64,000 nucleotides of DNA, taken from the NCBI RefSeq assembly GCF_013282215.1, contig NZ_CP048103.1, positions 3,224,001 through 3,288,000 of the forward strand, in the 5' to 3' direction. Position numbers and translations under genes: made by a program. Positions 1 to 64,000 of the stretch are shown piece by piece. The notes under the pieces are model-generated. The model ran no database searches, had not been told where the DNA came from, and saw nothing but the letters and a program-made list of their open reading frames with translations. The DNA is from Kroppenstedtia eburnea. Lineage in GTDB: Bacteria > Bacillota > Bacilli > Thermoactinomycetales > DSM-45169. How positions within the stretch are numbered: position 1 is the first letter of the stretch; every line of letters begins with the position of its first letter.

Positions 1-1136
1 TCGGCCAATTCAGTGACGGTGATCAACCCTTCCCCCGCGCGGCGTCTCATCTCTGCCTGATTCACTTCCATGGTGCTGATCACAGCGGTCATCAGCTCCA
101 GCACCCGGTTACTCTTGTCGATGGCCCGGTACAAATGGGGCTGCAGATCATCTTCGGTGTCGACGATATCTCCGAAGGGAGTGTTGTGAATCATGGTGCA
201 AACCGCCTGGGCATCGGCGATGGCACTGCCGGCGAGGGAGCGGGAGTGCTCCACGGAGACAGGGTTTCGTTTCTGGGGCATGATGCTGCTGATCTGAACA
301 TAGGGATCGGCCACGCGCAGAAGGTTAAATTCCCGGGTGCAGAACTGGAGCAGATCCTGGACCCAACGACCCGCATCCGTCATGAGCAGGATGAGAGCCG
401 TAGCAGTTTCCAACAGATAATCCGCCCCGGCGATGGCATCATAGGAGTTTTCCACCAGTTCGTCAAAACCGAGGAATGCCTTCACCGATTCCCGGCAAAT
501 ATTGAATCCGGTGGTGGTGAGCGCCGCCGCCCCCAGGGGACTGCGGTTGACCGTCCGATAAGCGGACCACAGCCGGCGGGTGTCCCGCTCCGTTACATCG
601 TGGACGGCGAGCAGGTAGTGGCCCAAAGTGGTGGGTTGGGCCGGTTGGGTATGGGTATGGGCCGGCATGACGGTCTCCAGATGTTCTTCCCCCACCTCCA
701 GCAGGGCTTCCCGCAATCCCTGCACCCTCCCGATCAGCTCCAGCAGTTGTTCCCGCAACACCAGCCGGTACATGGCCACCCCCATGTCGTTGCGGCTACG
801 GGCGATATGCATATTTCCCGCGGCTTCTTCCCCGATCTCTTCTGCCAGCAGGCCTTCCACCATGAAAAACAGGTCCTCATACCGGGGATCATAGCGAAGC
901 CGGGACGGGTCGATCCCCGCCAAGGTTTCCACACCCCGGAGAATCTCCGCCGCTTCCCGTTCCGACAGAATCCCCTGGTCACACAGCATCAGCACATGGG
1001 CACGGTGGATTTGAAATTGGGCCTGGAAGAGGTGGTCCCTCTGATCGTTAAACACCGGCTTCAACAGGCAGTCCACATAGATCTTGCCGGGAAAGACGGT
1101 ACCGTCCCGTTTCCGGATCTCTTCCCTCGTTCCCAT
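1..1136 (-). CDS. Argininosuccinate lyase-like enzyme, 3' end cut off by window edge
   Basis: A fumarase/aspartase-superfamily lyase. About 378 codons are visible and the C-terminus lies outside the window; ArgH is usually about 460 aa. The protein carries HIARSRNDM (ArgH has HTARSRNDQ), HTHTQPAQPTTLGH (catalytic His/Thr loop) and SSIMPQKRNP, the superfamily signature with the catalytic serine. The ATG at 1136-1134 follows a strong AGGAGGG. It is the last gene of a minus-strand operon behind an ABC importer, not beside argG, so arginine synthesis is doubtful. I infer that it cleaves, or forms, a C-N bond in whatever the importer brings in. A 164-bp inserted element now separates it from the permease gene. 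Family assignment is sure; substrate is unknown. Confidence 0.85.
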   Translation of the reverse strand, partial: MGTREEIRKRDGTVFPGKIYVDCLLKPVFNDQRDHLFQAQFQIHRAHVLMLCDQGILSEREAAEILRGVETLAGIDPSRLRYDPRYEDLFFMVEGLLAEEIGEEAAGNMHIARSRNDMGVAMYRLVLREQLLELIGRVQGLREALLEVGEEHLETVMPAHTHTQPAQPTTLGHYLLAVHDVTERDTRRLWSAYRTVNRSPLGAAALTTTGFNICRESVKAFLGFDELVENSYDAIAGADYLLETATALILLMTDAGRWVQDLLQFCTREFNLLRVADPYVQISSIMPQKRNPVSVEHSRSLAGSAIADAQAVCTMIHNTPFGDIVDTEDDLQPHLYRAIDKSNRVLELMTAVISTMEVNQAEMRRRAGEGLITVTELA

Positions 1137-1162
1137 CGGCTGTCCCTCCTTTTCGTCAAAGC

Positions 1163-1326
1163 CAGGCGTGTTGATTAGCCTATTTTGGGTGGGGAGATCG
1201 TGTTCTACCACGCGACCGTTGCACCCAAAGGGCACAAGTCTCGCCTGGTCCGCTTCGCTCCCGGTCTCGCTATGGCAGCACACGACTCCCTTCCACCGCC
1301 CATTTTCTGGTTAATCAACAGCCCTG
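1163..1326. mobile_element. MITE-like element, family 1, copy A (164 bp)
   Basis: The termini are imperfect inverted repeats: CAGGCGTGTTGATTAG at the left, and the complement of CAGGGCTGTTGATTAACCAG at the right. The element is flanked by a perfect 9-bp direct repeat CGTCAAAGC (1154-1162 and 1327-1335), read as a target-site duplication. It has no ORF. The interior contains one copy of a unit reading CATAGCGAGACCGGGAGCG on the minus strand. A related 311-bp copy lies at 56579-56889. Removing the element and one repeat puts the permease stop about 17 bp upstream of the lyase ATG. Confidence 0.8.
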
Positions 1327-1328
1327 CG

Positions 1329-3041
1329 TCAAAGCGTGTTCTCCGCCTTCACCCCGAAAAACCGCTGGGAAATCAAGAGGACACCCGCGATCAGGAGTAT
1401 CTGATACACCGCATAGGCCGCCGCCTGACCCAGGTTGAACATGCGGAGCTGATTCATGATTTCGATGGAGATGGGGCGGTTCGCAATGGTATAGAGCATC
1501 ACCGATGAGACAAACTCCCCCACCGCCGTCACAAAGGCGAGCAGGGTCCCCGCCATGATCCCCGGCAGGATGACCGGGAGAATCACTCTGCGGAAGGCGG
1601 TGAACCAGCGGGCACCCAGATTGCGGGCCGCCTCTTCCAGAGAGTCATCCAACTGCTCCAGGGCGGCATGGGTGGAGCGGACCACCAACGGAATATGCCG
1701 CACAAAATAGGCCAGGGGCAGGATCCAGAAGGTGCCCACCAGAATATGACCCAAGGTGAAGGGAGTGGGTACGTTAAACGCCAGGATCAGGTTCATCGCC
1801 ACCACGGTGGCAGGCAACGCCCAGGGCAGCATCACCAATATATCCAGCAGGTTTTTCCCTTTGAACTTCCGTTTGGCCAGCACATAGGAGGTCAACACTC
1901 CGAACAGAAAATTCCCCGCCGTGGCCAGGGCCGCCATCCACAGACTGTTGCGGACAGGCTCCCAGATCCGGGGGTCTTTCATCAACAACCGGTAGTTTTC
2001 CAGGCTGAACTGGGTGGGATAGGTCTGCCAGGTCCAGGTGCCCTCAGGAACCAGGGAGAGAATCACCAGGGTGACATGGGGCAGCAACAGCAGGATCACT
2101 CCCACCGTCCCCGCAAGCACCAGAGGCCATTTCACCCAGGGATTGCGAAGCTCCCGCCGGTGATGACTCACTCCTTTTTCCATCATCCGGTAATCCCGCC
2201 GCCCCTGGTACCAGCGCATAAACAGCAGAAAGGAGATGGAGATGATGGACAGGATCACCGACTGAGTGGCGGCCATGTCCAGATTGCCGTTGATCTTGGA
2301 AAAGTAGATCTGCAGACTGAGGACGCGAAACCCTCCGGCGAGCAGAAAAGGAGCAGAAAAGGAAGCCATGGAGGTCATAAAGACCAGGAGGGAGGCCGCC
2401 ACCAGCGCCGGGGTCAGCAAGGGCAAGATCACACTCCGGAATCTCCTCCAGGGACCGGCCCCCAGGTTGGCGGCGGCTTCTTCCAGGGCAGGATGAATCC
2501 CCCGGATGGCGGAGGAGACCGTCATATAGAAATAGACATACATGGTGTAGGCGTGAACCAACAGAATTCCCGCAACCCCCCTCAACCGGAACGGCGGCTC
2601 CTGCAAACCGAAGAAATCCTGCAGGGAACGGGTCACCAAACCCGACTCCCCGTACAGGAACATAAAGGACATCACCCCGACCAGTGACGGCAGCACCATC
2701 GGCAAGATTGCCGCCGATGCGAACAGGCGACGCCCCGGAAAGTCGTACCGGTTGAAGATCAAAGCCAAGGGAACTCCGATCAGGGCGCTGAACAGCACAC
2801 TCAACAGGGAGATATAGACGCTGTTCCACAACGCCTCCAGATTGGACAAACTGTCCGGGTTGAAAAAAGCCCGGTAATTTTTCAGGGAAAATGCGCCATC
2901 CACCCAAACGCTCTCCGCCAGGGTGCGATAACTGGGATACAGCACATAGGCCAAGAGAACCGCCATCACCGGCAACAGCAGCCCCCAGGTGACCATCCGC
3001 TCCGATCCGAGTCGCCCCCTGATCCACTCAAACACTCTCAT
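1329..3041 (-). CDS. ABC transporter permease with two fused MetI-type domains (iron/thiamine/polyamine class)
   Basis: About 570 aa, predicted integral membrane protein with two consecutive binding-protein-dependent transport domains, as in AfuB/FbpB/ThiP permeases. Each half has an EAA loop (EEAAANLGAGPWRRF and EEAARNLGARWFTAF) that docks on the ATPase. I chose ATG 3041, which overlaps the end of the ATPase gene by 14 bp and follows GGAGGTG; the open frame continues about 32 codons upstream, but that stretch lies inside the ATPase gene and lacks membrane character. It acts with the adjacent ATPase and lipoprotein receptor as a complete importer. The substrate cannot be told from sequence; ferric, thiamine, phosphonate and polyamine importers all share this architecture. 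Confidence 0.9.
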   Translation of the reverse strand: MRVFEWIRGRLGSERMVTWGLLLPVMAVLLAYVLYPSYRTLAESVWVDGAFSLKNYRAFFNPDSLSNLEALWNSVYISLLSVLFSALIGVPLALIFNRYDFPGRRLFASAAILPMVLPSLVGVMSFMFLYGESGLVTRSLQDFFGLQEPPFRLRGVAGILLVHAYTMYVYFYMTVSSAIRGIHPALEEAAANLGAGPWRRFRSVILPLLTPALVAASLLVFMTSMASFSAPFLLAGGFRVLSLQIYFSKINGNLDMAATQSVILSIISISFLLFMRWYQGRRDYRMMEKGVSHHRRELRNPWVKWPLVLAGTVGVILLLLPHVTLVILSLVPEGTWTWQTYPTQFSLENYRLLMKDPRIWEPVRNSLWMAALATAGNFLFGVLTSYVLAKRKFKGKNLLDILVMLPWALPATVVAMNLILAFNVPTPFTLGHILVGTFWILPLAYFVRHIPLVVRSTHAALEQLDDSLEEAARNLGARWFTAFRRVILPVILPGIMAGTLLAFVTAVGEFVSSVMLYTIANRPISIEIMNQLRMFNLGQAAAYAVYQILLIAGVLLISQRFFGVKAENTL

Positions 3042-4140
3042 CACCTCCGGGGAGCAGCCGAATGCGATCCGCCGGCAACCGGAACTCCACCCGCTCCCCT
3101 GTCCGGAGGTCAGCGGTGAGATCCGGACGGTTGACAAAGAGTGCGCGGAGAAGGGCTTCCTCCTCCGTCCGGGCGGTACAGTGGAAAGAGAACCCCATAA
3201 ACTGGACCAGTGTCAGTTCAGCGGACAAGGTATTTTCCCCGGGATCGGTTGCCAGTTCCACCCCTTCCGGACGGATACTGATCCACACCTTCCCGCCCGG
3301 CTGCAGGGGAAAATCGATCTCTGCCGGTCTTTGCTCCACCCGGAAACGGCGCTCGAGGCTTCGCACCCGGATCCCCTCTGAATTCACCTCTTCCACTGTG
3401 GCCGGAAGCAGATTGGTTTCCCCGACAAAGGAAGCGACAAAAGTATCCGCCGGCTGATTGTAGATCTGTTCCGGAGTTCCTGTCTGCCGACAGGACCCTT
3501 GATGGAAAACAGCGATCCGATCACTCATCGACAAGGCTTCCACCTGATCATGAGTGACGTAGATCGTCGTGATCCCCAGGGAACGATGCAGGGCGAGGAT
3601 CTCCGAGCGCATTTCGTCCCGCAGGCGGGCGTCCAGATTGGACAGGGGCTCATCCAGGAGCAGGATCCGGGGGCGGATCACCAGGGCCCGGGCGAGGGCG
3701 ACCCGCTGTTGCTGGCCACCGCTCAACTGGGCGATCCGCCGCTCACCGTACCCCGCCAGGCGGACCAGGTCCAGGGCCTGCTCCACCCGCTTCTCCCGTT
3801 CCGGTTTTGAAATTTTGCGCACCTGGAGTCCAAAGGCCACATTTTCAAAGACGGTCATATGTGGGAAGAGTGCGTAATTTTGAAATACCATCCCGGTGCC
3901 CCGCTTTTGCGGGGGAACCTCGGTCACGTCCTTGCCGTCAAACCGGATCCGCCCCCGGGATGGAGTATAGAAGCCGGCGATCATCCGCAGAGTCGTCGTC
4001 TTTCCGCAACCGCTGGGGCCGAGGAGGGTGAAAAACTCGCCCTCCCGGATGGTGAGATTCAGCTGTTCCACCCCGGTCACGGATCCGAATCTTTTGGAAA
4101 TCCCTTTCAGCTCCACCTGACTCAACAGCGGTCCCCCCAT
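3028..4140 (-). CDS. ABC transporter ATP-binding protein (PotA/FbpC type)
   Basis: About 370 aa. Walker A GPSGCGKTT at residues 41-49, Q-loop FQNYALFP, signature LSGGQ at 139-143 and Walker B LLLDEP, followed by a C-terminal TOBE-like regulatory domain typical of PotA/FbpC/PhnT ATPases. It energises the double permease encoded just downstream, whose start it overlaps. The start is uncertain: ATG 4140 has only a weak ACAGGG, while a GTG at 4170 has no ribosome site and sits against an inserted palindromic repeat. That repeat may have displaced the native leader. Confidence 0.9.
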   Translation of the reverse strand: MGGPLLSQVELKGISKRFGSVTGVEQLNLTIREGEFFTLLGPSGCGKTTTLRMIAGFYTPSRGRIRFDGKDVTEVPPQKRGTGMVFQNYALFPHMTVFENVAFGLQVRKISKPEREKRVEQALDLVRLAGYGERRIAQLSGGQQQRVALARALVIRPRILLLDEPLSNLDARLRDEMRSEILALHRSLGITTIYVTHDQVEALSMSDRIAVFHQGSCRQTGTPEQIYNQPADTFVASFVGETNLLPATVEEVNSEGIRVRSLERRFRVEQRPAEIDFPLQPGGKVWISIRPEGVELATDPGENTLSAELTLVQFMGFSFHCTARTEEEALLRALFVNRPDLTADLRTGERVEFRLPADRIRLLPGGDESV

Positions 4141-4171
4141 CCCTGTTGGGTTACTCTCGGGCGTGTTCACT

Positions 4172-4305
4172 GGAAGCGTTGTGATTTATGCGTTCATGGC
4201 CGGTCGGGATTGGGCTTCACATGTCGTTTTCGTTGTTCTTTCGATCCAAAATCACTCCATGTGAAACCCAACCCTCCCTATGAATGGCTTTTTCAAAACC
4301 CTTCT
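4172..4305. repeat. Palindromic repeat R1, copy 1
   Basis: An approximately 134-bp imperfect palindrome lies between the receptor and ATPase genes. Its inner arms are GGGATTGGGCTTCACATG and CATGTGAAACCCAACCCTCC around a 30-40-nt loop. Its outer ends GGAAGCGTTGTGATTTA and GGCTTTTTCAAAACCCTTCT are weakly inverted. Related copies are near 8670, 11335, 23783 and 40852. It may be a small non-autonomous element that also works as an attenuator within the operon. Confidence 0.7.
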
Positions 4306-4334
4306 GTAAGGTTTGTGGCTTTCCCTATTTCGGG

Positions 4335-5411
4335 TTATTCCTCTTTCTGCTTGGCCCCGTTTTTGATCTTTTGATCCCAGTGATCCATCCATTCGTTTTC
4401 CTTCTCCTGCAGCAGCTTCCAGTCCAGATCCATGGATTTGATCCGGGTTTCCGCGATCCAGGCGGGCAAGCCCTGAATATCCTCCCGGGTCGGGATGCGG
4501 TAGTATGTTTCCGCGAGGTGTTTCATCGCCTGTTCAGAGTTGACGAATTCGTAGAATGCCTTGGCCGCTTCGGGGTGTTTGCCTCCCTTGACCAAAGCGA
4601 TTCCCTCGGTCAAGACCGGAGTGCCGCTCTCGGGAATCACGAAATCAAAGGGATAATTCTTGGTCTCTTTCAGCATGACGGTATCCGGCATGTTCCAAAT
4701 CGTGAGCGCCCCCTCCCCCCGCGCCACCTTGCTGTACATCATCTCCGGATTGGCGGAGTATTCCTTGGTGTTGGCATCCAACTTTTTCAGCCATTCATAC
4801 CCTTTCTCCGGACGGTTCGACTCTTTGTAATCCCGGTAGATCATAGCGGAGTAGATGGTCCGCATCGTTCCCGAGGCGAGGGGATAGCGGATGATGATCC
4901 GGTCTTTCCATTTGGGGTCGAGGAGATCATCCCAGTCCCGGGGCACTTCCCCTTTGGGAATCTCCCGGGTATTGTACATGATCACTTCCGGTGTCTGGCT
5001 GGTCCCAGTCCAGGACCAGTCCGCTGCCCGGAACTCTTTGGGAAGCGCATCGGCATAACCGGGTTGATAGGGCTGAAGCAGCCCCTCCTCCCGGGCCTGT
5101 TCAAACATCACCGACGGAGCCCCCCACCAAAGGTCTGCCTGGGGGTTCGCCTTCTCGGAACGGACCCGGTCGAGAATTTCCTGGGATCCGATGTCCAGCC
5201 ACTCCACATCCACATGGGGATGCTTTTTTTCGAACTGCTTCTCAAAATCTTGCAGGATGTCTTTCCCGTGGGGAGAATAGATGACCACTTTTTCTTCCAA
5301 ACCGTCCTTGTCGGCGCTGTCCCCGTCGGAGGTGGATGCCATGCAACCCGTGGTCAGCCCCACCGCCAGCATCGTCGCCCAGATCAAGCTCCACTTCGGT
5401 TTCAACCCCAT
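4335..5411 (-). CDS. Extracellular solute-binding lipoprotein of ABC importer
   Basis: About 358 aa. A basic N-terminus, a hydrophobic stretch and the lipobox VGLTTGC mark a lipoprotein. The mature protein starts with an acidic linker and then VVIYSPHGKDIL, a typical type-II periplasmic-binding fold of the AfuA/ThiB/PhnS class (SBP_bac_1/6). ATG 5411 follows AGGAGGGAGCGAAG; the open frame extends 30 codons upstream but without a ribosome site. It is the first gene of the operon receptor-ATPase-permease-lyase. Ligand unknown. Confidence 0.88.
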   Translation of the reverse strand: MGLKPKWSLIWATMLAVGLTTGCMASTSDGDSADKDGLEEKVVIYSPHGKDILQDFEKQFEKKHPHVDVEWLDIGSQEILDRVRSEKANPQADLWWGAPSVMFEQAREEGLLQPYQPGYADALPKEFRAADWSWTGTSQTPEVIMYNTREIPKGEVPRDWDDLLDPKWKDRIIIRYPLASGTMRTIYSAMIYRDYKESNRPEKGYEWLKKLDANTKEYSANPEMMYSKVARGEGALTIWNMPDTVMLKETKNYPFDFVIPESGTPVLTEGIALVKGGKHPEAAKAFYEFVNSEQAMKHLAETYYRIPTREDIQGLPAWIAETRIKSMDLDWKLLQEKENEWMDHWDQKIKNGAKQKEE

Positions 5412-5652
5412 CTTCGCTCCCTCCTGATGCAAAGGGTTCAACCGCCCCGAGAGATCGGTTTCCGGGGAGGCCAAAATGTGACAACCGGAGGCGGGTCCCA
5501 TTCCATTACATGGTTATCCGCTGAAATATGGAAATATGCCAGTTCATCCTCCTCCCGCACCTGTAATATATTGGTATGCCCCATGATAATCTTACTGAAG
5601 GAGGCGGATTCCATACCTGATCAAAATTCAACCACGGGAGGTCCGGTCCGGC

Positions 5653-8175
5653 ATGTACCCAACATGGAGAAGGGGATTCCCCTTGCTGCTCACCCTTCTG
5701 TTGGCGGTCAGTCTGTTGTTTCCTTCTTTTCCGGCCCAAGCGTCGGAAAAACAGGATCCCGAGCTTTGGAAGGTGCTCCGCCCCTTGGACAAAGTGGTCA
5801 GCTTTATGAACACAGGGGCTCATCCCGATGATGAATTCAGCGCGTTGCTCGCCTGGCTCTCCCTCGGTCAGGGCGTACGCACCTCCAGCCTGTTGGCCAA
5901 TCGGGGGGAAGGGGGACAAAACGAGATCGGAGATGAACTGGGCAACGGGCTCGGCATCATCCGTTCCCGGGAGCTGCAGGAAGCGGCCCATCTGCTGGGC
6001 ACCGATCTGTTTCTGCTCAGTGAACAGACGGATGATCCCATCTATGACTTCGGTTTTTCCAAGTCCCCGGCGGAAACCCTGGACAAATGGGGGGAAAAGG
6101 TGGTCTACGAACGGTTGATCCGGCGCATCCGGGAACAGCGGCCGGATATTTTGCTGCCCTCCTTTCGGGATGTCCCCAGCGAACACGGACATCACCGGGC
6201 AATTTCCCAACTCAGCCTCAGAGCCTTTGCAGATGCTGCCGACCCGAAGGTGTTCCCCGAACATCGGAAACAAGGGCTCCGTCCCTGGCAGATCAAAAAG
6301 CTGTATTTGCGGGGAAGCAAAGAGCAGGAGACGCTCCGTTTCAACATCGGAAACAAGGATCCGGTCTATGGCCTCACCTATCCCCAACTGGGGGAGGAAT
6401 CGCGAAAGTTGCATAAAAGTCAGGGGATGGGCCGCGACCTCCCCGTGGAGGAGTACTGGGTTTCCCTTGAACTGGTGAAATCGGCGACCGGGCAAAGGAC
6501 AAAGGAATCCAGCCTGTTTGACGGTCTCCCCGTCACCTTTGCCGACCTGGGGACCGCTCTGAAGGATCGGGGACTGAAGCGGCGGCTGGTCAGACTGCAG
6601 CGGCAACTGGAACAAACCCAAAAGGCCTATCCTGATCGCCGGGCGGTCACCCGGCAAGTACAGACCGCGCTGAAGCAGGTGCGGCAGGTGGCGGCCGCCG
6701 TCACTGACAGCCGTCTGAACCCGGAGGAAAAAACGGATCTCCACCACCGGTTGCAGGTGAAGGAAGAACAGTTGTTGCGAGCCGGAGCTGAAGCTTCGGA
6801 CATCCGGCTCAACCTGACCGTGGATCCCCCCGTGCTGACCCGGGGGGCCGCCACCGGGGTCACCCTGAACATTCAAAACGGCGGCGCCTCGGGGATCAGC
6901 CAGTTGCAGGTGGAACCTTTACTTCCCGATCAGTGGAAGGCATCTACGGAGTCGGTCCCGAAGGCCTTGGCTCCCGGCTCCGGAGCCGACGTCCACATGA
7001 AAGTGAAGGCCCCTGAGGATGCCGCTTACTTTCAACCTTACCAATCCCCCCTCCTTCAGGTCCGGGTAAACTACCGCCTGCAGGGCGTGAAGGTGACACG
7101 GACGGTCACCGTGGATCCCCGCAAGCAGACGGTCGCCCTCCTTCCCGACTGGGGTTTGAGGATCACTCCCGCCGCCACCATCCTGAATACGGAGAAGGAA
7201 GCCGAGATCCGGGAAATCCGGGTTTCGGTCACCAACCACAGACAGGGAGACAGCACAGGGATTCTCCGTCCGGATCTGCCTGAGGGCTGGAAGGCGGAAC
7301 CCGGCTCCCGATCACTCTCCTTCACCCGGAGCGGTGAGCAGAAGGAGGCCACCTTCCGCCTGATTCCGCCGAAGTCGGTTCGACCCGGTCGCTATACAGT
7401 CGGATTTACGGCGGAGGTGGAAGGCAGACCCTTCCACACTCAGGTGCAACCCATCGCCTATGATCATATCGGGACCAGCTACCTGTTGACCGAGGCCCGT
7501 CTCCCCATCCAGGCTTTCTCCCTGAAGTTCGATCCGGGATTGAAAGTCGGATATGTGGAGAGCGGCTTCGACCAAGTGGCCGACCACCTCCGCCAGGCGG
7601 GGATGGATGTCACTCCATTGACTGAACAGGAGCTGGCCTCCGGCGATCTCAGCCGCTACGACACGATCGTCGCCGGCATCCGGGCCTACCTCTCCCGCCC
7701 GGACCTGCTGAAGCGGAATGAGCGCCTGCTGGAGTATGTTCAACAGGGCGGGCATGTGGTGATGCAGTACCACAAACCGGGGGACAACTGGGACCCCCAC
7801 CTGGCTCCCTATCCCCTCACACCCGGGGAGCCATCCATTGCGTGGCGGGTGACGGATGAGAACGCACCGGTCACCTTTCTCCAGCCGGACCATCCCCTCT
7901 TTCAGGCACCCAACCGGATCACCGATGCAGATTTTGAGGGCTGGGTTCAGGAGCGGGGGCTGTACTTCCCCTCCACCTGGGATTCCGCTTACACCCCTCT
8001 CCTGTCCATGGCCGACCCCGGGGAGAAGCCCTTTGAGGGCGGTTTGCTGGTCGCCGACTATGGAAAAGGCTCCTATATCTACAGCAGTCTGGTCTGGTAC
8101 CGTCAAATCCAGGACCAGATCCCCGGCGGTTACCGGATGTTCGTCAACCTGATCAACTACCCCCGCCACCGCTGA
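5653..8175 (+). CDS. Large secreted PIG-L (LmbE) family deacetylase
   Basis: 840 aa, exported: signal peptide about residues 1-30 ending PAQAS. The N-terminal catalytic domain carries the zinc motif AHPDDE (56-61) and the distal histidines in SEHGHHRA (177-183), the hallmarks of N-acetylglucosaminyl-type deacetylases. The middle (about 370-620) contains beta-sandwich segments of NEW3/CARDB character, and the C-terminal 200 residues (GYVESGFDQVADHLR onward) resemble a glutamine-amidotransferase-like fold. Known PIG-L enzymes that make bacillithiol or LPS precursors are about 230 aa and cytosolic, so a wall or extracellular glycan substrate is more likely. It diverges from the ABC/lyase operon, which suggests a shared pathway. 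The start follows GGGAGGTCC. Confidence 0.85.
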   Translation: MYPTWRRGFPLLLTLLLAVSLLFPSFPAQASEKQDPELWKVLRPLDKVVSFMNTGAHPDDEFSALLAWLSLGQGVRTSSLLANRGEGGQNEIGDELGNGLGIIRSRELQEAAHLLGTDLFLLSEQTDDPIYDFGFSKSPAETLDKWGEKVVYERLIRRIREQRPDILLPSFRDVPSEHGHHRAISQLSLRAFADAADPKVFPEHRKQGLRPWQIKKLYLRGSKEQETLRFNIGNKDPVYGLTYPQLGEESRKLHKSQGMGRDLPVEEYWVSLELVKSATGQRTKESSLFDGLPVTFADLGTALKDRGLKRRLVRLQRQLEQTQKAYPDRRAVTRQVQTALKQVRQVAAAVTDSRLNPEEKTDLHHRLQVKEEQLLRAGAEASDIRLNLTVDPPVLTRGAATGVTLNIQNGGASGISQLQVEPLLPDQWKASTESVPKALAPGSGADVHMKVKAPEDAAYFQPYQSPLLQVRVNYRLQGVKVTRTVTVDPRKQTVALLPDWGLRITPAATILNTEKEAEIREIRVSVTNHRQGDSTGILRPDLPEGWKAEPGSRSLSFTRSGEQKEATFRLIPPKSVRPGRYTVGFTAEVEGRPFHTQVQPIAYDHIGTSYLLTEARLPIQAFSLKFDPGLKVGYVESGFDQVADHLRQAGMDVTPLTEQELASGDLSRYDTIVAGIRAYLSRPDLLKRNERLLEYVQQGGHVVMQYHKPGDNWDPHLAPYPLTPGEPSIAWRVTDENAPVTFLQPDHPLFQAPNRITDADFEGWVQERGLYFPSTWDSAYTPLLSMADPGEKPFEGGLLVADYGKGSYIYSSLVWYRQIQDQIPGGYRMFVNLINYPRHR

Positions 8176-8195
8176 GACAAAGGCAACCGGAAATG

Positions 8196-8232
8196 CACCC
8201 AAGGGCCCGCCCTATCGGCGAGCCCTTGGGTG
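8196..8232 (+). terminator. Hairpin after the PIG-L gene
   Basis: An 11-bp perfect stem CACCCAAGGGC / GCCCTTGGGTG with a 15-nt loop, 20 bp past the deacetylase stop. There is no T-run, so termination efficiency is uncertain. Confidence 0.5.
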
Positions 8233-8383
8233 ATAACGTGCTGATGAACTTCGGTCAGGATCCGGAAACCGCTGTTCGGGAGGACCGCGCCAGGTCCTCC
8301 CTTTTCCATCCCGTGGTTTAAATCGGGGCTCATCCGATCCATAATGGGGAGTGACGGCCTGTCCGGAAAGGAGAGAAGGATAC

Positions 8384-8611
8384 ATGAAAGTCAAAGTGCC
8401 TGATGAAGGGGAGATCATCATTCCCGGCGAGGAGTTGAAACGACTCCGGATCCTGCTGAAAGAAGCCCGGCAGTTGGATGCTTTCGATTTGAACCAGGGA
8501 ACTCTGCCTGAACTGGTGGCGCTGGCCCTCAACCGGGGGATCGGCAGACTGGAAGACGAACTCACCCGCCTCAAACTGGCCCAAAAACAGGAGGATCTGT
8601 GCAGGGAGTGA
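8384..8611 (+). CDS. Hypothetical 75-aa protein
   Basis: I do not recognise this small acidic/helical protein. It begins MKVKVPDEGEIIIPGEELKR, with a short beta-rich N-terminus, then a predicted amphipathic helix with a leucine-rich heptad pattern (LEDELTRLKLAQKQ). No signal peptide or membrane segment. ATG 8384 is chosen because of the preceding AAGGAGAGAAGG; the frame is open 11 codons further upstream. It lies alone between the deacetylase and a repeat cluster. It could be a coiled-coil accessory protein. Confidence 0.6.
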   Translation: MKVKVPDEGEIIIPGEELKRLRILLKEARQLDAFDLNQGTLPELVALALNRGIGRLEDELTRLKLAQKQEDLCRE

Positions 8612-8642
8612 GCCACCGCCCCGGCAGTGACAGACAGGATTA

Positions 8643-8812
8643 GTGCGTGTCTAATAAATCTACAGCGTAGGCCGGGCCGGTCGGGATTGGGTTTCACATG
8701 ACCTTCCGGTTGTTCTTACGAGCCAAAGTCACTCCATATGAAACCCAACCCTCCCTCTGTTCTCTCGACAACGTATTCCCATTCCTCGGAAACTTGAATT
8801 ACCAGACACAGC
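8643..8812. mobile_element. MITE-like element, family 2, copy D (170 bp)
   Basis: Inverted termini GTGCGTGTCTAATAAATC and (complement) GCTGTGTCTGGTAATTCAA, flanked by TA on both sides (8641-8642 and 8813-8814), as expected for IS630/Tc1-type insertion. The interior carries a full R1 palindrome (about 8670-8757: GGGATTGGGTTTCACATG ... CATATGAAACCCAACCC). A shorter copy is at 40829-40910. No ORF. Confidence 0.7.
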
Positions 8813-8883
8813 TAAATGTGTGTCCGATCATCGGAGACGGTCACACCGGCCCGACCCCAGCTATGTTTTTAACAGACACTCTA

Positions 8884-8912
8884 AGAGCCCGCCATTCCGG
8901 TGGGCTCTTTTG
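8884..8912 (+). terminator. Rho-independent terminator
   Basis: Stem AGAGCCCGCC / GGTGGGCTCT with a 5-nt loop followed by TTTT. It closes the short plus-strand unit at 8.4 kb. The 220 bp from here to 9135 shows nothing else recognisable. Confidence 0.75.
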
Positions 8913-9135
8913 TATGAACGGAATCATCCAACCGCTGCCCCTTGTCAGCCTCACTCTGCCGAAATTCCGCAACGTCTGCAACAGATGACAGACCAGGGCG
9001 AGCCCTATGCCCGGTCACAGGGTTCGCTTTGTTTCGTGCCACGGCCTCTATCAAAATAAATCCCGGATGGCTTGATCTTCCATCGATGGGATATAAAATA
9101 GAAGCCGAAGAAGACCGGAGAGGGGAAATGAGTAC

Positions 9136-9600
9136 GTGAGTATCGTGTCCAATCCTGCCTGGCTGTTCGTGATCGCCAGTGCCATCGCTGTCGTGGGGAT
9201 CGTTCTCTCCTTTAAACTGTCCGTCTCCAGCCTCCTGTCGGCGGAAACCAGCGGGGAAGAAGCCCTGCCAACCGGATTTCAAAAGGAATTCATCCGCTTC
9301 ATTACCCAATTGTTATTCATTGAAGCCTTACCCTTGGTCCTCATCCTATGGGGAATCACCCAAATCTTCGACGGTGTCGAGGTGGAAGTGGAGATCCCTC
9401 TGATTCTCGTGTTCCTGATCCTGGTGTTTGGCTGGATCCAAATCTTTTTGACCCGGTCACAGGTGATGGGAGACCCCCATTCTTCCGCCTCACTGAAACG
9501 TCATGTCTCCAGTTTCTCCATGATCACCATCGCTTTGGCCGGTGCACTTCCCTTGATTTCCCTGCTGATGTTGATCATGAAGCTGACCGATCTTGTGTGA
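9136..9600 (+). CDS. Hypothetical membrane protein, four predicted TM segments
   Basis: 154 aa with four hydrophobic segments (about residues 8-30, 55-80, 85-107 and 125-150) and a short hydrophilic loop after the first. The segment spacing loosely resembles ATP-synthase c-type or small transporter proteins, but no motif decides it. The start is GTG 9136 with GGAGAGGGG upstream; an ATG at 9128 in another frame gives only a 3-codon peptide. Convergent with the XRE-TPR operon, separated by terminators. Confidence 0.65.
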   Translation: MSIVSNPAWLFVIASAIAVVGIVLSFKLSVSSLLSAETSGEEALPTGFQKEFIRFITQLLFIEALPLVLILWGITQIFDGVEVEVEIPLILVFLILVFGWIQIFLTRSQVMGDPHSSASLKRHVSSFSMITIALAGALPLISLLMLIMKLTDLV

Positions 9601-9623
9601 GAGGGTCCCCCGGGCTCGGGTCT

Positions 9624-9653
9624 GAAAAAAGATGCCGACGATGCCGGCATCTT
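9624..9653 (-). terminator. Terminator of the XRE-TPR/peptide operon
   Basis: Read on the minus strand: stem AAGATGCCG / CGGCATCTT followed by TTTTTT. It lies downstream of the exported-peptide gene and convergent to the membrane-protein gene. Confidence 0.75.
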
Positions 9654-9664
9654 GGAGGGATCCA

Positions 9665-9708
9665 TTGCAAGAGATGGCGAACCTCGTGAGGTTCGCCATC
9701 TCTTGCAA
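9665..9708. repeat. Perfect 20-bp inverted repeat
   Basis: TTGCAAGAGATGGCGAACCT and its exact complement are separated by CGTG. The stem is unusually long and perfect, without a T-run on either strand. It sits 45 bp past the peptide stop. It may be an RNA-stabilising 3' hairpin, a backup terminator, or a remnant of a small palindromic element. Confidence 0.6.
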
Positions 9709-9753
9709 ATACACCGTTAAGACAATGAAATGAAGGAGGCCATGTGGCCCCTT

Positions 9754-9900
9754 TCAGCCACCCGCTGGATCATCCGTATTAGGTCTATTGTCTGCAACTG
9801 TATCACCGGTTGGGGCCTCCTCAACCACTCCATAGTAGGCGCCAACAGCAAGGATAAGACCACAAATGAATACCAGTACACCTTTTTTAATCCACTTCAT
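9754..9900 (-). CDS. Small exported peptide, candidate Phr-like signalling precursor
   Basis: 48 aa, too short for most gene callers. N-terminus MKWIKKGVLVFICGLILAVG is a classic basic plus hydrophobic export signal. The rest is a polar tail, VVEEAPTGDTVADNRP followed by NTDDPAGG. Its ATG overlaps the last codons of the XRE-TPR regulator by 14 bp and has GGGAGTG 8 nt upstream, so the two genes are translationally coupled. In RRNPP systems (Rap-Phr, PlcR-PapR, NprR-NprX, AimR-AimP) the TPR receptor is followed by exactly such a gene, whose processed C-terminus is re-imported. The role is inferred from architecture only. Confidence 0.7.
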   Translation of the reverse strand: MKWIKKGVLVFICGLILAVGAYYGVVEEAPTGDTVADNRPNTDDPAGG

Positions 9901-11215
9901 CGATAAACACTCCCTCGTTTTGTCTCAATTCCCCCTGTATCTTATACATATTATGCATGCATTTCTGAAATTCCTGCTCGTCAATGTTTTCCCACGAACT
10001 GGCGAGACCGTAGAGAGCCCGGTGCTCCCGTTTCTTCAGGTTGTGCTTTTTCGCCAGGCTGAGGGCTTCATTGAAGTACTCGATCGCTTCCCGTTTCTTT
10101 TCATGGGAGAGTAAAAGTTCCCCCATGGCTATATATGCGGAAGTTAAGCGTGGCACATCATTTTGCTCTTTTCCGATCCCGATGGCCTTCTCAAGGGATT
10201 GAGCAGCCTGATCGTATTGTTTTTTGAGTTTGTACAGGGTACCTAATCGGATATAGACTTTGCTAATACTCTTTTGATCATCCAGCTTGTCATTGCATCC
10301 GAGAGCGTTCATAAAGCACTCTTCCGCTTTTTCAAGCTCCCCTAGCCGCAAATATACGTTTCCAAGGACGATGGCGAGAGGAAAGATGGACGAAAACTTC
10401 CGGTTGATCCGGGCCAGTTCCAACCCCTCCACAGCATAGTGGGCGGCCTCATCATACAGTTCCAGACGATAGTTCAATTCCGAGCGCAGCCAGTAGAAGG
10501 TTAGTTTGGCGGTCACGCCCTCCATTCGGTCGATATCTTTCCAGTTCTCCTCCACCACTTTCATGGCGGCTGCAGTCCGGCCCAGCCGTTCCAGGTAGAT
10601 CCCTTTGTTCGCATGAAGCTGATGCCAGACGTATTGCCGCTCCCCCTCTTGTTGAAAGGCGTCGATCCCGCTCTCCGTGAACTTTAAGGCTCCATCCAGA
10701 TCATTCTGCAGGTACTGACACAGACCCAGCTCCAGAAAGCAGACGGCTTCTATATTGCTGGAGTCCGGGCGCTGGCTGGCCAATTGAATCCCTTTGTACA
10801 AGTTGCGTTCGGCCCGTTTCCAGTTGCGCAGACCCCGGTAACACTTCCCTTTCAGGAAGTACAGCGTGGGGGCCAGCGGGTGATCATCGCCGATCTCCAG
10901 GGAGTCCAGTTTCGCAATCGCACCCTGGATGTCGCCCATCTCCCGTTTCAGGTCCGCAGAATTCAGGTGGAACTGGTCTTCTTTGAACTTTTCCTTCTCC
11001 CCCAGGATCAGATCAGGGAGATCTTTCATTTCAATATTCAGCTTTTCGAGGAGGTAGACGGCACGTTGGGGATTCACATGGGGAACGCCGCGCTCAATAT
11101 TGCTGATCGTGGCCGGAGAGATGTTCTCATCGGCCAAATCCTCCAGCCTTAAACGCCTCTCCTTTCGCACCCTTCTGATTATTTCTCCGATCTCATGCAA
11201 TTCCAGTGAGTTCAT
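9887..11215 (-). CDS. XRE-TPR transcriptional regulator (RRNPP-like receptor)
   Basis: 442 aa. An N-terminal helix-turn-helix of the Cro/C1 family (about residues 8-62, IIRRVRKERRLRLEDLADEN ... ISPATISNIERG) is followed by about nine tetratricopeptide-like helical repeats to the C-terminus (for example LELGLCQYLQNDLDGALKF and AYIAMGELLLSHEKKREAIEYF). This is the domain order of PlcR, NprR and AimR, which bind short peptides in the TPR groove and change DNA binding. The gene overlaps a downstream exported-peptide gene. The start has GGTGGTG 8 nt upstream; a good promoter lies 45 bp before it. Target genes are not evident. Confidence 0.88.
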   Translation of the reverse strand: MNSLELHEIGEIIRRVRKERRLRLEDLADENISPATISNIERGVPHVNPQRAVYLLEKLNIEMKDLPDLILGEKEKFKEDQFHLNSADLKREMGDIQGAIAKLDSLEIGDDHPLAPTLYFLKGKCYRGLRNWKRAERNLYKGIQLASQRPDSSNIEAVCFLELGLCQYLQNDLDGALKFTESGIDAFQQEGERQYVWHQLHANKGIYLERLGRTAAAMKVVEENWKDIDRMEGVTAKLTFYWLRSELNYRLELYDEAAHYAVEGLELARINRKFSSIFPLAIVLGNVYLRLGELEKAEECFMNALGCNDKLDDQKSISKVYIRLGTLYKLKKQYDQAAQSLEKAIGIGKEQNDVPRLTSAYIAMGELLLSHEKKREAIEYFNEALSLAKKHNLKKREHRALYGLASSWENIDEQEFQKCMHNMYKIQGELRQNEGVFIDEVD

Positions 11216-11258
11216 TTTTATTCACCACCATTATCCTCTTTTTTCTATTCTCTCTTTT

Positions 11259-11287
11259 ATCATACAATACACTCCCCAATTTCGCAA
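11259..11287 (-). promoter_or_regulatory. Sigma-A-type promoter of the XRE-TPR operon
   Basis: On the minus strand: -35 TTGCGA, 17-bp spacer, -10 TATGAT, about 45 bp upstream of the regulator start codon. Confidence 0.55.
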
Positions 11288-11334
11288 TTTTCCCAGTTCC
11301 CTTTTTGTTTTATGAGCGGGGAATCCTGAACACG

Positions 11335-11426
11335 TTGGCATGGGGCGACTTTGGCTCATCAACCTTGGCGCGAAATGTGAAACCCCATCCCGACCGACGG
11401 GGAATGCACTAAATCACAACGCTTCC
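11335..11426 (-). repeat. Palindromic repeat R1, copy 3 (reverse orientation)
   Basis: Reading the minus strand: GGAAGCGTTGTGATTTA, then GGTCGGGATGGGGTTTCACAT, then GAGCCAAAGTCGCCCCATG. These are the same three blocks, in order, as copies 1 and 2 at 4172 and 8670. It fills the gap between two divergent genes. Confidence 0.65.
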
Positions 11427-11509
11427 GGCATTTGAAAGACTTCCGAAGCCATCCGTCTTGGCTCTTTAAGAAATGTCAGCCGGGTCGATACTATTTCGAA
11501 AGAATTTTG

Positions 11510-11515
11510 TATAAT
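11510..11515 (+). promoter_or_regulatory. Possible -10 box and long leader of the bcrC-like gene
   Basis: A perfect TATAAT preceded by TTTTG lies about 200 bp upstream of the phosphatase start. No convincing -35 is visible. The 11520-11700 stretch has no ORF and no riboswitch class I recognise, so it would be an unexplained 5' leader if this promoter is used. Confidence 0.35.
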
Positions 11516-11714
11516 ACCATCAGGAGTATGATACAGAACATCCCGAGATCAGATGTTTGCATCAGTGAACCTTTTGATCCCATCCCCCGTTTTCTACTGT
11601 AGTGCCAGCAATATCATCCAGCGGGAGGCGATCGGACCGAAGGACCACAGATTGTAAGTGATGTGAGCAGCTTTCATTGTTTTTCCCGCCATCATATGAT
11701 CCTGGAGGAATCTT

Positions 11715-12254
11715 ATGGACTACCAAATTTTCCAAACCATCAATGGATGGGCCGGACAAGTGCAGTGGCTGGACTTCCTCATGATCGCATTTACCGAGTA
11801 TGTCCCTTATCTGTTTGCCGGTGTTCTCATATTGTTGGTTATTCTGCGCTCCACCCGGCCTGCCGGACTCATGGGCTTTGCAACCTTATTTTTGGGGTTT
11901 GGCATCAGTTGGATGATTGGACAGCTGTACGAACGGACACGTCCTTTTGTAGATCACAAAGTCAACATGTTGGTCGATCATGCGGCGGATGCCTCCTTTC
12001 CCAGTGACCACACCACGGCAGCCTTTGCGATCGCTTGTGCCCTTTGGATCTACGATCGCAGATGGGGGATTCCCATGGCTGTCCTGGCCTTGATCATGGG
12101 CTTTTCACGCATCTGGGTCGGCCATCATTATCCCACTGATGTTTTGGGCGGCATCCTGGTCGGTTTAGTCTCCGCCATCGTCGTGGCCTGGGTCGCCTCA
12201 AAAATCGTTGACAAAAGACAAGACAAAGACCGTCTCCAAAGTATGCAGAACTGA
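11715..12254 (+). CDS. bcrC: PAP2-family undecaprenyl-diphosphatase (BcrC-like)
   Basis: 179 aa, polytopic membrane protein. It holds the three phosphatase motifs of the PAP2/BcrC family: YERTRPF (72-78), PSDH (96-99) and SRIWVGHHYPTD (131-142, catalytic His). BcrC enzymes dephosphorylate undecaprenyl pyrophosphate on the outer membrane face so the lipid carrier for peptidoglycan is recycled; they also give bacitracin tolerance. The start follows GGAGGAATCTT. The gene is monocistronic, bounded by a terminator. A general lipid phosphatase remains possible, but the length and motif spacing fit BcrC. Confidence 0.82.
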   Translation: MDYQIFQTINGWAGQVQWLDFLMIAFTEYVPYLFAGVLILLVILRSTRPAGLMGFATLFLGFGISWMIGQLYERTRPFVDHKVNMLVDHAADASFPSDHTTAAFAIACALWIYDRRWGIPMAVLALIMGFSRIWVGHHYPTDVLGGILVGLVSAIVVAWVASKIVDKRQDKDRLQSMQN

Positions 12255-12256
12255 AG

Positions 12257-12281
12257 AAAGGCCGCCGCCGGGCGGTCTTTT
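12257..12281 (+). terminator. Terminator after bcrC-like gene
   Basis: Stem GGCCGCC / GGGCGGTC followed by TTTT, overlapping the end of the coding region by a few bases downstream. Confidence 0.7.
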
Positions 12282-12311
12282 CCATATACCGGACCCAGAC
12301 TGTTGAAAGCC

Positions 12312-12351
12312 AAAGACTCTCAGGCTCATCCCCTGAGAGTCTTTTCTCTTT
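12312..12351. terminator. Bidirectional terminator between bcrC-like gene and GH1 gene
   Basis: Stem AAGACTCTCAGG / CCTGAGAGTCTT with loop CTCATC, flanked by T-rich DNA on the plus strand (TTTTCTCTTTTT) and A-rich DNA on the other side. It serves both convergent genes. Confidence 0.8.
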
Positions 12352-13770
12352 TTAAAACCCATTTTGAGCGATCACTTCCTTAAACCAGCGACCGCTCTTT
12401 TTGACGGTTCGTTTGCAGTTGTTTTCCAAATCCACCGCAACAAAACCGTAGCGATTTTTATAAGCATTGGTCCATGACCAATTATCCATGAACGTCCACA
12501 GGTGGTATCCTTTCACATGGGCACCCTTCTCCATGGCCCGATGGACCCACCGCAAATGTTCCCGGATGAAGTCGATCCGGTAATCATCCTGGATCCCCTC
12601 CTCTGTCCGGAAACGCTCCTCGCCTTCCACACCCATTCCGTTTTCCGAGATAAAGCACTCGATATTGCCGTAGTTTTCTTTCAGATCCAGCAACAGATCA
12701 TAGATTCCCTTTTCATAGATTTCCCAGCCCCGGTAGGGATTCATGCGCCTGCCCGGCATCACATAGGGATCGAAATAATGATCCGGCATCAGGGGAGCTT
12801 CCGGATGCGGCAGGTGTTCCTTTGCCTTCACACGGCGGGGTTGATAATAATTGACCCCCAGCAGATCCACAGTGTTCATGCGAATCGTCTCCAGGTCCCC
12901 CTGTTCCACCTTCGGCAAATGGTTGGTCTCCGCCAGCAGGTTCACCAATTCCTCCGGAAACTCACCCTTCACCGATGGATCCAGGAAGGAACGGTTGAAG
13001 AAGAGATCCGCCCATTTGGCTGCGCGCAGATCCGCCGGATGCTGGCTGCGCGGATAGGAGGGTGTCAGGTTGAGAATGATCCCGATCTTCCCCCCATGCC
13101 CACCCTCATGGTAGGCCTGAATCGCCTGGGCACTGGCCAGGATGGAGTGGAAAGCGACTTGGACCGCCCTCTGAAAGTTGACGATATTGGGATAATGGAA
13201 GTCATATAAATACCCTCCCTCCACCGGAACGATCGGTTCATTATGTGTGAACCAATATTTCACACGGTCACCGAACCGCGCAAAGCACTCCCTCGCATAC
13301 ATCACATAGGCCTCGACCACCTCGCGGCTTTCCCATCCACCCAGCTGTTGTAAAGCGAGGGGCATATCGAAGTGATACAGGTTGACAAAGGGTTGGATGC
13401 CACAGGCGATCAGCTTGTCGATGACACGATTGTAAAAATCGACCCCCCGCTCATTCACTTCCCCCCTGCCCTCGGGGAACAGCCGGGACCAAGAGAGGGA
13501 AAACCGAAAGGAATTGTGCCCCAGTTCTTTCATCAGTTCAATATCTTCTTCGTAGCGGTCATAAAACCGGGAGGTATCAGCGGGACCCACTTGATTGAAG
13601 AAACGATGGGGCTCCTGCTCATACCAATAATCCCATATGTTCGGACCTTTACCGTCCACATCTGCCGCCCCTTCGATCTGGGTCGCCGAAGTGGCTGTCC
13701 CCCACCAGAAGTCTTTTGGAAATAGATGGGTCACTTGCTTTGAGTTGGCAGTATCGATTTTTTTCTCCAT
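12352..13770 (-). CDS. gmuD: GH1 6-phospho-beta-glycosidase
   Basis: 472 aa, the usual GH1 length, cytosolic. The acid/base glutamate is in THNEP (E178) and the nucleophile in ISENG (E376). The loop WSWTNAYKNRYGF near the C-terminus has the Ser/Lys/Tyr pattern that binds the 6-phosphate in phospho-glycosidases. It hydrolyses a phosphorylated disaccharide delivered by the PTS encoded immediately upstream. Gene order EIIB-EIIA-EIIC-GH1 with a GntR regulator, a ROK kinase and a PMI matches the Bacillus glucomannan (gmu) operon, so 6-phospho-mannosyl-glucose or cellobiose-6-P are likely substrates. GGGGAGG lies 11 nt upstream of the ATG. Confidence 0.88.
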   Translation of the reverse strand: MEKKIDTANSKQVTHLFPKDFWWGTATSATQIEGAADVDGKGPNIWDYWYEQEPHRFFNQVGPADTSRFYDRYEEDIELMKELGHNSFRFSLSWSRLFPEGRGEVNERGVDFYNRVIDKLIACGIQPFVNLYHFDMPLALQQLGGWESREVVEAYVMYARECFARFGDRVKYWFTHNEPIVPVEGGYLYDFHYPNIVNFQRAVQVAFHSILASAQAIQAYHEGGHGGKIGIILNLTPSYPRSQHPADLRAAKWADLFFNRSFLDPSVKGEFPEELVNLLAETNHLPKVEQGDLETIRMNTVDLLGVNYYQPRRVKAKEHLPHPEAPLMPDHYFDPYVMPGRRMNPYRGWEIYEKGIYDLLLDLKENYGNIECFISENGMGVEGEERFRTEEGIQDDYRIDFIREHLRWVHRAMEKGAHVKGYHLWTFMDNWSWTNAYKNRYGFVAVDLENNCKRTVKKSGRWFKEVIAQNGF

Positions 13771-13799
13771 TTTCCCGCAAACCTCCCCAGTTCTTTCGA

Positions 13800-15132
13800 T
13801 TATGCTGATTGTTCCGCCTCTTTGGTCTCCCCGGTTGGATCCAACTGTTCTTTCTTCAGGTTCATCCTGTCGATGAACTTAAGGAAGGGAAACCAGATCA
13901 CCAGGACGATGCAGAAATTGATGAGTTGCAGGATCCCTCCCGCCAGGGAGTTTGTCGCCATGATTCCGCTGATAAAGATCGGAACCGTCCAGGGGACAGC
14001 CACTCCCGTCGGAGGTGGAACCATTCCGGTCGACATCGCAAAATAGGTGATGAGCGTAACGATCATCGGTGACAAAATCCACGGAACGAGGATCAACGGA
14101 TTCATCACGATGGGCAATCCGAAGGATCACCGGTTCATTCACGTTGAAAATGCCGGGGGCCAAAGCCAATTTACCCACCTGTTTCATCTGTTTGCTTTTC
14201 ATGAACAACAGGAGGGCCACCACCACGGCTAAAGTCATCCCGGTTCCGCCCATGCCGACAGTGTAGGTTTCGATAAACTGCTTGCTGATGATATGAGGAA
14301 CTTCTCCGGTCTTCGTATAGGTGTTCAGGTTTTCGAGGGAGAGGGTGTTCCAGATGGGATCCATCACGGAATTGACGATGATTTGGCCATGCAGACCAAA
14401 AAACCAGAGCAGCTGAGCAAAAAAGATCGCGATCAGAGTCGGGACAATTCCACTCCCCAGCCCGACGAGGGGGGCTTGGACGACATTGAAAATCAGATCA
14501 TGAAAGTTGGTGTCCAGCAGCCGGGTAAAACCGATATTCACCAACAGAAAAACGGAGAGTGTCATCGTGGCCGGGATCAGTGCGGAAAAGGATTTGGAAA
14601 CCGCCGGCGGCACCGCTGCCGGCATCTTGATCACCCAATTTCTCTGTACGATAAACCGGTAAATTTCCGTCGACGTAAAGGCAACCAACATCCCCGCAAA
14701 CATCCCTTTGGCCCCGAGACGATCCAGGGGGATCACATCCGTGATGATCTCTTTTCCGCCTTCGGGAGTCATAAAAAAGGGCGTCAGCAACAAAAAAGAG
14801 GCAATGGCGATCACAGCACCGAAAATCGGCTCCACTTCATAACTTTTGGATAGGTAATAACCGATACCAAAGACCACGAACAGTGAGATGATCCCCAGGC
14901 TCGCTTGTGGAGCGTTTCCCACCGCATCACGAAAAGCGGCCAGACTGCTTTCGGTCAGGAATGACTCGAGAAAGGGCAAGTTCATCAATACAACGACAAT
15001 CGAACCGAAGATGGTGATCGGAAACGCCAGCATAAAAGCATCTCTGAGAACTGTCAGGTAACGGTTGTTATTCAGTTTTCCCGCGAGAGGAACAAGGAAC
15101 TTGCTTATTTGATCAAACCATGTCCCAGTCAT
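13800..15132 (-). pseudogene. gmuC: PTS lactose/cellobiose-family EIIC, frameshifted
   Basis: About 444 codons in total; the EIIC sugar-translocating membrane subunit. The first frame runs from MTGTWFDQISKFLVP through ALAPGIFNVNEPVI and then leaves register. The expected continuation FGLPIVMNPLILVPWIL is intact in the next frame down to 13800. One extra base in GAAGG near 14124 accounts for the shift and falls just after the conserved NEP motif. Either the gene is inactive or the base is a sequencing error. It follows EIIA with a 4-bp overlap and precedes the GH1 gene. Confidence 0.85.
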
Positions 15133-15473
15133 TCCACCTCCCCCTTTCTCCCCTTCTCAAATATTTCAATCAACTCTTGCACCAAGTCCCTCATCGTCTG
15201 GGTTGACATGAGATGATCTTCCGCGTGCATCAGAATCAGGGTCAGAGGCCTTCCCTCACCTTGGGCTTCTTTCTGAATCAGATGAAAGTGCACGGCATGG
15301 GCTTTGGAAATCATCTCTGAAGCTTCATGGATCAACCCACGGCTTCCCTCCACATCACCCTCGCGATAAAGGCGAAGTGATTCGAGGATGTGACTGCGCG
15401 CTTGACCGCTGTGGGAAATGATTTGAAAGGAAATTTGTTCGTCTGTGAGCATTTCCGGTTGAAGTTCACTCAT
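15129..15473 (-). CDS. gmuA: PTS lactose/cellobiose-family EIIA
   Basis: 114 aa, all helical. The motif LMHAEDHLM carries the active-site histidine that receives phosphate from HPr and passes it to EIIB. ATG 15473 is chosen for its GGAGG 4 nt upstream; the frame is open 25 codons further but overlaps EIIB. It overlaps the EIIB stop by 8 bp and the EIIC start by 4 bp, so the three subunits are translationally coupled. Confidence 0.9.
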   Translation of the reverse strand: MSELQPEMLTDEQISFQIISHSGQARSHILESLRLYREGDVEGSRGLIHEASEMISKAHAVHFHLIQKEAQGEGRPLTLILMHAEDHLMSTQTMRDLVQELIEIFEKGRKGEVE

Positions 15474-15783
15474 TTTGTCCTCCCATGAGTCGGACCGCTT
15501 GTTCGTAAACCGCCTTCCCATCTGCCATTCCATAAGCCATCCGATCAATCACTTCCACCGGAACCCGATGAGGTTCAGCCGCCTGTTGCAACTCCTCTTT
15601 AAAAAAACTCATCTGAGGACCGATCAAAACCACATCCACCTTTTTCAGCTCGCTTTTGGCCCGGTCCTGACCCACTGCCCGGATCTCGACTTCCTCACCG
15701 ATACTTTTGGCGTAGGCTTCCATCTTCGTTACCAACAGACTTGTCGACATACCGGATGAACAAGCAAGTAAAATCCTTCGCAT
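15466..15783 (-). CDS. gmuB: PTS lactose/cellobiose-family EIIB
   Basis: 105 aa. The phosphocysteine loop ACSSGMSTSLL lies near the N-terminus, followed by a small alpha/beta fold typical of cellobiose-class EIIB. It phosphorylates the sugar as it passes EIIC. First gene of the minus-strand operon; the ATG at 15783 has AAGGGG 8 nt upstream, while a GTG immediately before it is too close. An inverted repeat and promoter lie directly upstream. Confidence 0.9.
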   Translation of the reverse strand: MRRILLACSSGMSTSLLVTKMEAYAKSIGEEVEIRAVGQDRAKSELKKVDVVLIGPQMSFFKEELQQAAEPHRVPVEVIDRMAYGMADGKAVYEQAVRLMGGQNE

Positions 15784-15834
15784 CACGAAACCCCTTTCAA
15801 AGCATTTGCAAAAGGTTTAGAATCCTTATAATGT

Positions 15835-15862
15835 ATTATACACACCCTACCGTAAATGTCTA
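15835..15862 (-). promoter_or_regulatory. Promoter of the PTS/GH1 operon
   Basis: Minus strand: -35 TAGACA, 16-bp spacer, perfect -10 TATAAT, about 50 bp before the EIIB start. The -35 touches the inverted repeat at 15861-15886. Confidence 0.6.
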
Positions 15863-15886
15863 TACTTTTGTAAAATCAAAACTATA
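15861..15886. promoter_or_regulatory. Inverted-repeat operator between divergent sugar operons
   Basis: TATACTTTTG and CAAAACTATA form a 10-bp inverted repeat (9/10 matched) around TAAAAT. It sits between the EIIB promoter and the PMI-ROK start, an ideal place for one repressor to control both units. The GntR protein encoded at 17826 is the obvious candidate. Confidence 0.55.
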
Positions 15887-15912
15887 CTTATTTGGGAAAA
15901 GGGGTGCTTTTG

Positions 15913-17784
15913 ATGGCAATGGTTGAACCGATCTTTTTCCACCCTGTTTTCAAGGAAAGAATTTGGGGCGGAAGAAAAATGGCGGGTTACGGATATGAAT
16001 TGCCGGAAGGAAGAGTGGGAGAATGCTGGCTGATCTCCGCCCATGCCCATGGGGTCAGCGAGGTCAATGGAGGAGAGTTCCGGGGGAAAACCTTGCAACA
16101 ACTGTGGCAGGAGCAACCCGGGTTGTTCGGCAACCCTCCGGCAGGAAAATTCCCTCTCCTGATCAAACTCCTCGATGCAACCCGTGATTTATCAGTGCAA
16201 GTGCATCCTGATGACTCCTATGCCCGCAAACATGAACAAGAGGCTTACGGAAAAGCTGAATGCTGGTATGTGGTGGAGTGCGAAGAGGGAGCCGAGCTGA
16301 TCCTCGGCCATACTGCCGCCACCAAAGAAGAGTTGGAATCAATGATCCACACGGGACAGTGGACGGATCTGCTGCAACGCATCCCCATCCAGCCGGGAGA
16401 TTTTTTCTTTATTCCCAGCGGAACCGTCCACGCTCTCTGCCGTGGCACCGTTGTGCTGGAAGTGCAGCAGAGTTCGGATGCCACTTATCGTTTATACGAT
16501 TATGACCGTAGGGACCAAAATGGAAGAAAGAGAGAGCTCCATCTGAAGAAAGGGCTGGATGTGATTCAGGTTCCCCATATCCGGTCCATGGAAGAAAGAA
16601 GGACGTTGAAAGAAGGGGAGAACCTGGTTGAAACGTTGACTGAAAACAGCCAATTTTCCCTGCGCAGAATCCAGCTGCGGGGAGAATTGTCCATGTCACC
16701 CCACCGGACATATGCCCTGGGAAACCTGCTGAAGGGTTCGGCCCACCTGATCACAGACGGAGGAATCCATCCGCTGAAACAAGGGGACAGCTTCCTGCTC
16801 CCCCATGACTTGGGTGACTACTCCCTCAGAGGCCATGCTGAACTGTTTATCACCGAACCGGCCCCCGCTAAAGGGTATAATATGAGAAGACAAGCAAAAG
16901 CTGCAGTGGATCTCGGCGGTACAAACCTCCGGGCGGCGGCAGTGCTGTCAGACGGAACCATCGGCAGGATGCTGACCACCCAAACCTTTGCCCATCTGGG
17001 TCCCGACTATGTAATCCACAACATGATCCAACTGCTTCATTCGCTGCAGAGTGAATGGGCCTTCGACTCCGTCGGAATCGCCTCCCCCGGCCCGCTGGAT
17101 GCACGTCGGGGCTTGATCCTCAATCCTCCCAATCTTCCCGGGTGGGAGATGATTCCTCTGAAAGAACGTTTGGAGTCGGCCCTGAACTTGCCGGTTCATA
17201 TCGAGAACGATGCCAATGCAGCCGCCCTCGGGGAAGCCCTGTTCGGTGCCGGCAAAGGCAAACAGAGTGTCTTCTATATGACGGTCAGTACCGGCATCGG
17301 CGGGGGATTCGTCTATGATGGAAGAATCATCCGGGGAGCACATAGCTGCGCCGCCGAAATCGGCAACATGGTGATCGATCCCCACGGACCGGAACATCCG
17401 CTGCTGAACCGAGGAGCCCTGGAAGTGATGGCCAGCGGAACCGCCCTGAATCGACGGATTCAAAAGGAGTTGAGCAACTTGGACGGCGCCGCGGCGCTCT
17501 TCCGCTCTGCCGCAGACGGGAATTCTGCGGCAAAGCAAATGGTGGAGGAATTTTTACAAAGCCTTTCCATCGGGATCGCCAATATCATCCATGTGGTGGA
17601 CCCGGACCTCCTCATTATCGGCGGCGGTGTGCTTCAATCCAAAGACTGGTTCTGGGAGCCATTGCTGCAAAAGGTGCAACCATACCTCTACCCCCAACTG
17701 CGGGACAAGGTGGAAATCAAACCGGCGGCTCTTGGGGGAAACTCCGGCTTGATCGGCGTGGCGCATCTGGGCCGCCAGCTGTGA
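15913..17784 (+). CDS. gmuF-gmuE: Fused mannose-6-phosphate isomerase and ROK sugar kinase
   Basis: 623 aa, two complete enzymes in one frame. Residues 1-323 are a type-I phosphomannose isomerase: zinc ligands in VQVHPDDSYA, KAECWYV and SGTVHAL. From residue 324 (MRRQAKAAVDLGGTNLRAA) a ROK kinase follows, with the ATP loop DLGGTN and the substrate/catalytic loop ENDANAAALGE. Free PMI is about 315 aa and ROK about 290-300 aa, so nothing is missing and no stop lies between them. The kinase lacks the CxCGxxGCxE zinc cluster usual in ROK enzymes. An internal ATG (16882) with AAAGGG upstream could also give free kinase. In Bacillus gmu the two are separate genes. The start ATG has AAGGGG upstream. 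Confidence 0.88.
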   Translation: MAMVEPIFFHPVFKERIWGGRKMAGYGYELPEGRVGECWLISAHAHGVSEVNGGEFRGKTLQQLWQEQPGLFGNPPAGKFPLLIKLLDATRDLSVQVHPDDSYARKHEQEAYGKAECWYVVECEEGAELILGHTAATKEELESMIHTGQWTDLLQRIPIQPGDFFFIPSGTVHALCRGTVVLEVQQSSDATYRLYDYDRRDQNGRKRELHLKKGLDVIQVPHIRSMEERRTLKEGENLVETLTENSQFSLRRIQLRGELSMSPHRTYALGNLLKGSAHLITDGGIHPLKQGDSFLLPHDLGDYSLRGHAELFITEPAPAKGYNMRRQAKAAVDLGGTNLRAAAVLSDGTIGRMLTTQTFAHLGPDYVIHNMIQLLHSLQSEWAFDSVGIASPGPLDARRGLILNPPNLPGWEMIPLKERLESALNLPVHIENDANAAALGEALFGAGKGKQSVFYMTVSTGIGGGFVYDGRIIRGAHSCAAEIGNMVIDPHGPEHPLLNRGALEVMASGTALNRRIQKELSNLDGAAALFRSAADGNSAAKQMVEEFLQSLSIGIANIIHVVDPDLLIIGGGVLQSKDWFWEPLLQKVQPYLYPQLRDKVEIKPAALGGNSGLIGVAHLGRQL

Positions 17785-17825
17785 AACCTGAAAGATCCGA
17801 CTACGAAAACGACAGGTGATAGGTG

Positions 17826-18551
17826 ATGGGGCAAGTAAAATATATACAAATTGCAGATGAAATCCGGGATCGAATCACCCGGGGAGATTACTCTCCGGAT
17901 CAAGCCATCCCCGATGAAATGTCTCTGGCCAAGGAATTTGGATGCAGCCGGATGACGATGAAGAAGGCACTGGAAGTATTGGTGTTTGAGGGGTTGCTTT
18001 ATCGAAAGCGGGGTCACGGAACCTTTATTCTTCAGTCTCCGCTGCAGCAGGATCAGGTAAATGTGTTGAGTGGAGAGACGATCGGCTTGACGGCCAGCGC
18101 CAAAGGGAGACAGGTCACCAGCCAAGTGATCGCTTTTCACGTTGCCTTTCCCGATCCGGAGGTGGCCAAGCATCTGAGCATCGATCAAGAAACGCCCGTC
18201 TATCATATCCAGCGACTCCGATTCATTGACGGGGAGCCCTACGTGATGGAGCGAACTTACATGCCCTCCCCGCTGATCACAGGGCTCAATGAAAAGGTGC
18301 TCCAAGGGTCTGTCTATCAGTATATCCAGGAGAATTTGGGCTTGACAATTTCCAGTTCCCATAAGATGATTCGAGCCGACAAACCCCATGAACTGGATCG
18401 GAAATACCTGGATTGTGCGCCGAATGACCCCATTTTGGAAGTGGAGCAAGTGGTTTACTTAAGCAACGGAACTCCCTTTGAATACTCCTTCTCCCGCCAT
18501 CGCTATGATAAGTTCGTATTCACCGTGATCAACATTCAACGCTCGCAATGA
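17826..18551 (+). CDS. gmuR: GntR/HutC-family sugar-phosphate repressor
   Basis: 241 aa. An N-terminal winged helix (about 5-70: YIQIADEIRDRITRGDYSPD ... MSLAKEFGCSRMTMKKALE) is followed by a UTRA ligand-binding domain (about 90-235). Members such as GmuR, BglR-type YydK and TreR repress PTS operons and are released by the sugar phosphate. It follows the PMI-ROK gene by about 40 bp and is probably co-transcribed, giving autoregulation through the inverted repeat at 15861. Confidence 0.85.
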   Translation: MGQVKYIQIADEIRDRITRGDYSPDQAIPDEMSLAKEFGCSRMTMKKALEVLVFEGLLYRKRGHGTFILQSPLQQDQVNVLSGETIGLTASAKGRQVTSQVIAFHVAFPDPEVAKHLSIDQETPVYHIQRLRFIDGEPYVMERTYMPSPLITGLNEKVLQGSVYQYIQENLGLTISSSHKMIRADKPHELDRKYLDCAPNDPILEVEQVVYLSNGTPFEYSFSRHRYDKFVFTVINIQRSQ

Positions 18552-18649
18552 CCGGGAATCCCTGCCTAACTGCTGGCTCAGAACAACGGTTTCCCTGGTA
18601 TTCTGTCCCCCATCAGCCGATTCCCCACCAGAATTGTTCACTTGATTTT

Positions 18650-18676
18650 ACCGCCCCCAGCTCAGCTGGGGGCGGT
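18650..18676. terminator. Strong GC hairpin after the GntR gene
   Basis: ACCGCCCCCAGCT and AGCTGGGGGCGGT form a 13-bp perfect inverted repeat around one base. T-rich DNA (TTGATTTT) precedes it, which would make it a minus-strand terminator, but the only gene that could use it on the plus strand is GntR. The rest of 18552-18888 holds no recognisable feature. Confidence 0.5.
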
Positions 18677-18888
18677 TCACTTTGAGGACCCCCTTTTTAC
18701 AGGAGGATTGTCTCATATTGATTCGCTAGAAAAAATTTTCAGTGGGGGATTGAGGATCACCTGAAGTGTCTTTGGATGGCCGGGAACAAATGAAGCGAAA
18801 TGTGAACCCTCCTGCCAGCACGCATTCACAATGCTCCCAGTTTGCTAAAATTGAGAAAACAGCGGTCCGAAAGGGGATGGATCCGGTC

Positions 18889-20637
18889 ATGGACAGGCTC
18901 AAGGGACTGAATACTCTGCGCAATCAGATCCTGTCTGTCTACCTCGTGGTCATGCTGTTCGTCTTGGCCATTGTATCCTTCTTCGTTTACAACCAAGTAT
19001 CGGCACTGGTGAAAAAGAATGCTGAAAACCAGATGAAACAGACGGCCATTGAAGCCAATGGCAGAATGGAAACACTTTATAATCAAGTGGATACCTTGTC
19101 CAGCCAACTTGTAACAGATAAAAGGATTCAGCAGAAGCTTCTGTCCATGGCTGAGGGAAATTCACCAGATTTTTCGGAGAGACAAACACTTGCACGTATT
19201 ATCGGTAACTATCAAGTCTACTCCGAGGGCATTCAGGCATTTGAACTTTATACTTCCGAAGGAGACCGAATTTACCCTTTTGATGATACCCAACTTTCGA
19301 ACCGGATTCATCCCAAGTGGATTGAACAGGCAGAGAGCGGCAAAGGAAGAGTAATATGGGCAGGCAAAGATCCCGTGAATGGCAATTATTCCCTTATGAT
19401 CCGAAGAATCAATTTGTTGGACCACTGGTTTACAAACGGAGGCTATTTGATCACCCGCATCGATAACAGCTATTTTCAGATGAATGGTTTGACTTCCAAT
19501 GAGGGGCAACGGGAGTTTATGATGCTACTGGACCAAAACCGGACCCCCATCACTTCAAACTATCAGGGCAACCTGGAAAGTGTGTTGGAGAAAGGGATGA
19601 AGAATATCCGGATCGAAGAGACGGATTATATGGTTGTGAAGGAACGATCGGAACTGACCGGATGGACTCTGGTCGTATTCAAACCGATGAACCTCCTCTT
19701 AGAAGGTGTTTCGACGGTGAGAACATCCATTCTGTTATCCGGTGGAATCGGGGGTGGCATCTTCCTGATCTCATCCTTTTTCTTGTCCAACTTCATTACG
19801 CGGCCGATTCATCAACTGATCGTCACCATGAAAAAAGCCAATCTGGATGTATTGAAGCAGAGTCCCAATATGTTTTCTTCCATTGAAATCATTGAATTAT
19901 ATCGTACCTACAACCAGATGGCTGAGAATATCAATCACCTCATCCAAGAGGTATACGAGAAGGAATTGCTCCGCAGCAGAACTGAACTGAAAGCCCTGCA
20001 AGCCCAGATGGATCCACATTTCCTTTACAACACATTAAATGCCTTGTACTGGACTTTGGAAGAAAGGGAAGAGGAAGATCTTGCTGAACTCGTCGTGGTG
20101 ATGTCCGACCTGTTCCGCTATACCATCGGGAATCCGAAAGAAGATGAGTGGGTGAAAATCCGCAATGAAATCGAACATATTGAAGGGTATTTACAGCTGA
20201 TCAAGATGAGGTTGGGAGACCGAATCCACTGGGAAATATCCGTTAAACCACAGCACCTGGATCAACCCATACCCAAACTGACCCTGCAACCTCTCGTGGA
20301 AAATGCGATCGTTCATGGAATCGAAAACCAAACGGAACCGGGCCAAATCACCATTAAAACCATGGATGCCGAGAACGGGCATATCCGGATCGTGATAACA
20401 GATAACGGGAAGGGAATCGATCCACCCACACTGGAGTGGATCCATCGAAGGATCAAAAATGATGAGGTATCTTCACTAAATGCGAACGGAAAAGGGATCG
20501 CACTTTCCAACATCAACAGAAGACTTCACCTCTATTATGAATCTGTCCAACTCCCCGACCTGCAGCTGGAGAGCACGCCGGGCGGGGAAACCCGGGTAAC
20601 CATTGAAATCCCTGCAAAAAAGGGGGTTCAAAAGTGA
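18889..20637 (+). CDS. YesM-type membrane sensor histidine kinase
   Basis: About 582 aa. TM1 near the start (QILSVYLVVMLFVLAIVSFF), an extracellular sensor region, TM2 (SILLSGGIGGGIFLISSFF) and a HAMP linker are followed by the His_kinase domain QAQMDPHFLYNTL with the phospho-accepting histidine and an HATPase (PLVENAIVHGIENQ, DNGKGI). This subfamily controls ABC sugar uptake with a YesN/AraC-type regulator, encoded next. The start is uncertain: ATG 18877 and 18889 are both near AAAGGGG, and the frame is open from 18766. Confidence 0.88.
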   Translation: MDRLKGLNTLRNQILSVYLVVMLFVLAIVSFFVYNQVSALVKKNAENQMKQTAIEANGRMETLYNQVDTLSSQLVTDKRIQQKLLSMAEGNSPDFSERQTLARIIGNYQVYSEGIQAFELYTSEGDRIYPFDDTQLSNRIHPKWIEQAESGKGRVIWAGKDPVNGNYSLMIRRINLLDHWFTNGGYLITRIDNSYFQMNGLTSNEGQREFMMLLDQNRTPITSNYQGNLESVLEKGMKNIRIEETDYMVVKERSELTGWTLVVFKPMNLLLEGVSTVRTSILLSGGIGGGIFLISSFFLSNFITRPIHQLIVTMKKANLDVLKQSPNMFSSIEIIELYRTYNQMAENINHLIQEVYEKELLRSRTELKALQAQMDPHFLYNTLNALYWTLEEREEEDLAELVVVMSDLFRYTIGNPKEDEWVKIRNEIEHIEGYLQLIKMRLGDRIHWEISVKPQHLDQPIPKLTLQPLVENAIVHGIENQTEPGQITIKTMDAENGHIRIVITDNGKGIDPPTLEWIHRRIKNDEVSSLNANGKGIALSNINRRLHLYYESVQLPDLQLESTPGGETRVTIEIPAKKGVQK

Positions 20638-21422
20638 TCGCCAGGACCATTTTAATCGTGGATGATGAACAAAGAACCCGACAGGGCCTCAAGAAGACGC
20701 TGGATCAGTGGGCTGTGGGGAACTATGAGATCCTCACCGCGGAAGATGGAAAGGCAGCCTGGGAGATCTTTCGCTCCAGGGAGGTGCATCTTTTGATCAC
20801 CGATATTTGCATGCCTGAAATGAACGGACTCCAATTGTTAAAAACATTGAGGACAAATGAACAAAAAACCGTCGTCCTCATTCTTTCGGGATATCCTGAT
20901 TTCGAATATGCCCAGGAAGCCATCCGCCTTGGAGTGGTCAATTATTTGCTGAAGCCCACCAGCAAGAAAAAGCTGATTGAAGCAGTGGAACAAGCCCTTG
21001 AAATCAAAGCCGCCAATGAAAGGATCGAGTACATTCAAAAAGTGGCGGACCCGAGGATCTTACAGATGGAGGAGAACACCCCTCTGAAATTGCCCATCAA
21101 AAAAGCGATCCAATACATCCATGAACACCTGAATGACTCCATCACCCTTAAAAGGGTGGCGGATCATGTCCATTTGAATGCAGCTTACTTCAGTGCCTTG
21201 TTCAAGGAACAAACCGGCCTCAACTTCAGTGAATACCTGACACGTAAAAGGTTGGAGCTGGCCAAAAGCCTGTTGCTGACATCTTCCCTGACCGTTGATG
21301 AGATTTCCCGGAAGTCAGGATACCAAACCCCCAAATATTTCATCAAGGTTTTTAAGGATTATGAAGGGGTGACACCCAGTAAATATCGGAAATCGGCAGC
21401 TGTCAAAGGCCCGTCCGTCTAA
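20634..21422 (+). CDS. YesN-type response regulator with AraC DNA-binding domain
   Basis: 262 aa. Receiver domain 1-125 with the phospho-acceptor D57 (LLITDICMPEMNG) and the conserved lysine in YLLKPTS; C-terminal AraC double helix-turn-helix (about 155-255, LKRVADHVHLNAAYFSALFK ... VTPSKYR). GTG start overlaps the kinase stop by 4 bp and has AAGGGGG upstream. It should activate the ABC transporter genes that follow; the arrangement parallels the two-component-controlled xylo-oligosaccharide importers of thermophilic bacilli. Confidence 0.9.
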   Translation: MIARTILIVDDEQRTRQGLKKTLDQWAVGNYEILTAEDGKAAWEIFRSREVHLLITDICMPEMNGLQLLKTLRTNEQKTVVLILSGYPDFEYAQEAIRLGVVNYLLKPTSKKKLIEAVEQALEIKAANERIEYIQKVADPRILQMEENTPLKLPIKKAIQYIHEHLNDSITLKRVADHVHLNAAYFSALFKEQTGLNFSEYLTRKRLELAKSLLLTSSLTVDEISRKSGYQTPKYFIKVFKDYEGVTPSKYRKSAAVKGPSV

Positions 21423-21445
21423 AGATTGTGGTATTTTTTCCAAAG

Positions 21446-21475
21446 GCGGTCACCTTACCGTCTCTTTTTTTTGAT
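21446..21475 (+). terminator. Weak terminator after the response regulator
   Basis: A short imperfect stem GGCGGT / ACCGTC followed by TCTTTTTTTT. It separates the regulatory pair from the transporter genes. Confidence 0.5.
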
Positions 21476-21519
21476 GCTACGCTTGATTATGACGATACCT
21501 GAAACCGGGAGGTTCATCC

Positions 21520-22821
21520 ATGATCAAAAAGGCGTGTTTCTTCCTGCTTGCCTCTGTTCTTGTTGTCTCCCTCGCTCTGACCGGCTGTTCCAAAGGGGCC
21601 GAAAATGAAAGCGGTTCCGGAAAGGTCATCAAATTCATGCATCTCTGGCCTGCCGGCAGTTCCAAACAGCACCACATGATTGTCCAAGAGATCATTAAAG
21701 AATTTGAATCGGAACACCCGGGAGTCCGTGTGGAAGTGGAAGTACTTGAAAACGAGCAGTACAAAAACAAAATCAAGGTCCTCTCTTCCTCAAACAGATT
21801 GCCCGATGTCGGGTTTACCTGGGCAGCCGGCTATTTGAAGCCTTTCGCCAAGGGAAACCTTTTCGCTCCGCTGGATGACGTCCTGCAAGAGGGCTTGAAA
21901 GACGATTTTGTCAAGGGCACGACAGAAGCCTATGCCGTGGACGGCAAGACGTATGGATTGCCCCTGGAATTGAATATCGCACCCATCTATTACAATAAGA
22001 AAATCTTCAAAGAAAACAACTTGGAAGTTCCAAAAACTTACGAGGAGTTCCAACATGTTGTGAAAACCCTTGAAAGCAAAGGGATTTCCCCCATCGCTCT
22101 GGGTAACAAAGACGCCTGGACAGGTTCCCTCTGGTATATGTATCTGGCTGACCGCATCGGCGGACCGAAAGTATTGAACCAGGCAATTGACCGTTCCGGT
22201 TCCTTCGAAAACCCTGCTCTCGTTTCGGCAGCGGAAGAAATTCAAAAACTTGTGAAAGCCAACGCCTTTAACAAAGGGTTTAACGGCCTTTCCAACGACG
22301 AAGCAAAGTCCGAATTTCTGAACGGGAAAGCGGGGATGTACCTCATGGGAACTTGGGAACTTCCCAACTTTACAACCAATGAAGAGATCCCGCAAGATTT
22401 CCGTGATCAGAGTGGATACTTCAAGTTTCCGACCGTCAAAGACGGTAAGGGGGACATCGACAGCTGGGTGGGCGGACCCGGTGTAGGACTGTTTGTCGCT
22501 CAAAATTCCGAGGTCAAAGAGGAATCCAAGAAATTCGCCAAATTCTTCATTGAAAAATGGGGCGAGCAATCTGTGACAAAAGCCGGTGTAATTCCCGCCA
22601 CAAAGGTGGATACTGACAAATTGGACCTGCCGAAGCTGTATATCGATGTGCTGAATGATTTGAACCAAGCGAGCAACATCACCCTCTTCGCCGATGTTCA
22701 AATGAGCCCATCCGTTGCCGAAACACACTTGAACCTGATCCAGTCCCTCTATGGCAACGAAATCAAGCCGAAGGATTATGCAAAACAGCATGAGACTGCC
22801 TTGAAGAATGAAGAAAACTGA
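21520..22821 (+). CDS. Sugar-binding lipoprotein of ABC importer (probable xylo-oligosaccharides)
   Basis: 433 aa. Signal peptide with lipobox LALTGC, then an SBP_bac_1 fold (IKFMHLWPAGSSKQHHM ... TWAAGYLKPF). It captures a sugar outside the membrane and passes it to the two permeases encoded next. The substrate is inferred from the neighbours: GH52 beta-xylosidase, XylA and XylB. Ribosome site GGGAGG 9 nt before the ATG. No ATPase gene is present in the cluster, so a shared MsmX-type ATPase elsewhere is expected. Confidence 0.9.
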   Translation: MIKKACFFLLASVLVVSLALTGCSKGAENESGSGKVIKFMHLWPAGSSKQHHMIVQEIIKEFESEHPGVRVEVEVLENEQYKNKIKVLSSSNRLPDVGFTWAAGYLKPFAKGNLFAPLDDVLQEGLKDDFVKGTTEAYAVDGKTYGLPLELNIAPIYYNKKIFKENNLEVPKTYEEFQHVVKTLESKGISPIALGNKDAWTGSLWYMYLADRIGGPKVLNQAIDRSGSFENPALVSAAEEIQKLVKANAFNKGFNGLSNDEAKSEFLNGKAGMYLMGTWELPNFTTNEEIPQDFRDQSGYFKFPTVKDGKGDIDSWVGGPGVGLFVAQNSEVKEESKKFAKFFIEKWGEQSVTKAGVIPATKVDTDKLDLPKLYIDVLNDLNQASNITLFADVQMSPSVAETHLNLIQSLYGNEIKPKDYAKQHETALKNEEN

Positions 22822-22901
22822 GTGAAGTGTAAAAAGTGGACATTTCCCGTATTCCGGTGATGTCCTCTCTTATCTCCCTGTGAGGGAAGGGGTGAAATCC
22901 T

Positions 22902-23780
22902 TTGAATCAAGTCATGGCCAACAAAAAAGTGATTTTTCTGTATGTAGCACCTGCTCTCTTGCTGGTTTTAGTCCTGGTATATATCCCCATCGTGCTGACC
23001 GGATATTACGGTCTGATGAAGTGGGACGGAATCGGAGAGATGGAATTCATCGGGTTAAAAAATTACAAAGATCTCATCCAGGATCACCTCTTTTGGGACA
23101 GTGTTTATCACTCCTTCTTACTAGCCCTTTTCTCAGCTCTCAGTTTGATCGGTTATCTCATGATTTCCATCATCTTGGCCGGCAATATCAAAGGAGCGGA
23201 TCTTCTCAGGAAAATTTACTTGATCCCCATGCTGCTCGCCTCTGTGGTGATCGCCCAGCTCTGGATGAAAATCTACCACCCGAGTAACGGAATATTAAAC
23301 CATATCCTGATGAAACTTGGCGTTGTAGACCCTCCTTCCTGGCTGGCCGATCCCCGATTCACCCTGTTTGCGATCATCATCCCGGTGATCTGGCAGTACG
23401 CCGGCTTCTATATTCTGATCTATTATGCTGCTCTGAAGAATATCCCGGAAGAGATTGTGGAAGCTGCAAAAATCGACGGGGCCACCCCATTCCAGATCGC
23501 CACCCGAATCAAGCTTCCATTGATCAAGAGCGTGATCATCGTAACCATCGTGCTTGCGGTTGTGGGTTCGCTAAAGTATTTTGACCTGATATACATCATG
23601 ACCGGCGGCGGACCCAATGGAGCCAGTGAAGTGATGGCCTCCTACATGTACAATCAAGCATTCAAAGGATTTAACTTCGGCTACGCCAGTGCAGTTGGTT
23701 TTTTCCTGCTGGTCATCTGTCTGGTTGCCACCTACCTGATTCGAAAACTGGCTGCAACGGGTCAGGACACCCCTTCTTAG
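22902..23780 (+). CDS. Sugar ABC permease, MalF/UgpA type
   Basis: 292 aa, six TM segments. EAA loop EIVEAAKIDGATPFQIATRI with IKLPLI contacts the ATPase. Start TTG 22902 is favoured by GGGGTG at 22889-22894; ATG 22914 is the alternative. Pairs with the MalG-type permease that follows. A short inverted repeat GGACAT / ATGTCC in the 80 bp between receptor and permease could lower permease expression relative to the receptor. Confidence 0.9.
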   Translation: MNQVMANKKVIFLYVAPALLLVLVLVYIPIVLTGYYGLMKWDGIGEMEFIGLKNYKDLIQDHLFWDSVYHSFLLALFSALSLIGYLMISIILAGNIKGADLLRKIYLIPMLLASVVIAQLWMKIYHPSNGILNHILMKLGVVDPPSWLADPRFTLFAIIIPVIWQYAGFYILIYYAALKNIPEEIVEAAKIDGATPFQIATRIKLPLIKSVIIVTIVLAVVGSLKYFDLIYIMTGGGPNGASEVMASYMYNQAFKGFNFGYASAVGFFLLVICLVATYLIRKLAATGQDTPS

Positions 23781-23782
23781 AC

Positions 23783-23830
23783 AGGCGGGATTGGGTTCCA
23801 CATGCCCTTTCGTCAGGACGTTTTACGAGT
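23783..23830 (+). repeat. Partial palindromic repeat R1, copy 4
   Basis: Only the left arm is kept: AGGCGGGATTGGGTTCCACATG, followed by diverged sequence with TTTTACGAGTGAAG. It lies between the two permease genes without breaking either. Confidence 0.5.
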
Positions 23831-23870
23831 GAAGATCAATTTTTCATAATTCATGGAAAGGAAGCGTGTC

Positions 23871-24761
23871 ATGGACACAGCAAAACCGGTTCAGACTTCA
23901 CACAGAGGGAAGTCTCTCCTGCAAATCAAGAGATTGGCGAACCCGGTGGCATACGGAATCTTGTACTCGTTCCTGATCGTCGTGGCCGCCTGTCAGATTT
24001 ACCCGATTGTCTGGTTGTTCCTTTTCTCCCTGAAAAACAACCAAGAAATATTTAATATGTCACCCTTTTCTCTGCCAACGCAACCGAAATGGGAGAACTA
24101 TGTCAAGGTGTGGACAGAAGGGAACATCGGCCAGTATTTCTTTAACAGTGTCCTCTATACGGTGTCAGCTGCTGTACTGACTGTCCTGTTGGCCAGCATG
24201 GTGACATTTGCGATCACACGGATGAGATGGAAAGCCAGCCAGCCGGTTTTGGGATTGTTCATGATCGGCCTGATGATTCCGGTCCACTCGACCCTCATCC
24301 CGTTATTCGACACATTCACCAAAACCAACCTGATTGACAGCCCACTCTCCATCATCCTTTCATACACCGCCTTTAACCTCCCGATCACAATCATGATTCT
24401 CCTCGGTTTTTATGAGGCCCTGCCCCGTGAGGTGGAGGAGGCGGCGGTGATGGATGGCGCCACCATCCACCATATTTTCTTCCGGCTCACCCTGCCGATG
24501 ACCTTGCCTGTCATCGCGACCACAGCCATCATCAACATGATTTACAACTGGAACGAATTCGTATTCGTCAACACCTTTATCAGTTCAGATACTTATAAAA
24601 CCTTGACCGTCGGTATCCAGAACTTTATCGGTCAGTATACAACGGACTGGGGTGCGATCGGTGCCACGCTCATGATCAGCATCCTTCCCATTCTAATCGC
24701 CTTCTTTCTCCTCAGCAATCGCATCGTCGAAGGGATAACAGCCGGATCCGTAAAGGGATGA
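23871..24761 (+). CDS. Sugar ABC permease, MalG type
   Basis: 296 aa, six TM segments, EAA motif EVEEAAVMDGATIHHIFFRL with LPMTLPV. ATG 23871 is preferred over 23853 because AAAGGAAG lies correctly upstream. Second permease subunit of the xylo-oligosaccharide importer. Confidence 0.9.
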   Translation: MDTAKPVQTSHRGKSLLQIKRLANPVAYGILYSFLIVVAACQIYPIVWLFLFSLKNNQEIFNMSPFSLPTQPKWENYVKVWTEGNIGQYFFNSVLYTVSAAVLTVLLASMVTFAITRMRWKASQPVLGLFMIGLMIPVHSTLIPLFDTFTKTNLIDSPLSIILSYTAFNLPITIMILLGFYEALPREVEEAAVMDGATIHHIFFRLTLPMTLPVIATTAIINMIYNWNEFVFVNTFISSDTYKTLTVGIQNFIGQYTTDWGAIGATLMISILPILIAFFLLSNRIVEGITAGSVKG

Positions 24762-24806
24762 GGCACCCGTCGGAACCTCATCTCTCCATCAACAAGAAAG
24801 CGGGGA

Positions 24807-26960
24807 ATGAAATTGAATCGGAATCTGTTTTTCAATGCACATCACTCACCGATCGGGGCGTTTTCAAGTTTTACCCTCGGCTTCCCCGGAAACGGTGGCG
24901 GACTGGACCTGGAGCTGGGTCGGCCGCCGCGCCGGGACGTCTACATCGGGGCGGAAACGGTGGACCGAGAAGGAATTTATGAGGCTTTTCCCTTTTTCAC
25001 ATCGGCGGATACGGATGAAAGCAAACGCTATGATATCGAAAATATGGATCCGGACCCGAATAAGCCGAAGATCATCTTTCCTTTTTCAAAGGAGAGCATT
25101 CAAAGGGACTTCCAACTGGGCACAGACACTTGGAAAGCCGGAGATTTAAGCTTCACCATCTATTCTCAAGTTCGGACGGTACCTGATCCGGCCACCGCGA
25201 CGGAAGCGGAACTGAAATTGGCTCTCGTGCCTGCTGTTTTAGCAGAACTCACCCTTGACAACACCAATGGTACGAAACCCCGACGCGCGTTTTTCGGTTA
25301 CCAGGGCAGCGATCCGTACAGCTCGATGCGGAGATTGGATGACACCTGTGACGGGATTTCCGGGGTCGGTCAGGGACGGATCACCGCCATCGCTTCCAAA
25401 GACCCTGATGTAAAATCGGCGATGCATTTCAGCATGGAAAATATCCTGACAACCCCCCGGGAAGAAAACTGGACCTTTGGACTTGGGCCGCTCGCGGCAC
25501 TCATTGCCGATGTCCCCGCCGGAGAGCGCCGTACTTACCGATTCGCCATCTGTTTTTATCGCGGGGGAGTTGTGACAGCCGGTATGGATACTTCCTATTA
25601 CTACACCCGGTTTTTCCCAGACATCGAATCTGTCGCAACCTTCGCCCTCGACCATTTTTCTGAAATCAGGGAGCACTGTAAAGAAGCAAACGAATCCATC
25701 GACAAGGCCGACCACTTATCCGATGACCAAAAGTTTATGCTCACCCACTCGATCCGCAGCTATTATGGCTCCACCCAATTGCTCGATGCGGATGGAAAAC
25801 CCTTCTGGGTGGTCAATGAAGGCGAATACCGCATGATGAACACCTTTGATTTGACGGTGGACCAGATGTTTTTTGAATTGCGTATGAATCCATGGACAGT
25901 AAAAAATGAACTGGATATGTTCGTCAAACGTTTCAGCTATGAAGATACCGTCCGCTTTCCCGGGGATGACACCGAATATCCCGGCGGCATCAGCTTCACC
26001 CATGATATGGGGGTGGCCAACACCCTGTCGCGGCCGGAGTACTCTTCCTATGAATTGTACGGTCTCGATGGTTGTTTCTCCCATATGACCCACGAGCAGT
26101 TGGTGAACTGGATTTTGACCGCTGCTGTCTATGCAGCACAGACCTGCGACCAGGAATGGCTGAACGACAACCTCGAAGTCTTTATCGAATGTTTTAAAAG
26201 CATGCTGAACCGCGATCATCCGGAACCATCCAAACGCAATGGACTGATGGGGCTGGATTCTTCCCGAGTCATGGGAGGAGCTGAAATCACCACTTACGAC
26301 AGTCTGGATGTATCTCTGGGGCAAGCCCGAAACAACCTTTACCTCGCAGGGAAAATCTGGGCTTCCTATGTTGCCCTGGAAAAGCTGTTTGCAGAAAACG
26401 GCCGGCCGGATCTCGCAAAAGAAGCCGGGGCCCAAGCGGAGAGATGCGCCAACACCATCGTCAGCCATGCCACCTCCGACGGCTATATTCCGGCAGTACT
26501 CGGTGAAGGAAATGATTCAAAAATCATCCCTGCCATTGAAGGACTGCTCTTCCCCCACCTGACACATTGCACCGAAGCTTTGAAGGAAGATGGACGATTC
26601 GGATCATATATCCGGGCATTGAAAACCCATCTGGAGACTGTGCTCAAGGAAGGGGTCTGTCTGTTTGAAAATGGCGGCTGGAAAATCTCCTCAACGAGCA
26701 ACAACTCCTGGCTGAGCAAAATCTACTTATGCCAGTTCGTCGCAAGGAAGATCCTGGGCTGGAAGTGGGATGAAAAAGGGGCCCGTGCCGATGCAGTCCA
26801 CGCAGAATGGCTGACCCATCCCACCTTGTCTGTCTGGAGTTGGAGTGATCAGATCATTGCAGGCGAAATCGCCGGCAGTAAATATTATCCCCGCGGCGTG
26901 ACAAGCATCTTATGGTTGGAAGAGAACGAGAAAACCTCCTGCTTTAACTCAGTCTCTTGA
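24807..26960 (+). CDS. xynB: GH52 beta-xylosidase
   Basis: 717 aa, cytosolic (no signal peptide), the size of Geobacillus GH52 xylosidases. The N-terminus NLFFNAHHSPIGAFSSFTLG is diagnostic of the family. By alignment from memory the nucleophile is E338 (WVVNEGEYRMM) and the acid/base D498 (TTYDSLDVSLG), matching E335 and D495 of the stearothermophilus enzyme with a 3-residue offset. It releases xylose from imported xylo-oligosaccharides with retention. The start follows AAAGCGGGGA. Upstream are the importer genes; downstream the xylose pathway. Confidence 0.93.
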   Translation: MKLNRNLFFNAHHSPIGAFSSFTLGFPGNGGGLDLELGRPPRRDVYIGAETVDREGIYEAFPFFTSADTDESKRYDIENMDPDPNKPKIIFPFSKESIQRDFQLGTDTWKAGDLSFTIYSQVRTVPDPATATEAELKLALVPAVLAELTLDNTNGTKPRRAFFGYQGSDPYSSMRRLDDTCDGISGVGQGRITAIASKDPDVKSAMHFSMENILTTPREENWTFGLGPLAALIADVPAGERRTYRFAICFYRGGVVTAGMDTSYYYTRFFPDIESVATFALDHFSEIREHCKEANESIDKADHLSDDQKFMLTHSIRSYYGSTQLLDADGKPFWVVNEGEYRMMNTFDLTVDQMFFELRMNPWTVKNELDMFVKRFSYEDTVRFPGDDTEYPGGISFTHDMGVANTLSRPEYSSYELYGLDGCFSHMTHEQLVNWILTAAVYAAQTCDQEWLNDNLEVFIECFKSMLNRDHPEPSKRNGLMGLDSSRVMGGAEITTYDSLDVSLGQARNNLYLAGKIWASYVALEKLFAENGRPDLAKEAGAQAERCANTIVSHATSDGYIPAVLGEGNDSKIIPAIEGLLFPHLTHCTEALKEDGRFGSYIRALKTHLETVLKEGVCLFENGGWKISSTSNNSWLSKIYLCQFVARKILGWKWDEKGARADAVHAEWLTHPTLSVWSWSDQIIAGEIAGSKYYPRGVTSILWLEENEKTSCFNSVS

Positions 26961-26982
26961 AATGAAAAGAAGGGAATTGAGC

Positions 26983-27612
26983 ATGGAATTTGGAAAAACC
27001 TCCGGGATGTTGTTCACCATCTGCGAATGGATCACGAGATTGGCCTATGTAAATTTACTGTGGCTCCTGTTTTCGGCGGCCGGGATGTTCGTGTGGGGGA
27101 TTATGCCCTCCACGGTCGCACTATTCACCGTGGTCCGAAAATGGCTGTTGAAAGAGACGGGGATTCCGGTATGGAACACTTTTTGGAAGACATATCGGAA
27201 GGAGTTCCTGAGGGCAAACCTTCTTGGATTACTGCTTCTGATCCCGGCTGTATTGGTCGCAATCGACCTCATGTTCTTAAAGACCGTTGCAGGCCCGCTC
27301 CAGATTGCCTTGTTCATCCCTTTATGGACCCTGATCCTATGCTATTTGCTGACACTGTTGTTTCTCTTTCCGGTGTATGTCCATTATCGTGCCGGGATGA
27401 TTGATTCCATTAAATACTCCTGGTTCCATGCCGTTTTGAATCCCCATCGATCCGTCATCATGCTGGTGGCTGTCGCGGCAGTCATCTTTCTCAATCTGTA
27501 CATGACAGCGTTGATACCATTTTTCAGCGGTGTGATGATCGCGGCAGTGCTGATGACAGGCGGATATCACAGCTTTAACCGAATAAAGAGGAAAACAGTG
27601 ACACAGAACTGA
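26983..27612 (+). CDS. yesL: YesL-like DUF624 membrane protein
   Basis: About 209 aa with five to six hydrophobic segments, and the DUF624 N-terminus ITRLAYVNLLWLLFSAAGM. YesL-type proteins are nearly always encoded beside YesM/YesN-controlled sugar importers in Bacillota; their function is unknown. ATG 26983 with AAGGGA upstream is preferred to 26962. It sits 22 bp after the xylosidase. Confidence 0.82.
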   Translation: MEFGKTSGMLFTICEWITRLAYVNLLWLLFSAAGMFVWGIMPSTVALFTVVRKWLLKETGIPVWNTFWKTYRKEFLRANLLGLLLLIPAVLVAIDLMFLKTVAGPLQIALFIPLWTLILCYLLTLLFLFPVYVHYRAGMIDSIKYSWFHAVLNPHRSVIMLVAVAAVIFLNLYMTALIPFFSGVMIAAVLMTGGYHSFNRIKRKTVTQN

Positions 27613-27626
27613 ATACTTGCTTGAAA

Positions 27627-28634
27627 ATGCTCATCTCCCGGAAGGAGGAATCCACGATCACAGCATTCGTTCAAGAGATTCCTTTTCTGCAGCAACAGGC
27701 GATCCGAGCGGGAAATGACAACCTGGAGTTTGTGATTGTACCCGATTGGGGCTCCAATCTGATCTCATTGGTCGATCAGCGATCCAGACACCCACTGTTG
27801 AGAGTACCCCATTCAGCTGAAGAATTTTGGGAAACCCCGGTTTTATACGGAACACCCATCCTGTTTCCTCCGAATCGAATCGAGGATGGGAGATTTTCAT
27901 ACGGAGGCCGGGATTATCAATTGGATGTGAACGAGAAAGAACACCATAATCACATCCATGGATTCGTCCATACCCGAAAGTGGAAGGTGATCAAGGCCGA
28001 GGCAGAGGGGGAACATGCCGTAGTCGTCACTCAGTTTGACTCGGCGGACCATGGGGAAGTAACCCGGCAGTTTCCCCACCATTTCATCCTGAGGATGACC
28101 TATGCACTTGAGGGAAGTTCATTGGACAAAACGGCGGAAGTTTGGAATCGGGGAACCGATCCCCTTCCGCTGGGGCTTGGATTTCATACGACCTTTAACT
28201 TTCCGGAAGAGACAGCCCAATTTTCCCTGACAGCGGCGAAACGGTGGCGCTTGAACAGCCGGCTCCTGCCGACAGGGGAACTGGAAGAGATCCCTTACAA
28301 GAAAGTAATGCAAACAGGGATGAGTCTGAAGGGAATCCCATTGGACGATGTCTATCTGTCAGGGGGAGATTCCGGAGCTGCCAATGAGGCAGCTCTGTGG
28401 CTCCAATCGGCAGGAGTTGAGATCCGGTATCGGGTGGACAGCCACTTTAAGCATTGGGTGGTCTACAATTTCGATGGCCATCACGGGTTTCTCTGTCCGG
28501 AGCCCTACACCTGGGTAACCAATGCCCCGAACCTGGAACTTCCGCCATCCCTCACCGGATTTCAGGAGCTGAAACCAGAAGAAAGCAGGATGTTTAAAAC
28601 AAACATCACCGTGTCGAACAGGCCCAAAAGATAA
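27627..28634 (+). CDS. Aldose 1-epimerase-like (galactose mutarotase fold) protein
   Basis: About 335 aa, beta-sandwich mutarotase family. The catalytic histidines are likely in HNHIHGFVH and LGFHTTFNF. It would interconvert anomers of xylose or a xyloside so that XylA receives the alpha form. The start is unclear: ATG 27627 has no ribosome site, whereas a perfect AAGGAGG (27642-27648) points to a non-standard ATC at 27657 in the same frame. The family's usual N-terminus fits either. Translated in the xylose operon between YesL and XylA. Confidence 0.82.
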
Positions 28635-28656
28635 AATTAATACAGGAGGATTTGCC

Positions 28657-29982
28657 ATGTCTTATTTTGAGAAGGTAAACAAAGTGGAATTTGAAGGTCC
28701 CCAGTCCACAAACAATTTTTCCTTCAAATATTATGATCCAGAGAAAGTTGTAAACGGGAAAACCATGAGGGATTGGCTCCGCTTCTCGGTTGCCTACTGG
28801 CACACCTTCACCGCAGATGGATCCGATCCATTTGGAGCCGGTACAATGATCCGTCCCTGGGGCCATCTGACTGGCCTCGACCTGGCAAAAGCCCGCGTGG
28901 AAGCCGCCTTTGAATTATTTGAAAAGCTGGATGTTCCCTATTTCTGTTTCCACGATGTGGACATCGCTCCCGAAGGGAGCAATTTAAAAGAAACCTACGC
29001 CAATCTGGATATTATCGTCGCCCAGATCCGGGACTATATGAAAACCAGCAAAACCAAACTCCTGTGGAACACAGCCAACCTGTTCACACATCCAAGGTAC
29101 GTGCATGGCGCCGCCACTTCAAACCATGCCGATGTGTTTGCGTACTCCGCTGCCCGGGTGAAAAAAGGACTGGAGATCGGAAAAGAGTTGGGAGCAGGGA
29201 ACTATGTGTTCTGGGGCGGCCGCGAAGGTTATGATACCTTGTTGAATACCGATATGAAATTGGAGCAGGAAAACTATGCCCGCTTCCTGCAAATGGCTGT
29301 GGATTATGCGAAGGAAATCGGATTTGACGGACAGCTCCTGATCGAACCCAAGCCGAAAGAACCCACTAAGCACCAATATGATTTCAATGTGGCCACAAGC
29401 CTTTCATTTCTGCAAAAATACGATCTTGCCCCCCACTTTAAATTTAATGTGGAGGCAAACCACGCCACCCTGGCAGGCCATTCCTTCCAACATGAGTTGA
29501 GAGTGGCCCGCATCAACGGAATGCTCGGTTCCGTCGATGCCAACCAGGGAGACCAGCTGATCGGTTGGGATACGGACGAGTTCCCCACAGATCTGTATTC
29601 CACCACTCTAGCCATGTATGAAATTCTGAAAAACGGCGGTCTGGGAAAAGGGGGACTCAACTTTGATGCAAAGGTGCGCAGAGGCTCCTTCGATCCCAAC
29701 GACCTGTTCCTCGCCCATATCGCCGGTATGGACAGTTTTGCCGTCGGCCTGCTGGTCGCCAGTCAGCTGATCCAAGATCGGGTGTTTGATGACTTCATCG
29801 TCAACCGGTATAAAAGTTATACAGAGGGAATCGGCTTGGACATCGTGGAAGGAAGAGCCGATTTCCATACCCTTGAATCCCATGCCCTCACCCTGAGTCA
29901 GATTCCGAATGAATCCGGCCGTGAAGAGCATTTAAAATCTATCTTAAACCAATATCTGTTGAAAACCCTGACCGAAGTGTAA
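28657..29982 (+). CDS. xylA: Xylose isomerase
   Basis: 441 aa, the length of class II xylose isomerases. The catalytic His/Asp are in [13 protein letters not shown], and metal-binding residues in [16 protein letters not shown] and [13 protein letters not shown]. It converts D-xylose to D-xylulose in the cytosol. Strong ribosome site AGGAGG 7 nt before the ATG. Followed 61 bp later by xylB. Confidence 0.96.
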
Positions 29983-30043
29983 TCAGGTGTGCAGGCACGT
30001 ATGTGTTGTAGCAGCACACTTGATTCATAGGAGGGGGACATGG

Positions 30044-31543
30044 ATGAAATATGTAATTGGCATCGATCTGGGGACAAGCGCAGTAAAACTGTTGCTCGTC
30101 AACCAGGAAGGGACAGTTTGTGCGGAGGTTTCCCGTCCCTATCCACTGATCCAGACCAAGGCGGGCTACAGTGAACAGGAACCGGAGCAGTGGGTGAAAG
30201 CGACCGTGGAAGGATTGGCCGAGCTGGTCCAAATATTCACAGGAAATGTGGAAGACATCGGAGGCCTGAGCCTTTCCGGACAGATGCACGGCCTGGTCCT
30301 GTTGGACCCGGATGATCATGTACTCAGAAATGCAATTCTCTGGAATGACACGAGAACATCGGCACAATGTCATCAAATCGTGGAAACCGTCGGCGAAGAA
30401 TTTTTGCTGCGGACGACCAAAAACCGGGCATTGGAAGGATTCACTCTCCCCAAGTTATTATGGGTGAAAGAAAACGAACCCGACATTTTTAAAAAGACAA
30501 GCGTATTCTTGCTTCCGAAGGATTATGTCAGGTATCGGTTGACAGGGAAAATTCACAGTGATTATTCCGATGCGGCGGGGACGTTATTGCTTGATGTGAT
30601 GAACCGGGAGTGGAGCGAAGAGATTTGCAGGTTGCTCGAAATACCGGTGGAGATCTGCCCGCCACTGGTGGAATCCCATACCTGTGTCGGTGAACTTCTT
30701 CCTTCCATAGTCAGGAAAACAGGTTTGTCACCCCACATAAAAGTCTTTGCCGGAGGTGCCGACAATGCATGTGGTGCCATCGGCACCGGCATTCTTTCGA
30801 CTGGAAAGACCCTTTGCAGCATCGGTACTTCCGGAGTGGTGCTCTCCTACGAAGCAAAGGGCAACAAAGAGTTTCAGGGCAAGGTCCATTATTTCAACCA
30901 TGGCCAAGCAGATGCCTTTTACACCATGGGAGTCACCCTGTCTGCAGGTTACAGCCTGAACTGGTTCAAGAACACCTTTGCAAAAAGAGAAGACTTTCAA
31001 ACTCTCCTGACGGGGATCGATCAAGTGCCTATGGGTGCAAAGGGTCTTCTGTTCACTCCCTATCTGACCGGAGAACGGACTCCACATCCCGACTCTGTGA
31101 TCCGGGGAAGTTTCATTGGCATCGATGCCTCCCATCAACGATCCGATTTTGTCAGAGCTGTGATGGAAGGGATCACCTTTTCCCTGCGCGAATCGATAGA
31201 GATCTTCCGAGAATATGGCGAAGAAGTCGATTCGGTCATTTCCATCGGGGGCGGTGCCAAAAGCCCGGTATGGTTACAGATGCAGGCAGATATATTCCAC
31301 GCGGATATCATCAAACTGTCTAGCGAGCAAGGTCCCGGAATGGGTGCAGCCATGCTTGCCGCCTTCGGTTGTGGCTGGTTCCCATCCCTGGAGACATGTG
31401 CAGAAGTCTTTATTCAGCCTGAGAAAACATATCATCCGATTGCGGAGCATGTTGAAGTGTACAACCAGCTATTTGGAATATACAAACAAGTGTACAGCCA
31501 AACAAAGGCACTCAGTGAGGACTTGATGAAATTTAGAAAGTGA
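30044..31543 (+). CDS. xylB: Xylulokinase
   Basis: 499 aa FGGY kinase. N-terminal ATP-site GIDLGTSAVK, substrate loop SLSGQMHGL, and C-terminal ISIGGGAKSPVWLQ. It phosphorylates D-xylulose to xylulose-5-phosphate for the pentose phosphate pathway. ATG 30044 chosen with AGGAGGGGG; the frame is open 19 codons upstream without one. Last gene of the xylan-sugar regulon. No XylR gene is visible here. Confidence 0.95.
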   Translation: MKYVIGIDLGTSAVKLLLVNQEGTVCAEVSRPYPLIQTKAGYSEQEPEQWVKATVEGLAELVQIFTGNVEDIGGLSLSGQMHGLVLLDPDDHVLRNAILWNDTRTSAQCHQIVETVGEEFLLRTTKNRALEGFTLPKLLWVKENEPDIFKKTSVFLLPKDYVRYRLTGKIHSDYSDAAGTLLLDVMNREWSEEICRLLEIPVEICPPLVESHTCVGELLPSIVRKTGLSPHIKVFAGGADNACGAIGTGILSTGKTLCSIGTSGVVLSYEAKGNKEFQGKVHYFNHGQADAFYTMGVTLSAGYSLNWFKNTFAKREDFQTLLTGIDQVPMGAKGLLFTPYLTGERTPHPDSVIRGSFIGIDASHQRSDFVRAVMEGITFSLRESIEIFREYGEEVDSVISIGGGAKSPVWLQMQADIFHADIIKLSSEQGPGMGAAMLAAFGCGWFPSLETCAEVFIQPEKTYHPIAEHVEVYNQLFGIYKQVYSQTKALSEDLMKFRK

Positions 31544-31679
31544 AATCGAAAGCATGGTTCTTCGTGGTCGTGAACAAAAAAACCGGCCTCCCTTTCTGTA
31601 GGAAAAACGATACCCCTGATATCTTGTCAGGGAGTACACCCTGCCGCTGAGCAGTTGACCAACGGCCACGCTATAAGTG

Positions 31680-31726
31680 AGAAGTGACCCGCACAACCGT
31701 ACCTAGGAAGCGGGTCACTTCTTTTT
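31680..31726 (+). terminator. Terminator after the xylose operon
   Basis: 13-bp stem AGAAGTGACCCGC / GCGGGTCACTTCT with a 17-nt loop and TTTT tail. Confidence 0.9.
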
Positions 31727-31791
31727 ACCACACAAATACCTTCCCTGAATCTGTGGAATCCTAAGAGACAAAAAAGTGGGAAGGTGCTATC

Positions 31792-32061
31792 GTGGACATT
31801 CAAAATCAGGAACATCCGCCGATTCAAGCAGGAGACATCGTCTATGTGATGGTGCGAAATCCACATGCACAAGACGTGGCCAACATACAAGAAGCGGCTG
31901 TAGTCCGTAACCCTGTGCGATCCGGAGAATTGAATCTGTTCTTGTATGAAACCCACTATCCGATGAATGAAGAGATCGCCCTTTACCGCACCAGAGAAGA
32001 GGCTGAGAGAGCATATCAGTATTATTTCGGCTCTGCAGGAGAAGAGGTTCCCCATGGTTAA
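31792..32061 (+). CDS. splA: Spore photoproduct lyase operon regulator SplA
   Basis: 89 aa. VYVMVRNPHAQDVANIQEA and LFLYETHYPM match the TRAP-like SplA protein of Bacillus, which negatively controls splB. GTG start with GGGAAGG upstream. It overlaps splB by 8 bp. Its presence argues for an endospore former. Confidence 0.85.
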   Translation: MDIQNQEHPPIQAGDIVYVMVRNPHAQDVANIQEAAVVRNPVRSGELNLFLYETHYPMNEEIALYRTREEAERAYQYYFGSAGEEVPHG

Positions 32062-33082
32062 ACCCTTTGTTCCACAGTTGGTATATATGGAGCCCCGTGC
32101 CCTGGAGTATCCTCTCGGGCGGCGTCTGAGAAAGAAATTTACGGATATGGGAATCGAAATCAGGGAAACCACCTCCCACAACCAGGTTCGCAACTTACCC
32201 GGTGAAAATGATTTCCAAAAGTACCGGACGGCCAAGTCCACCCTGGTCGTGGGAGTCCGAAAAACCTTGAAATTCGACACCTCAAAACCCTCAGCAGAGT
32301 ATGCGATTCCCCTCGCCACAGGTTGTATGGGGCACTGCCACTATTGTTACTTGCAGACGACCATGGGCAGCAAACCCTACATTCGCACCTATGTGAACGT
32401 CGAGGAAATCCTGGATGCCGCCGAAAATTACATACGGGAACGGGCTCCTGAAATCACCCGATTTGAAGCCTCCTGCACCTCGGACATCGTCGGCATCGAC
32501 CACCTCACCCATACGTTGAAACGGGCGATCGAGTATTTCGGGGAGTCAAAAACCGGCCGGCTCCGCTTCGTGACCAAATTCGCCCATGTGGATCATCTTC
32601 TCGACGCCCGCCACAATGGAAAAACCCGTTTTCGGTTCAGCATCAACGCCGATTATGTGATTAAATATCTGGAACCGGGCACCTCTTCCTTAACTGATCG
32701 CATCGATGCCGCCGCCAAGGTGGCCCAAGCCGGTTATCCCCTCGGATTTATCGTTGCCCCCATCTATTTGCACGAGGGCTGGCAGGAGGGGTACCGCCAC
32801 ATGTTTGAGAAACTGGAAGCTTCATTGCCGGAGGTGGCCAAAGAAGACTTGACCTTTGAATTGATTCAGCATCGTTTCACCAAACCGGCCAAACGGGTCA
32901 TCCAGAAAAACTATCCCATGACCAAGCTGGAAATGGATGAGGCACGACGGAAATGGAAATGGGGGCGCTACGGAATCGGGAAGTATGTATACCCTGACGA
33001 GGAACAAGCAGAGATACAGTCCCGTTTGGGAGAATATCTGGAGGAATTCTTCCCCACGGCGCGACTGGAATACTTCACCTGA
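32054..33082 (+). CDS. splB: Spore photoproduct lyase
   Basis: 342 aa, identical in length to the Bacillus subtilis enzyme. The radical-SAM cluster cysteines are C91, C95 and C98 (CMGHCHYC), and the hydrogen-donor cysteine C141 is present in RFEASC. It splits the 5-thyminyl-5,6-dihydrothymine dimer back to two thymines when UV-irradiated spores germinate. ATG 32054 follows AGGAGAAGAGG; upstream in-frame ATGs lie inside splA. Confidence 0.96.
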   Translation: MVKPFVPQLVYMEPRALEYPLGRRLRKKFTDMGIEIRETTSHNQVRNLPGENDFQKYRTAKSTLVVGVRKTLKFDTSKPSAEYAIPLATGCMGHCHYCYLQTTMGSKPYIRTYVNVEEILDAAENYIRERAPEITRFEASCTSDIVGIDHLTHTLKRAIEYFGESKTGRLRFVTKFAHVDHLLDARHNGKTRFRFSINADYVIKYLEPGTSSLTDRIDAAAKVAQAGYPLGFIVAPIYLHEGWQEGYRHMFEKLEASLPEVAKEDLTFELIQHRFTKPAKRVIQKNYPMTKLEMDEARRKWKWGRYGIGKYVYPDEEQAEIQSRLGEYLEEFFPTARLEYFT

Positions 33083-33106
33083 GGTTTCCGGTGGATTGAG
33101 AGAAAG

Positions 33107-33132
33107 AAAAAAGAACAGGGAGCTCCCTGTTC
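33107..33132 (-). terminator. Terminator of the acyl-CoA operon
   Basis: Minus strand: the palindrome GAACAGGGAGCTCCCTGTTC followed by TTTTTTC. It also faces splB. Confidence 0.8.
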
Positions 33133-33186
33133 CAAACCGGTGAAGAGATCAGCACTGCCCTCTCCAGACGTCATCGTTCCCCGTCT

Positions 33187-35001
33187 TTATCTTGTGTTTA
33201 CCTTCACTTGCTGGAGCTCTGCCACATCCACCTTTCGATAGTCCACCAGGTCGTCAAAGTGGATGAGATCGGGAAGCCGGGTTTGTCTGATCCGGTCTGA
33301 GGCAGTGGATTGAAAGTGAGCTTGTCTGTAGAGTTCCGCAATGATGAATTTGCGTCCGTTGCCATCGGTTCCCGCCTGATCTTCCGCCTCTTTCAAGATG
33401 CAGACCAGTTGGTACACATCGACGATCTGATCCGAGAGCGGCTTCAGATGATATGTCAGGATCTCTTCCGGTTGGTCCTTGAGGAAGGTGAGGTTTTCCC
33501 GAATTTGCCTAAGACGTCCTTCGAGATCCGACTTGAAGGGCTGAGACAGAGGGTGCGTCAGCCCCTCTACTTCGCTGTGCATCACTTGCAGGAAAATCTC
33601 ATCTGCTCGGAATTTCCTGATGACCCGCCACAGATCCAGAGCCAGGATATTGGCCGTTCCTTCCCAGACGGTGAGCACTTGTGCATCCCGCAACAGGCGC
33701 GGGGTCACATACTCTTCGATATAACCGTTGCCGCCCAGGGTCTCGATGGCCTGGTGCGTCATCTCTTTAGCCGCTTCTCCCGTGCGGTACTTGATGAGAG
33801 AGATCAGCATCCGGGCCATTACCTCCTCTTCTGCTGCAGCCTGACCGCTGTTCACCTTATCGAAGAGATGAATCATATCAAAAGTGGATCCGGTGTTGAC
33901 TTCCAGCTCCATCAACATCTCTGCCAGGGTCTGCTTCACCATGGAATATTGGAGGATGGGGCGGCCGAAAGCATGGCGTTCTCTCGCATAGTGGAATGCT
34001 TCATACCAGGCGCGACGCATGATCCCCGTTGCAGCCACCGCATTGCAGATCCGGGAGATGTTCAAAGCTTCCGCCATGTATTTAAATCCCTGATCCGGGT
34101 CTCCGATCAGATACCCTTCCGCCTCTTCCAGGATCACTTCAGCGGAGGGAACGGCATTTACCCCCAGCTTCTCTTTCAAACGACGGACATAGATGCGGTT
34201 GCGGGTGCCATCGGGCTTGATCCAGGGGACCAGGAAGAGCCCCAATCCCCGGGTTCCGGGCCGGTCCGGATGAATGCGGGCCAACACCGTGGCCACCATG
34301 GCGCCGGCGTTGCTGGCGAAAAACTTTTCACCGGTCAGACGGTATACACCTGGCCCGGCTTCCGGATCGGCTGTGGCCACCGTCAGATTGGCCCCGACGT
34401 CCGAGCCCCCCTGTCGCTCGGTCAGCCAGGTAGCCCCTTCATAGAGGGTCTCTTCATCGAGGGAGGTCAGTCCTGTCAGGTAGGTTTCTTTTTGCGCAGG
34501 TGTACCATACCGGTCAATCAGATGAGCCGCGGACAGGGTCAAAGTGACGGGACAGTAAAAACCCGGTTCGCTTTCACTGAGGAGGTATCCCTGCAAATAA
34601 GAGTACAGATAGGGAGCTTTGCGACCCAGCTCCGGAACCTCGCGATAAAGGTAGCCGACAATCCCTGCTCCGTACACTTCTTTGACCGTCTTCAGATAAC
34701 CCTCGTTTTTGACGATCTGCGAAATTTCTTCCCCCCGCCGATTATACCTGACCAGCCGGGGTTGACCTTCCCCGTCGGTATAGGCCGCACGTTGGTCAAT
34801 CGGACCGGCAACCCGGGCCCCCAGGTGAGTCAACTCCCGATCCGCCCATTGATGCATGGAGGCGGGCAGATACCGGCGCATCAGGTACTGCAGATTGAAA
34901 TCTTCCAGGTAAAAGTTGGGCTCCACAGTTGGCCGGGGGATATTATTCCCTCCGTATTGAGCCTGATCCACTTCCCGCTGGATGTTACGCCGCTTACACA
35001 T
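33187..35001 (-). CDS. Acyl-CoA dehydrogenase, AidB/large-subfamily type
   Basis: About 604 aa, longer than medium-chain enzymes (about 380 aa). FAD-dependent core with WLTERQGGSDVGAN, ASNAGAMVATVLAR and VLTVWEGTANI (C-terminal arginine-pocket motif of the AidB-like branch), plus about 110 extra C-terminal residues. It would oxidise an acyl-CoA, probably made by the ligase encoded upstream, in a membrane-associated beta-oxidation step. ATG 35001 has GGAGG upstream and overlaps the ligase stop by 8 bp. Confidence 0.88.
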   Translation of the reverse strand: MCKRRNIQREVDQAQYGGNNIPRPTVEPNFYLEDFNLQYLMRRYLPASMHQWADRELTHLGARVAGPIDQRAAYTDGEGQPRLVRYNRRGEEISQIVKNEGYLKTVKEVYGAGIVGYLYREVPELGRKAPYLYSYLQGYLLSESEPGFYCPVTLTLSAAHLIDRYGTPAQKETYLTGLTSLDEETLYEGATWLTERQGGSDVGANLTVATADPEAGPGVYRLTGEKFFASNAGAMVATVLARIHPDRPGTRGLGLFLVPWIKPDGTRNRIYVRRLKEKLGVNAVPSAEVILEEAEGYLIGDPDQGFKYMAEALNISRICNAVAATGIMRRAWYEAFHYARERHAFGRPILQYSMVKQTLAEMLMELEVNTGSTFDMIHLFDKVNSGQAAAEEEVMARMLISLIKYRTGEAAKEMTHQAIETLGGNGYIEEYVTPRLLRDAQVLTVWEGTANILALDLWRVIRKFRADEIFLQVMHSEVEGLTHPLSQPFKSDLEGRLRQIRENLTFLKDQPEEILTYHLKPLSDQIVDVYQLVCILKEAEDQAGTDGNGRKFIIAELYRQAHFQSTASDRIRQTRLPDLIHFDDLVDYRKVDVAELQQVKVNTR

Positions 35002-36553
35002 ATGAATCAGCCTCCGTCCCAATCTCTTTCAATCGGTGTTTCAGGATTTTACCGCTGGCATTTCGGGGCAATCCCGTCAACATCTTCACACTCCCCGGAA
35101 TTTTGAATTCAGCGATCTTCCCGGCCAGATAGCGGCGGACCTCCTTCAGCCAGCCATCTTCATCCAACGGGTTGGCCCCCGGTTTCGGAACCATAAAGGC
35201 CGTCACCGTTTCTCCCCATGTCGGATGCGGCAGACCCACCACCGCCGCTTCCTGTACCGCGGGATGACTGGTCAAGGCATCCTCCACCTCTTTCGGATAG
35301 ACATTGATCCCCCCTGTGATGATCACATCTTTTTTGCGATCCACAATCCAGAAAAACCCGTCCCCATCCCGAAAGGCCAAATCACCGGTATAAATCCAAC
35401 CGTTTTTCAGCGTCTCCATCGTCTCCTCCGGCCGGTTGAGGTAACCCAGCATCGTCCCTTCACCCCGCAGTCGGATTTCGCCAATCCGGTCCACCGGGCA
35501 AGGTTGACCCTGTTCATCCACTATTTCGATTTCAGTGAACAAGGCTCCCCGTCGTCCGATACTCCCCGATTTTTCATGATAATCCCGATGGTGCATCAGG
35601 GTTCCACTCGGTCCGGCCTCAGTCAGACCATAGACACAGACCAACTTCTCCTTACCAAATGCATCGGCAATCGCATCCGCCTGATCCTTGGACAGAGGTG
35701 AACCTCCATACACCCAGTATTTAGCTGAGGAAAGATCCGCCTCGCGGAAGGCGGGCTCCCCCATGCTGAGCAGATAGGCCACCGGGGCGCCGAAGAAATG
35801 AGTGATCCTCCCCTGCTCCACCAGGCGCAAAAAAACCTCCGGAGTGAAGGTGGGATAAAACACATGGGATGCACCGACGATGACAGCGGATACAAACATC
35901 AAGTGCAAGGGGGCGGAATGGCTGAGCGGCATCATGTGCAAGACCCGACTCCCCAGGTTGACTTCAAATTCGATGGCGATCATCGTTCCAACCGTCAGCA
36001 GATTGCTGTGGCTGAACCGCACCCCTTTCGGACATCCCGTCGTGCCGGAAGTGTAGAGAACATCCACCTCATCCTCCCCGGTCAATGTCGTCGGATCAAA
36101 CCAGGGGGGATCTCCAGAAGGAGAAGAGGTCTTCCAGTCCTCCAGGCTTTCCCAACTTCCCTCGGCGGGGCCTGTTTTCACATGGAAACGGGAGGGTTGC
36201 ATCCCGGCCAATTCAGCAACAGAGGGAAAAAGCTTCTCATGCACAAATATCCCTCCGGCCTGGCAATCCTCCAGGATATAGGCCACTTCCTCCCGACTGA
36301 ACCGGGCGTTGATGGGCACCGCCACCCCGCCGGCACGGAGGATGGCAAAGTAGAGAATGGCAAAGTCAGGGAGGTTGGGCATCATCAAAACCACCCTGTC
36401 CCCCCGTTGGATCCCCTTTTGTTGCAAGTGGCGAGCCAGATGATCCGCCTGCTCATTCCATTGCCTGTAAGTGATCCGTTGTTCTCCGAAGAGCAACGCT
36501 TCCCGATCCGGATACTTATCCCCGTTGATCTGCAGGACCTTTGACAGATTCAC
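34994..36553 (-). CDS. Acyl-CoA synthetase (AMP-dependent ligase)
   Basis: About 519 aa adenylate-forming enzyme. P-loop YTSGTTGCPKGV, VYGLTEAGPS, YTGDLAFRDGDGFF and the C-terminal lysine in GLPRNASGKILK. It activates a fatty or aromatic acid to the CoA thioester. GTG 36553 lies 7 nt after GGAGG; the upstream GTG 36559 is too close. It forms a two-gene operon with the acyl-CoA dehydrogenase, preceded by a MerR gene on the same strand. Confidence 0.9.
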   Translation of the reverse strand: MNLSKVLQINGDKYPDREALLFGEQRITYRQWNEQADHLARHLQQKGIQRGDRVVLMMPNLPDFAILYFAILRAGGVAVPINARFSREEVAYILEDCQAGGIFVHEKLFPSVAELAGMQPSRFHVKTGPAEGSWESLEDWKTSSPSGDPPWFDPTTLTGEDEVDVLYTSGTTGCPKGVRFSHSNLLTVGTMIAIEFEVNLGSRVLHMMPLSHSAPLHLMFVSAVIVGASHVFYPTFTPEVFLRLVEQGRITHFFGAPVAYLLSMGEPAFREADLSSAKYWVYGGSPLSKDQADAIADAFGKEKLVCVYGLTEAGPSGTLMHHRDYHEKSGSIGRRGALFTEIEIVDEQGQPCPVDRIGEIRLRGEGTMLGYLNRPEETMETLKNGWIYTGDLAFRDGDGFFWIVDRKKDVIITGGINVYPKEVEDALTSHPAVQEAAVVGLPHPTWGETVTAFMVPKPGANPLDEDGWLKEVRRYLAGKIAEFKIPGSVKMLTGLPRNASGKILKHRLKEIGTEADSYV

Positions 36554-36571
36554 AGGCACCCCTCCATGTGT

Positions 36572-36988
36572 TCATTTCTTGGACTTGTTGGCATCCTCCC
36601 CCGCTTCCAACGATGCCAACTTCTCTTCAAAGCGGGCCTTGAAATCCTGAATCTCCTCCCGCAAGCGACTGAGCTCGTCGATCCAGGCATCCAGCTCACG
36701 GATTTTCTCCTCACCGTATTGAAGGGTGCGCTGCAACTGTTTACGTCCTGTACGGTCTTCATCGAACAAGGTGATCATCTCCTTGATCTCATGCAAGGAG
36801 AAGCCTAATCTTTTTCCGCGCAGTATCAGTTTGAGACGGGCCCGATCACCGCGGTCGTAATATCGGGTGCCTTTTCCACTCCGCTGCGGCAGGATCAAGC
36901 CGATCTCCTCATAATACCGGATCGTTCGTGTACTGATATCCAACTCCCGGGACAATTCAGATATCGTAAAGAGATCCTTGTGATTCAT
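36572..36988 (-). CDS. MerR-family regulator of the acyl-CoA operon
   Basis: 138 aa. Winged helix FTISELSRELDISTRTIRYY, then a long coiled coil ending in a polar tail. It lacks the metal-binding cysteines of MerR/CueR and resembles the MerR-type regulators of fatty-acid or branched-chain catabolism (LiuR-like). ATG 36988 is chosen because the frame further upstream has no better ribosome site. It is 18 bp upstream of the ligase start and likely controls the unit from its own promoter. Confidence 0.85.
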   Translation of the reverse strand: MNHKDLFTISELSRELDISTRTIRYYEEIGLILPQRSGKGTRYYDRGDRARLKLILRGKRLGFSLHEIKEMITLFDEDRTGRKQLQRTLQYGEEKIRELDAWIDELSRLREEIQDFKARFEEKLASLEAGEDANKSKK

Positions 36989-37039
36989 AACGACACGTAA
37001 CCCCCCCAATTATGAAACTATTCAAACTCTACTATCATA

Positions 37040-37056
37040 TTACCTTAACGTCAAAG
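37040..37056 (-). promoter_or_regulatory. Candidate MerR operator/promoter
   Basis: On the minus strand CTTTGACGTTAAGGTAA overlaps a TTGACG -35-like box about 55 bp before the MerR gene. It loosely resembles the palindromes bound by LiuR-type MerR proteins. The remainder of 36989-37295 shows no gene. Confidence 0.35.
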
Positions 37057-37295
37057 TAAATAGGTGCCCTATTCAGATAAATGGGCATGAAATCCACTTC
37101 CGGTTGCCCTCCCGACTCCAATTGGACCCATTGTGACAGGAATCACAGCCCCTGTTCCGGAACGTGATAAAATCAACGCCCTAATGGAGCTCATTTTTGA
37201 AAAAGATGTCATATCATGTCCAAACCGGTCACAAATCAGTGTAATATTTCGAATAACTAAATGAGGAACTGAAAATAATTTTTGGTAGAGGAGTT

Positions 37296-37714
37296 ATGCA
37301 GAAATTAAAAAGTGGTTAATTGGGTGTGGATCCATTTTTGCTTTGTTTTTGCTTCTGGGAGCCTGTGTGGCCGTCATCGGCGGCGGATTGGGTGGTACAG
37401 ACACCCAGGCGGATCCATCGGCCAAAACAGAAGGAGATGCACCAAAGTCTCAGGAATCCAAAGAAAAGCCGAAAAAAGAAGAACCGAAAAAGGATAATGA
37501 AGTAACCAAAGCGGAATACGATCAAATCAAGAACGGCATGAGCTACCAGGAAGTCGTCAACATCATCGGTTTTGAAGGTGAGGAAAACAGTCAAAACGAG
37601 ATCGGCGGAACAAAAACCATTATGTACACCTGGATGAACCCCGACGGCTCCAACATGAATGCGATGTTTCAAAATGATAAACTGGTGCAAAAAGCACAAT
37701 TCGGACTGAAATAA
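37296..37714 (+). CDS. DUF3862-type lipoprotein, with a frameshift near the start
   Basis: About 139 codons. The mature part (VTKAEYDQIKNGMSYQEVV, TIMYTWMNPDGS, KAQFGLK) matches the DUF3862 domain of Bacillota surface lipoproteins; the lipobox is LLLGAC and a Lys/Glu-rich linker follows. The only well-placed start, ATG 37296 after AGAGGAG, is out of frame with the signal peptide. Adding one A to the AAAAA run at 37306-37310 gives MQKLKKWLIGCGSIFALF and restores it. This is either a sequencing error or slippage. A TTG start at 37343 would cut the signal peptide. Function unknown. Confidence 0.7.
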
Positions 37715-37717
37715 GGA

Positions 37718-37750
37718 AAAGCCGGGAGGCGGAAACTCCCGGCTTTCTTT
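37718..37750 (+). terminator. Terminator after the DUF3862 gene
   Basis: 11-bp stem AAAGCCGGGAG / CTCCCGGCTTT, 7-nt loop, then CTTTTCTC. Confidence 0.9.
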
Positions 37751-37853
37751 TCTCTCTGTCCCCTCTTTCGGGATGGCTTGCAACCGAACCATTTCCCTTT
37801 ATAGAATCAGAAAGGAAGTGAAATCCCGAAACAGACAGGAGGGATCGGATCCG

Positions 37854-38366
37854 ATGCCGGATGGGTTGCTGATCGTCTCTTTTATCTGTGCTCTCATTTT
37901 GATCTTCACCGTTGTCAAAGTCATCAAGAGAGTGGGAAAAGCCAAACACTCGATTCTTGAAATCCCCTTGAGGGATGGAATCTATGAATTCACCATCCCG
38001 GACAAAGGTTGGTACAATATCTCCTTGCAAAGAAGGAGAAAAAAAAGAGGTGTCATGTTCACCCCTCCATACCAAGAGTTGGCTCTGTTCAATCAATCCA
38101 GCCACCAACCCCAAAAATTGATCCCCGTCTTCTGGAATGAAACCCGCAGTTCACTGACTGCCATACAACAAGCTCACAAGCTGTTCATTGTGAAGGATGA
38201 CAGGGCCACCCACTACCGGCTGGAAGTCAAGGGAGCCGATCCGGCGGAAGACTATCGGATGATCATCCATGGCAGTTTTCTTCCCATTGCGATCCATATC
38301 CCCATTCTGGTGCTTTCCGCTGTGGGTATGCTCTTCAGTCTCGCCTACGGAATCCTGCCCATGTGA
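37854..38366 (+). CDS. Hypothetical membrane-anchored protein
   Basis: 170 aa with one TM segment at each end (about residues 3-25 and 143-167) and a basic beta-rich middle (WYNISLQRRRKKRGVMF). I recognise no family. ATG 37854 follows AGGAGGGATCGG; the open frame begins 27 codons earlier without a site. Its orientation is probably two-pass with the middle on one face of the membrane. Confidence 0.7.
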   Translation: MPDGLLIVSFICALILIFTVVKVIKRVGKAKHSILEIPLRDGIYEFTIPDKGWYNISLQRRRKKRGVMFTPPYQELALFNQSSHQPQKLIPVFWNETRSSLTAIQQAHKLFIVKDDRATHYRLEVKGADPAEDYRMIIHGSFLPIAIHIPILVLSAVGMLFSLAYGILPM

Positions 38367-38494
38367 AATCCCCCGTCGATCAGTGACCGGCGGAATTTCC
38401 CTCGTTCCCTTCCCGATGTGGAAGCCATCGGGGGTATTTGATCCCGATTAGTCGTGTAGATCGAATGATGGGTCCCGGACTGAATTGACACCGC

Positions 38495-39952
38495 TCATGG
38501 CTCCTTATCTTTTTCTTCCCGCCACCACAACGCTTCTTCCGGCTCTTCCAATACCTCTTCAATTTCATGCTCCCCTGCCACTGCCGGCGGGGATCCACGC
38601 AGCGATTTGCCGGAAGTGTCCTTGACAAAATAAGTTACGACAATCATCCCGACCACCCCGGCAAAGATCAGGTAGTAAGCCGGCACCAGTTGGTCTTTTG
38701 TCCGATTGATCAACCAGGAGACCAATAAGGGGGTTGTACCGCCGAATATGGAGGCTGAAATGTTGTAGGTAATGGCCAGCGCCCCGTATCTCACCTCCGT
38801 ATAGAAAAGGGAGGGTAACAGGGAAGGCATCGATCCTTGGAAGGTGGAAGAAAAGACAGCCAACATCATCAAACCCAAAAAGACATACCCCACCGCACCG
38901 TTTCCGATCAGCCAAAAAGAAGGCAGCGATAAAAAGATCAATCCGATCAATCCGCCCTGCACGATCCGTTTGGCACCGATCCGGTCGCCAAAATACCCCA
39001 TCAGGATCACGATCGGGATCATGATCACCATGACGATCACAATCAACAGCAACCCTTTGGTCTCTCCATACCCCAACACGGCGGACAAATGGGAAGGCAT
39101 GTAAGACAAAACCATGTAGTTGACCACGTTATAAAAAAACACCACGACCATGCCGATCACCAATGTCTTCCAATAGGAGACAAAGATCTCTTTGATCGAG
39201 ATAGGTTCATTTTCTTCCCGTGCCTCTTCCATCGCTTCAAAAGCCGGTGTCTCTTCAAGGTGATTCCGCAAATAAAAACCGATCAGCCCCAAGGGTGCGG
39301 CGATCCAAAATGGAATGCGCCATCCCCACTCCACCATCCCTTTCGGACCAAGCAGAAAGGTGAGCAATGTGACGAGGCCCGCCCCGGCAACATAACCGAT
39401 CAGGGTGCCCACTTCCAAGCCGCTGGCCATCACTCCCCGCTTCTTATCCGGGGTCGATTCCGCAATAAACGTCATCGCCCCGGCGTATTCCCCGCCGGTT
39501 GAAAACCCCTGAACCAAGCGGGCGATCAACAATAAGAGAGTCGCTGTGGAACCGATCGAGGCATAACTGGGAATCAGACCGATACTCAAGGTGGATACCG
39601 CCATCAGGATCAACGTGATCGCCAACACTCTTTTCCGTCCCCATCGGTCTCCCAACATCCCGAAAAGGATTCCACCCAGCGGCCGGGCGATAAAGGCGAC
39701 AGCAAAGGTGGCGAAAGCATAGATCAATTGCACACCGCCGGTCATTTCAGGGAAAAACACTTTGCCAATGGTCACAGCCAAATAGGAATAAATACCGAAG
39801 TCAAACCATTCCATGGCATTTCCAAGGGCTGTGGCCATGACCGCTCTTTTCGCAACGTCCGGATCGACGACTGTAATATCCTCTTCATCCAAGCGGGGTT
39901 TGGACTTTCTTCTGGGAAACCGCTTCTTTTTGTGATGCTCTTGCTCAGTCAA
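38495..39952 (-). CDS. MFS metabolite:H+ symporter (ProP/KgtP-like)
   Basis: 485 aa, 12 predicted TM segments. N-terminal half has GNAMEWFDFGIYSYLAVTIG, and the inter-TM2/3 motif GDRWGRKRVLA defines the metabolite:proton symporter family (ProP, ShiA, KgtP). A charged N-terminal extension of about 35 residues and an acidic C-terminal tail (EEVLEEPEEALWW) are noteworthy; the osmosensory ProP has a C-terminal coiled coil, but this tail is short. TTG start after AAGGAGGG. Substrate could be betaine/proline or a dicarboxylate. Confidence 0.88.
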   Translation of the reverse strand: MTEQEHHKKKRFPRRKSKPRLDEEDITVVDPDVAKRAVMATALGNAMEWFDFGIYSYLAVTIGKVFFPEMTGGVQLIYAFATFAVAFIARPLGGILFGMLGDRWGRKRVLAITLILMAVSTLSIGLIPSYASIGSTATLLLLIARLVQGFSTGGEYAGAMTFIAESTPDKKRGVMASGLEVGTLIGYVAGAGLVTLLTFLLGPKGMVEWGWRIPFWIAAPLGLIGFYLRNHLEETPAFEAMEEAREENEPISIKEIFVSYWKTLVIGMVVVFFYNVVNYMVLSYMPSHLSAVLGYGETKGLLLIVIVMVIMIPIVILMGYFGDRIGAKRIVQGGLIGLIFLSLPSFWLIGNGAVGYVFLGLMMLAVFSSTFQGSMPSLLPSLFYTEVRYGALAITYNISASIFGGTTPLLVSWLINRTKDQLVPAYYLIFAGVVGMIVVTYFVKDTSGKSLRGSPPAVAGEHEIEEVLEEPEEALWWREEKDKEP

Positions 39953-40033
39953 TCCCTCACCCTCCTTGCCCCATCTCAGGGTTGCACCCGAGCATAGTAT
40001 CAGCAGGGAGCGGATCTTTCATACCTTACGCAA

Positions 40034-40081
40034 AACAGATAAAAACCGCATTTCAAGCCGTTCTGAAGGCTTTGAAACGCG
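40034..40081 (-). terminator. Terminator of the DUF441 gene
   Basis: Minus strand: stem CGCGTTTCAAAGCC / GGCTTGAAATGCG followed by GTTTTTATCTGTTTT. Confidence 0.8.
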
Positions 40082-40111
40082 ATTTTCCACCAGAAGAAGA
40101 TCTGCATCGCA

Positions 40112-40558
40112 TCATCCCCGCAGAAACTGAGTGAACAAGGATAAGATCCCGGCTGCGATCAGCGGCCCCACGGGAACACCGCGAAACAGGGCGACCCCGA
40201 TAATGGTTCCAATCATCAATCCGGTGACGACCGTCGGTTGATTTGTCAACAAGTTGGCCCCTCTTCCCCCGAGATATGCCACAAGGATCCCGACGACCAC
40301 CGCAGCCAGACCGGAGTAGCTCTTCACCGTATCCACCAGTTGGGACCAGGGGATTTTCCCCAGGGCGACAGGGGCGAGCACCCCCATGGTTAAAATGATG
40401 ACACCAACCTTCAACCCGTACTGCTCTGTCCATGCCAGCGGCTGATTTCCCGGCCACAGGCGGAGGGCCAACAACCCCACACCCGCGATCCACACCGTGG
40501 CGTTTTTGGAGATGACACCCAAAATCGTAATTACAAGCAACATCAGGAATACATCCAC
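40112..40558 (-). CDS. DUF441 (UPF0756) membrane protein
   Basis: 148 aa, four to five TM segments, matching the YtwI/UPF0756 family in length and in the segments ITILGVISKNATVWIAGVGL and GTIIGVALFRGVPVGPLIAAG. The function of the family is not known. The start has only a weak GAGCGGTGAT upstream. It is followed by a strong terminator. Confidence 0.85.
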   Translation of the reverse strand: MDVFLMLLVITILGVISKNATVWIAGVGLLALRLWPGNQPLAWTEQYGLKVGVIILTMGVLAPVALGKIPWSQLVDTVKSYSGLAAVVVGILVAYLGGRGANLLTNQPTVVTGLMIGTIIGVALFRGVPVGPLIAAGILSLFTQFLRG

Positions 40559-40828
40559 TTCGGATCACCGCTCATCCTCGTTTAATCGTAAAGGGTCCCT
40601 TTTTCTTTTCGATCCCCGACCAAAGTCCCGATCACAAACTTTATTTTTTCTTCCATTTGATGCACTATCCCATCTTTCGCTTCGGGACTCCTGAAACTCC
40701 ATTTTAACAGTCACCGTTGAGAGATGACCATGATCCGTTTGAAAAAGAAGAAAGGAGAGATTGTCTGTTCTCTCCTACATTAACAAGCGAATTCCACTAA
40801 AATGAATAACTTTTTCACAACGCTTTTA

Positions 40829-40910
40829 GGGTGTGTCTGATAAATCTCTGGGCCGGGTCGGTCGGGATTGGGTTTCACATTCCAAAAAAATTGAATTACC
40901 AGACACGCCC
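40829..40910. mobile_element. MITE-like element, family 2, copy C (82 bp)
   Basis: Inverted ends GGGTGTGTCTGATAAATC and (complement) GGGCGTGTCTGGTAATTCAA, with TA on both sides (40827-40828, 40911-40912). The interior keeps only the left arm of the R1 palindrome (GGTCGGGATTGGGTTTCACAT, about 40852-40880), so this is a deletion derivative of the copy at 8643-8812. In the rest of 40559-40979 I see a short hairpin (40753-40776) and the sequence TTTTTCACAACGCTTTTA directly left of the element, a motif also found at R1 ends. Confidence 0.75.
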
Positions 40911-40979
40911 TAGGACTTGTGTCCTTATTCCACAGGTTTCTAGGGATGAGTCTCGATTACGTATACAGCCTTACATTAA

Positions 40980-41399
40980 TTATCGGTTATCATTTTTTAA
41001 AATAAATCTTTTTGGCGGACCGAAACCCTGTTCAGATTCAAAATATGCAAGTTTTTTGGGTATACATGAAATCAATGACGGCATACCATAACCAACCGCG
41101 TGTTCTAAAGCATATTTTAGTGGCAAATGTTTTCCATCAATATCTTCATTGAATGATATTGCATAACAATAATCTTCTGCACCAAATTTTCCTAATAAAT
41201 TTACAATATCAGAATAACATGAATTTGGTTTTGGTATTTCTATTAATTTTTCTTTCGAAAGTGTAACCTCATAATTATGACATAGGCGATCTAAAGCATT
41301 GGATCGTTTTTTTGAAGATGAGAGTTCATGTATCACCCTATCTCGAATTCTGCTTGTAAAAAAACTTTTTACTATCATGACTTCAAGTTCTTTATCCAT
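40980..41399 (-). CDS. Hypothetical protein, candidate Rhs immunity protein
   Basis: 139 aa, AT-rich gene, no signal or membrane segment. I do not recognise the fold. It has a helical N-terminal half (SFFTSRIRDRVIHELSSSKK, ALDRLCHNYEV) and a C-terminal half with SLISCIPKKLAYFESEQG. It lies at the 3' end of the Rhs cassette array, the usual place for an immunity gene. Good ribosome site AAGGGGAG before ATG 41399. The 41400-41638 gap shows nothing recognisable. Confidence 0.65.
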   Translation of the reverse strand: MDKELEVMIVKSFFTSRIRDRVIHELSSSKKRSNALDRLCHNYEVTLSKEKLIEIPKPNSCYSDIVNLLGKFGAEDYCYAISFNEDIDGKHLPLKYALEHAVGYGMPSLISCIPKKLAYFESEQGFGPPKRFILKNDNR

Positions 41400-41638
41400 A
41401 TCAATCTCCCCTTAAATAAACATCTATCCTCAAGAAAATAGTATTCTTCGGATAACTGGGCTTGGACCTTAATGAGAGTGATACGTAGGTGATCATGTTT
41501 TTATATTTTTAATGCAATAGACTAAGAGCGGGAATATACCCACCCTTAGGAAGTAATGATGCTAGTCTAGAAAGTGAACACAACGGATAGAGAATGACAA
41601 AGTAAAATCAACTTTTGTTCAAGAGACTGTTGGGATTA

Positions 41639-41849
41639 TCATCTAAAAATAAGTCCAGTTAACATAAGGGTAGCTCCAATTGCTAAAAGAACTAATGGAC
41701 TTAAATAATAAATTAGATAAGACCCCTTTAGGAATGTCTTTTATTGAAGAAGTTCCTTTAGGAAAGCCTTTTATTTTATCAACCAATAGAAAAAAACCTA
41801 TCATAAAAAGCCCAGCACCTGTTGCACCTATAATAGATGGATCCAACAT
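41639..41849 (-). pseudogene. Small two-TM membrane protein with frameshift
   Basis: The first frame gives MLDPSIIGATGAGLFMIGFF, then continues to KDIPKG. After AAAGGGG near 41731 that frame loses hydrophobicity, while the next frame reads SYLIYYLSPLVLLAIGATL and MLTGLIFR, a clear second TM helix ending at TGA 41639. A one-base difference in the G run therefore explains the break. It directly follows an Rhs tip, so it may be a membrane immunity protein. RBS GGGGAG is present. Confidence 0.6.
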
Positions 41850-41929
41850 TTTCGCTCAACTCCCCATATGCTTTTTCATGATTATAAGTAATACAGCGAG
41901 AAGATTCCTTCCCACTGTATTACCTCCAA

Positions 41930-42772
41930 TTAATCCCATCGTCTGAATTTTAATACATACGTATATCCGCAACCAGCTTTATAAAGCTCCCACCGTTTTT
42001 TAGTTCTGTTCCATCTTTGCTTGTAACAATATCTTTTTGCATGTTCAGCGTAAATTTTAGTTCCCTTTTTACCTATCCAGGCAGATGATCCATAGTAAAT
42101 TATAGCTCCTAATATTAATGAAGATAAACGCCACCATCCTCCTAGAAAACCTACAAGAATACCTATAGCAGTTCCGTATGCAAAGATTTTCCACATAGTT
42201 GATTTTCTGACATAGATTGTTTTCTTCCACAACCCATCAGGATATCAGTGAAGGTGACCGGATTGTTTTCAACTATTGCCCCCTCAGCGAACATTGTATG
42301 GAAAATCACAGATTGGCTTGGATGGTGGGGAGGCGAAGAGCCTTTGCGCTCTTTGCAAGAGATCGGAGCCGCCCCACCATCCTGCCCCCGCCTTGCTGAA
42401 AAACAAGATCAAAGTTGCCTGAAGGGGCACTATACGTATACCTGTTCAAACTCAGTGGCTCATTCTCAAACCCCTCAAAGCTATCTCGCGTCAAAAACCT
42501 TCCTGTCTCCGGGTTGTAGTAACGGCTCTGCAGGTAATACAGCCCCGTGACTTCATCATACAGGTACCCCGCATATCGATACGGATTCTCCACCGTCCCT
42601 GTTTCTTTCAGCAGATTCCCGAAGGCATCGTACTCATACGATGCCACAACCGCTCCAGTGGAGTCGGTGAGGGCGGTTACATCCCCCCCGGTAGTTGGTC
42701 TGGTAATAGTACGTCTTCCCGCCTCGGGTCATGCTGACCGGATCGTTGTTGGCCCCGTAGGTATAGCTGTCA
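41930..42772 (-). pseudogene. Rhs cassette B: core fragment plus C-terminal tip, broken
   Basis: Reading the minus strand, the core runs YTYGANNDPVSMTRGGKTYY, then YEYDAFGNLLKETGTVE, YRYAGYLYDEVTGLYYLQ and RYYNPETGRFLTRDSFEG, the hallmark C-terminal part of the Rhs/WapA barrel. It has a frameshift in a G run near 42690, a 155-bp element inserted after LNRYTY (42276-42430), and after the element an AT insertion in what should be VTFTDPDG. The open frame from 42232 to 41930 then encodes the variable tip (MWKIFAYGTAIGILVGFLGG ... KKRWELYKAGCGYTY), with one or two TM helices. There is no start codon; it is a silent or orphan cassette. Confidence 0.8.
42276..42430 (+). mobile_element. 155-bp MITE of the IS630 element, copy M1
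   Basis: Ends TTGCCCCCTCAGCGAACAT and AAGTTGCCTGAAGGGGCAC, with TA at both borders (42274-42275, 42431-42432). The last about 25 bp equal the right end of the IS630 element at 45414. The interior is a long hairpin (GGATGGTGGGG ... CCCCACCATCC). It interrupts Rhs cassette B. Confidence 0.85.
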
Positions 42773-43477
42773 TTTGTAACAACATGAATAACCTTCTTCA
42801 ATGAACTCTTCGATAGTAAAACTCTTCAATCGACTTTTTATCTTATCAAACGTTAATAACTCACTTTTGTGGAAAAGTGCAATACCATCTGCATCAAACT
42901 CAATTGTAGCAAAAAAATGCCGAAAATCGACCAAAATTCTAGGATCTCGATTGTATGAATCATATTGATTTCCCTTATACCATGAAAAGCAAGGAATTTC
43001 CCCTAGCCAAAATCCAATAAAATCATTGATTGATGCAATCGTGAAAAAATAATCTTGGAAAATGGAATCCAAACTTTTTCCGTTCTCTACTCTCAACAAA
43101 AAGTTTAAATCCCCTTTCAATTTATCTGTACGGGCAATAAATCGATGATTTATATCCAAAATTTCAAATTTTATCCCCTTTTGTTTCAATTCAATTATAA
43201 AATCCAATGTAGAAAACAACCCCGAAGGCCAACGAAGCAAGCAATATATCGGAAATAAATTCTAATCTGTTAAAAACTTAGGAAAAAAGCGGATGGGCTG
43301 AGTTGGACTTGTACTACGTGGATGTAGGGATTGAGTCACTCCACATTCAATAATATATCGATCATCACTTTGCATAGAACAGGCAGGAATAGCATTTGAT
43401 TCAATTATTTCCTTTAAAGACTTCCCCTTAGATAAATGACTCTTACAAATGGAATGCCTAATTTCAATTGAATCCAT
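42770..43477 (-). pseudogene. Candidate Rhs immunity gene with in-frame TAG
   Basis: A good ribosome site GGAGG precedes ATG 43477. The frame encodes MDSIEIRHSICKSHLSKGKS and stops at TAG (43262-43264), but stays open in the same frame for another 163 codons (GIKFEILDINHRFIARTDK, DYFFTIASINDFIGFW, ATIEFDADGIALFHK) to 42770. No ribosome site precedes the second half, so a nonsense mutation in one 235-aa gene is the simplest reading; two separate genes are possible. It lies between Rhs tip A and Rhs core B, the immunity position, and its stop abuts the core. Confidence 0.6.
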
Positions 43478-43558
43478 TTAATTACCTCCATTCAAATATC
43501 TATCATATAATGAATTTCTATTGCCATGGGAATACCCATGGCAATAGATTTAATAACC

Positions 43559-44246
43559 CTACGCAAATCGGTAATTCCTATTTTTAGGCAAATAGTATCC
43601 CTTGGGAATTGACCTAGTGTACTGCGGGATTTTTAAGGTGATAGTGAAATACTTTTCTTCCTTTATTTGCTTCTTCCCCTTTTTCGTTACTAAGTAGTTT
43701 TTCTTATAATGTTTTAGCAAACGAGCGGAATAGTTGATAACCTTTCGGGCGGCTTTCATCCCGTATTTTCTTAGCAGAGGTGCCGAGAAGCGGATAATCA
43801 TCAAGGCTACAGCAATAACAGGATGATTTCCATTTGGGTCAACATACAGTATTGGATTGTTATGAACATAGCTATACTTATTCAAACTCTGCGGTTCATC
43901 CTCAAACCCCTCAAATGAATTCCTTGTCAAAAACCGTCCCGTCTCCGGATTGTAGTACCGGCTCTGCAGATAATACAGCCCCGTTACCTCATCATACCGG
44001 TACCCCGCATACCGATACGTATTCTCCACCGTCCCTGTTTCTTTCAGCAGATTCCCGAAGGCATCGTACTCATACGATGCCACGACCGCTCCGGTGGAGT
44101 CGGTGAGGGCGGTTACATCCCCGCGGTAGTTGGTCTGGCAGTAGTACGTCTTCCCACCCCGGGTTATGCTGACCAGTTCGTTGTTGGCCCCGTAGGTGTA
44201 GTGGGCCACGATCTGGTTGTTCTGATCCGTCTCATAGATGACGTTC
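43559..44246 (-). pseudogene. Rhs cassette A: core fragment plus C-terminal tip
   Basis: Minus strand, about 229 codons open. The core begins NVIYETDQNNQIVAHYTYGA immediately after the IS630 border and continues YRYAGYRYDEVTGLYYLQ, NPETGRFLTRNSFEG and NKYSYVHNNPILYVDPNG. The variable tip of about 85 residues follows the DPNG junction: VIAVALMIIRFSAPLLRKYG ... KKGKKQIKEEKYFTITLK ... YYLPKNRNYRF. The tip is strongly basic, as many nuclease toxins are, but I do not recognise it. There is no N-terminal secretion part; an internal start is conceivable, but the arrangement fits a silent C-terminal cassette. Confidence 0.8.
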
Positions 44247-44248
44247 TA

Positions 44249-45414
44249 GTGCCCCATCCGGAAATTTAGTTTGGTAATGGAGGAAGGATTTACACTTGGT
44301 TTTCTGGAAGGTAGAGAATCTACCACGGAAACAGCAGGTGAAAGAAATGACCCTTTATGTACGGGAATTAACCAATGAAGAAGGCAACCGCCTCAAAAAA
44401 ATCGCGCGAAAAAACACGGATGGGGTCAAAGTACGGCGTGCATTGGTTATTTTGGCATCTGCTCAAAAAATGAAAGTACCGGAGATCGCCGAACTTTACC
44501 AACTATCCCGAGAGCATATTCGAAAATTCATCCACCGTTTCAACAAAGAAGGAATGGACGCGATTCAGCCTCGGTACAACGGCGGTCGTCCACGTACGTT
44601 TACCCCTGAACAGCGGGCAGACATCATCGAGTTGGCACAGATTCCTCCCAAAGTTTTGGGAATGCCTTTCACCCATTGGTCCTTGACTAAGCTAAAAGAA
44701 GCGGCGGAGAAGAAGGGTATCGTCCGATCGATTAGCATCGAAACGATCCGATGCATATTAGAGGAAGCGAACATCACTTACCAGCACACAAAAACGTGGA
44801 AGGAGTCCAATGATCCTGAGTTTCACACGAAAAAAAACGAATCAAACAGCTCTACAAAACCCCGCCGAAAGATGGACGGGTAATTTGCGTGGACGAGTTT
44901 GGACCGCTGTCGATCCGGCCCTATGCGGGAAAGGGCTGGTTTCCGCAGAAAAAAGCGGATCGCTTGCCAGCCACTTATAACGAAAGCATGGAGTACGTCA
45001 CTTGTTTGCAGCTTTGGATCTCAAGACGGACAAACTGTACGCCCACAACAAGAAAACCAAGCGTCACCAAGATTTTTTGGGCTTTCTTCAGGTGTTGCGT
45101 CGCCGTTTTCACCGGAGCGAACGCCTGTATATTATCTTGGATAACTTTTCTCCCCACCACCATAAAAAAGTGAAAGCATGGGCCGAAAAGAACCATGTGA
45201 AGTTGGTCTACACACCAACATACGCTTCTTGGCTCAACCGCATTGAATGCCATTTCGGTCCGCTTCGGAAATTTGTCCTTGAAGGAAGTAACTATTCCTC
45301 TCATGATGAGTTGATGAAGGCGATTCAGGAGTACATACGGTGGCGCAACAAGAACAAGCGGGACGCTGTGATCCTAAATGAGCAAAACAAGATCAAAGTT
45401 GCCTGAAGGGGCAC
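44249..45414 (+). mobile_element. IS630-family insertion sequence (1166 bp)
   Basis: Inverted ends GTGCCCCATCCGGAAATTTAG and (complement) GTGCCCCTTCAGGCAACTTTG, flanked by TA (44247-44248 and 45415-45416). It encodes one transposase with DDE residues. Joining the flanks gives CGTTATTAGAACGTC, i.e. the stop of tip C followed by the start of Rhs cassette A. Three 155-bp elements with matching ends are in the window. Confidence 0.9.
44347..45406 (+). pseudogene. IS630-family transposase in three reading frames
   Basis: About 353 codons. Frame one (MTLYVRELTNEEGNRLKKIA ... SREHIRKFIHRFNKEG) holds the helix-turn-helix. At AAAAAAAA (44830-44837) reading passes to the -1 frame (KQLYKTPPKDGRVICVDEFG, first Asp). 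A further base is missing near 44998 before LFAALDLKTDKLYAHN, which leads to the second Asp (YIILDNFSPHHH) and Glu (WLNRIECHFGPLRKF). The A8 shift may be programmed -1 frameshifting, known in IS630 elements; the second shift is probably a lesion that inactivates this copy. Confidence 0.85.
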
Positions 45415-45416
45415 TA

Positions 45417-45940
45417 ATAACGAAAGCCAACTCTTCTAGCTAAAACTTTACCTACACTAACAGCTTTTCGTCTAATAGCCGTTTTCCAGGAAACTTTTCG
45501 ACCTACTGCCCCTTCAGGCAACTTTGATCTTGTTTTTCAGCAAGGCGGGGGCAGGATGGTGGGGCGGCTCCGATCTCTTGCAAAGAGCGCAAAGGCTCTT
45601 CGCCTCCCCACCATCCAAGCCAATCTGTGATTTTCCATACAATGTTCGCTGAGGGGGCACTACTTTTCCTACAAGCATATTAAACAACATTCCTCTAGCC
45701 GTTAGATACCATTTTAATCGGTTTACAATTTTTTGCTAAAGCCAGCTCTTACTAATAAACCAGTAACTCTACCAAACCTGGCTGTCAATCCCCAAGTAAA
45801 AGAACTGCTAATTGCTCCAATTACCATGCGTAATACCAAATGTCTCCAATTATACCGTCTCATTTTTAGCCGAACTTCCAACTTATATATTATATATGAA
45901 AGTGCCGCACCTATAGCAGCAATCCAGATTTTTTAGATAA
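45417..45940 (-). pseudogene. Rhs-type tip C remnant, interrupted by a MITE
   Basis: Minus strand. An open stretch without start ([20 protein letters not shown] ... RLKMRRYNWRHLVLRMVIGA, GLTARFGRVTGLLVRAGF) shifts frame near 45735 to VNRLKWYLTARGMLFNMLVG. It is then broken by the 155-bp element and resumes GRKVSWKTAIRRKAVSVGKV LARRVGFRY with its stop at the IS630 target TA. It looks like the end of another basic, membrane-spanning Rhs tip. Nothing is recognisable from 45941 to 46242. Confidence 0.5.
45506..45660 (-). mobile_element. 155-bp MITE of the IS630 element, copy M2
   Basis: Same 155-bp sequence as copies M1 and M3 but in reverse orientation, 91 bp from the right end of the IS630 element. 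TA at both borders (45504-45505, 45661-45662). It interrupts the tip C remnant. Confidence 0.85.
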
Positions 45941-46242
45941 AATGAATAAGGGGATCGTCGCATTTAAAATAAAAATCACTAAAATTGAAGCAAAGGCTAA
46001 ATTAAGTCAAAACCACCCTGTGGAACGTCAAGAATTAATTATTAAGCATCTTGGAAAGCACTTCTAATCAAGATAATCTACGAGTGGCAGCTCTAATGAA
46101 GAAAAACCTCCAAAACTCTGCAAAATATAAATAAAAGTAATTAACCTTTGCCTAAATGAACATAAATAACAACCTACCGCTGCTTCTCCGTAAACAAACA
46201 AAGAGGCTGCTTTTCTAAGCAGTCTGGACATATAAATTGAAG

Positions 46243-46275
46243 AAGAAAGAACAGTGACAGCCACCGTTCTTTCTT
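46243..46275 (-). terminator. Terminator of the GntR-ABC operon
   Basis: Stem AAGAAAGAAC / GTTCTTTCTT with further pairing GTG/CAC near the loop, followed on the minus strand by TTCTTCAATTT. Confidence 0.75.
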
Positions 46276-46293
46276 TACCTTTGGTCACGGGAT

Positions 46294-46608
46294 TTATTTT
46301 TTATTCTGCATCCATTCGACCAACGAAACCACTCCATGGACCACCACAACAATGCCCCAAACAACTGTAACGTAATTCAATTGCTCACTTGCATAGAACT
46401 GAATTCCATCAAAGAGGGGACGGAGTAGAGACACCATCTTCTCTCCATTATCGTTCAAGTTAAAGATGATCCCCATGCGCGACCCGTCAAATAGGATGAA
46501 CAGGAGTTGAAAGATGGCAAATATACTGAGATGGAGCAGCCACCTTGGAATGATGCTGCGGGCGGTTTGCCGGGCCTGCTTTTTCCTCAAGCCATGTCCC
46601 GCATACAT
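46294..46608 (-). CDS. Small membrane protein of the ABC operon
   Basis: 104 aa with two TM helices (about 28-48 and 76-98). Its ATG overlaps the permease stop by one base (TGATG), so it is translationally coupled and probably part of the exporter. I recognise no family. The C-terminus is WMQNKK. Confidence 0.7.
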   Translation of the reverse strand: MYAGHGLRKKQARQTARSIIPRWLLHLSIFAIFQLLFILFDGSRMGIIFNLNDNGEKMVSLLRPLFDGIQFYASEQLNYVTVVWGIVVVVHGVVSLVEWMQNKK

Positions 46609-47225
46609 CAGGTAAGTTCCTTCGCCTTGTAAATTTTTATGGAAAAGCCCCAAGAAATGAAGTACCAAACAAGCGCCCCTGCTACAAGGAGGGACCAAAA
46701 CAAGCCGGTTCCCATTGTTTGAATGACTGATGTGTTGTTGGTTAAATACATATAGGAATAATAAAATCCGTACACTCCTGCAAGTGTGCAAAGAATATAA
46801 AGGATGACGAATGTGAAGATGGTCTTTCTTTCCGACAACTTATATATCAGGGGAAAGAATATGCCCGCGAGCACCATCATCAAAACGAAACTTCCCATCC
46901 ATTCTTCCCAGAGAAGGAAAGCCCATTTGTCATGTAAGACTTTATCAACCGCGAAAACAAGGATCGTACAGATCGCCGTAATGACAAGTAGACTAACGTA
47001 CCGTGCACTGACAATTTCCTTGCGTGTAAAGGGCAGGGAATTCCAGAGTTTATGTCCGTTCGCCTGCTCATCATAATGAAAGGCATTCATCGTCACAATC
47101 GCAGTCATCAACGCAATTACAAATATAATGTCCTTATTCATAAGCATAAAAAAGACGAGCATCCCAAAATAGATTAGCCAGGATAACTTATGAATGACCA
47201 AGTCTTTCTTAATCAACAGCAGCAA
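46608..47225 (-). CDS. ABC-2 type permease
   Basis: 205 aa, six TM helices (for example IYFGMLVFFMLMNKDIIFVI and LFWSLLVAGALVWYFISWGF). Begins at TTG 47225 with AAGGAGGGA upstream, overlapping the ATPase end by 17 bp. Pairs with the ATPase in a YtrB/BcrA-like system, which typically exports or senses cell-envelope-active peptides. The long upstream open frame is a shadow of the ATPase gene. Confidence 0.85.
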   Translation of the reverse strand: MLLLIKKDLVIHKLSWLIYFGMLVFFMLMNKDIIFVIALMTAIVTMNAFHYDEQANGHKLWNSLPFTRKEIVSARYVSLLVITAICTILVFAVDKVLHDKWAFLLWEEWMGSFVLMMVLAGIFFPLIYKLSERKTIFTFVILYILCTLAGVYGFYYSYMYLTNNTSVIQTMGTGLFWSLLVAGALVWYFISWGFSIKIYKAKELT

Positions 47226-48090
47226 CTTTCGTCCCTCCTTGTAAGTAATACATAATATCTTCCAAACTCGCTTTTTCAATAACAGCCTCTGTTCCAAAGA
47301 GCTTTTCCACTGTTTTAATGTCAGGAGATAATGCCTCGAAGCCGGCACTTGTCTTTTTAATGGAAAGGAAGTATTGTTCCGTATCGCGATCGAGCAATTC
47401 AATTCCCCCGCGCACAATGGCATAGTTTTCTTCGATTTCATGCATTTCTTTGGAAAAGACGATCCGTCCTTTTTGGATATACGTAATAAAATCAGCAATG
47501 GACGACAGATCACTCATGATATGGGTCGATAACACGATCGTTTTATTGCCGTCCAGCATGATATCGTGCATGATGTCAAGAAATTCTCTCCGAAATACCG
47601 GATCAAGCCCTGCTGTCGGTTCATCCATGATGAATAAATCAGCATGATGAGAAAGTGCTATGGCAAGAGTGGCTTTCACTTTCATCCCTTTGGAAAAAGA
47701 TTTCAGTTTTTGTTTGAGAGGAAGTTCAAACTTATCACAATACTGACGGAATACAGAGTGATCCCATTGCGTGTAGCAAGGGGCAATCAGCTTTTTCTGG
47801 TCGTACAGTGTCAAATCATCGTATAAGACATCTTCACTGAATACGAAGCCGATTCGATCTTTGATGCTTTTTTCGTTATTGGCGTAGTCCATTCCGAAAA
47901 CGCGCACTTCACCAGAATCCGGCTGCATTAAATTTAATATTATTTTAATGAGGGTTGATTTCCCAGCCCCATTCGAACCGATGAGGCCTGTAACAAATCC
48001 TTTTTTGATTTGCAGCTTCACATCCGACACGTTAAAGCGATCGAACGATTTGTTCACATTCTTCAGCTCAATTACATGTTCCACTACCAT
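47209..48090 (-). CDS. ABC transporter ATPase (BcrA/YtrB type)
   Basis: 293 aa. Walker A GSNGAGKST, signature FSKGMKVKATLA (degenerate LSGGQ as is common in this class), Walker B LFIMDEPTAG, H-loop STHIMSDL. Second gene of a GntR-ATPase-permease-small membrane protein operon. The start, ATG 48090, overlaps the GntR gene end and follows CGAGGAG. Confidence 0.9.
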   Translation of the reverse strand: MVVEHVIELKNVNKSFDRFNVSDVKLQIKKGFVTGLIGSNGAGKSTLIKIILNLMQPDSGEVRVFGMDYANNEKSIKDRIGFVFSEDVLYDDLTLYDQKKLIAPCYTQWDHSVFRQYCDKFELPLKQKLKSFSKGMKVKATLAIALSHHADLFIMDEPTAGLDPVFRREFLDIMHDIMLDGNKTIVLSTHIMSDLSSIADFITYIQKGRIVFSKEMHEIEENYAIVRGGIELLDRDTEQYFLSIKKTSAGFEALSPDIKTVEKLFGTEAVIEKASLEDIMYYLQGGTKVAAVD

Positions 48091-48462
48091 CTACTCCTCG
48101 TATAATATCGTTATCCATTCATTCAGCTCTTTCAGGGACAGTCCGACCTCCTTGCTGTTAGCGATGACTTCCAGCAACTTCTCCTCCATCGCGGTCAGTT
48201 TCTTCTCTTTGATCATGTCAAGGTTTTGTTCTGCGATAAACGAGCCTTTGCCAATAATGGAATAAATATATCCCTCTTTTTCCAGCTCTTCATACGCCCG
48301 TTTCGTTGTAATAACGCTGATATGTAAATCCTTTGCAAGCTGCCGCATGGAGGGGAGGGCATCGCCTTCTTGTAAAGCACCCGATAATACCTTTTCTTTA
48401 ATTTGATCTTTAATTTGATTGTAGATGGGGACTTTTGAACTGTTAGAAATTAATATTTGCAT
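48091..48462 (-). CDS. GntR-family regulator, YtrA subfamily
   Basis: 123 aa: winged helix (PIYNQIKDQIKEKVLSGALQ ... SMRQLAKDLHISVITTKRAY) and a short dimerising tail without a ligand domain, as in YtrA. Such proteins repress the ABC operon they head and are released by cell-wall antibiotics. A perfect palindrome GTGTATATATACAC overlaps its promoter. Confidence 0.88.
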   Translation of the reverse strand: MQILISNSSKVPIYNQIKDQIKEKVLSGALQEGDALPSMRQLAKDLHISVITTKRAYEELEKEGYIYSIIGKGSFIAEQNLDMIKEKKLTAMEEKLLEVIANSKEVGLSLKELNEWITILYEE

Positions 48463-48500
48463 TCCGACCCTCCTTTTGACAGGGCATATCTTTTTAAAAT

Positions 48501-48514
48501 GTGTATATATACAC
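48501..48514. promoter_or_regulatory. Palindromic operator of the YtrA-type repressor
   Basis: GTGTATATATACAC is a perfect 14-bp palindrome that overlaps the downstream end of the -10 box of the GntR-ABC operon. Similar GTGTA...TACAC sites are bound by YtrA-type regulators. Confidence 0.65.
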
Positions 48515-48540
48515 TATAAACAATGTATACGGATTGTCAA
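48513..48540 (-). promoter_or_regulatory. Promoter of the GntR-ABC operon
   Basis: Minus strand: -35 TTGACA, 16-bp spacer, -10 TATAGT, about 50 bp upstream of the GntR start. Confidence 0.7.
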
Positions 48541-48626
48541 TGCGAGAAATTTGGAGGGCAGTCTAAGTGCCTGAAATCCAATTACGGGAGAAGTTACTTC
48601 AAGATCCGTATTCTTATATACTTCCT

Positions 48627-48995
48627 TCAATCAATGACTGTTGTAACTTCATAAACACTGTGATATTTTTTAAATGCCAAATAAACGATAAAACTATTAT
48701 AGGTGGAGCAAATGCCATCAATTCCGTTGGAAGCGGCTGTGGTCCAGAACTCCTCTTGGCCCAAGGGATCGATCGTATAGGTGATCGTCAGCTTCGGCTT
48801 CCAGATTCCTTCGTAATTGGCAAACTCACAGGAATAGTAAGACTTGCGGTCGTTGGATTCCGTGGCATGACGGAGAGAAACCCCGTGGTTGGCGGTCTTG
48901 CCGGTGTACCAGTCCCGGGCCAAGGAAGTCAGGTCAAAATCGTACATTGTGGTCGCCGATGCAGTGCGACTGGTGAAAAACTGATCAAACACCCC
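48627..48995 (-). pseudogene. Fragment of a WapA/Rhs protein: DNRLRE domain end
   Basis: Minus strand, no start codon. DFDLTSLARDWYTGKTANHG, VSLRHATESNDRKSYYSCEF and KPKLTITYTIDPLGQEEFW match the DNRLRE beta-sandwich repeat and the DPxGxExFW junction that precedes the Rhs core in wall-associated WapA proteins. After FWTTAASNGI the sequence loses similarity and ends at TGA in unrelated AT-rich DNA. It is presumably a leftover of the full-length parent gene of the cassettes at 42-44 kb, now separated by the ABC operon. Confidence 0.7.
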
Positions 48996-49025
48996 AAGGC
49001 ATCACCTCGATGAAGGTGATGCCTT
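48996..49025 (+). terminator. Hairpin at the edge of the Rhs island
   Basis: 11-bp perfect stem AAGGCATCACC / GGTGATGCCTT with a short loop and CTTTA after it. No plus-strand gene ends here, so it marks an old boundary. 49026-49244 shows nothing else. Confidence 0.5.
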
Positions 49026-49244
49026 CTTTAATGGATCCTATAGGGTCGGAATTCGTCAGGTCCAGCCACCCACCAAGTTCACACTTTCGGTTTCGCCGGA
49101 CCAACCAACAAATCCCTTTTCAATCCTCAATAGTTAAAAGGAGATGGGATCCAAGGGAATTCGCAGTAAATCGATCTTGATTTATACCATACTGAATGAT
49201 ACCCTTATTTTTGGTAGTAATCTGAAACAGAGGAGGTGGACAGG

Positions 49245-49589
49245 TTGACAATGTATGGAGACAGACGTTGTAACCTGTTCACCTGTTTTTTCCTAATTTG
49301 GGTTCTGCTTATCACTGCCATAACACCATTATATATCGAAGAAGATCGTCATCTCCTGAAAGAATCCCCGATACTTTCCTCATTAAAGCTTGGTTACCAG
49401 GTTGTGGGCAACCGATTGAAGTCGCCGGTCAAAATGAAATGGATCAAAAAACCGGTGTCCTATGTGCGCATTTATCCTGTTATTTTGATCATACTCACAT
49501 TTCCCACCGTTTTCGTCACAGATCTCATCGTGATCTGGATGAAACGTTTGTTTCTCATGCCTACCAAATTCACCTCCACTTTCGTGTAA
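49245..49589 (+). CDS. Hypothetical two-TM membrane protein
   Basis: 114 aa. TM segments at about 13-30 and 78-97, with a basic loop between (KLGYQVVGNRLKSPVKMKW). Start TTG 49245 is favoured by AGGAGG at 49231-49236, although GTG 49236 and ATG 49251 are also in frame. No family recognised. Upstream of, but about 200 bp from, the KhtTU operon. Confidence 0.55.
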   Translation: MTMYGDRRCNLFTCFFLIWVLLITAITPLYIEEDRHLLKESPILSSLKLGYQVVGNRLKSPVKMKWIKKPVSYVRIYPVILIILTFPTVFVTDLIVIWMKRLFLMPTKFTSTFV

Positions 49590-49791
49590 TTCCCCGGTCC
49601 AACTGTTCCTTCCCAATTCGCTGGATTTTCCCATATGGTATGGGTTCAACTGGCTAACCGGAATACAGACTATGTTTGGGGTATACTACAAATCCGGGAT
49701 ATGGCGATGATTATATCCTATACGATTTGGTTGTAGTACCTCTACTTGACATCTGAGAACTGCTGCAATCCAAAGACGGAGGGGATTCAAT

Positions 49792-50283
49792 TTGAATATT
49801 GGGGAAACAGACTTGCCGGGAATTGGGCGTAAGTTTGAAGTGTCCGCCCGAAGTGGCGATCAAATGGTCATCATTATTCATGATGACGGAAGGCGTGAAC
49901 TGTACCGAAAAAATCCCGATGATCCCGATGAAAGTATCTCCATCGCGACATTTGATGATGACGAAGCGAGGCACCTCGCTGGGATCATTGGCGGAATGAC
50001 CTATAAACCGAAGGCACTTGAAACGATCGAGGTAGCCCTCGACGACCTGGTCATCGAATGGTTCAAACTTGAATCAGATGCGAGATGTATCGGCAACACG
50101 ATCGGCAATCTGAAGGTTCGCGAGATGACGGGCGCCACCATCATCGCGGTGATCGATAAAGGACATCAAAAACATCTGATTCCGGGGCCTGATTTTCCAT
50201 TGGTTGCCGGTTCCACCCTGATCGCCGCAGGCGAACGGGCACAGTTGAAAATGTTGAAAATGTATTTACGGAAAGGATTATGA
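49792..50283 (+). CDS. khtT: KhtT-like regulatory subunit of a K+/H+ antiporter
   Basis: 163 aa: N-terminal domain with [13 protein letters not shown] and a C-terminal RCK_C (TrkA-C) domain (about 75-160, IGNLKVREMTGATIIAVID ... PLVAGSTLIAAG). In Bacillus KhtT binds c-di-AMP and gates KhtU. TTG start after GGAGGGG. 15 bp upstream of khtU. Confidence 0.88.
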   Translation: MNIGETDLPGIGRKFEVSARSGDQMVIIIHDDGRRELYRKNPDDPDESISIATFDDDEARHLAGIIGGMTYKPKALETIEVALDDLVIEWFKLESDARCIGNTIGNLKVREMTGATIIAVIDKGHQKHLIPGPDFPLVAGSTLIAAGERAQLKMLKMYLRKGL

Positions 50284-50298
50284 CGGGAGGAGGGAAAT

Positions 50299-51498
50299 AT
50301 GGACACACTAATATTTGAGGTTGGTCTCGCGATTGCTTTGATCGCAGTGGTTGGAGTCTTCTCAACAAAGCTTCGTTTTTCGGTGATTCCCTTTTACATT
50401 CTTGTGGGTATGGTGGTTGGACCCCATGCCCCTCATTTCGGGATTATCGATTTGCGGTTTATCGAGAGCTCGGTTTTTATCGATTTTATGGGACGGCTGG
50501 GCGTGTTGTTTCTGCTGTTTTATCTCGGTTTGGAGTTTTCTGTCGGACGACTTATCAAATCGGGAAAATCGATCGTCATCGGCGGATCATTTTATGTCGC
50601 GATTAATTTTGTTTCCGGGCTTCTGCTCGGGTGGATGATGGGGTTTCCATTGAAAGAAACCATGGTCATTTGCGGAATTATGACCAGTTCTTCCACAGCC
50701 ATCGTGGCTAAAGTGCTGGTCGATCTCAAACGGACCGCCAACCCGGAAACGGAAGTTATCATGGGAATGATCATGTTCGATGATCTGTTCATCGCTGTTC
50801 ACATTTCGCTTTTATCCGGGTTGGTACTGAGCGGTGCAACATCATGGACTGGTGTGCTGTTCACCTCCTTGACAGCCCTGGTCTTTATCCTCCTGTTTAT
50901 CGTCGTGGGACGAAGATTGATGCCGTGGATTGATAAAGCGCTCAACGTGCGTTCCACAGAATTGTTTCTGCTCCTCGTGATTGCTTCTTTGTTTCTTGTT
51001 TCGGGCTTCTCCGAAACACTGCATGTGGCGGAAGCGATCGGAGCATTGCTGATCGGACTGGTGCTGGCGGAATCCGTTCATGCCAAACGAATTGAACAAT
51101 TGGTGCTGCCTTTCCGGGATCTGTTCGGTGCCATGTTTTTCTTCAGCTTCGGCTTGACCATTGACCCGACTTCCCTGGGAGGGGCTGTGTGGGTGGCCGT
51201 TGTCGGTGTCCTGTTGACCATCGTCGCCAATCTATTGTCGGGCGTCTTTGCCGGGCGTGCATCCGGCGTATCCGCAAAGTCTTCGGTGAATATCGGATTC
51301 ACCCTTGTCTCCCGCGGCGAATTCTCGATCATCATGGCCAATATCGGCAAAGAGGGAAATCTGATGCCGGCCGTTCAGTCCTTTGCCGTACTTTATGTTC
51401 TGATCCTCGCTGTGATTGGACCCTTGTTGACAAAGGAGTCGAAAACGATTTACGGTCTGTTTCAAAAAGTGACGGGCCGGGTCCAGGCCCGGGAATGA
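50299..51498 (+). CDS. khtU: KhtU-like CPA2 K+/H+ antiporter
   Basis: 399 aa, about 12 TM helices, monovalent cation:proton antiporter-2 family (LVGMVVGPHAPHFG, GIMTSSSTAIVAKVL, FSFGLTIDPTSLGG). Exports K+ in exchange for H+ when cytosolic K+ or c-di-AMP is high. Strong site GGGAGGAGGG before the ATG. Ends with a bidirectional terminator shared with the convergent second KhtT gene. Confidence 0.92.
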   Translation: MDTLIFEVGLAIALIAVVGVFSTKLRFSVIPFYILVGMVVGPHAPHFGIIDLRFIESSVFIDFMGRLGVLFLLFYLGLEFSVGRLIKSGKSIVIGGSFYVAINFVSGLLLGWMMGFPLKETMVICGIMTSSSTAIVAKVLVDLKRTANPETEVIMGMIMFDDLFIAVHISLLSGLVLSGATSWTGVLFTSLTALVFILLFIVVGRRLMPWIDKALNVRSTELFLLLVIASLFLVSGFSETLHVAEAIGALLIGLVLAESVHAKRIEQLVLPFRDLFGAMFFFSFGLTIDPTSLGGAVWVAVVGVLLTIVANLLSGVFAGRASGVSAKSSVNIGFTLVSRGEFSIIMANIGKEGNLMPAVQSFAVLYVLILAVIGPLLTKESKTIYGLFQKVTGRVQARE

Positions 51499-51516
51499 TT
51501 CATTGATATGGAAAGG

Positions 51517-51557
51517 CAAGAGGGCATCGCCTGTCGAGGCAGGCGGTGCCCTCTTGC
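51517..51557. terminator. Bidirectional terminator between khtU and second khtT
   Basis: Stem GCAAGAGGGCATCGCCT / AGGCGGTGCCCTCTTGC with one mismatch and a short loop. Confidence 0.8.
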
Positions 51558-51596
51558 GTCTTTAAGCTCTTCATCGGAAGGGGAATTTGACTGTGA

Positions 51597-52085
51597 CTAT
51601 TCCCCATCAAGAATCTGTTTGAGATTGTTGATCTGTTTTCTTTTGCCAGCAATGACCAGCGTCGCGTCTGAAACAAGAACATGGTCGGGCCCGGGATTGA
51701 TCGTTTTGCGCTGGTTTTTTTCAATCACGGCGATAATCGTCGTGCCCGTTCTTTGGCGAACCCTCAGCTCTCCGATGGTTGTTCCGTTGCATTTGGCATG
51801 AGGGGGGATCTTATACCACTCGATGATCAAATCCTCCAGAGCGATTTCGATGTTTTCCAATGCTTTGGGTTGATAACTCATTCCACCGATGATCCCGGCC
51901 AGTTGCCGGGCCTCCTCATCGTCCAGCGTAACGATACATTTATTTTCGTCCGGGTCTTTGGGATCGGATTGATACATTTCCCGCCTGCCGTCGTCATGGA
52001 TGATAACCACGGCCTTCTCTCCGGAGCGAGTCTCCAATTGAATTTTGCGACCGATTCCTGGTATATCCGTTTCTCGTATATCCAA
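51597..52085 (-). CDS. Second KhtT-like RCK_C protein
   Basis: 162 aa, clearly homologous to the KhtT at 49792 over its full length ([71 protein letters not shown]). TTG start after AAGGAGG. It is convergent to khtU and has its own promoter region, so it is not simply a tandem duplicate. It may replace KhtT under other conditions or serve another antiporter. Confidence 0.85.
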
Positions 52086-52257
52086 AATGGAATCCTCCTT
52101 CTTCCGTCCCCTTCAATTACGGATCTGTTATACATAGCATAACGATCCGATAAAGAATGTCAAATGATGCCGTTCCACGCAACTGAACCTGTCCCCACCG
52201 GTCGATGCAGGTGGGAACGGGGCGGGAATCCGCGTTAGCGATTTGCCGGATAAAACA

Positions 52258-52284
52258 GGCTCACGCCGGATCCCTGCGTGAGCC
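52258..52284. terminator. Terminator hairpin
   Basis: 9-bp stem GGCTCACGC / GCGTGAGCC, flanked by AAAACA and TCTGTTTT. It faces the dehydrogenase operon on the minus strand. Confidence 0.6.
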
Positions 52285-52338
52285 CATCTGTTTTCGCCTG
52301 TAAGATCAACTTTGCGGATTCTTTCTTCATATTTTGAA

Positions 52339-53391
52339 TCAAGATTTTAGTTTCACAGCTTCCCCGGTTCTGGCTGACTCATACAAAGCATGGATAATCC
52401 GTTGCACGATGACACCTTGTTCCGGGGTGCACAGGGCGTCGGCACCAGTCAGGCAGGCTTCCACAAAGCGCCCGATCTCCCGTTCATGATCGCTTCCGGA
52501 GGGGAGATAGGCGGGGTTGAGATCCAGCAAAGTGCCGTGCTTTTCCTGGTAAATCTTCAACGGAAACACATCGGCTCCCCCCTGGTCGCCCATGAGAGTG
52601 ACTTGCATCACATCATCCTTTTCCACATTGGCCGCAAAGGCAGTCTCCAATGTTAATGTGGCTCCGTTCTTAAACTTGATCATGCCGATTGCCATATCTT
52701 CGATGGAGTAGTTCTCCCAATCCCAGGCTCCCATCAAGCCCACACCTTTGCGGTTACCCAGCTTCTGATAGGTGCTGCCCAGCACGAGCTCCGGTTGCGG
52801 ATAGCCCATCAAGTACAGGGCGGTGTCCAACATATGTACCCCAATATCGATCAAAGGACCGCCGCCCTGCAATTCCTTGTTGGTAAAAACACCCCAACCG
52901 GGAATTCCCCGTCGGCGGATGGCATGCACTCTGGCGGCATAGAGATCCCCTAGTTCGCCGGCATCGATAAACCGTTTCAACACTTCCACTTCTGCCGAAT
53001 GTCGATAATGGAAACCATAAGTTAAAATCTTGCCTGTCTGTTTGGCAACCCTGGCCATCTCTTCCGCTTCTTCCGGTGTCATGGCCGGCGGCTTTTCACA
53101 CAACACATGGCATCCCTGCTTAAGGGCAGCGATGACGGCGGGAGCATGAAATTTATTGGGCACACATACGCTGACCGCGTCCAGTTCCACCTCGGCCAGC
53201 ATCTGTTCATAGCTGTCAAATACATGAGGCACCTCATACTGTTCCGCCAATCGTTGTGCATTCTCCTTCACCACATCTGCCACAGCCACGACACTCACCT
53301 GTTCCCCGCACTTTTGATAGGCAGGCAGATGAACTCCCTTGGCAATTCCGCCTGCACCGATGATTCCCACTCGCAATCTGTTTGTCATCAT
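52339..53391 (-). CDS. Gfo/Idh/MocA-family sugar dehydrogenase, first
   Basis: 350 aa. Rossmann nucleotide site VGIIGAGGIAKGVHLPAY, EKPPAM (catalytic lysine in the CEKP motif) and GGGPLIDIGVHMLDTALYLM. NAD(P)-dependent oxidoreductase on a sugar, inositol or glycoside. Second gene of an operon with another member and a MalG-type permease. The start lies after GAGGCGGGAATC. Confidence 0.88.
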   Translation of the reverse strand: MMTNRLRVGIIGAGGIAKGVHLPAYQKCGEQVSVVAVADVVKENAQRLAEQYEVPHVFDSYEQMLAEVELDAVSVCVPNKFHAPAVIAALKQGCHVLCEKPPAMTPEEAEEMARVAKQTGKILTYGFHYRHSAEVEVLKRFIDAGELGDLYAARVHAIRRRGIPGWGVFTNKELQGGGPLIDIGVHMLDTALYLMGYPQPELVLGSTYQKLGNRKGVGLMGAWDWENYSIEDMAIGMIKFKNGATLTLETAFAANVEKDDVMQVTLMGDQGGADVFPLKIYQEKHGTLLDLNPAYLPSGSDHEREIGRFVEACLTGADALCTPEQGVIVQRIIHALYESARTGEAVKLKS

Positions 53392-53416
53392 GATTCCCGC
53401 CTCTCGCTGAATTTTG

Positions 53417-54427
53417 TCAGTTTGTTTGATCGGATGTCATCTTCACTCTGCGCTCTTCCCTATGGCTTAACCGAGCCGCCTCATTGATTTGTGTCAGTCG
53501 GATCACATCCTCTTTTGTGATGGTTGGTTGGATGCCATGTCGGATCAGGCGCACCCACTGTTCCATCGGAGACGGCAAGGGGGCGGGCAGGTTCTCCGGT
53601 TGGTGCCAACCCTGTTGGGGAGTACGACTGCTGTTGAGGCGGACCGTGTGATCGGTCACCATCAGGGAGCCTTCAGTCCCATGGCATTCCAACAGAAAAG
53701 GGCTGCCCCCGGAGACGAACCCCGCTTCGATCACCCCCAGTGCACCTGATGCATACTCGACCACCACCGCAGCGTTATCATCCACTTCCCCTCCCAGAAA
53801 AGAGGACAAACGAGCCTGTACGGCGGTGGCCGGACCGGCCAGGCGGTTGGTCAGATAGATCGGGTGAGCCCCCAGATCGATAAGCGCTCCTCCACCGCAT
53901 GCCACCGGATCAAAAAAACGTTGTGGAAGCCAACCCCGCTCCTCTCGGCCCGAAGGCACAGCACCGTTATGAGCCAGCCGACAGCGAATCGTGGTCAAGC
54001 GCCCGAGTAAGCCCTGTTCCAAAGCTTGTTGGGTGTAGAGGTAGGTTGAATCCGTCAGTCGCGGCAAGGAAACCATCAGTTTCACCTGGGCTGACTCCAC
54101 TGTCGCATATATTTCTTGGCAGTCGGCCACCGTTAAAGCCAACACCTTTTCAGTGAATATGTGTTTCCCATTGCGGGCGGCTGCCATGATTACCTCTTTG
54201 TGCAGATGGGTCGCCGTATTGACGATGACCCCATCGATGGCCGGGTCTTCCAACACCCGGTTCAGGTCGGACGCAAAGGGGACCCCCAGCTCTGTCGCCC
54301 ATTCCTGTCCTCGCCGGGGATCCTCATCCCACACCTTCACGATGGAAAGATGGGGGTGATCATTGGCCTGGCGGGCATAGTCAGGGGCATGAACATGCCA
54401 TTTACTCAACAATGCCACCGAGATCAT
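53417..54427 (-). CDS. Gfo/Idh/MocA-family sugar dehydrogenase, second
   Basis: 336 aa. VALLSKWHVHAPDYARQAND replaces the classic GxGxxG, so the nucleotide site is atypical; FTEKVLALTVADCQEIY holds the catalytic-lysine loop and GGGALIDLGAHPIYLTNRLA the substrate loop. Good ribosome site AAGGAGAG. 30 bp after a broken sugar permease gene, so it belongs to a sugar-uptake operon whose receptor and first permease are not in the window. Confidence 0.85.
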   Translation of the reverse strand: MISVALLSKWHVHAPDYARQANDHPHLSIVKVWDEDPRRGQEWATELGVPFASDLNRVLEDPAIDGVIVNTATHLHKEVIMAAARNGKHIFTEKVLALTVADCQEIYATVESAQVKLMVSLPRLTDSTYLYTQQALEQGLLGRLTTIRCRLAHNGAVPSGREERGWLPQRFFDPVACGGGALIDLGAHPIYLTNRLAGPATAVQARLSSFLGGEVDDNAAVVVEYASGALGVIEAGFVSGGSPFLLECHGTEGSLMVTDHTVRLNSSRTPQQGWHQPENLPAPLPSPMEQWVRLIRHGIQPTITKEDVIRLTQINEAARLSHREERRVKMTSDQTN

Positions 54428-54457
54428 ACGGTTTCTCTCCTTTTCTCTGCTTAAATT

Positions 54458-55184
54458 TCACCCCTTAATACCAGTAAATGTGATCCCCCGGATAAACGTC
54501 TTCTGCAAGAAGAAAAACAGGACCACAACCGGTAAGGTCATCATCGTGGCGACGGCCATCATCAATCCCCATTCCGCCCCCCTGAGATTGTGAAATTGCT
54601 GCAATCCCAAAGAGAGCGTATAAGACCCCGGTTCTGTCAGATACAGGAGCGGACCGATAAAATCCCTCCAACTGGCCATAAATTGAAACAGGCCGACAGC
54701 CAATACAGCCGGTTTGGCCAAGGGCAGCATGATCTGCCAGTAAATGCGAAACTCCCCTGCTCCATCAATCCTAGTGCCCCCTCAGCGAACATTGTATGGA
54801 AAATCACAGATTGGCTTGGATGGTGGGGAGGCGAAGAGCCTTTGCGCTCTTTGCAAGAGATCGGAGCCGCCCCACCATCCTGCCCCCGCCTTGCTGAAAA
54901 ACAAGATCAAAGTTGCCTGAAGGGGCACTAGCGGAATCCAACAGTTCAGTGGGCAATCCGAGGAAAAATTGTCGCAATAAAAAAATATACAGCGGAACAC
55001 CAAAAAAGGAGGGAATGATCAACGGCAACGGCGTTCCCACCCAACCAAACTTTTCGAACATAATGAACAGGGGAATCATCGTCACCTGAGTGGGAATCAT
55101 CATGACAGCAATCGTGATTGCAAATAAGGTTTTTCGCCCCCGCCAACGCAACTTGGCAAAACTGATAACCAGACAAAATTTAAT
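54458..55184 (-). pseudogene. MalG-type sugar permease, split by a MITE and 5'-truncated
   Basis: Minus strand. From 55184: LVISFAKLRWRGRKTLFAI, then MMIPTQVTMIPLFIMF, up to PTELLDSA. There the 155-bp element M3 is inserted. After it: RIDGAGEFRIYWQIMLPLAK, LFQFMASWRDFIGPLLYL to the natural end TFTGIKG. Excising the element and one TA restores ELLDSARIDGAGEFRI, the EAA ATPase-docking loop, in frame. The first about 80 residues expected for the family are missing upstream, so the gene is doubly dead. Confidence 0.9.
54774..54928 (+). mobile_element. 155-bp MITE of the IS630 element, copy M3
   Basis: Ends GTGCCCCCTCAGCGAACAT and GTTGCCTGAAGGGGCAC, with TA duplication (54772-54773, 54929-54930). 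Same length as copies M1 and M2. Target is the sequence encoding the EAA loop of a sugar permease. Confidence 0.9.
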
Positions 55185-55221
55185 CCTCTCGGCAGGCCTC
55201 TGGCTGCGCGGGAGGGTTGAC

Positions 55222-55659
55222 TTAAATTCGAAATGTCCTTTTAAATTCTTGGTCAGTTATAGTTTTTCTCATTAATGATATCGTTGAAATGCAGTCAACA
55301 TCATGAAGAGTATAATAAGAAACAAATGTTTCAGTTTTTTTCAGTAGATTAAAAGGCTTTATTTTTTGGATCACATTTACAATCAATTTATTAAATTGCT
55401 TTCTATAAAAAACTTGCTTATCAGCCGGAACATCGCACTCAATCATCAAATTGTAATACTCCTCAAAGAAAAGGTGCTTTCTAAATTTAAAACTGCTTAC
55501 ATCATACTTATAACCACAAGGACCATACAATCCACGCTCTCCATACATATATGAGTATTGAGGAAACTTATCTGCCGTTTTTAGAAACTCCGACTCTGTA
55601 TTAATCAGCATAACTACACTGCCGCCATCATCGTCACAATCCAGTGCAAATACATACAC
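55222..55659 (-). CDS. Hypothetical protein, possibly DUF4303-like, uncertain start
   Basis: The open frame runs from 55758 (DFAVIESRLYQSCLEFISNF ... VYVFALDCDDDGG, VSSFKFRKHLFFEEYYNLMI) to 55222. The only usable start is a GTG at 55659 inside the conserved-looking YVFALDCDDDGG strand. The natural N-terminus probably lies at TTA 55746 (before DFAVIES), which is not a start codon. It may therefore be a decayed gene. The pattern YxFALdtDDDG recalls DUF4303/immunity-type proteins; this is a weak guess. Confidence 0.45.
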   Translation of the reverse strand: MYVFALDCDDDGGSVVMLINTESEFLKTADKFPQYSYMYGERGLYGPCGYKYDVSSFKFRKHLFFEEYYNLMIECDVPADKQVFYRKQFNKLIVNVIQKIKPFNLLKKTETFVSYYTLHDVDCISTISLMRKTITDQEFKRTFRI

Positions 55660-55870
55660 ATCTTGATTGTTTTCCGTCGTTGAAAAGTTGGAAATAAATT
55701 CGAGGCAAGATTGATATAACCGGCTTTCTATGACTGCAAAATCTAATCTAATCGTTGATCACCCTTATGCTGTTAAATTTATAATCGTGTCTCTCATTCT
55801 CCCTGCCCCTGCTGAGGCAGGGTTGGCCAAGTGTGGATTCTTTCTGGCAAGTGCCCTCTACAAACTGTTT

Positions 55871-56308
55871 TCATCGTTCATCCGGCATAATAATCTTTTT
55901 AATTGTACCCGTCTTCATCTCGATTTCCATGAGTGCATCGGAGATAATTACGTGATCATGCTCTTCTCCGGCGTAATATTGATCCAGTTGATCAATATAA
56001 AACTGAACACTGCGCACCTCCCCTAATTCGATATAGTTCTTATCTTCTTCGATATACAAAAACTCAATGTGAGGTTCAATACAGGACCGTTTTTGATCAA
56101 TATTCATCTTGTCCCATGAAAACCCTTTGTGTTCAGAAATGCTGCCTGGACATTGATCCTTCGGCCAAGTGTCCTCGATTGGCACGTCCTCTTCATATGA
56201 TTGAATGTCTTTCTGTACTTTATGTTGCTTCATACCTTCCCGAACAATCAGATTACATCCCGTGAATAAAAGAGACAAAGTTAAGAACATGGGCCAAAGT
56301 TTATTCAT
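55871..56308 (-). CDS. Hypothetical lipoprotein
   Basis: 145 aa. Signal peptide MNKLWPMFLTLSLLFTGC with lipobox, then an acidic soluble domain with no recognised family (DTWPKDQCPGSISEHKG, IEFLYIEEDKNYIELGEVR). ATG 56308 follows GAGGAGAAGG. Stands alone in an accessory segment. Confidence 0.75.
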   Translation of the reverse strand: MNKLWPMFLTLSLLFTGCNLIVREGMKQHKVQKDIQSYEEDVPIEDTWPKDQCPGSISEHKGFSWDKMNIDQKRSCIEPHIEFLYIEEDKNYIELGEVRSVQFYIDQLDQYYAGEEHDHVIISDALMEIEMKTGTIKKIIMPDER

Positions 56309-56395
56309 TTCCTTCTCCTCTGTGAGAGAGTTCCTCTGAGATCTATAATATTTTTCTTTCAAAATCTTTTCAACCGCGTGGCATTCAACGCGCAA

Positions 56396-56470
56396 GTAGG
56401 AGGGAGGGGGCTAGCCCCCATCCTTTCACACCACCGTACGTACCTGATATACAGCGGTTCCACTAAGTCT
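56396..56470 (-). other. Possible group II intron 3'-end remnant
   Basis: Minus strand: GTACGTACGGTGGTGTGAAA, then GGATGGGGGCTAGCCCCC TCCTCCTACTT. This closely resembles the domain V/VI end that I remember from bacterial group II introns. No reverse-transcriptase gene is nearby, so it would be a fragment. The assignment rests on memory of the motif. Confidence 0.35.
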
Positions 56471-56578
56471 GACGAAGGAATTGTTATCGACGAATAATAC
56501 TCAAAAGCTCTTGGTATTGCCATTAGACATGGAAGAACAAAGCTTCTATCAAACATACAGGACAAAAATAGTTGTCAC

Positions 56579-56889
56579 CAGGGCTGTTGATTAACCAGGA
56601 AATAAGTGATGGAAACAAAACTGGCCTTTCGCTCCTCCCCTTGCCCCATCGTAAAATATCGCTTGTGGGGACGGGGATGGTGGAACGACTACGATCTCTT
56701 GCAAAGAGCGCATAGTGAGACCTGGGAGCGGAAGCGACCCTGGCGAAACTTGTGCCCTATGGGTGCATAGCGAGACCGGGAACGGAGTGACCTTGGCGAG
56801 GCTTGTGCTCCCCTGAGTGCAAAGGCGAATCAAAGCCCCACCATCCCGACCCTATTTACCACCTAAAATATGGTTAATCAACACGCCTG
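56579..56889. mobile_element. MITE-like element, family 1, copy B (311 bp)
   Basis: Ends CAGGGCTGTTGATTAACCAG and (complement) CAGGCGTGTTGATTAACCAT, flanked by AGTTGTCAC (56570-56578) and AGCTGTCAC (56890-56898), an 8/9 target-site duplication. The interior holds two tandem about 55-bp units (56711-56765 and 56766-56819, each starting CATAGYGAGACC) and the sequence GATCTCTTGCAAAGAGCGCA, which also occurs in the IS630 MITEs. 56890-57030 shows nothing recognisable. Confidence 0.8.
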
Positions 56890-57030
56890 AGCTGTCACAT
56901 TTCCTTTTTGCCTTAAGGGGAATTGCCAAAAAATGCAAGAATAAGAGGATCCGGGAAAATGCTCCGCTCATAAATAATAAAAACAAGGATTTTTCCATCT
57001 TGGACAGCTTGATTACTCCAGGCGTAATAT

Positions 57031-57600
57031 TTATGTTCCTTCACCGATCTTATGTTTTGCTTTGCCATAATGGTCGACGGCGAAGCTAAACAATACTTTC
57101 ATCAAAAACAGTAGGCCAATGATCAGCATATAAGGTGTTATTCCCGGTAGCATAGGCATGCAGCCCAGACCGACAGAGAAAAGCAAGCCCGCTACGAATA
57201 ATTGCGAATGCTTTCCGATCAGGGCATTTACGATAGATGCTCCGATGATCGTATAAGCCCATATTCCCAGTGAATACCAAATATCGACATCGAGAAGAAG
57301 GGCAACAAGCACGATATGGACATGTATCCCAATGAATACGATCCGATTTGTTTTTCGCTCTGCATAAAAGTTGCTGGTTGAAGCCGTAAAATTCGCTATG
57401 CAGCCGGCAAAAACATCGAATATCAATAGGAATGCCAGGGCGCTGCGCCATACCGGCACATGGTCGGTCAATTCCGGGAATCTGTAATATAACGCAGCCG
57501 TCAGTACTCCGCCAAAAAGCAGTATCGTGAGAATGGAGCCAACAGATTGTTTTTCACCAAATACATCGTGCAAAAAAGAAGGCATTCGAAATTGTCCCAT
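57031..57600 (-). CDS. Hypothetical membrane protein, six TM
   Basis: 189 aa with six hydrophobic helices (for example SILTILLFGGVLTAALYYRF and MLPGITPYMLIIGLLFLMKV). FAGCIANFTASTSNFYAE follows TM2. No family recognised. It diverges from a TetR gene 180 bp away, which probably regulates it. Confidence 0.7.
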   Translation of the reverse strand: MGQFRMPSFLHDVFGEKQSVGSILTILLFGGVLTAALYYRFPELTDHVPVWRSALAFLLIFDVFAGCIANFTASTSNFYAERKTNRIVFIGIHVHIVLVALLLDVDIWYSLGIWAYTIIGASIVNALIGKHSQLFVAGLLFSVGLGCMPMLPGITPYMLIIGLLFLMKVLFSFAVDHYGKAKHKIGEGT

Positions 57601-57782
57601 TTCACTTCACTCCCATCACCGATGGATCATCCCTGTTACCATTTCATTCTATAAAGTTATGTATTATATATAGTATCAAACTCTAAAATGATTATATCTG
57701 AATGAATTCCAATGTTCAATGCTTTATACTGCTTTTATTGAATTGATCTAAAACTATGGTTACACTACATATGGGGTGAAAG

Positions 57783-58433
57783 ATGATGAACGGATACGAA
57801 CGACGGAAACAGAAAAAAAAGGAGCAAATATATGATGCATCCTTGGAATTATTTTTTAAATATGGATTACAAAAGGTCAGCGTGAATGAGATTGCGCATA
57901 AAGCGAAGGTCTCCCCTGCTACCATATATAACTACTTCGGTACAAAAGAACAGCTCTATACTGATACGCTGATGAACTGGATGGACAAGCAGCTGGCACA
58001 GTATGAGAGCATTCTTGATTCCGGGCTATCTTTTCCCGAGAAGACCAAGGAAATCATGCTGTTGGAGGCCAAAAACCTAAAAATATTAGCGGATGAGTTT
58101 CCGAAAGTCCCATCCCCTGAGTTGAGCGGATTGATGCAAATGATGGAAAGCTATAGCGAGCAGAAGGTCGCGCACTTTGTTAGGAAGTTTGTCGCGCTTG
58201 GCAAACAAGAAGGCTATATTAATAAGGATCAAACAGAAGAGGTGACGATGCGTTACTTCACCATGTTCAAGAATGAACTGAGCCGGTCTTGGGACCCTTC
58301 GAATCAAGAACAGACAATCCTGGAAACGGATCAATTGATGGAGTTATTCTTTTATGGGTTGGCAGGACGGGGGCGGCCTCAGGAACAGGGCGTTGGTAAC
58401 CATAATCAGTCGAGCATCAGTAAAAAAGACTGA
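57783..58433 (+). CDS. TetR-family regulator
   Basis: 216 aa. N-terminal helix-turn-helix (KKEQIYDASLELFFKYGLQK, VSVNEIAHKAKVSPATIYNY) and a helical ligand domain of the kind seen in multidrug-type regulators. GGGGTG lies 5 nt before a pair of ATGs. Divergent from the six-TM protein at 57031, its likely target. Just after its stop, AGAAGCGTTGTGAAAAAGCC (58449-58468) repeats the outer end of the R1 elements. Confidence 0.85.
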   Translation: MMNGYERRKQKKKEQIYDASLELFFKYGLQKVSVNEIAHKAKVSPATIYNYFGTKEQLYTDTLMNWMDKQLAQYESILDSGLSFPEKTKEIMLLEAKNLKILADEFPKVPSPELSGLMQMMESYSEQKVAHFVRKFVALGKQEGYINKDQTEEVTMRYFTMFKNELSRSWDPSNQEQTILETDQLMELFFYGLAGRGRPQEQGVGNHNQSSISKKD

Positions 58434-58584
58434 TAACGATGCCTTTAGAAGCGTTGTGAAAAAGCCATCATACCCATAGGGCACAATTGGTAGACGGCTT
58501 ATGAAGAAAAGGCAGCATTCACGATCCTTTCATGGATTCGGGTCCCCTAAAGGGCTGCGTTTTCTCGCTATGGAAACACCCAGT

Positions 58585-58857
58585 TTACGTTCCACTTTTT
58601 GTTTCCCCCCTCTTGATTGACTTTGTTACATGCAAACGGAACTTGGCCGATAAAAATGTGGCAGAGACAACCGTCGGCACCACCACAATCGGAAGAAACT
58701 GTGCATCCCATATCACATATACAAGGATCGACACCGCGATCATCCCTGTGGCCATCCCCATCATCGTTAACAGGGACCACCGTTTCATCCATGGAGAGTG
58801 ATGAGCGAGATACTGACTGATGACAAATGCGATCAATGCACTGATCATCTCAACCAT
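58585..58857 (-). CDS. Small membrane protein at the end of a PTS operon
   Basis: 90 aa, three hydrophobic stretches (MISALIAFVISQYLAHH, TMMGMATGMIAVSILVYV, LPIVVVPTVVSATFLSA). ATG 58857 overlaps by 8 bp the restored end of the EIIC gene, so it is the last gene of the PTS operon. An upstream start at 58893 lies inside EIIC. No family recognised. Confidence 0.6.
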   Translation of the reverse strand: MVEMISALIAFVISQYLAHHSPWMKRWSLLTMMGMATGMIAVSILVYVIWDAQFLPIVVVPTVVSATFLSAKFRLHVTKSIKRGETKSGT

Positions 58858-60141
58858 GGTTCTCTTGTTTCCCTTCCAAAACCTGTTTTTCATATACTTT
58901 GAAGAAAGGATAGTAGATGATCAGTGAGATGATGAAATTGACAATCACAAGAATCCCCGCAGCAAAGTCCAGTCGGTGCTGATCACAGCGGCAACGGGTG
59001 AAAGCACAGTAAATGGCAGTTTTGCCATCATAAGCGGAATCAAGCCCGTCACTGTGGCAAAATAAGCAATCGTCGTCAATACGACCGGTGTGAGTACAAA
59101 GGGAATGATGAGAATGGGATTCATCACAATCGGTGCACCGAAAATAATCGGTTCATTAATATTAAAAAGCCCGGGGATAAAAGCCAGACGTCCCAACTCC
59201 TTTAAAAATTTGGCCTTGGAGAACATAAAGAGGACCACCAATGCCAAAGTCGAACCGGATCCACCCAGCCATACAAACCATTGGATAAATTGTTCCGTAA
59301 ACAAGTTCGGCAATCCATAGGCATCGGAGGTCTCCGCAAATTGTTCCATATTCTCCAAAATAGCCGCATCCCACATCGGACGGATCACGGGACCTAAAAC
59401 AGCAGGACCGTGAATGCCGAAGGACCAGAAAAATACAATCAAAAACACCGTCAATAAACCGCCAAACAAACTGTTCCCCACCAATACTGACTTCAACGGT
59501 CAAATGATGAATGTGATCATGGAGTTGAGATCAAATCCAATTCCGTAACGGATTCCCCAGAACAGGAGGATAATAGCCAAAGCAGGCAGCAAAGCACTGA
59601 AGGAATTGGCCACCGCCGGCGGAACACTGTCCGGTAATTTAATGGAAATGTTGTGTTTGATCATACGGTGATAAATCTCAACTGCGATCAGGGATGTGAC
59701 AATTGCACCAAATAACGAAGTGGCGCTTAAATCTCCGATGGATAGATACCGTCCCGCCTCTATGACCCCCTTGACGGGTTCATTTACTTGAACGGGCACC
59801 ACAGAAGAAATCAAGAAGGCGATCACGGATAGCAACCCGGCGCTCAATTGATTGAGCCGATAGGAGGTTGCCAATGAAGCTCCCACCCCGAAAGCGGCAT
59901 ACAAAGCCATCATCCCCACCGTAAATCGAAAGGGAACATCCAGAACCTCCCGAAACGGCTCAATCCATTCGTTATAACCGTTGATCGGAATATTTAAAAA
60001 AATGACGAAAAAGGAACCGACAATCGTTAAAGGCAATGTCGATAAAATACCATTCCGGACCGCCAACAAATGTCGCTGTGCGGCAATCTTTTGTGTAACA
60101 GGCATCACTTTACTTTCCATAAAAGCCATAAATGCCTTCAT
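58850..60141 (-). pseudogene. PTS lactose/cellobiose-family EIIC with in-frame TGA and frameshift
   Basis: About 430 codons. Residues 1-213 (MKAFMAFMESKVMPVTQKIA ... DLNSMITFII) are followed by TGA at 59502-59500 and then, in the same frame, PLKSVLVGNSLFGGLLTVF ... GLFNINEPIIFGAPIVMNP. Near 58975 one base is missing: the frame reads STDWTLLRGFL and stops, whereas the next frame continues LDFAAGILVIVNFIISLIIY and YPFFKVYEKQVLEGKQE to 58850, the normal EIIC C-terminus. Two independent lesions make it a probable pseudogene. Third gene of an EIIA-EIIB-EIIC operon. Confidence 0.85.
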
Positions 60142-60179
60142 GCTGTTATCTCCTTTCCGATCACGGACCCCGATCCCTT

Positions 60180-60503
60180 TTACCGGGACGATGAGTCAGA
60201 AATCAATTGTTCTGCCTGCTTTAAAACGGCGTCACCGTTACACATTCCATAATCGACCGGATTGATCACCGCTACGGGAACATTGTAATTGGAAGCGAAT
60301 TCTTTCATCGAGACGAGTAAATACTTGACTTGCGGCCCGATCAGCAACACATGGGCGTCTGCTATTTCTTCTTTGGCCCTTCCTGTGTCCACCGCTTTAA
60401 TTTGAAAGCTTTTACCTTGTTCTTTTGCCGCTTTCTCCATTTGTTTCACCAACATACTCGTCGACATTCCTGCGGAACAACACAGTAAAATGTTTTTCAT
60501 CAT
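60180..60503 (-). CDS. PTS lactose/cellobiose-family EIIB
   Basis: 107 aa with the phosphocysteine loop CCSAGMSTSMLV. It transfers phosphate to the incoming sugar. Two adjacent ATGs follow AAAGGAGACC; either could be used. Its EIIC partner is broken, so the pathway may be non-functional or may use another EIIC. Confidence 0.88.
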   Translation of the reverse strand: MMKNILLCCSAGMSTSMLVKQMEKAAKEQGKSFQIKAVDTGRAKEEIADAHVLLIGPQVKYLLVSMKEFASNYNVPVAVINPVDYGMCNGDAVLKQAEQLISDSSSR

Positions 60504-60514
60504 TCGGTCTCCTT

Positions 60515-60829
60515 TTATTTGTTGTTGATTTCCCGATACAGATGAACAAATTCTGCCGCAAGTTCTTTAATAGTCATCGCATTCATTAAATGATCCTGTG
60601 CATGAACCAGGATTAAATTGACTTTCGTTTCGTCCCCCCCTGCTTCTTTCTGTATCAGATCCGTATGGATGCGATGTGCCGTCGATAATTCCTGTTCAGC
60701 TTGATGAAGGCTTGCCTCCGCTGCTTCGGCATCCCCTTTTCTGGCAAAGGCAATCGCCTCCAAAGCAGCACTGCGTGCATGGCCCCCATGCAGAATAAGC
60801 TGGAATGCAACAGGCATTTGTTCCTCCAA
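60515..60829 (-). CDS. PTS lactose/cellobiose-family EIIA
   Basis: 104 aa helical EIIA with the phospho-histidine motif LVHAQDHLMNA. TTG 60829 is favoured because GTAGGAGG lies 7 nt upstream; the ATG 60817 has GGAGG at 5 nt. First gene of the operon. The gap to the LicR-like gene (60830-60910) presumably holds its operator. Confidence 0.9.
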   Translation of the reverse strand: MEEQMPVAFQLILHGGHARSAALEAIAFARKGDAEAAEASLHQAEQELSTAHRIHTDLIQKEAGGDETKVNLILVHAQDHLMNAMTIKELAAEFVHLYREINNK

Positions 60830-60910
60830 TGTATAGCCTCCTACTATTCAATATGCATTTATATCTCAGGCCTATGATATAGGATACTTTCATGCACCTA
60901 AACACAAAAA

Positions 60911-60932
60911 ACTTCCGTTACCTAACGGAAGT
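60911..60932 (-). terminator. Terminator overlapping the PRD regulator's stop codon
   Basis: ACTTCCGTTA and TAACGGAAGT form a 10-bp stem around two bases, followed on the minus strand by TTTTTTGTG. The last codons of the regulator (KTSVR and TAA) lie inside the hairpin. Confidence 0.85.
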
Positions 60933-62291
60933 TTTTAATAGTATATTCACGAAGTTCTTCACATCCTCCGCTTTAACCAATTGATGCACGGTCTCCGCAT
61001 TATTCATCATGTTGTACAAGAGATCATACAACATTTGCAAATCTTGAGTGTTACCATGCTTGACACTCGGCCTTGTATTATTTGACCGGTTCAATGCCGC
61101 ACCAAAATGAATGGCCAAGTATCCCGTTTCATCTTCATGGATGGGGGCGCCAAGATGACGGCTTAAAATGTCCGATGCTGTCAAGGCAAGTTCAAAAGCG
61201 TAGGGGTAACTGGTTTTGATATCTTTCAGCAGTGGATTCCGAATATTGAGGCCGTATTTCATACGATTCATCACTGCTTTGATATGCAGTCCCAACCCGA
61301 ACATAAATTCCCGGTCCTGCTTGAAATCCACCCCCATCCTGTGTCTGACCGTCTGCAAGATCGTCTCCAATATGGAATGAACGGGATCACCCAGCACATC
61401 TTGCAAACTTCCCAAGCCGCGGGTCGTGATGCTCGTACCCAACAAATGAATGGCGATGTAAAAAATTTCTTCTTTCGGAAACGATATATGAAGCTCTTTT
61501 TCCAAATATCCTGTGATGTTTTCAGCAATCTCATACTCCCGGGTTTCGGCAATCTCCCGTAAATTCAGCCGAAATGACTGTATATAATGCTGTTCTTTCA
61601 GTCTTCTGATGGCAATCGCAATGTGAATGACCAAATTATCAAGTTCCAAATCTGATAAATAGACATTCGTCTGTTCGATACATTTCAAAACCGTGTCCCT
61701 GATCCTATGAAGATCAGAAATCCCTACCGATTCGTATTCGTTTTCCAGCAACGGTACATGAACATCTCTTGGAAGCAGGTACTGAGATATGCAAGAACGG
61801 AGGGAAATTTCATCCCCTTTCACCCGGATGCCATGGTAAGGCCGTCTTTCGATCGTCAAATTATATGGGAGGAGCAATTCCGTCACATCTTTCATCAATA
61901 GATGTACCGTCGATTTACTGACATAAAGATCCTTCGCCAACTCTTCCAATTTGATATATGATTTCCCGGTTAATAACTTCGTCAACACATAGGTGATTCA
62001 CTCTTCCTGAGTCGACGGAATTCGGGATGAATCGAATTGGAAAAAACACTGATGAAAGCGACGGAATTTTCCTTGGTCGTCGATTCGCAGTTTATAACCG
62101 TTTCCACGGCGGGATTCAACCACCGCCCCATAGGGTTTCATGAGGCCATTTAATTCTCGTATATCCTTTTGGATCGTTTTTGTCGAGACACCCAGTGCCT
62201 TGGAAAGAATAGAGCGGTTTAGTACAGATTCATTTTTTAGAAATTGGTTTAACAGATCCAATAAACGTCGATGTACCTTAAGCATGTCCAC
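60918..62291 (-). pseudogene. licR: LicR-type PRD transcriptional regulator with in-frame TGA
   Basis: 458 codons. The N-terminal helix-turn-helix (MDMLKVHRRLLDLLNQFL ... ILSKALGVSTKTIQKDIRE) ends SRIPSTQEE, then TGA (62000-61998), and the frame continues ITYVLTKLLTGKSYIKLEEL with the second HTH (LYVSKSTVHLLMKDV) and two PRD domains (LVIHIAIAIRRLKE; GYLAIHFGAALNRSNN), then stops. CGA would be expected at the TGA (family RIxYIL). Unlike full LicR/ManR (about 640 aa) the C-terminal EIIB- and EIIA-like domains are absent. It lies directly upstream of the PTS operon it would activate. Confidence 0.8.
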
Positions 62292-62329
62292 CCCACCTTG
62301 TGCCTGCAGGAGATAACGTTATGAAAAAG

Positions 62330-62670
62330 TCAAGGGGAAGCTTTATACGAAGCCGCAGCAAAACTGTCCCACAGGGATTGTCCGCCTCAACCCCTCCTGC
62401 CGCGGGCAGAGTCAAAGGCTCTAAGTCTCCAGCACAGGGGGGCTTTTGCCCCTGAATACCCTTGCATGATGATTCTCCGCTAAGCAGGACAGCATCCTCT
62501 ATTCCAGGGCTTCAGCCCACCTGAACCCAAGTGCCTGTGGGTACAAAATCACTGTTTGGGAAACACACCCTCCTCTCGAACCTAAAGGATTTTCAGGCTT
62601 CCAAGAGTTCATCTTCAACTTTCATACCTTAAGATCCTGCAAAGTCCGTCCCCCGTAAGGGAGACCGCGT
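62330..62670 (-). other. Possible 3' end of an IS605/IS1341-type TnpB element
   Basis: Minus strand: TTGGGTTCAGGTGGGCTGAA, GCCCTGGAATAGAGGATGCT, and CTCTGCCCGCGGCAGGAGGG near the end. These look like the TnpB C-terminus/omega-RNA region of IS1341-type elements as I remember them, but no TnpB ORF is present. It is GC-rich and full of inverted repeats. Low confidence. Confidence 0.3.
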
Positions 62671-62677
62671 CTGCTGT

Positions 62678-63110
62678 TTAAAGCCCTGCTTTTATCACCG
62701 AATCTGTATGATCTGACGGGGAAGAGATTCCGGCACGTCCAAAATACTTCCGTTTCCTTCGAATTCGAGGTTGAAGGCTATCATACTTTTTGCGAGGCCA
62801 GATCTTCACCCTCGGATACCCGTAAATCCCGTTCACTTCCCAATGGCATTCCAAAATTTTCGCCTTGATCTGTTCATTCTCTTTCTCTCTTTCGGACGGA
62901 TATTGTTCTCGTTTCAGGCACCGGTAATAGCCGCTGTGGGAAACACCCGCAATCTTGCACAACAGGGAGATGGAAAAGCGGGTGGACATCTCCCGGACAT
63001 AAAGGCTTTGCATTCACTTCCACTCTCACGGCCTTTCGAGACCCAGCTTATCTTGATTGATCTCAAAGATCTGAGATTGTTCCTCAAGGTTTCGCTTGAC
63101 TAGGATTCTG
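62678..63110 (-). pseudogene. IS3-family transposase fragment (OrfA end and OrfB start)
   Basis: Minus strand. LEEQSQIFEINQDKLGLERP ends an OrfA-like stretch. It is followed by MQSLYVREMSTRFSISLLCK and IAGVSHSGYYRCLKREQYPS, then EVNGIYGYPRVKIWPRKKYD, the N-terminal region of an IS3 OrfB. After this the frame shifts and the DDE domain is missing. A decayed remnant. Confidence 0.8.
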
Positions 63111-63160
63111 AATTCTATATAATATTAGAAGTACAAATTTCCAAAAAAGGGGATGATTGT

Positions 63161-63757
63161 GTGATCAAGAGAATGGCGATTATTTTGTTTGCTTTGGTGT
63201 TGATTCCTTTGTCAGTCCCTGTTTCTGCTGCAGATCAGACTCTTTCAAAGATGGCCATACACGAAGGGCTGGAACAAATCTCTAAACCGATGAAGGAAAA
63301 GTTCATTACGACTTATGCTGCTTTCCCCGCATCTGCCGAAAAAAACGTGGAAACTGGTGTCCAGGCATCTACCGACATCAGGGTACAGATGACAGCAAAA
63401 GCGGATTCTATAGGAACGCAGGCTTTTTTCTGTTTTACTGATAGTAACGGATGGCTAAACAATCCAGATTGTACCACAAATCGTTCAACTATTTATAGAA
63501 CTAAAAACGTAGAATTGCGTGTTGGATACTGGAACGGAAAACAGTATGGTTGGGGGAGATTGATTGCAGGAGACACGGTTTATTTTCAAGTAGATTTAAA
63601 TGGTGATCGACGCGTTGATATCGGGTCTATGTGTATGTTGTGTGATCCAGGAACTTACACTAATGCTTATCCTACTTCAAGCAGTTCGAAAGTGGCCTTT
63701 AGAGTTTGTGGCGCAAATAGATATTCAGACCCTTTAACTTGCACTCCTTGGTGGTAA
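63161..63757 (+). CDS. Secreted cysteine-containing hypothetical protein
   Basis: 198 aa. Signal peptide MIKRMAIILFALVLIPLSVP ending about VSAADQ. The mature part has six cysteines (FFCFTD, NPDCTTN, MCMLCDP, RVCGAN, LTCTPW) suggesting disulfides, and a beta-rich C-terminal half (VELRVGYWNGKQYGWGRLIA, YFQVDLNGDRRVDIG). The C-terminus is TCTPWW. No family recognised. GTG start after AAAAGGGGATGATT. Confidence 0.75.
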   Translation: MIKRMAIILFALVLIPLSVPVSAADQTLSKMAIHEGLEQISKPMKEKFITTYAAFPASAEKNVETGVQASTDIRVQMTAKADSIGTQAFFCFTDSNGWLNNPDCTTNRSTIYRTKNVELRVGYWNGKQYGWGRLIAGDTVYFQVDLNGDRRVDIGSMCMLCDPGTYTNAYPTSSSSKVAFRVCGANRYSDPLTCTPWW

Positions 63758-63861
63758 AATATTCATTGCAACCAAAGCATCCATCAGTAGATGTACTGGG
63801 ATGTCCCGTGCCGTCTCCTACTTATAGCGGTCCCGCCAGCGTCGGAAGCGTGCAGGATTGC

Positions 63862-63911
63862 TGGTCCTAAACAAAGAGGGCAGCCAAGGCTGCCCTCTTT
63901 GTTTAGGACCA
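63862..63911. terminator. Perfect 24-bp inverted repeat
   Basis: The two 24-bp arms read TGGTCCTAAACAAAGAGGGC AGCC and its exact complement, separated by AA. It lies about 100 bp past the secreted-protein stop. It would form a very stable hairpin on either strand and ends in TTTGTTTAGG on the plus strand. The remaining 90 bp to the window end show no clear gene. Confidence 0.7.
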
Positions 63912-64000
63912 CTCGAATTCACACTATCGGGCTTCGCTACATCCACCTTCCCCGGGAAGCAGCGACAGCAGGGGTCGCTGGGAATAGGATCAGTCGGTCA

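Follow-up and report, generated by a model that had tools for sequence, protein, structure and literature searches.

Does a predicted transcription regulator of Kroppenstedtia eburnea form a peptide-signalling pair with the short reading frame that overlaps its 3' end? In the window (the whole stretch of 64,000 nucleotides analysed here), the gene of a 442-aa XRE-TPR regulator occupies positions 9887-11215 of the minus strand. Its Pfam HTH_3 and TPR matches, its AlphaFold2 model, and its match to NprR mark the product as a putative pheromone receptor. A 48-codon gene on the same strand (9754-9900), which has an orthologue in Kroppenstedtia guangzhouensis, is predicted to encode an exported pro-pheromone. 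The two genes have 14 bp in common, and the ATG of the peptide gene lies 11 nt ahead of the regulator stop codon; coordinates, strand, and overlap are as the initial annotation gave them. The ribosome site that it placed before this ATG is also found, as GAGGGAGTG, within the final codons of the regulator. The peptide, MKWIKKGVLVFICGLILAVGAYYGVVEEAPTGDTVADNRPNTDDPAGG, has a basic N-terminus, then a hydrophobic stretch, and then a polar tail, in agreement with the export-type start and polar tail claimed for it, as judged by a crude rule. By inspection, the basic start and hydrophobic stretch make up a signal-peptide-like N-terminus (~residues 1-22; 9835-9900, minus strand). The predicted mature core is the hexapeptide DDPAGG (9757-9774, minus strand), with its proline fourth from the C-terminus as in most family peptides (see below); we infer its exact ends. 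As set out below, the window pair very probably serves signalling between cells and is of the RRNPP(A) type.

A promoter before the pair and a terminator after it had also been proposed. The promoter-like (sigma-70-like) site TTGCGA-17-TATGAT (11259-11287, minus strand) is weak alone, the consensus scan that yields it being at chance level (3 found vs 2.8 expected), but the -10 element and the 17-nt spacing are present again in K. guangzhouensis (by eye). The intrinsic terminator (9625-9652, minus strand) is borne out by a hairpin at 9652-9630 with a six-U end, ~100 nt downstream of the pair. This hairpin is absent from the output of the consensus scan, which reports another stem (9751-9736) instead and whose terminator count is at chance (4 found vs 4.2 expected). 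A further near-perfect hairpin of ~19 bp (9665-9708, z -8.4) lies between the pair and the convergent neighbour. No second copy of it is present elsewhere in the genome, and K. guangzhouensis retains it with matching changes in both arms (by eye).

The regulator consists of an N-terminal helix-turn-helix (HTH; residues 10-66; 11018-11188, minus strand), which is strongly conserved among paralogs, and a TPR superhelix (~residues 72-431; 9923-11002, minus strand) that presumably forms the peptide-binding groove. This is the HTH-then-TPR order described initially, and both parts are matched by Pfam; members of the RRNPPA superfamily have the C-terminal TPR domain, whereas the HTH is optional. The AlphaFold2 model (441 residues, pLDDT 91.9, pTM 0.82) superposes on NprR without peptide (5dbk; Z 26.0, rmsd 5.5 over 347 residues), on NprR with peptide (Z 24.8), and on Rap proteins (Z 25.7 and lower), so that the structure prediction called for at the outset agrees with the proposed architecture. 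The eukaryotic TPR proteins LGN/Pins are the top fold matches (Z 27.7), equal to or above NprR; therefore, the fold alone does not show function. The profile match to NprR 5dbk has an E-value of 5.4e-12, with the best stretch at 238-407, but LGN equals NprR by Z, and the profile search of solved structures is headed by engineered and eukaryotic TPR proteins. No model of NCBIfam or PADLOC fits the regulator beyond its TPR/HTH stretches. The NCBIfam AimR model NF038310 stays below its cut-off (19.4 bits vs 70), and matches in PHROGs are restricted to the TPR/HTH stretches or to unnamed families.

The pair is retained in K. guangzhouensis, a member of the same genus, where it is syntenic together with its neighbours PAP2, GH1, and a 154-aa protein that has no Pfam match. 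The receptors of the two genomes are 96% identical (dN 0.019, dS 0.213). Between the peptide genes, 9 codon changes are non-synonymous and 2 are synonymous (dN 0.086, dS 0.207; dN/dS ~0.4), and the peptide C-termini are NTDDPAGG in the window and NTDDPAGA in K. guangzhouensis. The synonymous-site bias expected of a genuine peptide gene is thus present, but only modest, as would be expected if constraint is limited to a short tail.

The receptor family is found in the genome of K. eburnea as 17 matching pieces, which are read as about 13 loci and one fragment. An overlapping or abutting peptide gene is present at eight of these loci, and a divergent upstream one at a ninth. Matches at 0.001 occur in 52 of 61 genomes (own included), comprising 42/42 genomes of the order; the remaining matches, in 10/19 genomes of the same class outside it, are weak (best 2.6e-9). 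At an E-value of 1e-12, 27 of 299 class genomes match, and all 27 are inside the order. When 299 genomes of the phylum are searched with a profile, the own genome is the sole strong match; the others give only partial matches (best 3.9e-23), which with one exception lie in the TPRs. No full-length match is found outside the order among the 299 class and 299 phylum genomes, and the receptor family may have a deeper kinship beyond it. The 73 named family loci presumably all bear Thermoactinomycetaceae names, apart from a few metagenome-assembled genomes, and a taxonomy look-up places Kroppenstedtia in the same family. Among viral contigs, 53 pattern matches include no relative, phage records contain no match, and plasmids give weak matches in 6 records, none covering 80%.

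Regulator and peptide are conserved together across the order, as the initial annotation expected of relatives. We collected 147 distinct receptor 3' ends from the order, the stronger ones among the matches listed, and searched them for mini-ORFs that are signal-peptide-like by our own crude hydrophobicity rule. Among these, 82/147 receptor ends have such an ORF nearby, compared with 8/88 ends of other genes. With six ORFs dropped because their starts are over 30 nt away from the receptor stop, and L104 and L107 dropped as spurious by eye, 74 of the 147 ends, the window included, have an overlapping or abutting signal-peptide ORF; at the other 73 among the matches listed, no overlapping signal-peptide ORF is found. 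The peptide starts of the 74 pairs lie mostly at -11 (27) or -14 (25) relative to the receptor stop.

The C-termini of these peptides follow a simple code. All 74 have a proline among the final eight residues, and 65 have it exactly at -4, as in TDDPAGG of the window. The same DNA contains 573 other signal-like ORFs, of which 38 have a proline at -4; a few of these may be unfiltered family peptides. After thinning to receptors less than 60% identical, the proline is at -4 in 38/45. E or D precedes the last proline in 40/74. In addition, 11 of the 74 peptides repeat their own C-terminal hexapeptide internally (0.75 with shuffled linkers); examples are SEPGGL and GNPGEY, each in four copies, and AFPGP-type units present six and seven times. 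Since some of the 11 are related to each other, the independent repeat events are fewer than 11, and two of the cases are weak.

The C-terminal core is mostly better kept than the linker. Between receptors 0.75-0.90 identical (16 pairs), identity is 81% over the final six residues and 24% over the linker, and at 0.60-0.75 (38 pairs) the values are 43% and 9%; the linker identities are computed ungapped and hence understated. In the three pairs above 90%, tail (61%) and linker (53%) are about equal. Core similarity tracks receptor similarity (Mantel r 0.34, 0/2000 shuffles), also after thinning (r 0.215, 2/2000 shuffles). Core conservation and repeats point to a short C-terminal, or internally repeated, peptide as the mature signal, as in the RRNPPA superfamily. 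Co-conservation, kept core, repeats, and the superposition on NprR and Rap together support the RRNPP architecture originally proposed.

Several individual loci are worth recording. The orthologous peptides of L007 and L081 end NSDQPG and NSDQPGG, one terminal glycine apart. L026, L028, L031, L032, and L038 have the core S[EQ]PGGL in one to four copies and a common downstream gene, which is DapH_N by Pfam in L028; elsewhere, related receptors precede a dapH-like frame without a peptide ORF (by eye). L048 has EDPGMS three times in its pair, and its downstream gene has a Condensation domain, as in NRPS. A common downstream target gene was sought, and the contexts differ save for the dapH-linked group and single neighbours.

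Other members of the family are accompanied by peptides of a second type, which lack an export signal. Separate leaderless ORFs, sometimes in two copies, occur near other receptors, for example MKRLFGGEPPAV, MTRLFGGEPPAV, MSRQVRLSDDPPGG, and MIRFHNDPPGS. They comprise ~10-31 residues, with a polar core that is mostly [DE]PPxx. Such ORFs lie 3' of the receptor at L230, L232, L233, L235, L236, L239, L242, L112, L123, L134, L255, L263, L267, L268, and L273; that of L268 contains ESDPPK three times. The leaderless set numbers 35 ORFs. A stricter pattern finds one at 24 of 186 receptor ends and at 2 of 364 control ends, the 24 including the doubtful L090 and L215 of the full set.

In a third arrangement, the pheromone-like sequence is part of the receptor itself. 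One receptor without a signal-peptide ORF ends SDPPGG, with a pheromone score of 11.3 compared with a median of 10.3 for pheromones; 8 of 200,000 random ends reach this level, and 145 receptor tails were examined. Kin of this receptor are present in 31/42 genomes of the order at 1e-80. Fourteen receptors (L228, L229, L230, L231, L232, L237, L238, L249, L258, L259, L260, L262, L264, and L267) have [DE]PP followed by two or three residues as their C-terminus. Each of the 14 contains an in-frame ATG 10-23 codons before the stop, after a ribosome-site match of at least 5, compared with 6/76 receptors of the signal-peptide class, 2/96 other receptors, and 11/279 control genes. At a match of at least 6, the counts are 12/14 compared with 1/76, 0/96, and 4/279, respectively. 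The peptide ORF is in frame inside the receptor 3' end, and the nested receptor therefore has a pheromone-like tail. The nested ribosome site is encoded by differing codons (RR, GG, GRG, and GRS), which suggests that the site is conserved as nucleotides. The smallest clade with all nested receptors (FastTree support 0.985) has 19 tips; as assigned by hand, these are the 14 nested receptors, 4 receptors accompanied by separate leaderless ORFs, and 1 for which none is found. The nested members include a Thermoflavimicrobium receptor ending SDPPGG. The nested peptide ORFs are probably genuine; they are well supported as sequence features, with a predicted pheromone function. Together with the separate leaderless ORFs, the nested clade points to a family with peptides of the Sec type as well as leaderless ones, in one clade of which a leaderless gene would have joined the receptor gene. 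A bolder and rather unlikely reading makes the nested tail a tethered ligand of a self-tuning quorum receptor, with internal initiation also freeing a leaderless peptide. No report of nested or receptor-fused pheromones was found in the literature by narrow multi-term searches, which could miss one, and searches by title and abstract found none on leaderless peptides of Thermoactinomycetales.

The peptide classes correlate with one residue of the receptor. Asn203 (codon 10607-10609, minus strand) is a candidate peptide-backbone contact by its conservation and by a groove-facing orientation inferred from the TPR register; it is at TPR position 6, which we take to be usually groove-facing. In the non-redundant receptor set, Asn203 is present in 54/55 members whose partner is of the signal-peptide type, in 4/19 with a leaderless partner, and in 37/67 filed as partnerless, five of which are misfiled (L007, L123, L237, L260, and L268). 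Asn171 is present in 53/55 receptors with a signal-peptide-type partner. An Asn that contacts the peptide backbone is said to be common to RRNPP receptors in the part of the source consulted (PMC6458997). A general rule that peptide-less receptors lost Asn203 agreed with a two-class count but was dropped. Since leaderless-type receptors also mostly lack the residue, Asn203 marks the signal-peptide class only.

Three other explanations of the window pair have to be weighed against this evidence. The N-terminus alone fits a cleaved signal or a membrane anchor alike, and the 48-aa product might therefore be a membrane-resident small protein that regulates by contact rather than a secreted pheromone. 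However, conservation is mostly higher in the final six residues than in the linker, internal copies of the hexapeptide make little sense for an anchor, and related receptors are paired with leaderless peptides of like core. We consider this explanation improbable.

XRE proteins and short hydrophobic peptides are also known in toxin-antitoxin systems, and the regulator has a weak couple_hipB antitoxin match (23.8 bits vs a cut-off of 71.65), as if it were an XRE antitoxin beside a small hydrophobic peptide toxin. Against this stand the NCBIfam and PADLOC searches, which fit only TPR/HTH stretches, and the signal-like nature of the tail code, the repeats, and the co-variation. Moreover, two peptide genes of the own genome survive beside apparently broken receptors, which is hard to reconcile with a toxin; this explanation is very improbable. 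At the two loci concerned (L014/L011 and L012/L015/L016), an intact peptide ORF lies beside a receptor that is apparently frameshifted or broken, as if the signal had outlived its receiver.

The least probable explanation is that coding constraint in the receptor 3' end has produced the short ORF as an artefact of the overlap, as its first 14 bp inside the regulator gene and the modest dN/dS of the peptide might suggest. Against it, most of the ORF extends past the regulator gene, mini-ORFs are far more frequent at family ends among the matches listed than at control ends, the proline at -4 is rare in other signal-like ORFs, and a peptide of the same code (KTEPGEG) is encoded divergently upstream of a receptor that has no downstream peptide. 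The gene of the latter peptide lies at ~1278-1420 on the minus strand of L008, and a site of the upstream motif described below is located between it and the receptor gene.

In the preferred explanation, an RRNPP(A)-type module, the propeptide would be exported by Sec, and a protease would release the C-terminal hexa- to heptapeptide, approximately TDDPAGG. An oligopeptide permease would re-import the peptide, which would then occupy the TPR groove and alter DNA binding by the HTH. The genome encodes six SBP_bac_5 proteins that could take part in import.

The paralogs in the own genome appear to share a DNA reader. Among nine full-length paralogs, identity averages 71% for the HTH and 41% for the TPRs; ISPATISN[IV]ERGV is present in 9/9. 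These figures come from full-protein matches in the own genome; alignment A2 is set aside, since its loci were found via HTH patterns and its HTH conservation is biased. The TPR parts have diverged and the DNA-reading helix is nearly the same; therefore, the ~13 receptors probably represent a number of private channels, which would meet at similar operators, those of the receptor genes included. Upstream regions of 88 receptors have the motif TTtCCAatttnngtaAtntnntnT in common (log-likelihood 219 vs 81-89 in three shuffles), which sits 60-80 nt before the inferred start in most good cases. A strict form of the motif has 4 sites in the genome, 4/4 of them upstream of receptor genes, and the reversed control gives 0; when one mismatch is allowed at a fixed gap, the scan gives only 3 sites, all of them already known. 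TTtCCAatttnngtaAtntnntnT could act as an operator or as a promoter element such as a special -35 region. The upstream region of the window receptor has a motif score of only 6.5 and no clear copy, which disfavours simple autoregulation at this locus.

Among the known systems, NprR-NprX and Rap-Phr, whose receptors have nine TPRs, have the same TPR superhelix, NprR also has the HTH, and a small peptide gene adjoins the receptor in both. However, NprR and Rap are only 11-15% identical to the window receptor in structural alignments, and the window family has its own code centred on [DE]P. The Rap of phage phi105 (Rap105; Z 22.4 to the window model) is solved with ERPVGT, a hexapeptide that also has P at -4, and its propeptide is described as having two ERPVGT copies in the portion of the source consulted (PMC11343458). 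AimP of SPbeta is given as the hexapeptide GMPRGA, also with P at -4, in the part of the paper available to us (PMC6458997). According to the passages seen of another source, a 'DPG motif' is widespread in peptides of AimR and of RRNPP subfamily 08 (Paenibacillaceae) (PMC12700828); the [DE]PG core thus has a precedent. The window family differs from AimR-AimP in that it comes from bacterial genomes, with none in phage records or viral contigs.

In Paenibacillaceae, as far as the consulted sections of the source go, the Alo system (AloR-AloP) is a large paralogous expansion of HTH-TPR receptors with an ORF of 32-50 aa immediately downstream, in which the C-terminal hexapeptide SHGRGG is active and some receptors lack a peptide (PMC7425212). 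Paralogous expansion, downstream short ORF, and peptide-less receptors recur in the window family, but the AloP13 peptide has no proline; AloR is compared by description only, and at an E-value of 1e-12 the 299 class genomes contain no window-family member outside its order. The LCPs of the RopB clan are ultrasmall ORFs beside RopB-like receptors, mostly of 8-10 hydrophobic residues, with a ribosome site and no export signal, in the part of the source seen (PMC10518010). The leaderless ORFs near relatives of the window receptor likewise have a ribosome site and no export signal but are longer, have a polar core, and in 14 cases are nested in the receptor 3' end; the window peptide itself, with its leader-like start, is not of the LCP type.

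Such systems had been called little described in this lineage. In the sections consulted, RRNPP_detector (2023) lists 34 subfamilies of high confidence, of which 21 are new, and counts candidate RRNPP systems in four gene clusters of Thermoactinomycetaceae (PMC10075063); the statement is weakened by these four clusters, but our literature search found no experimental study of RRNPP systems in Thermoactinomycetaceae. The window pair thus appears to belong to the known RRNPP type, and the receptor-nested leaderless form is apparently new.

The family adds sequence-predictable peptide signals to Thermoactinomycetaceae, which are filamentous and spore-forming. With a simple code centred on [DE]P, mature signals would be readable from genomes and testable as synthetic peptides. 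Since a cell has several receptors with one DNA-reading helix, the number of private channels per regulon becomes testable. Finally, the Sec-type, leaderless, and receptor-nested relatives would form a natural series for the evolution of the pheromone export route, and would also bear on the idea of a receptor that comes with its own ligand.
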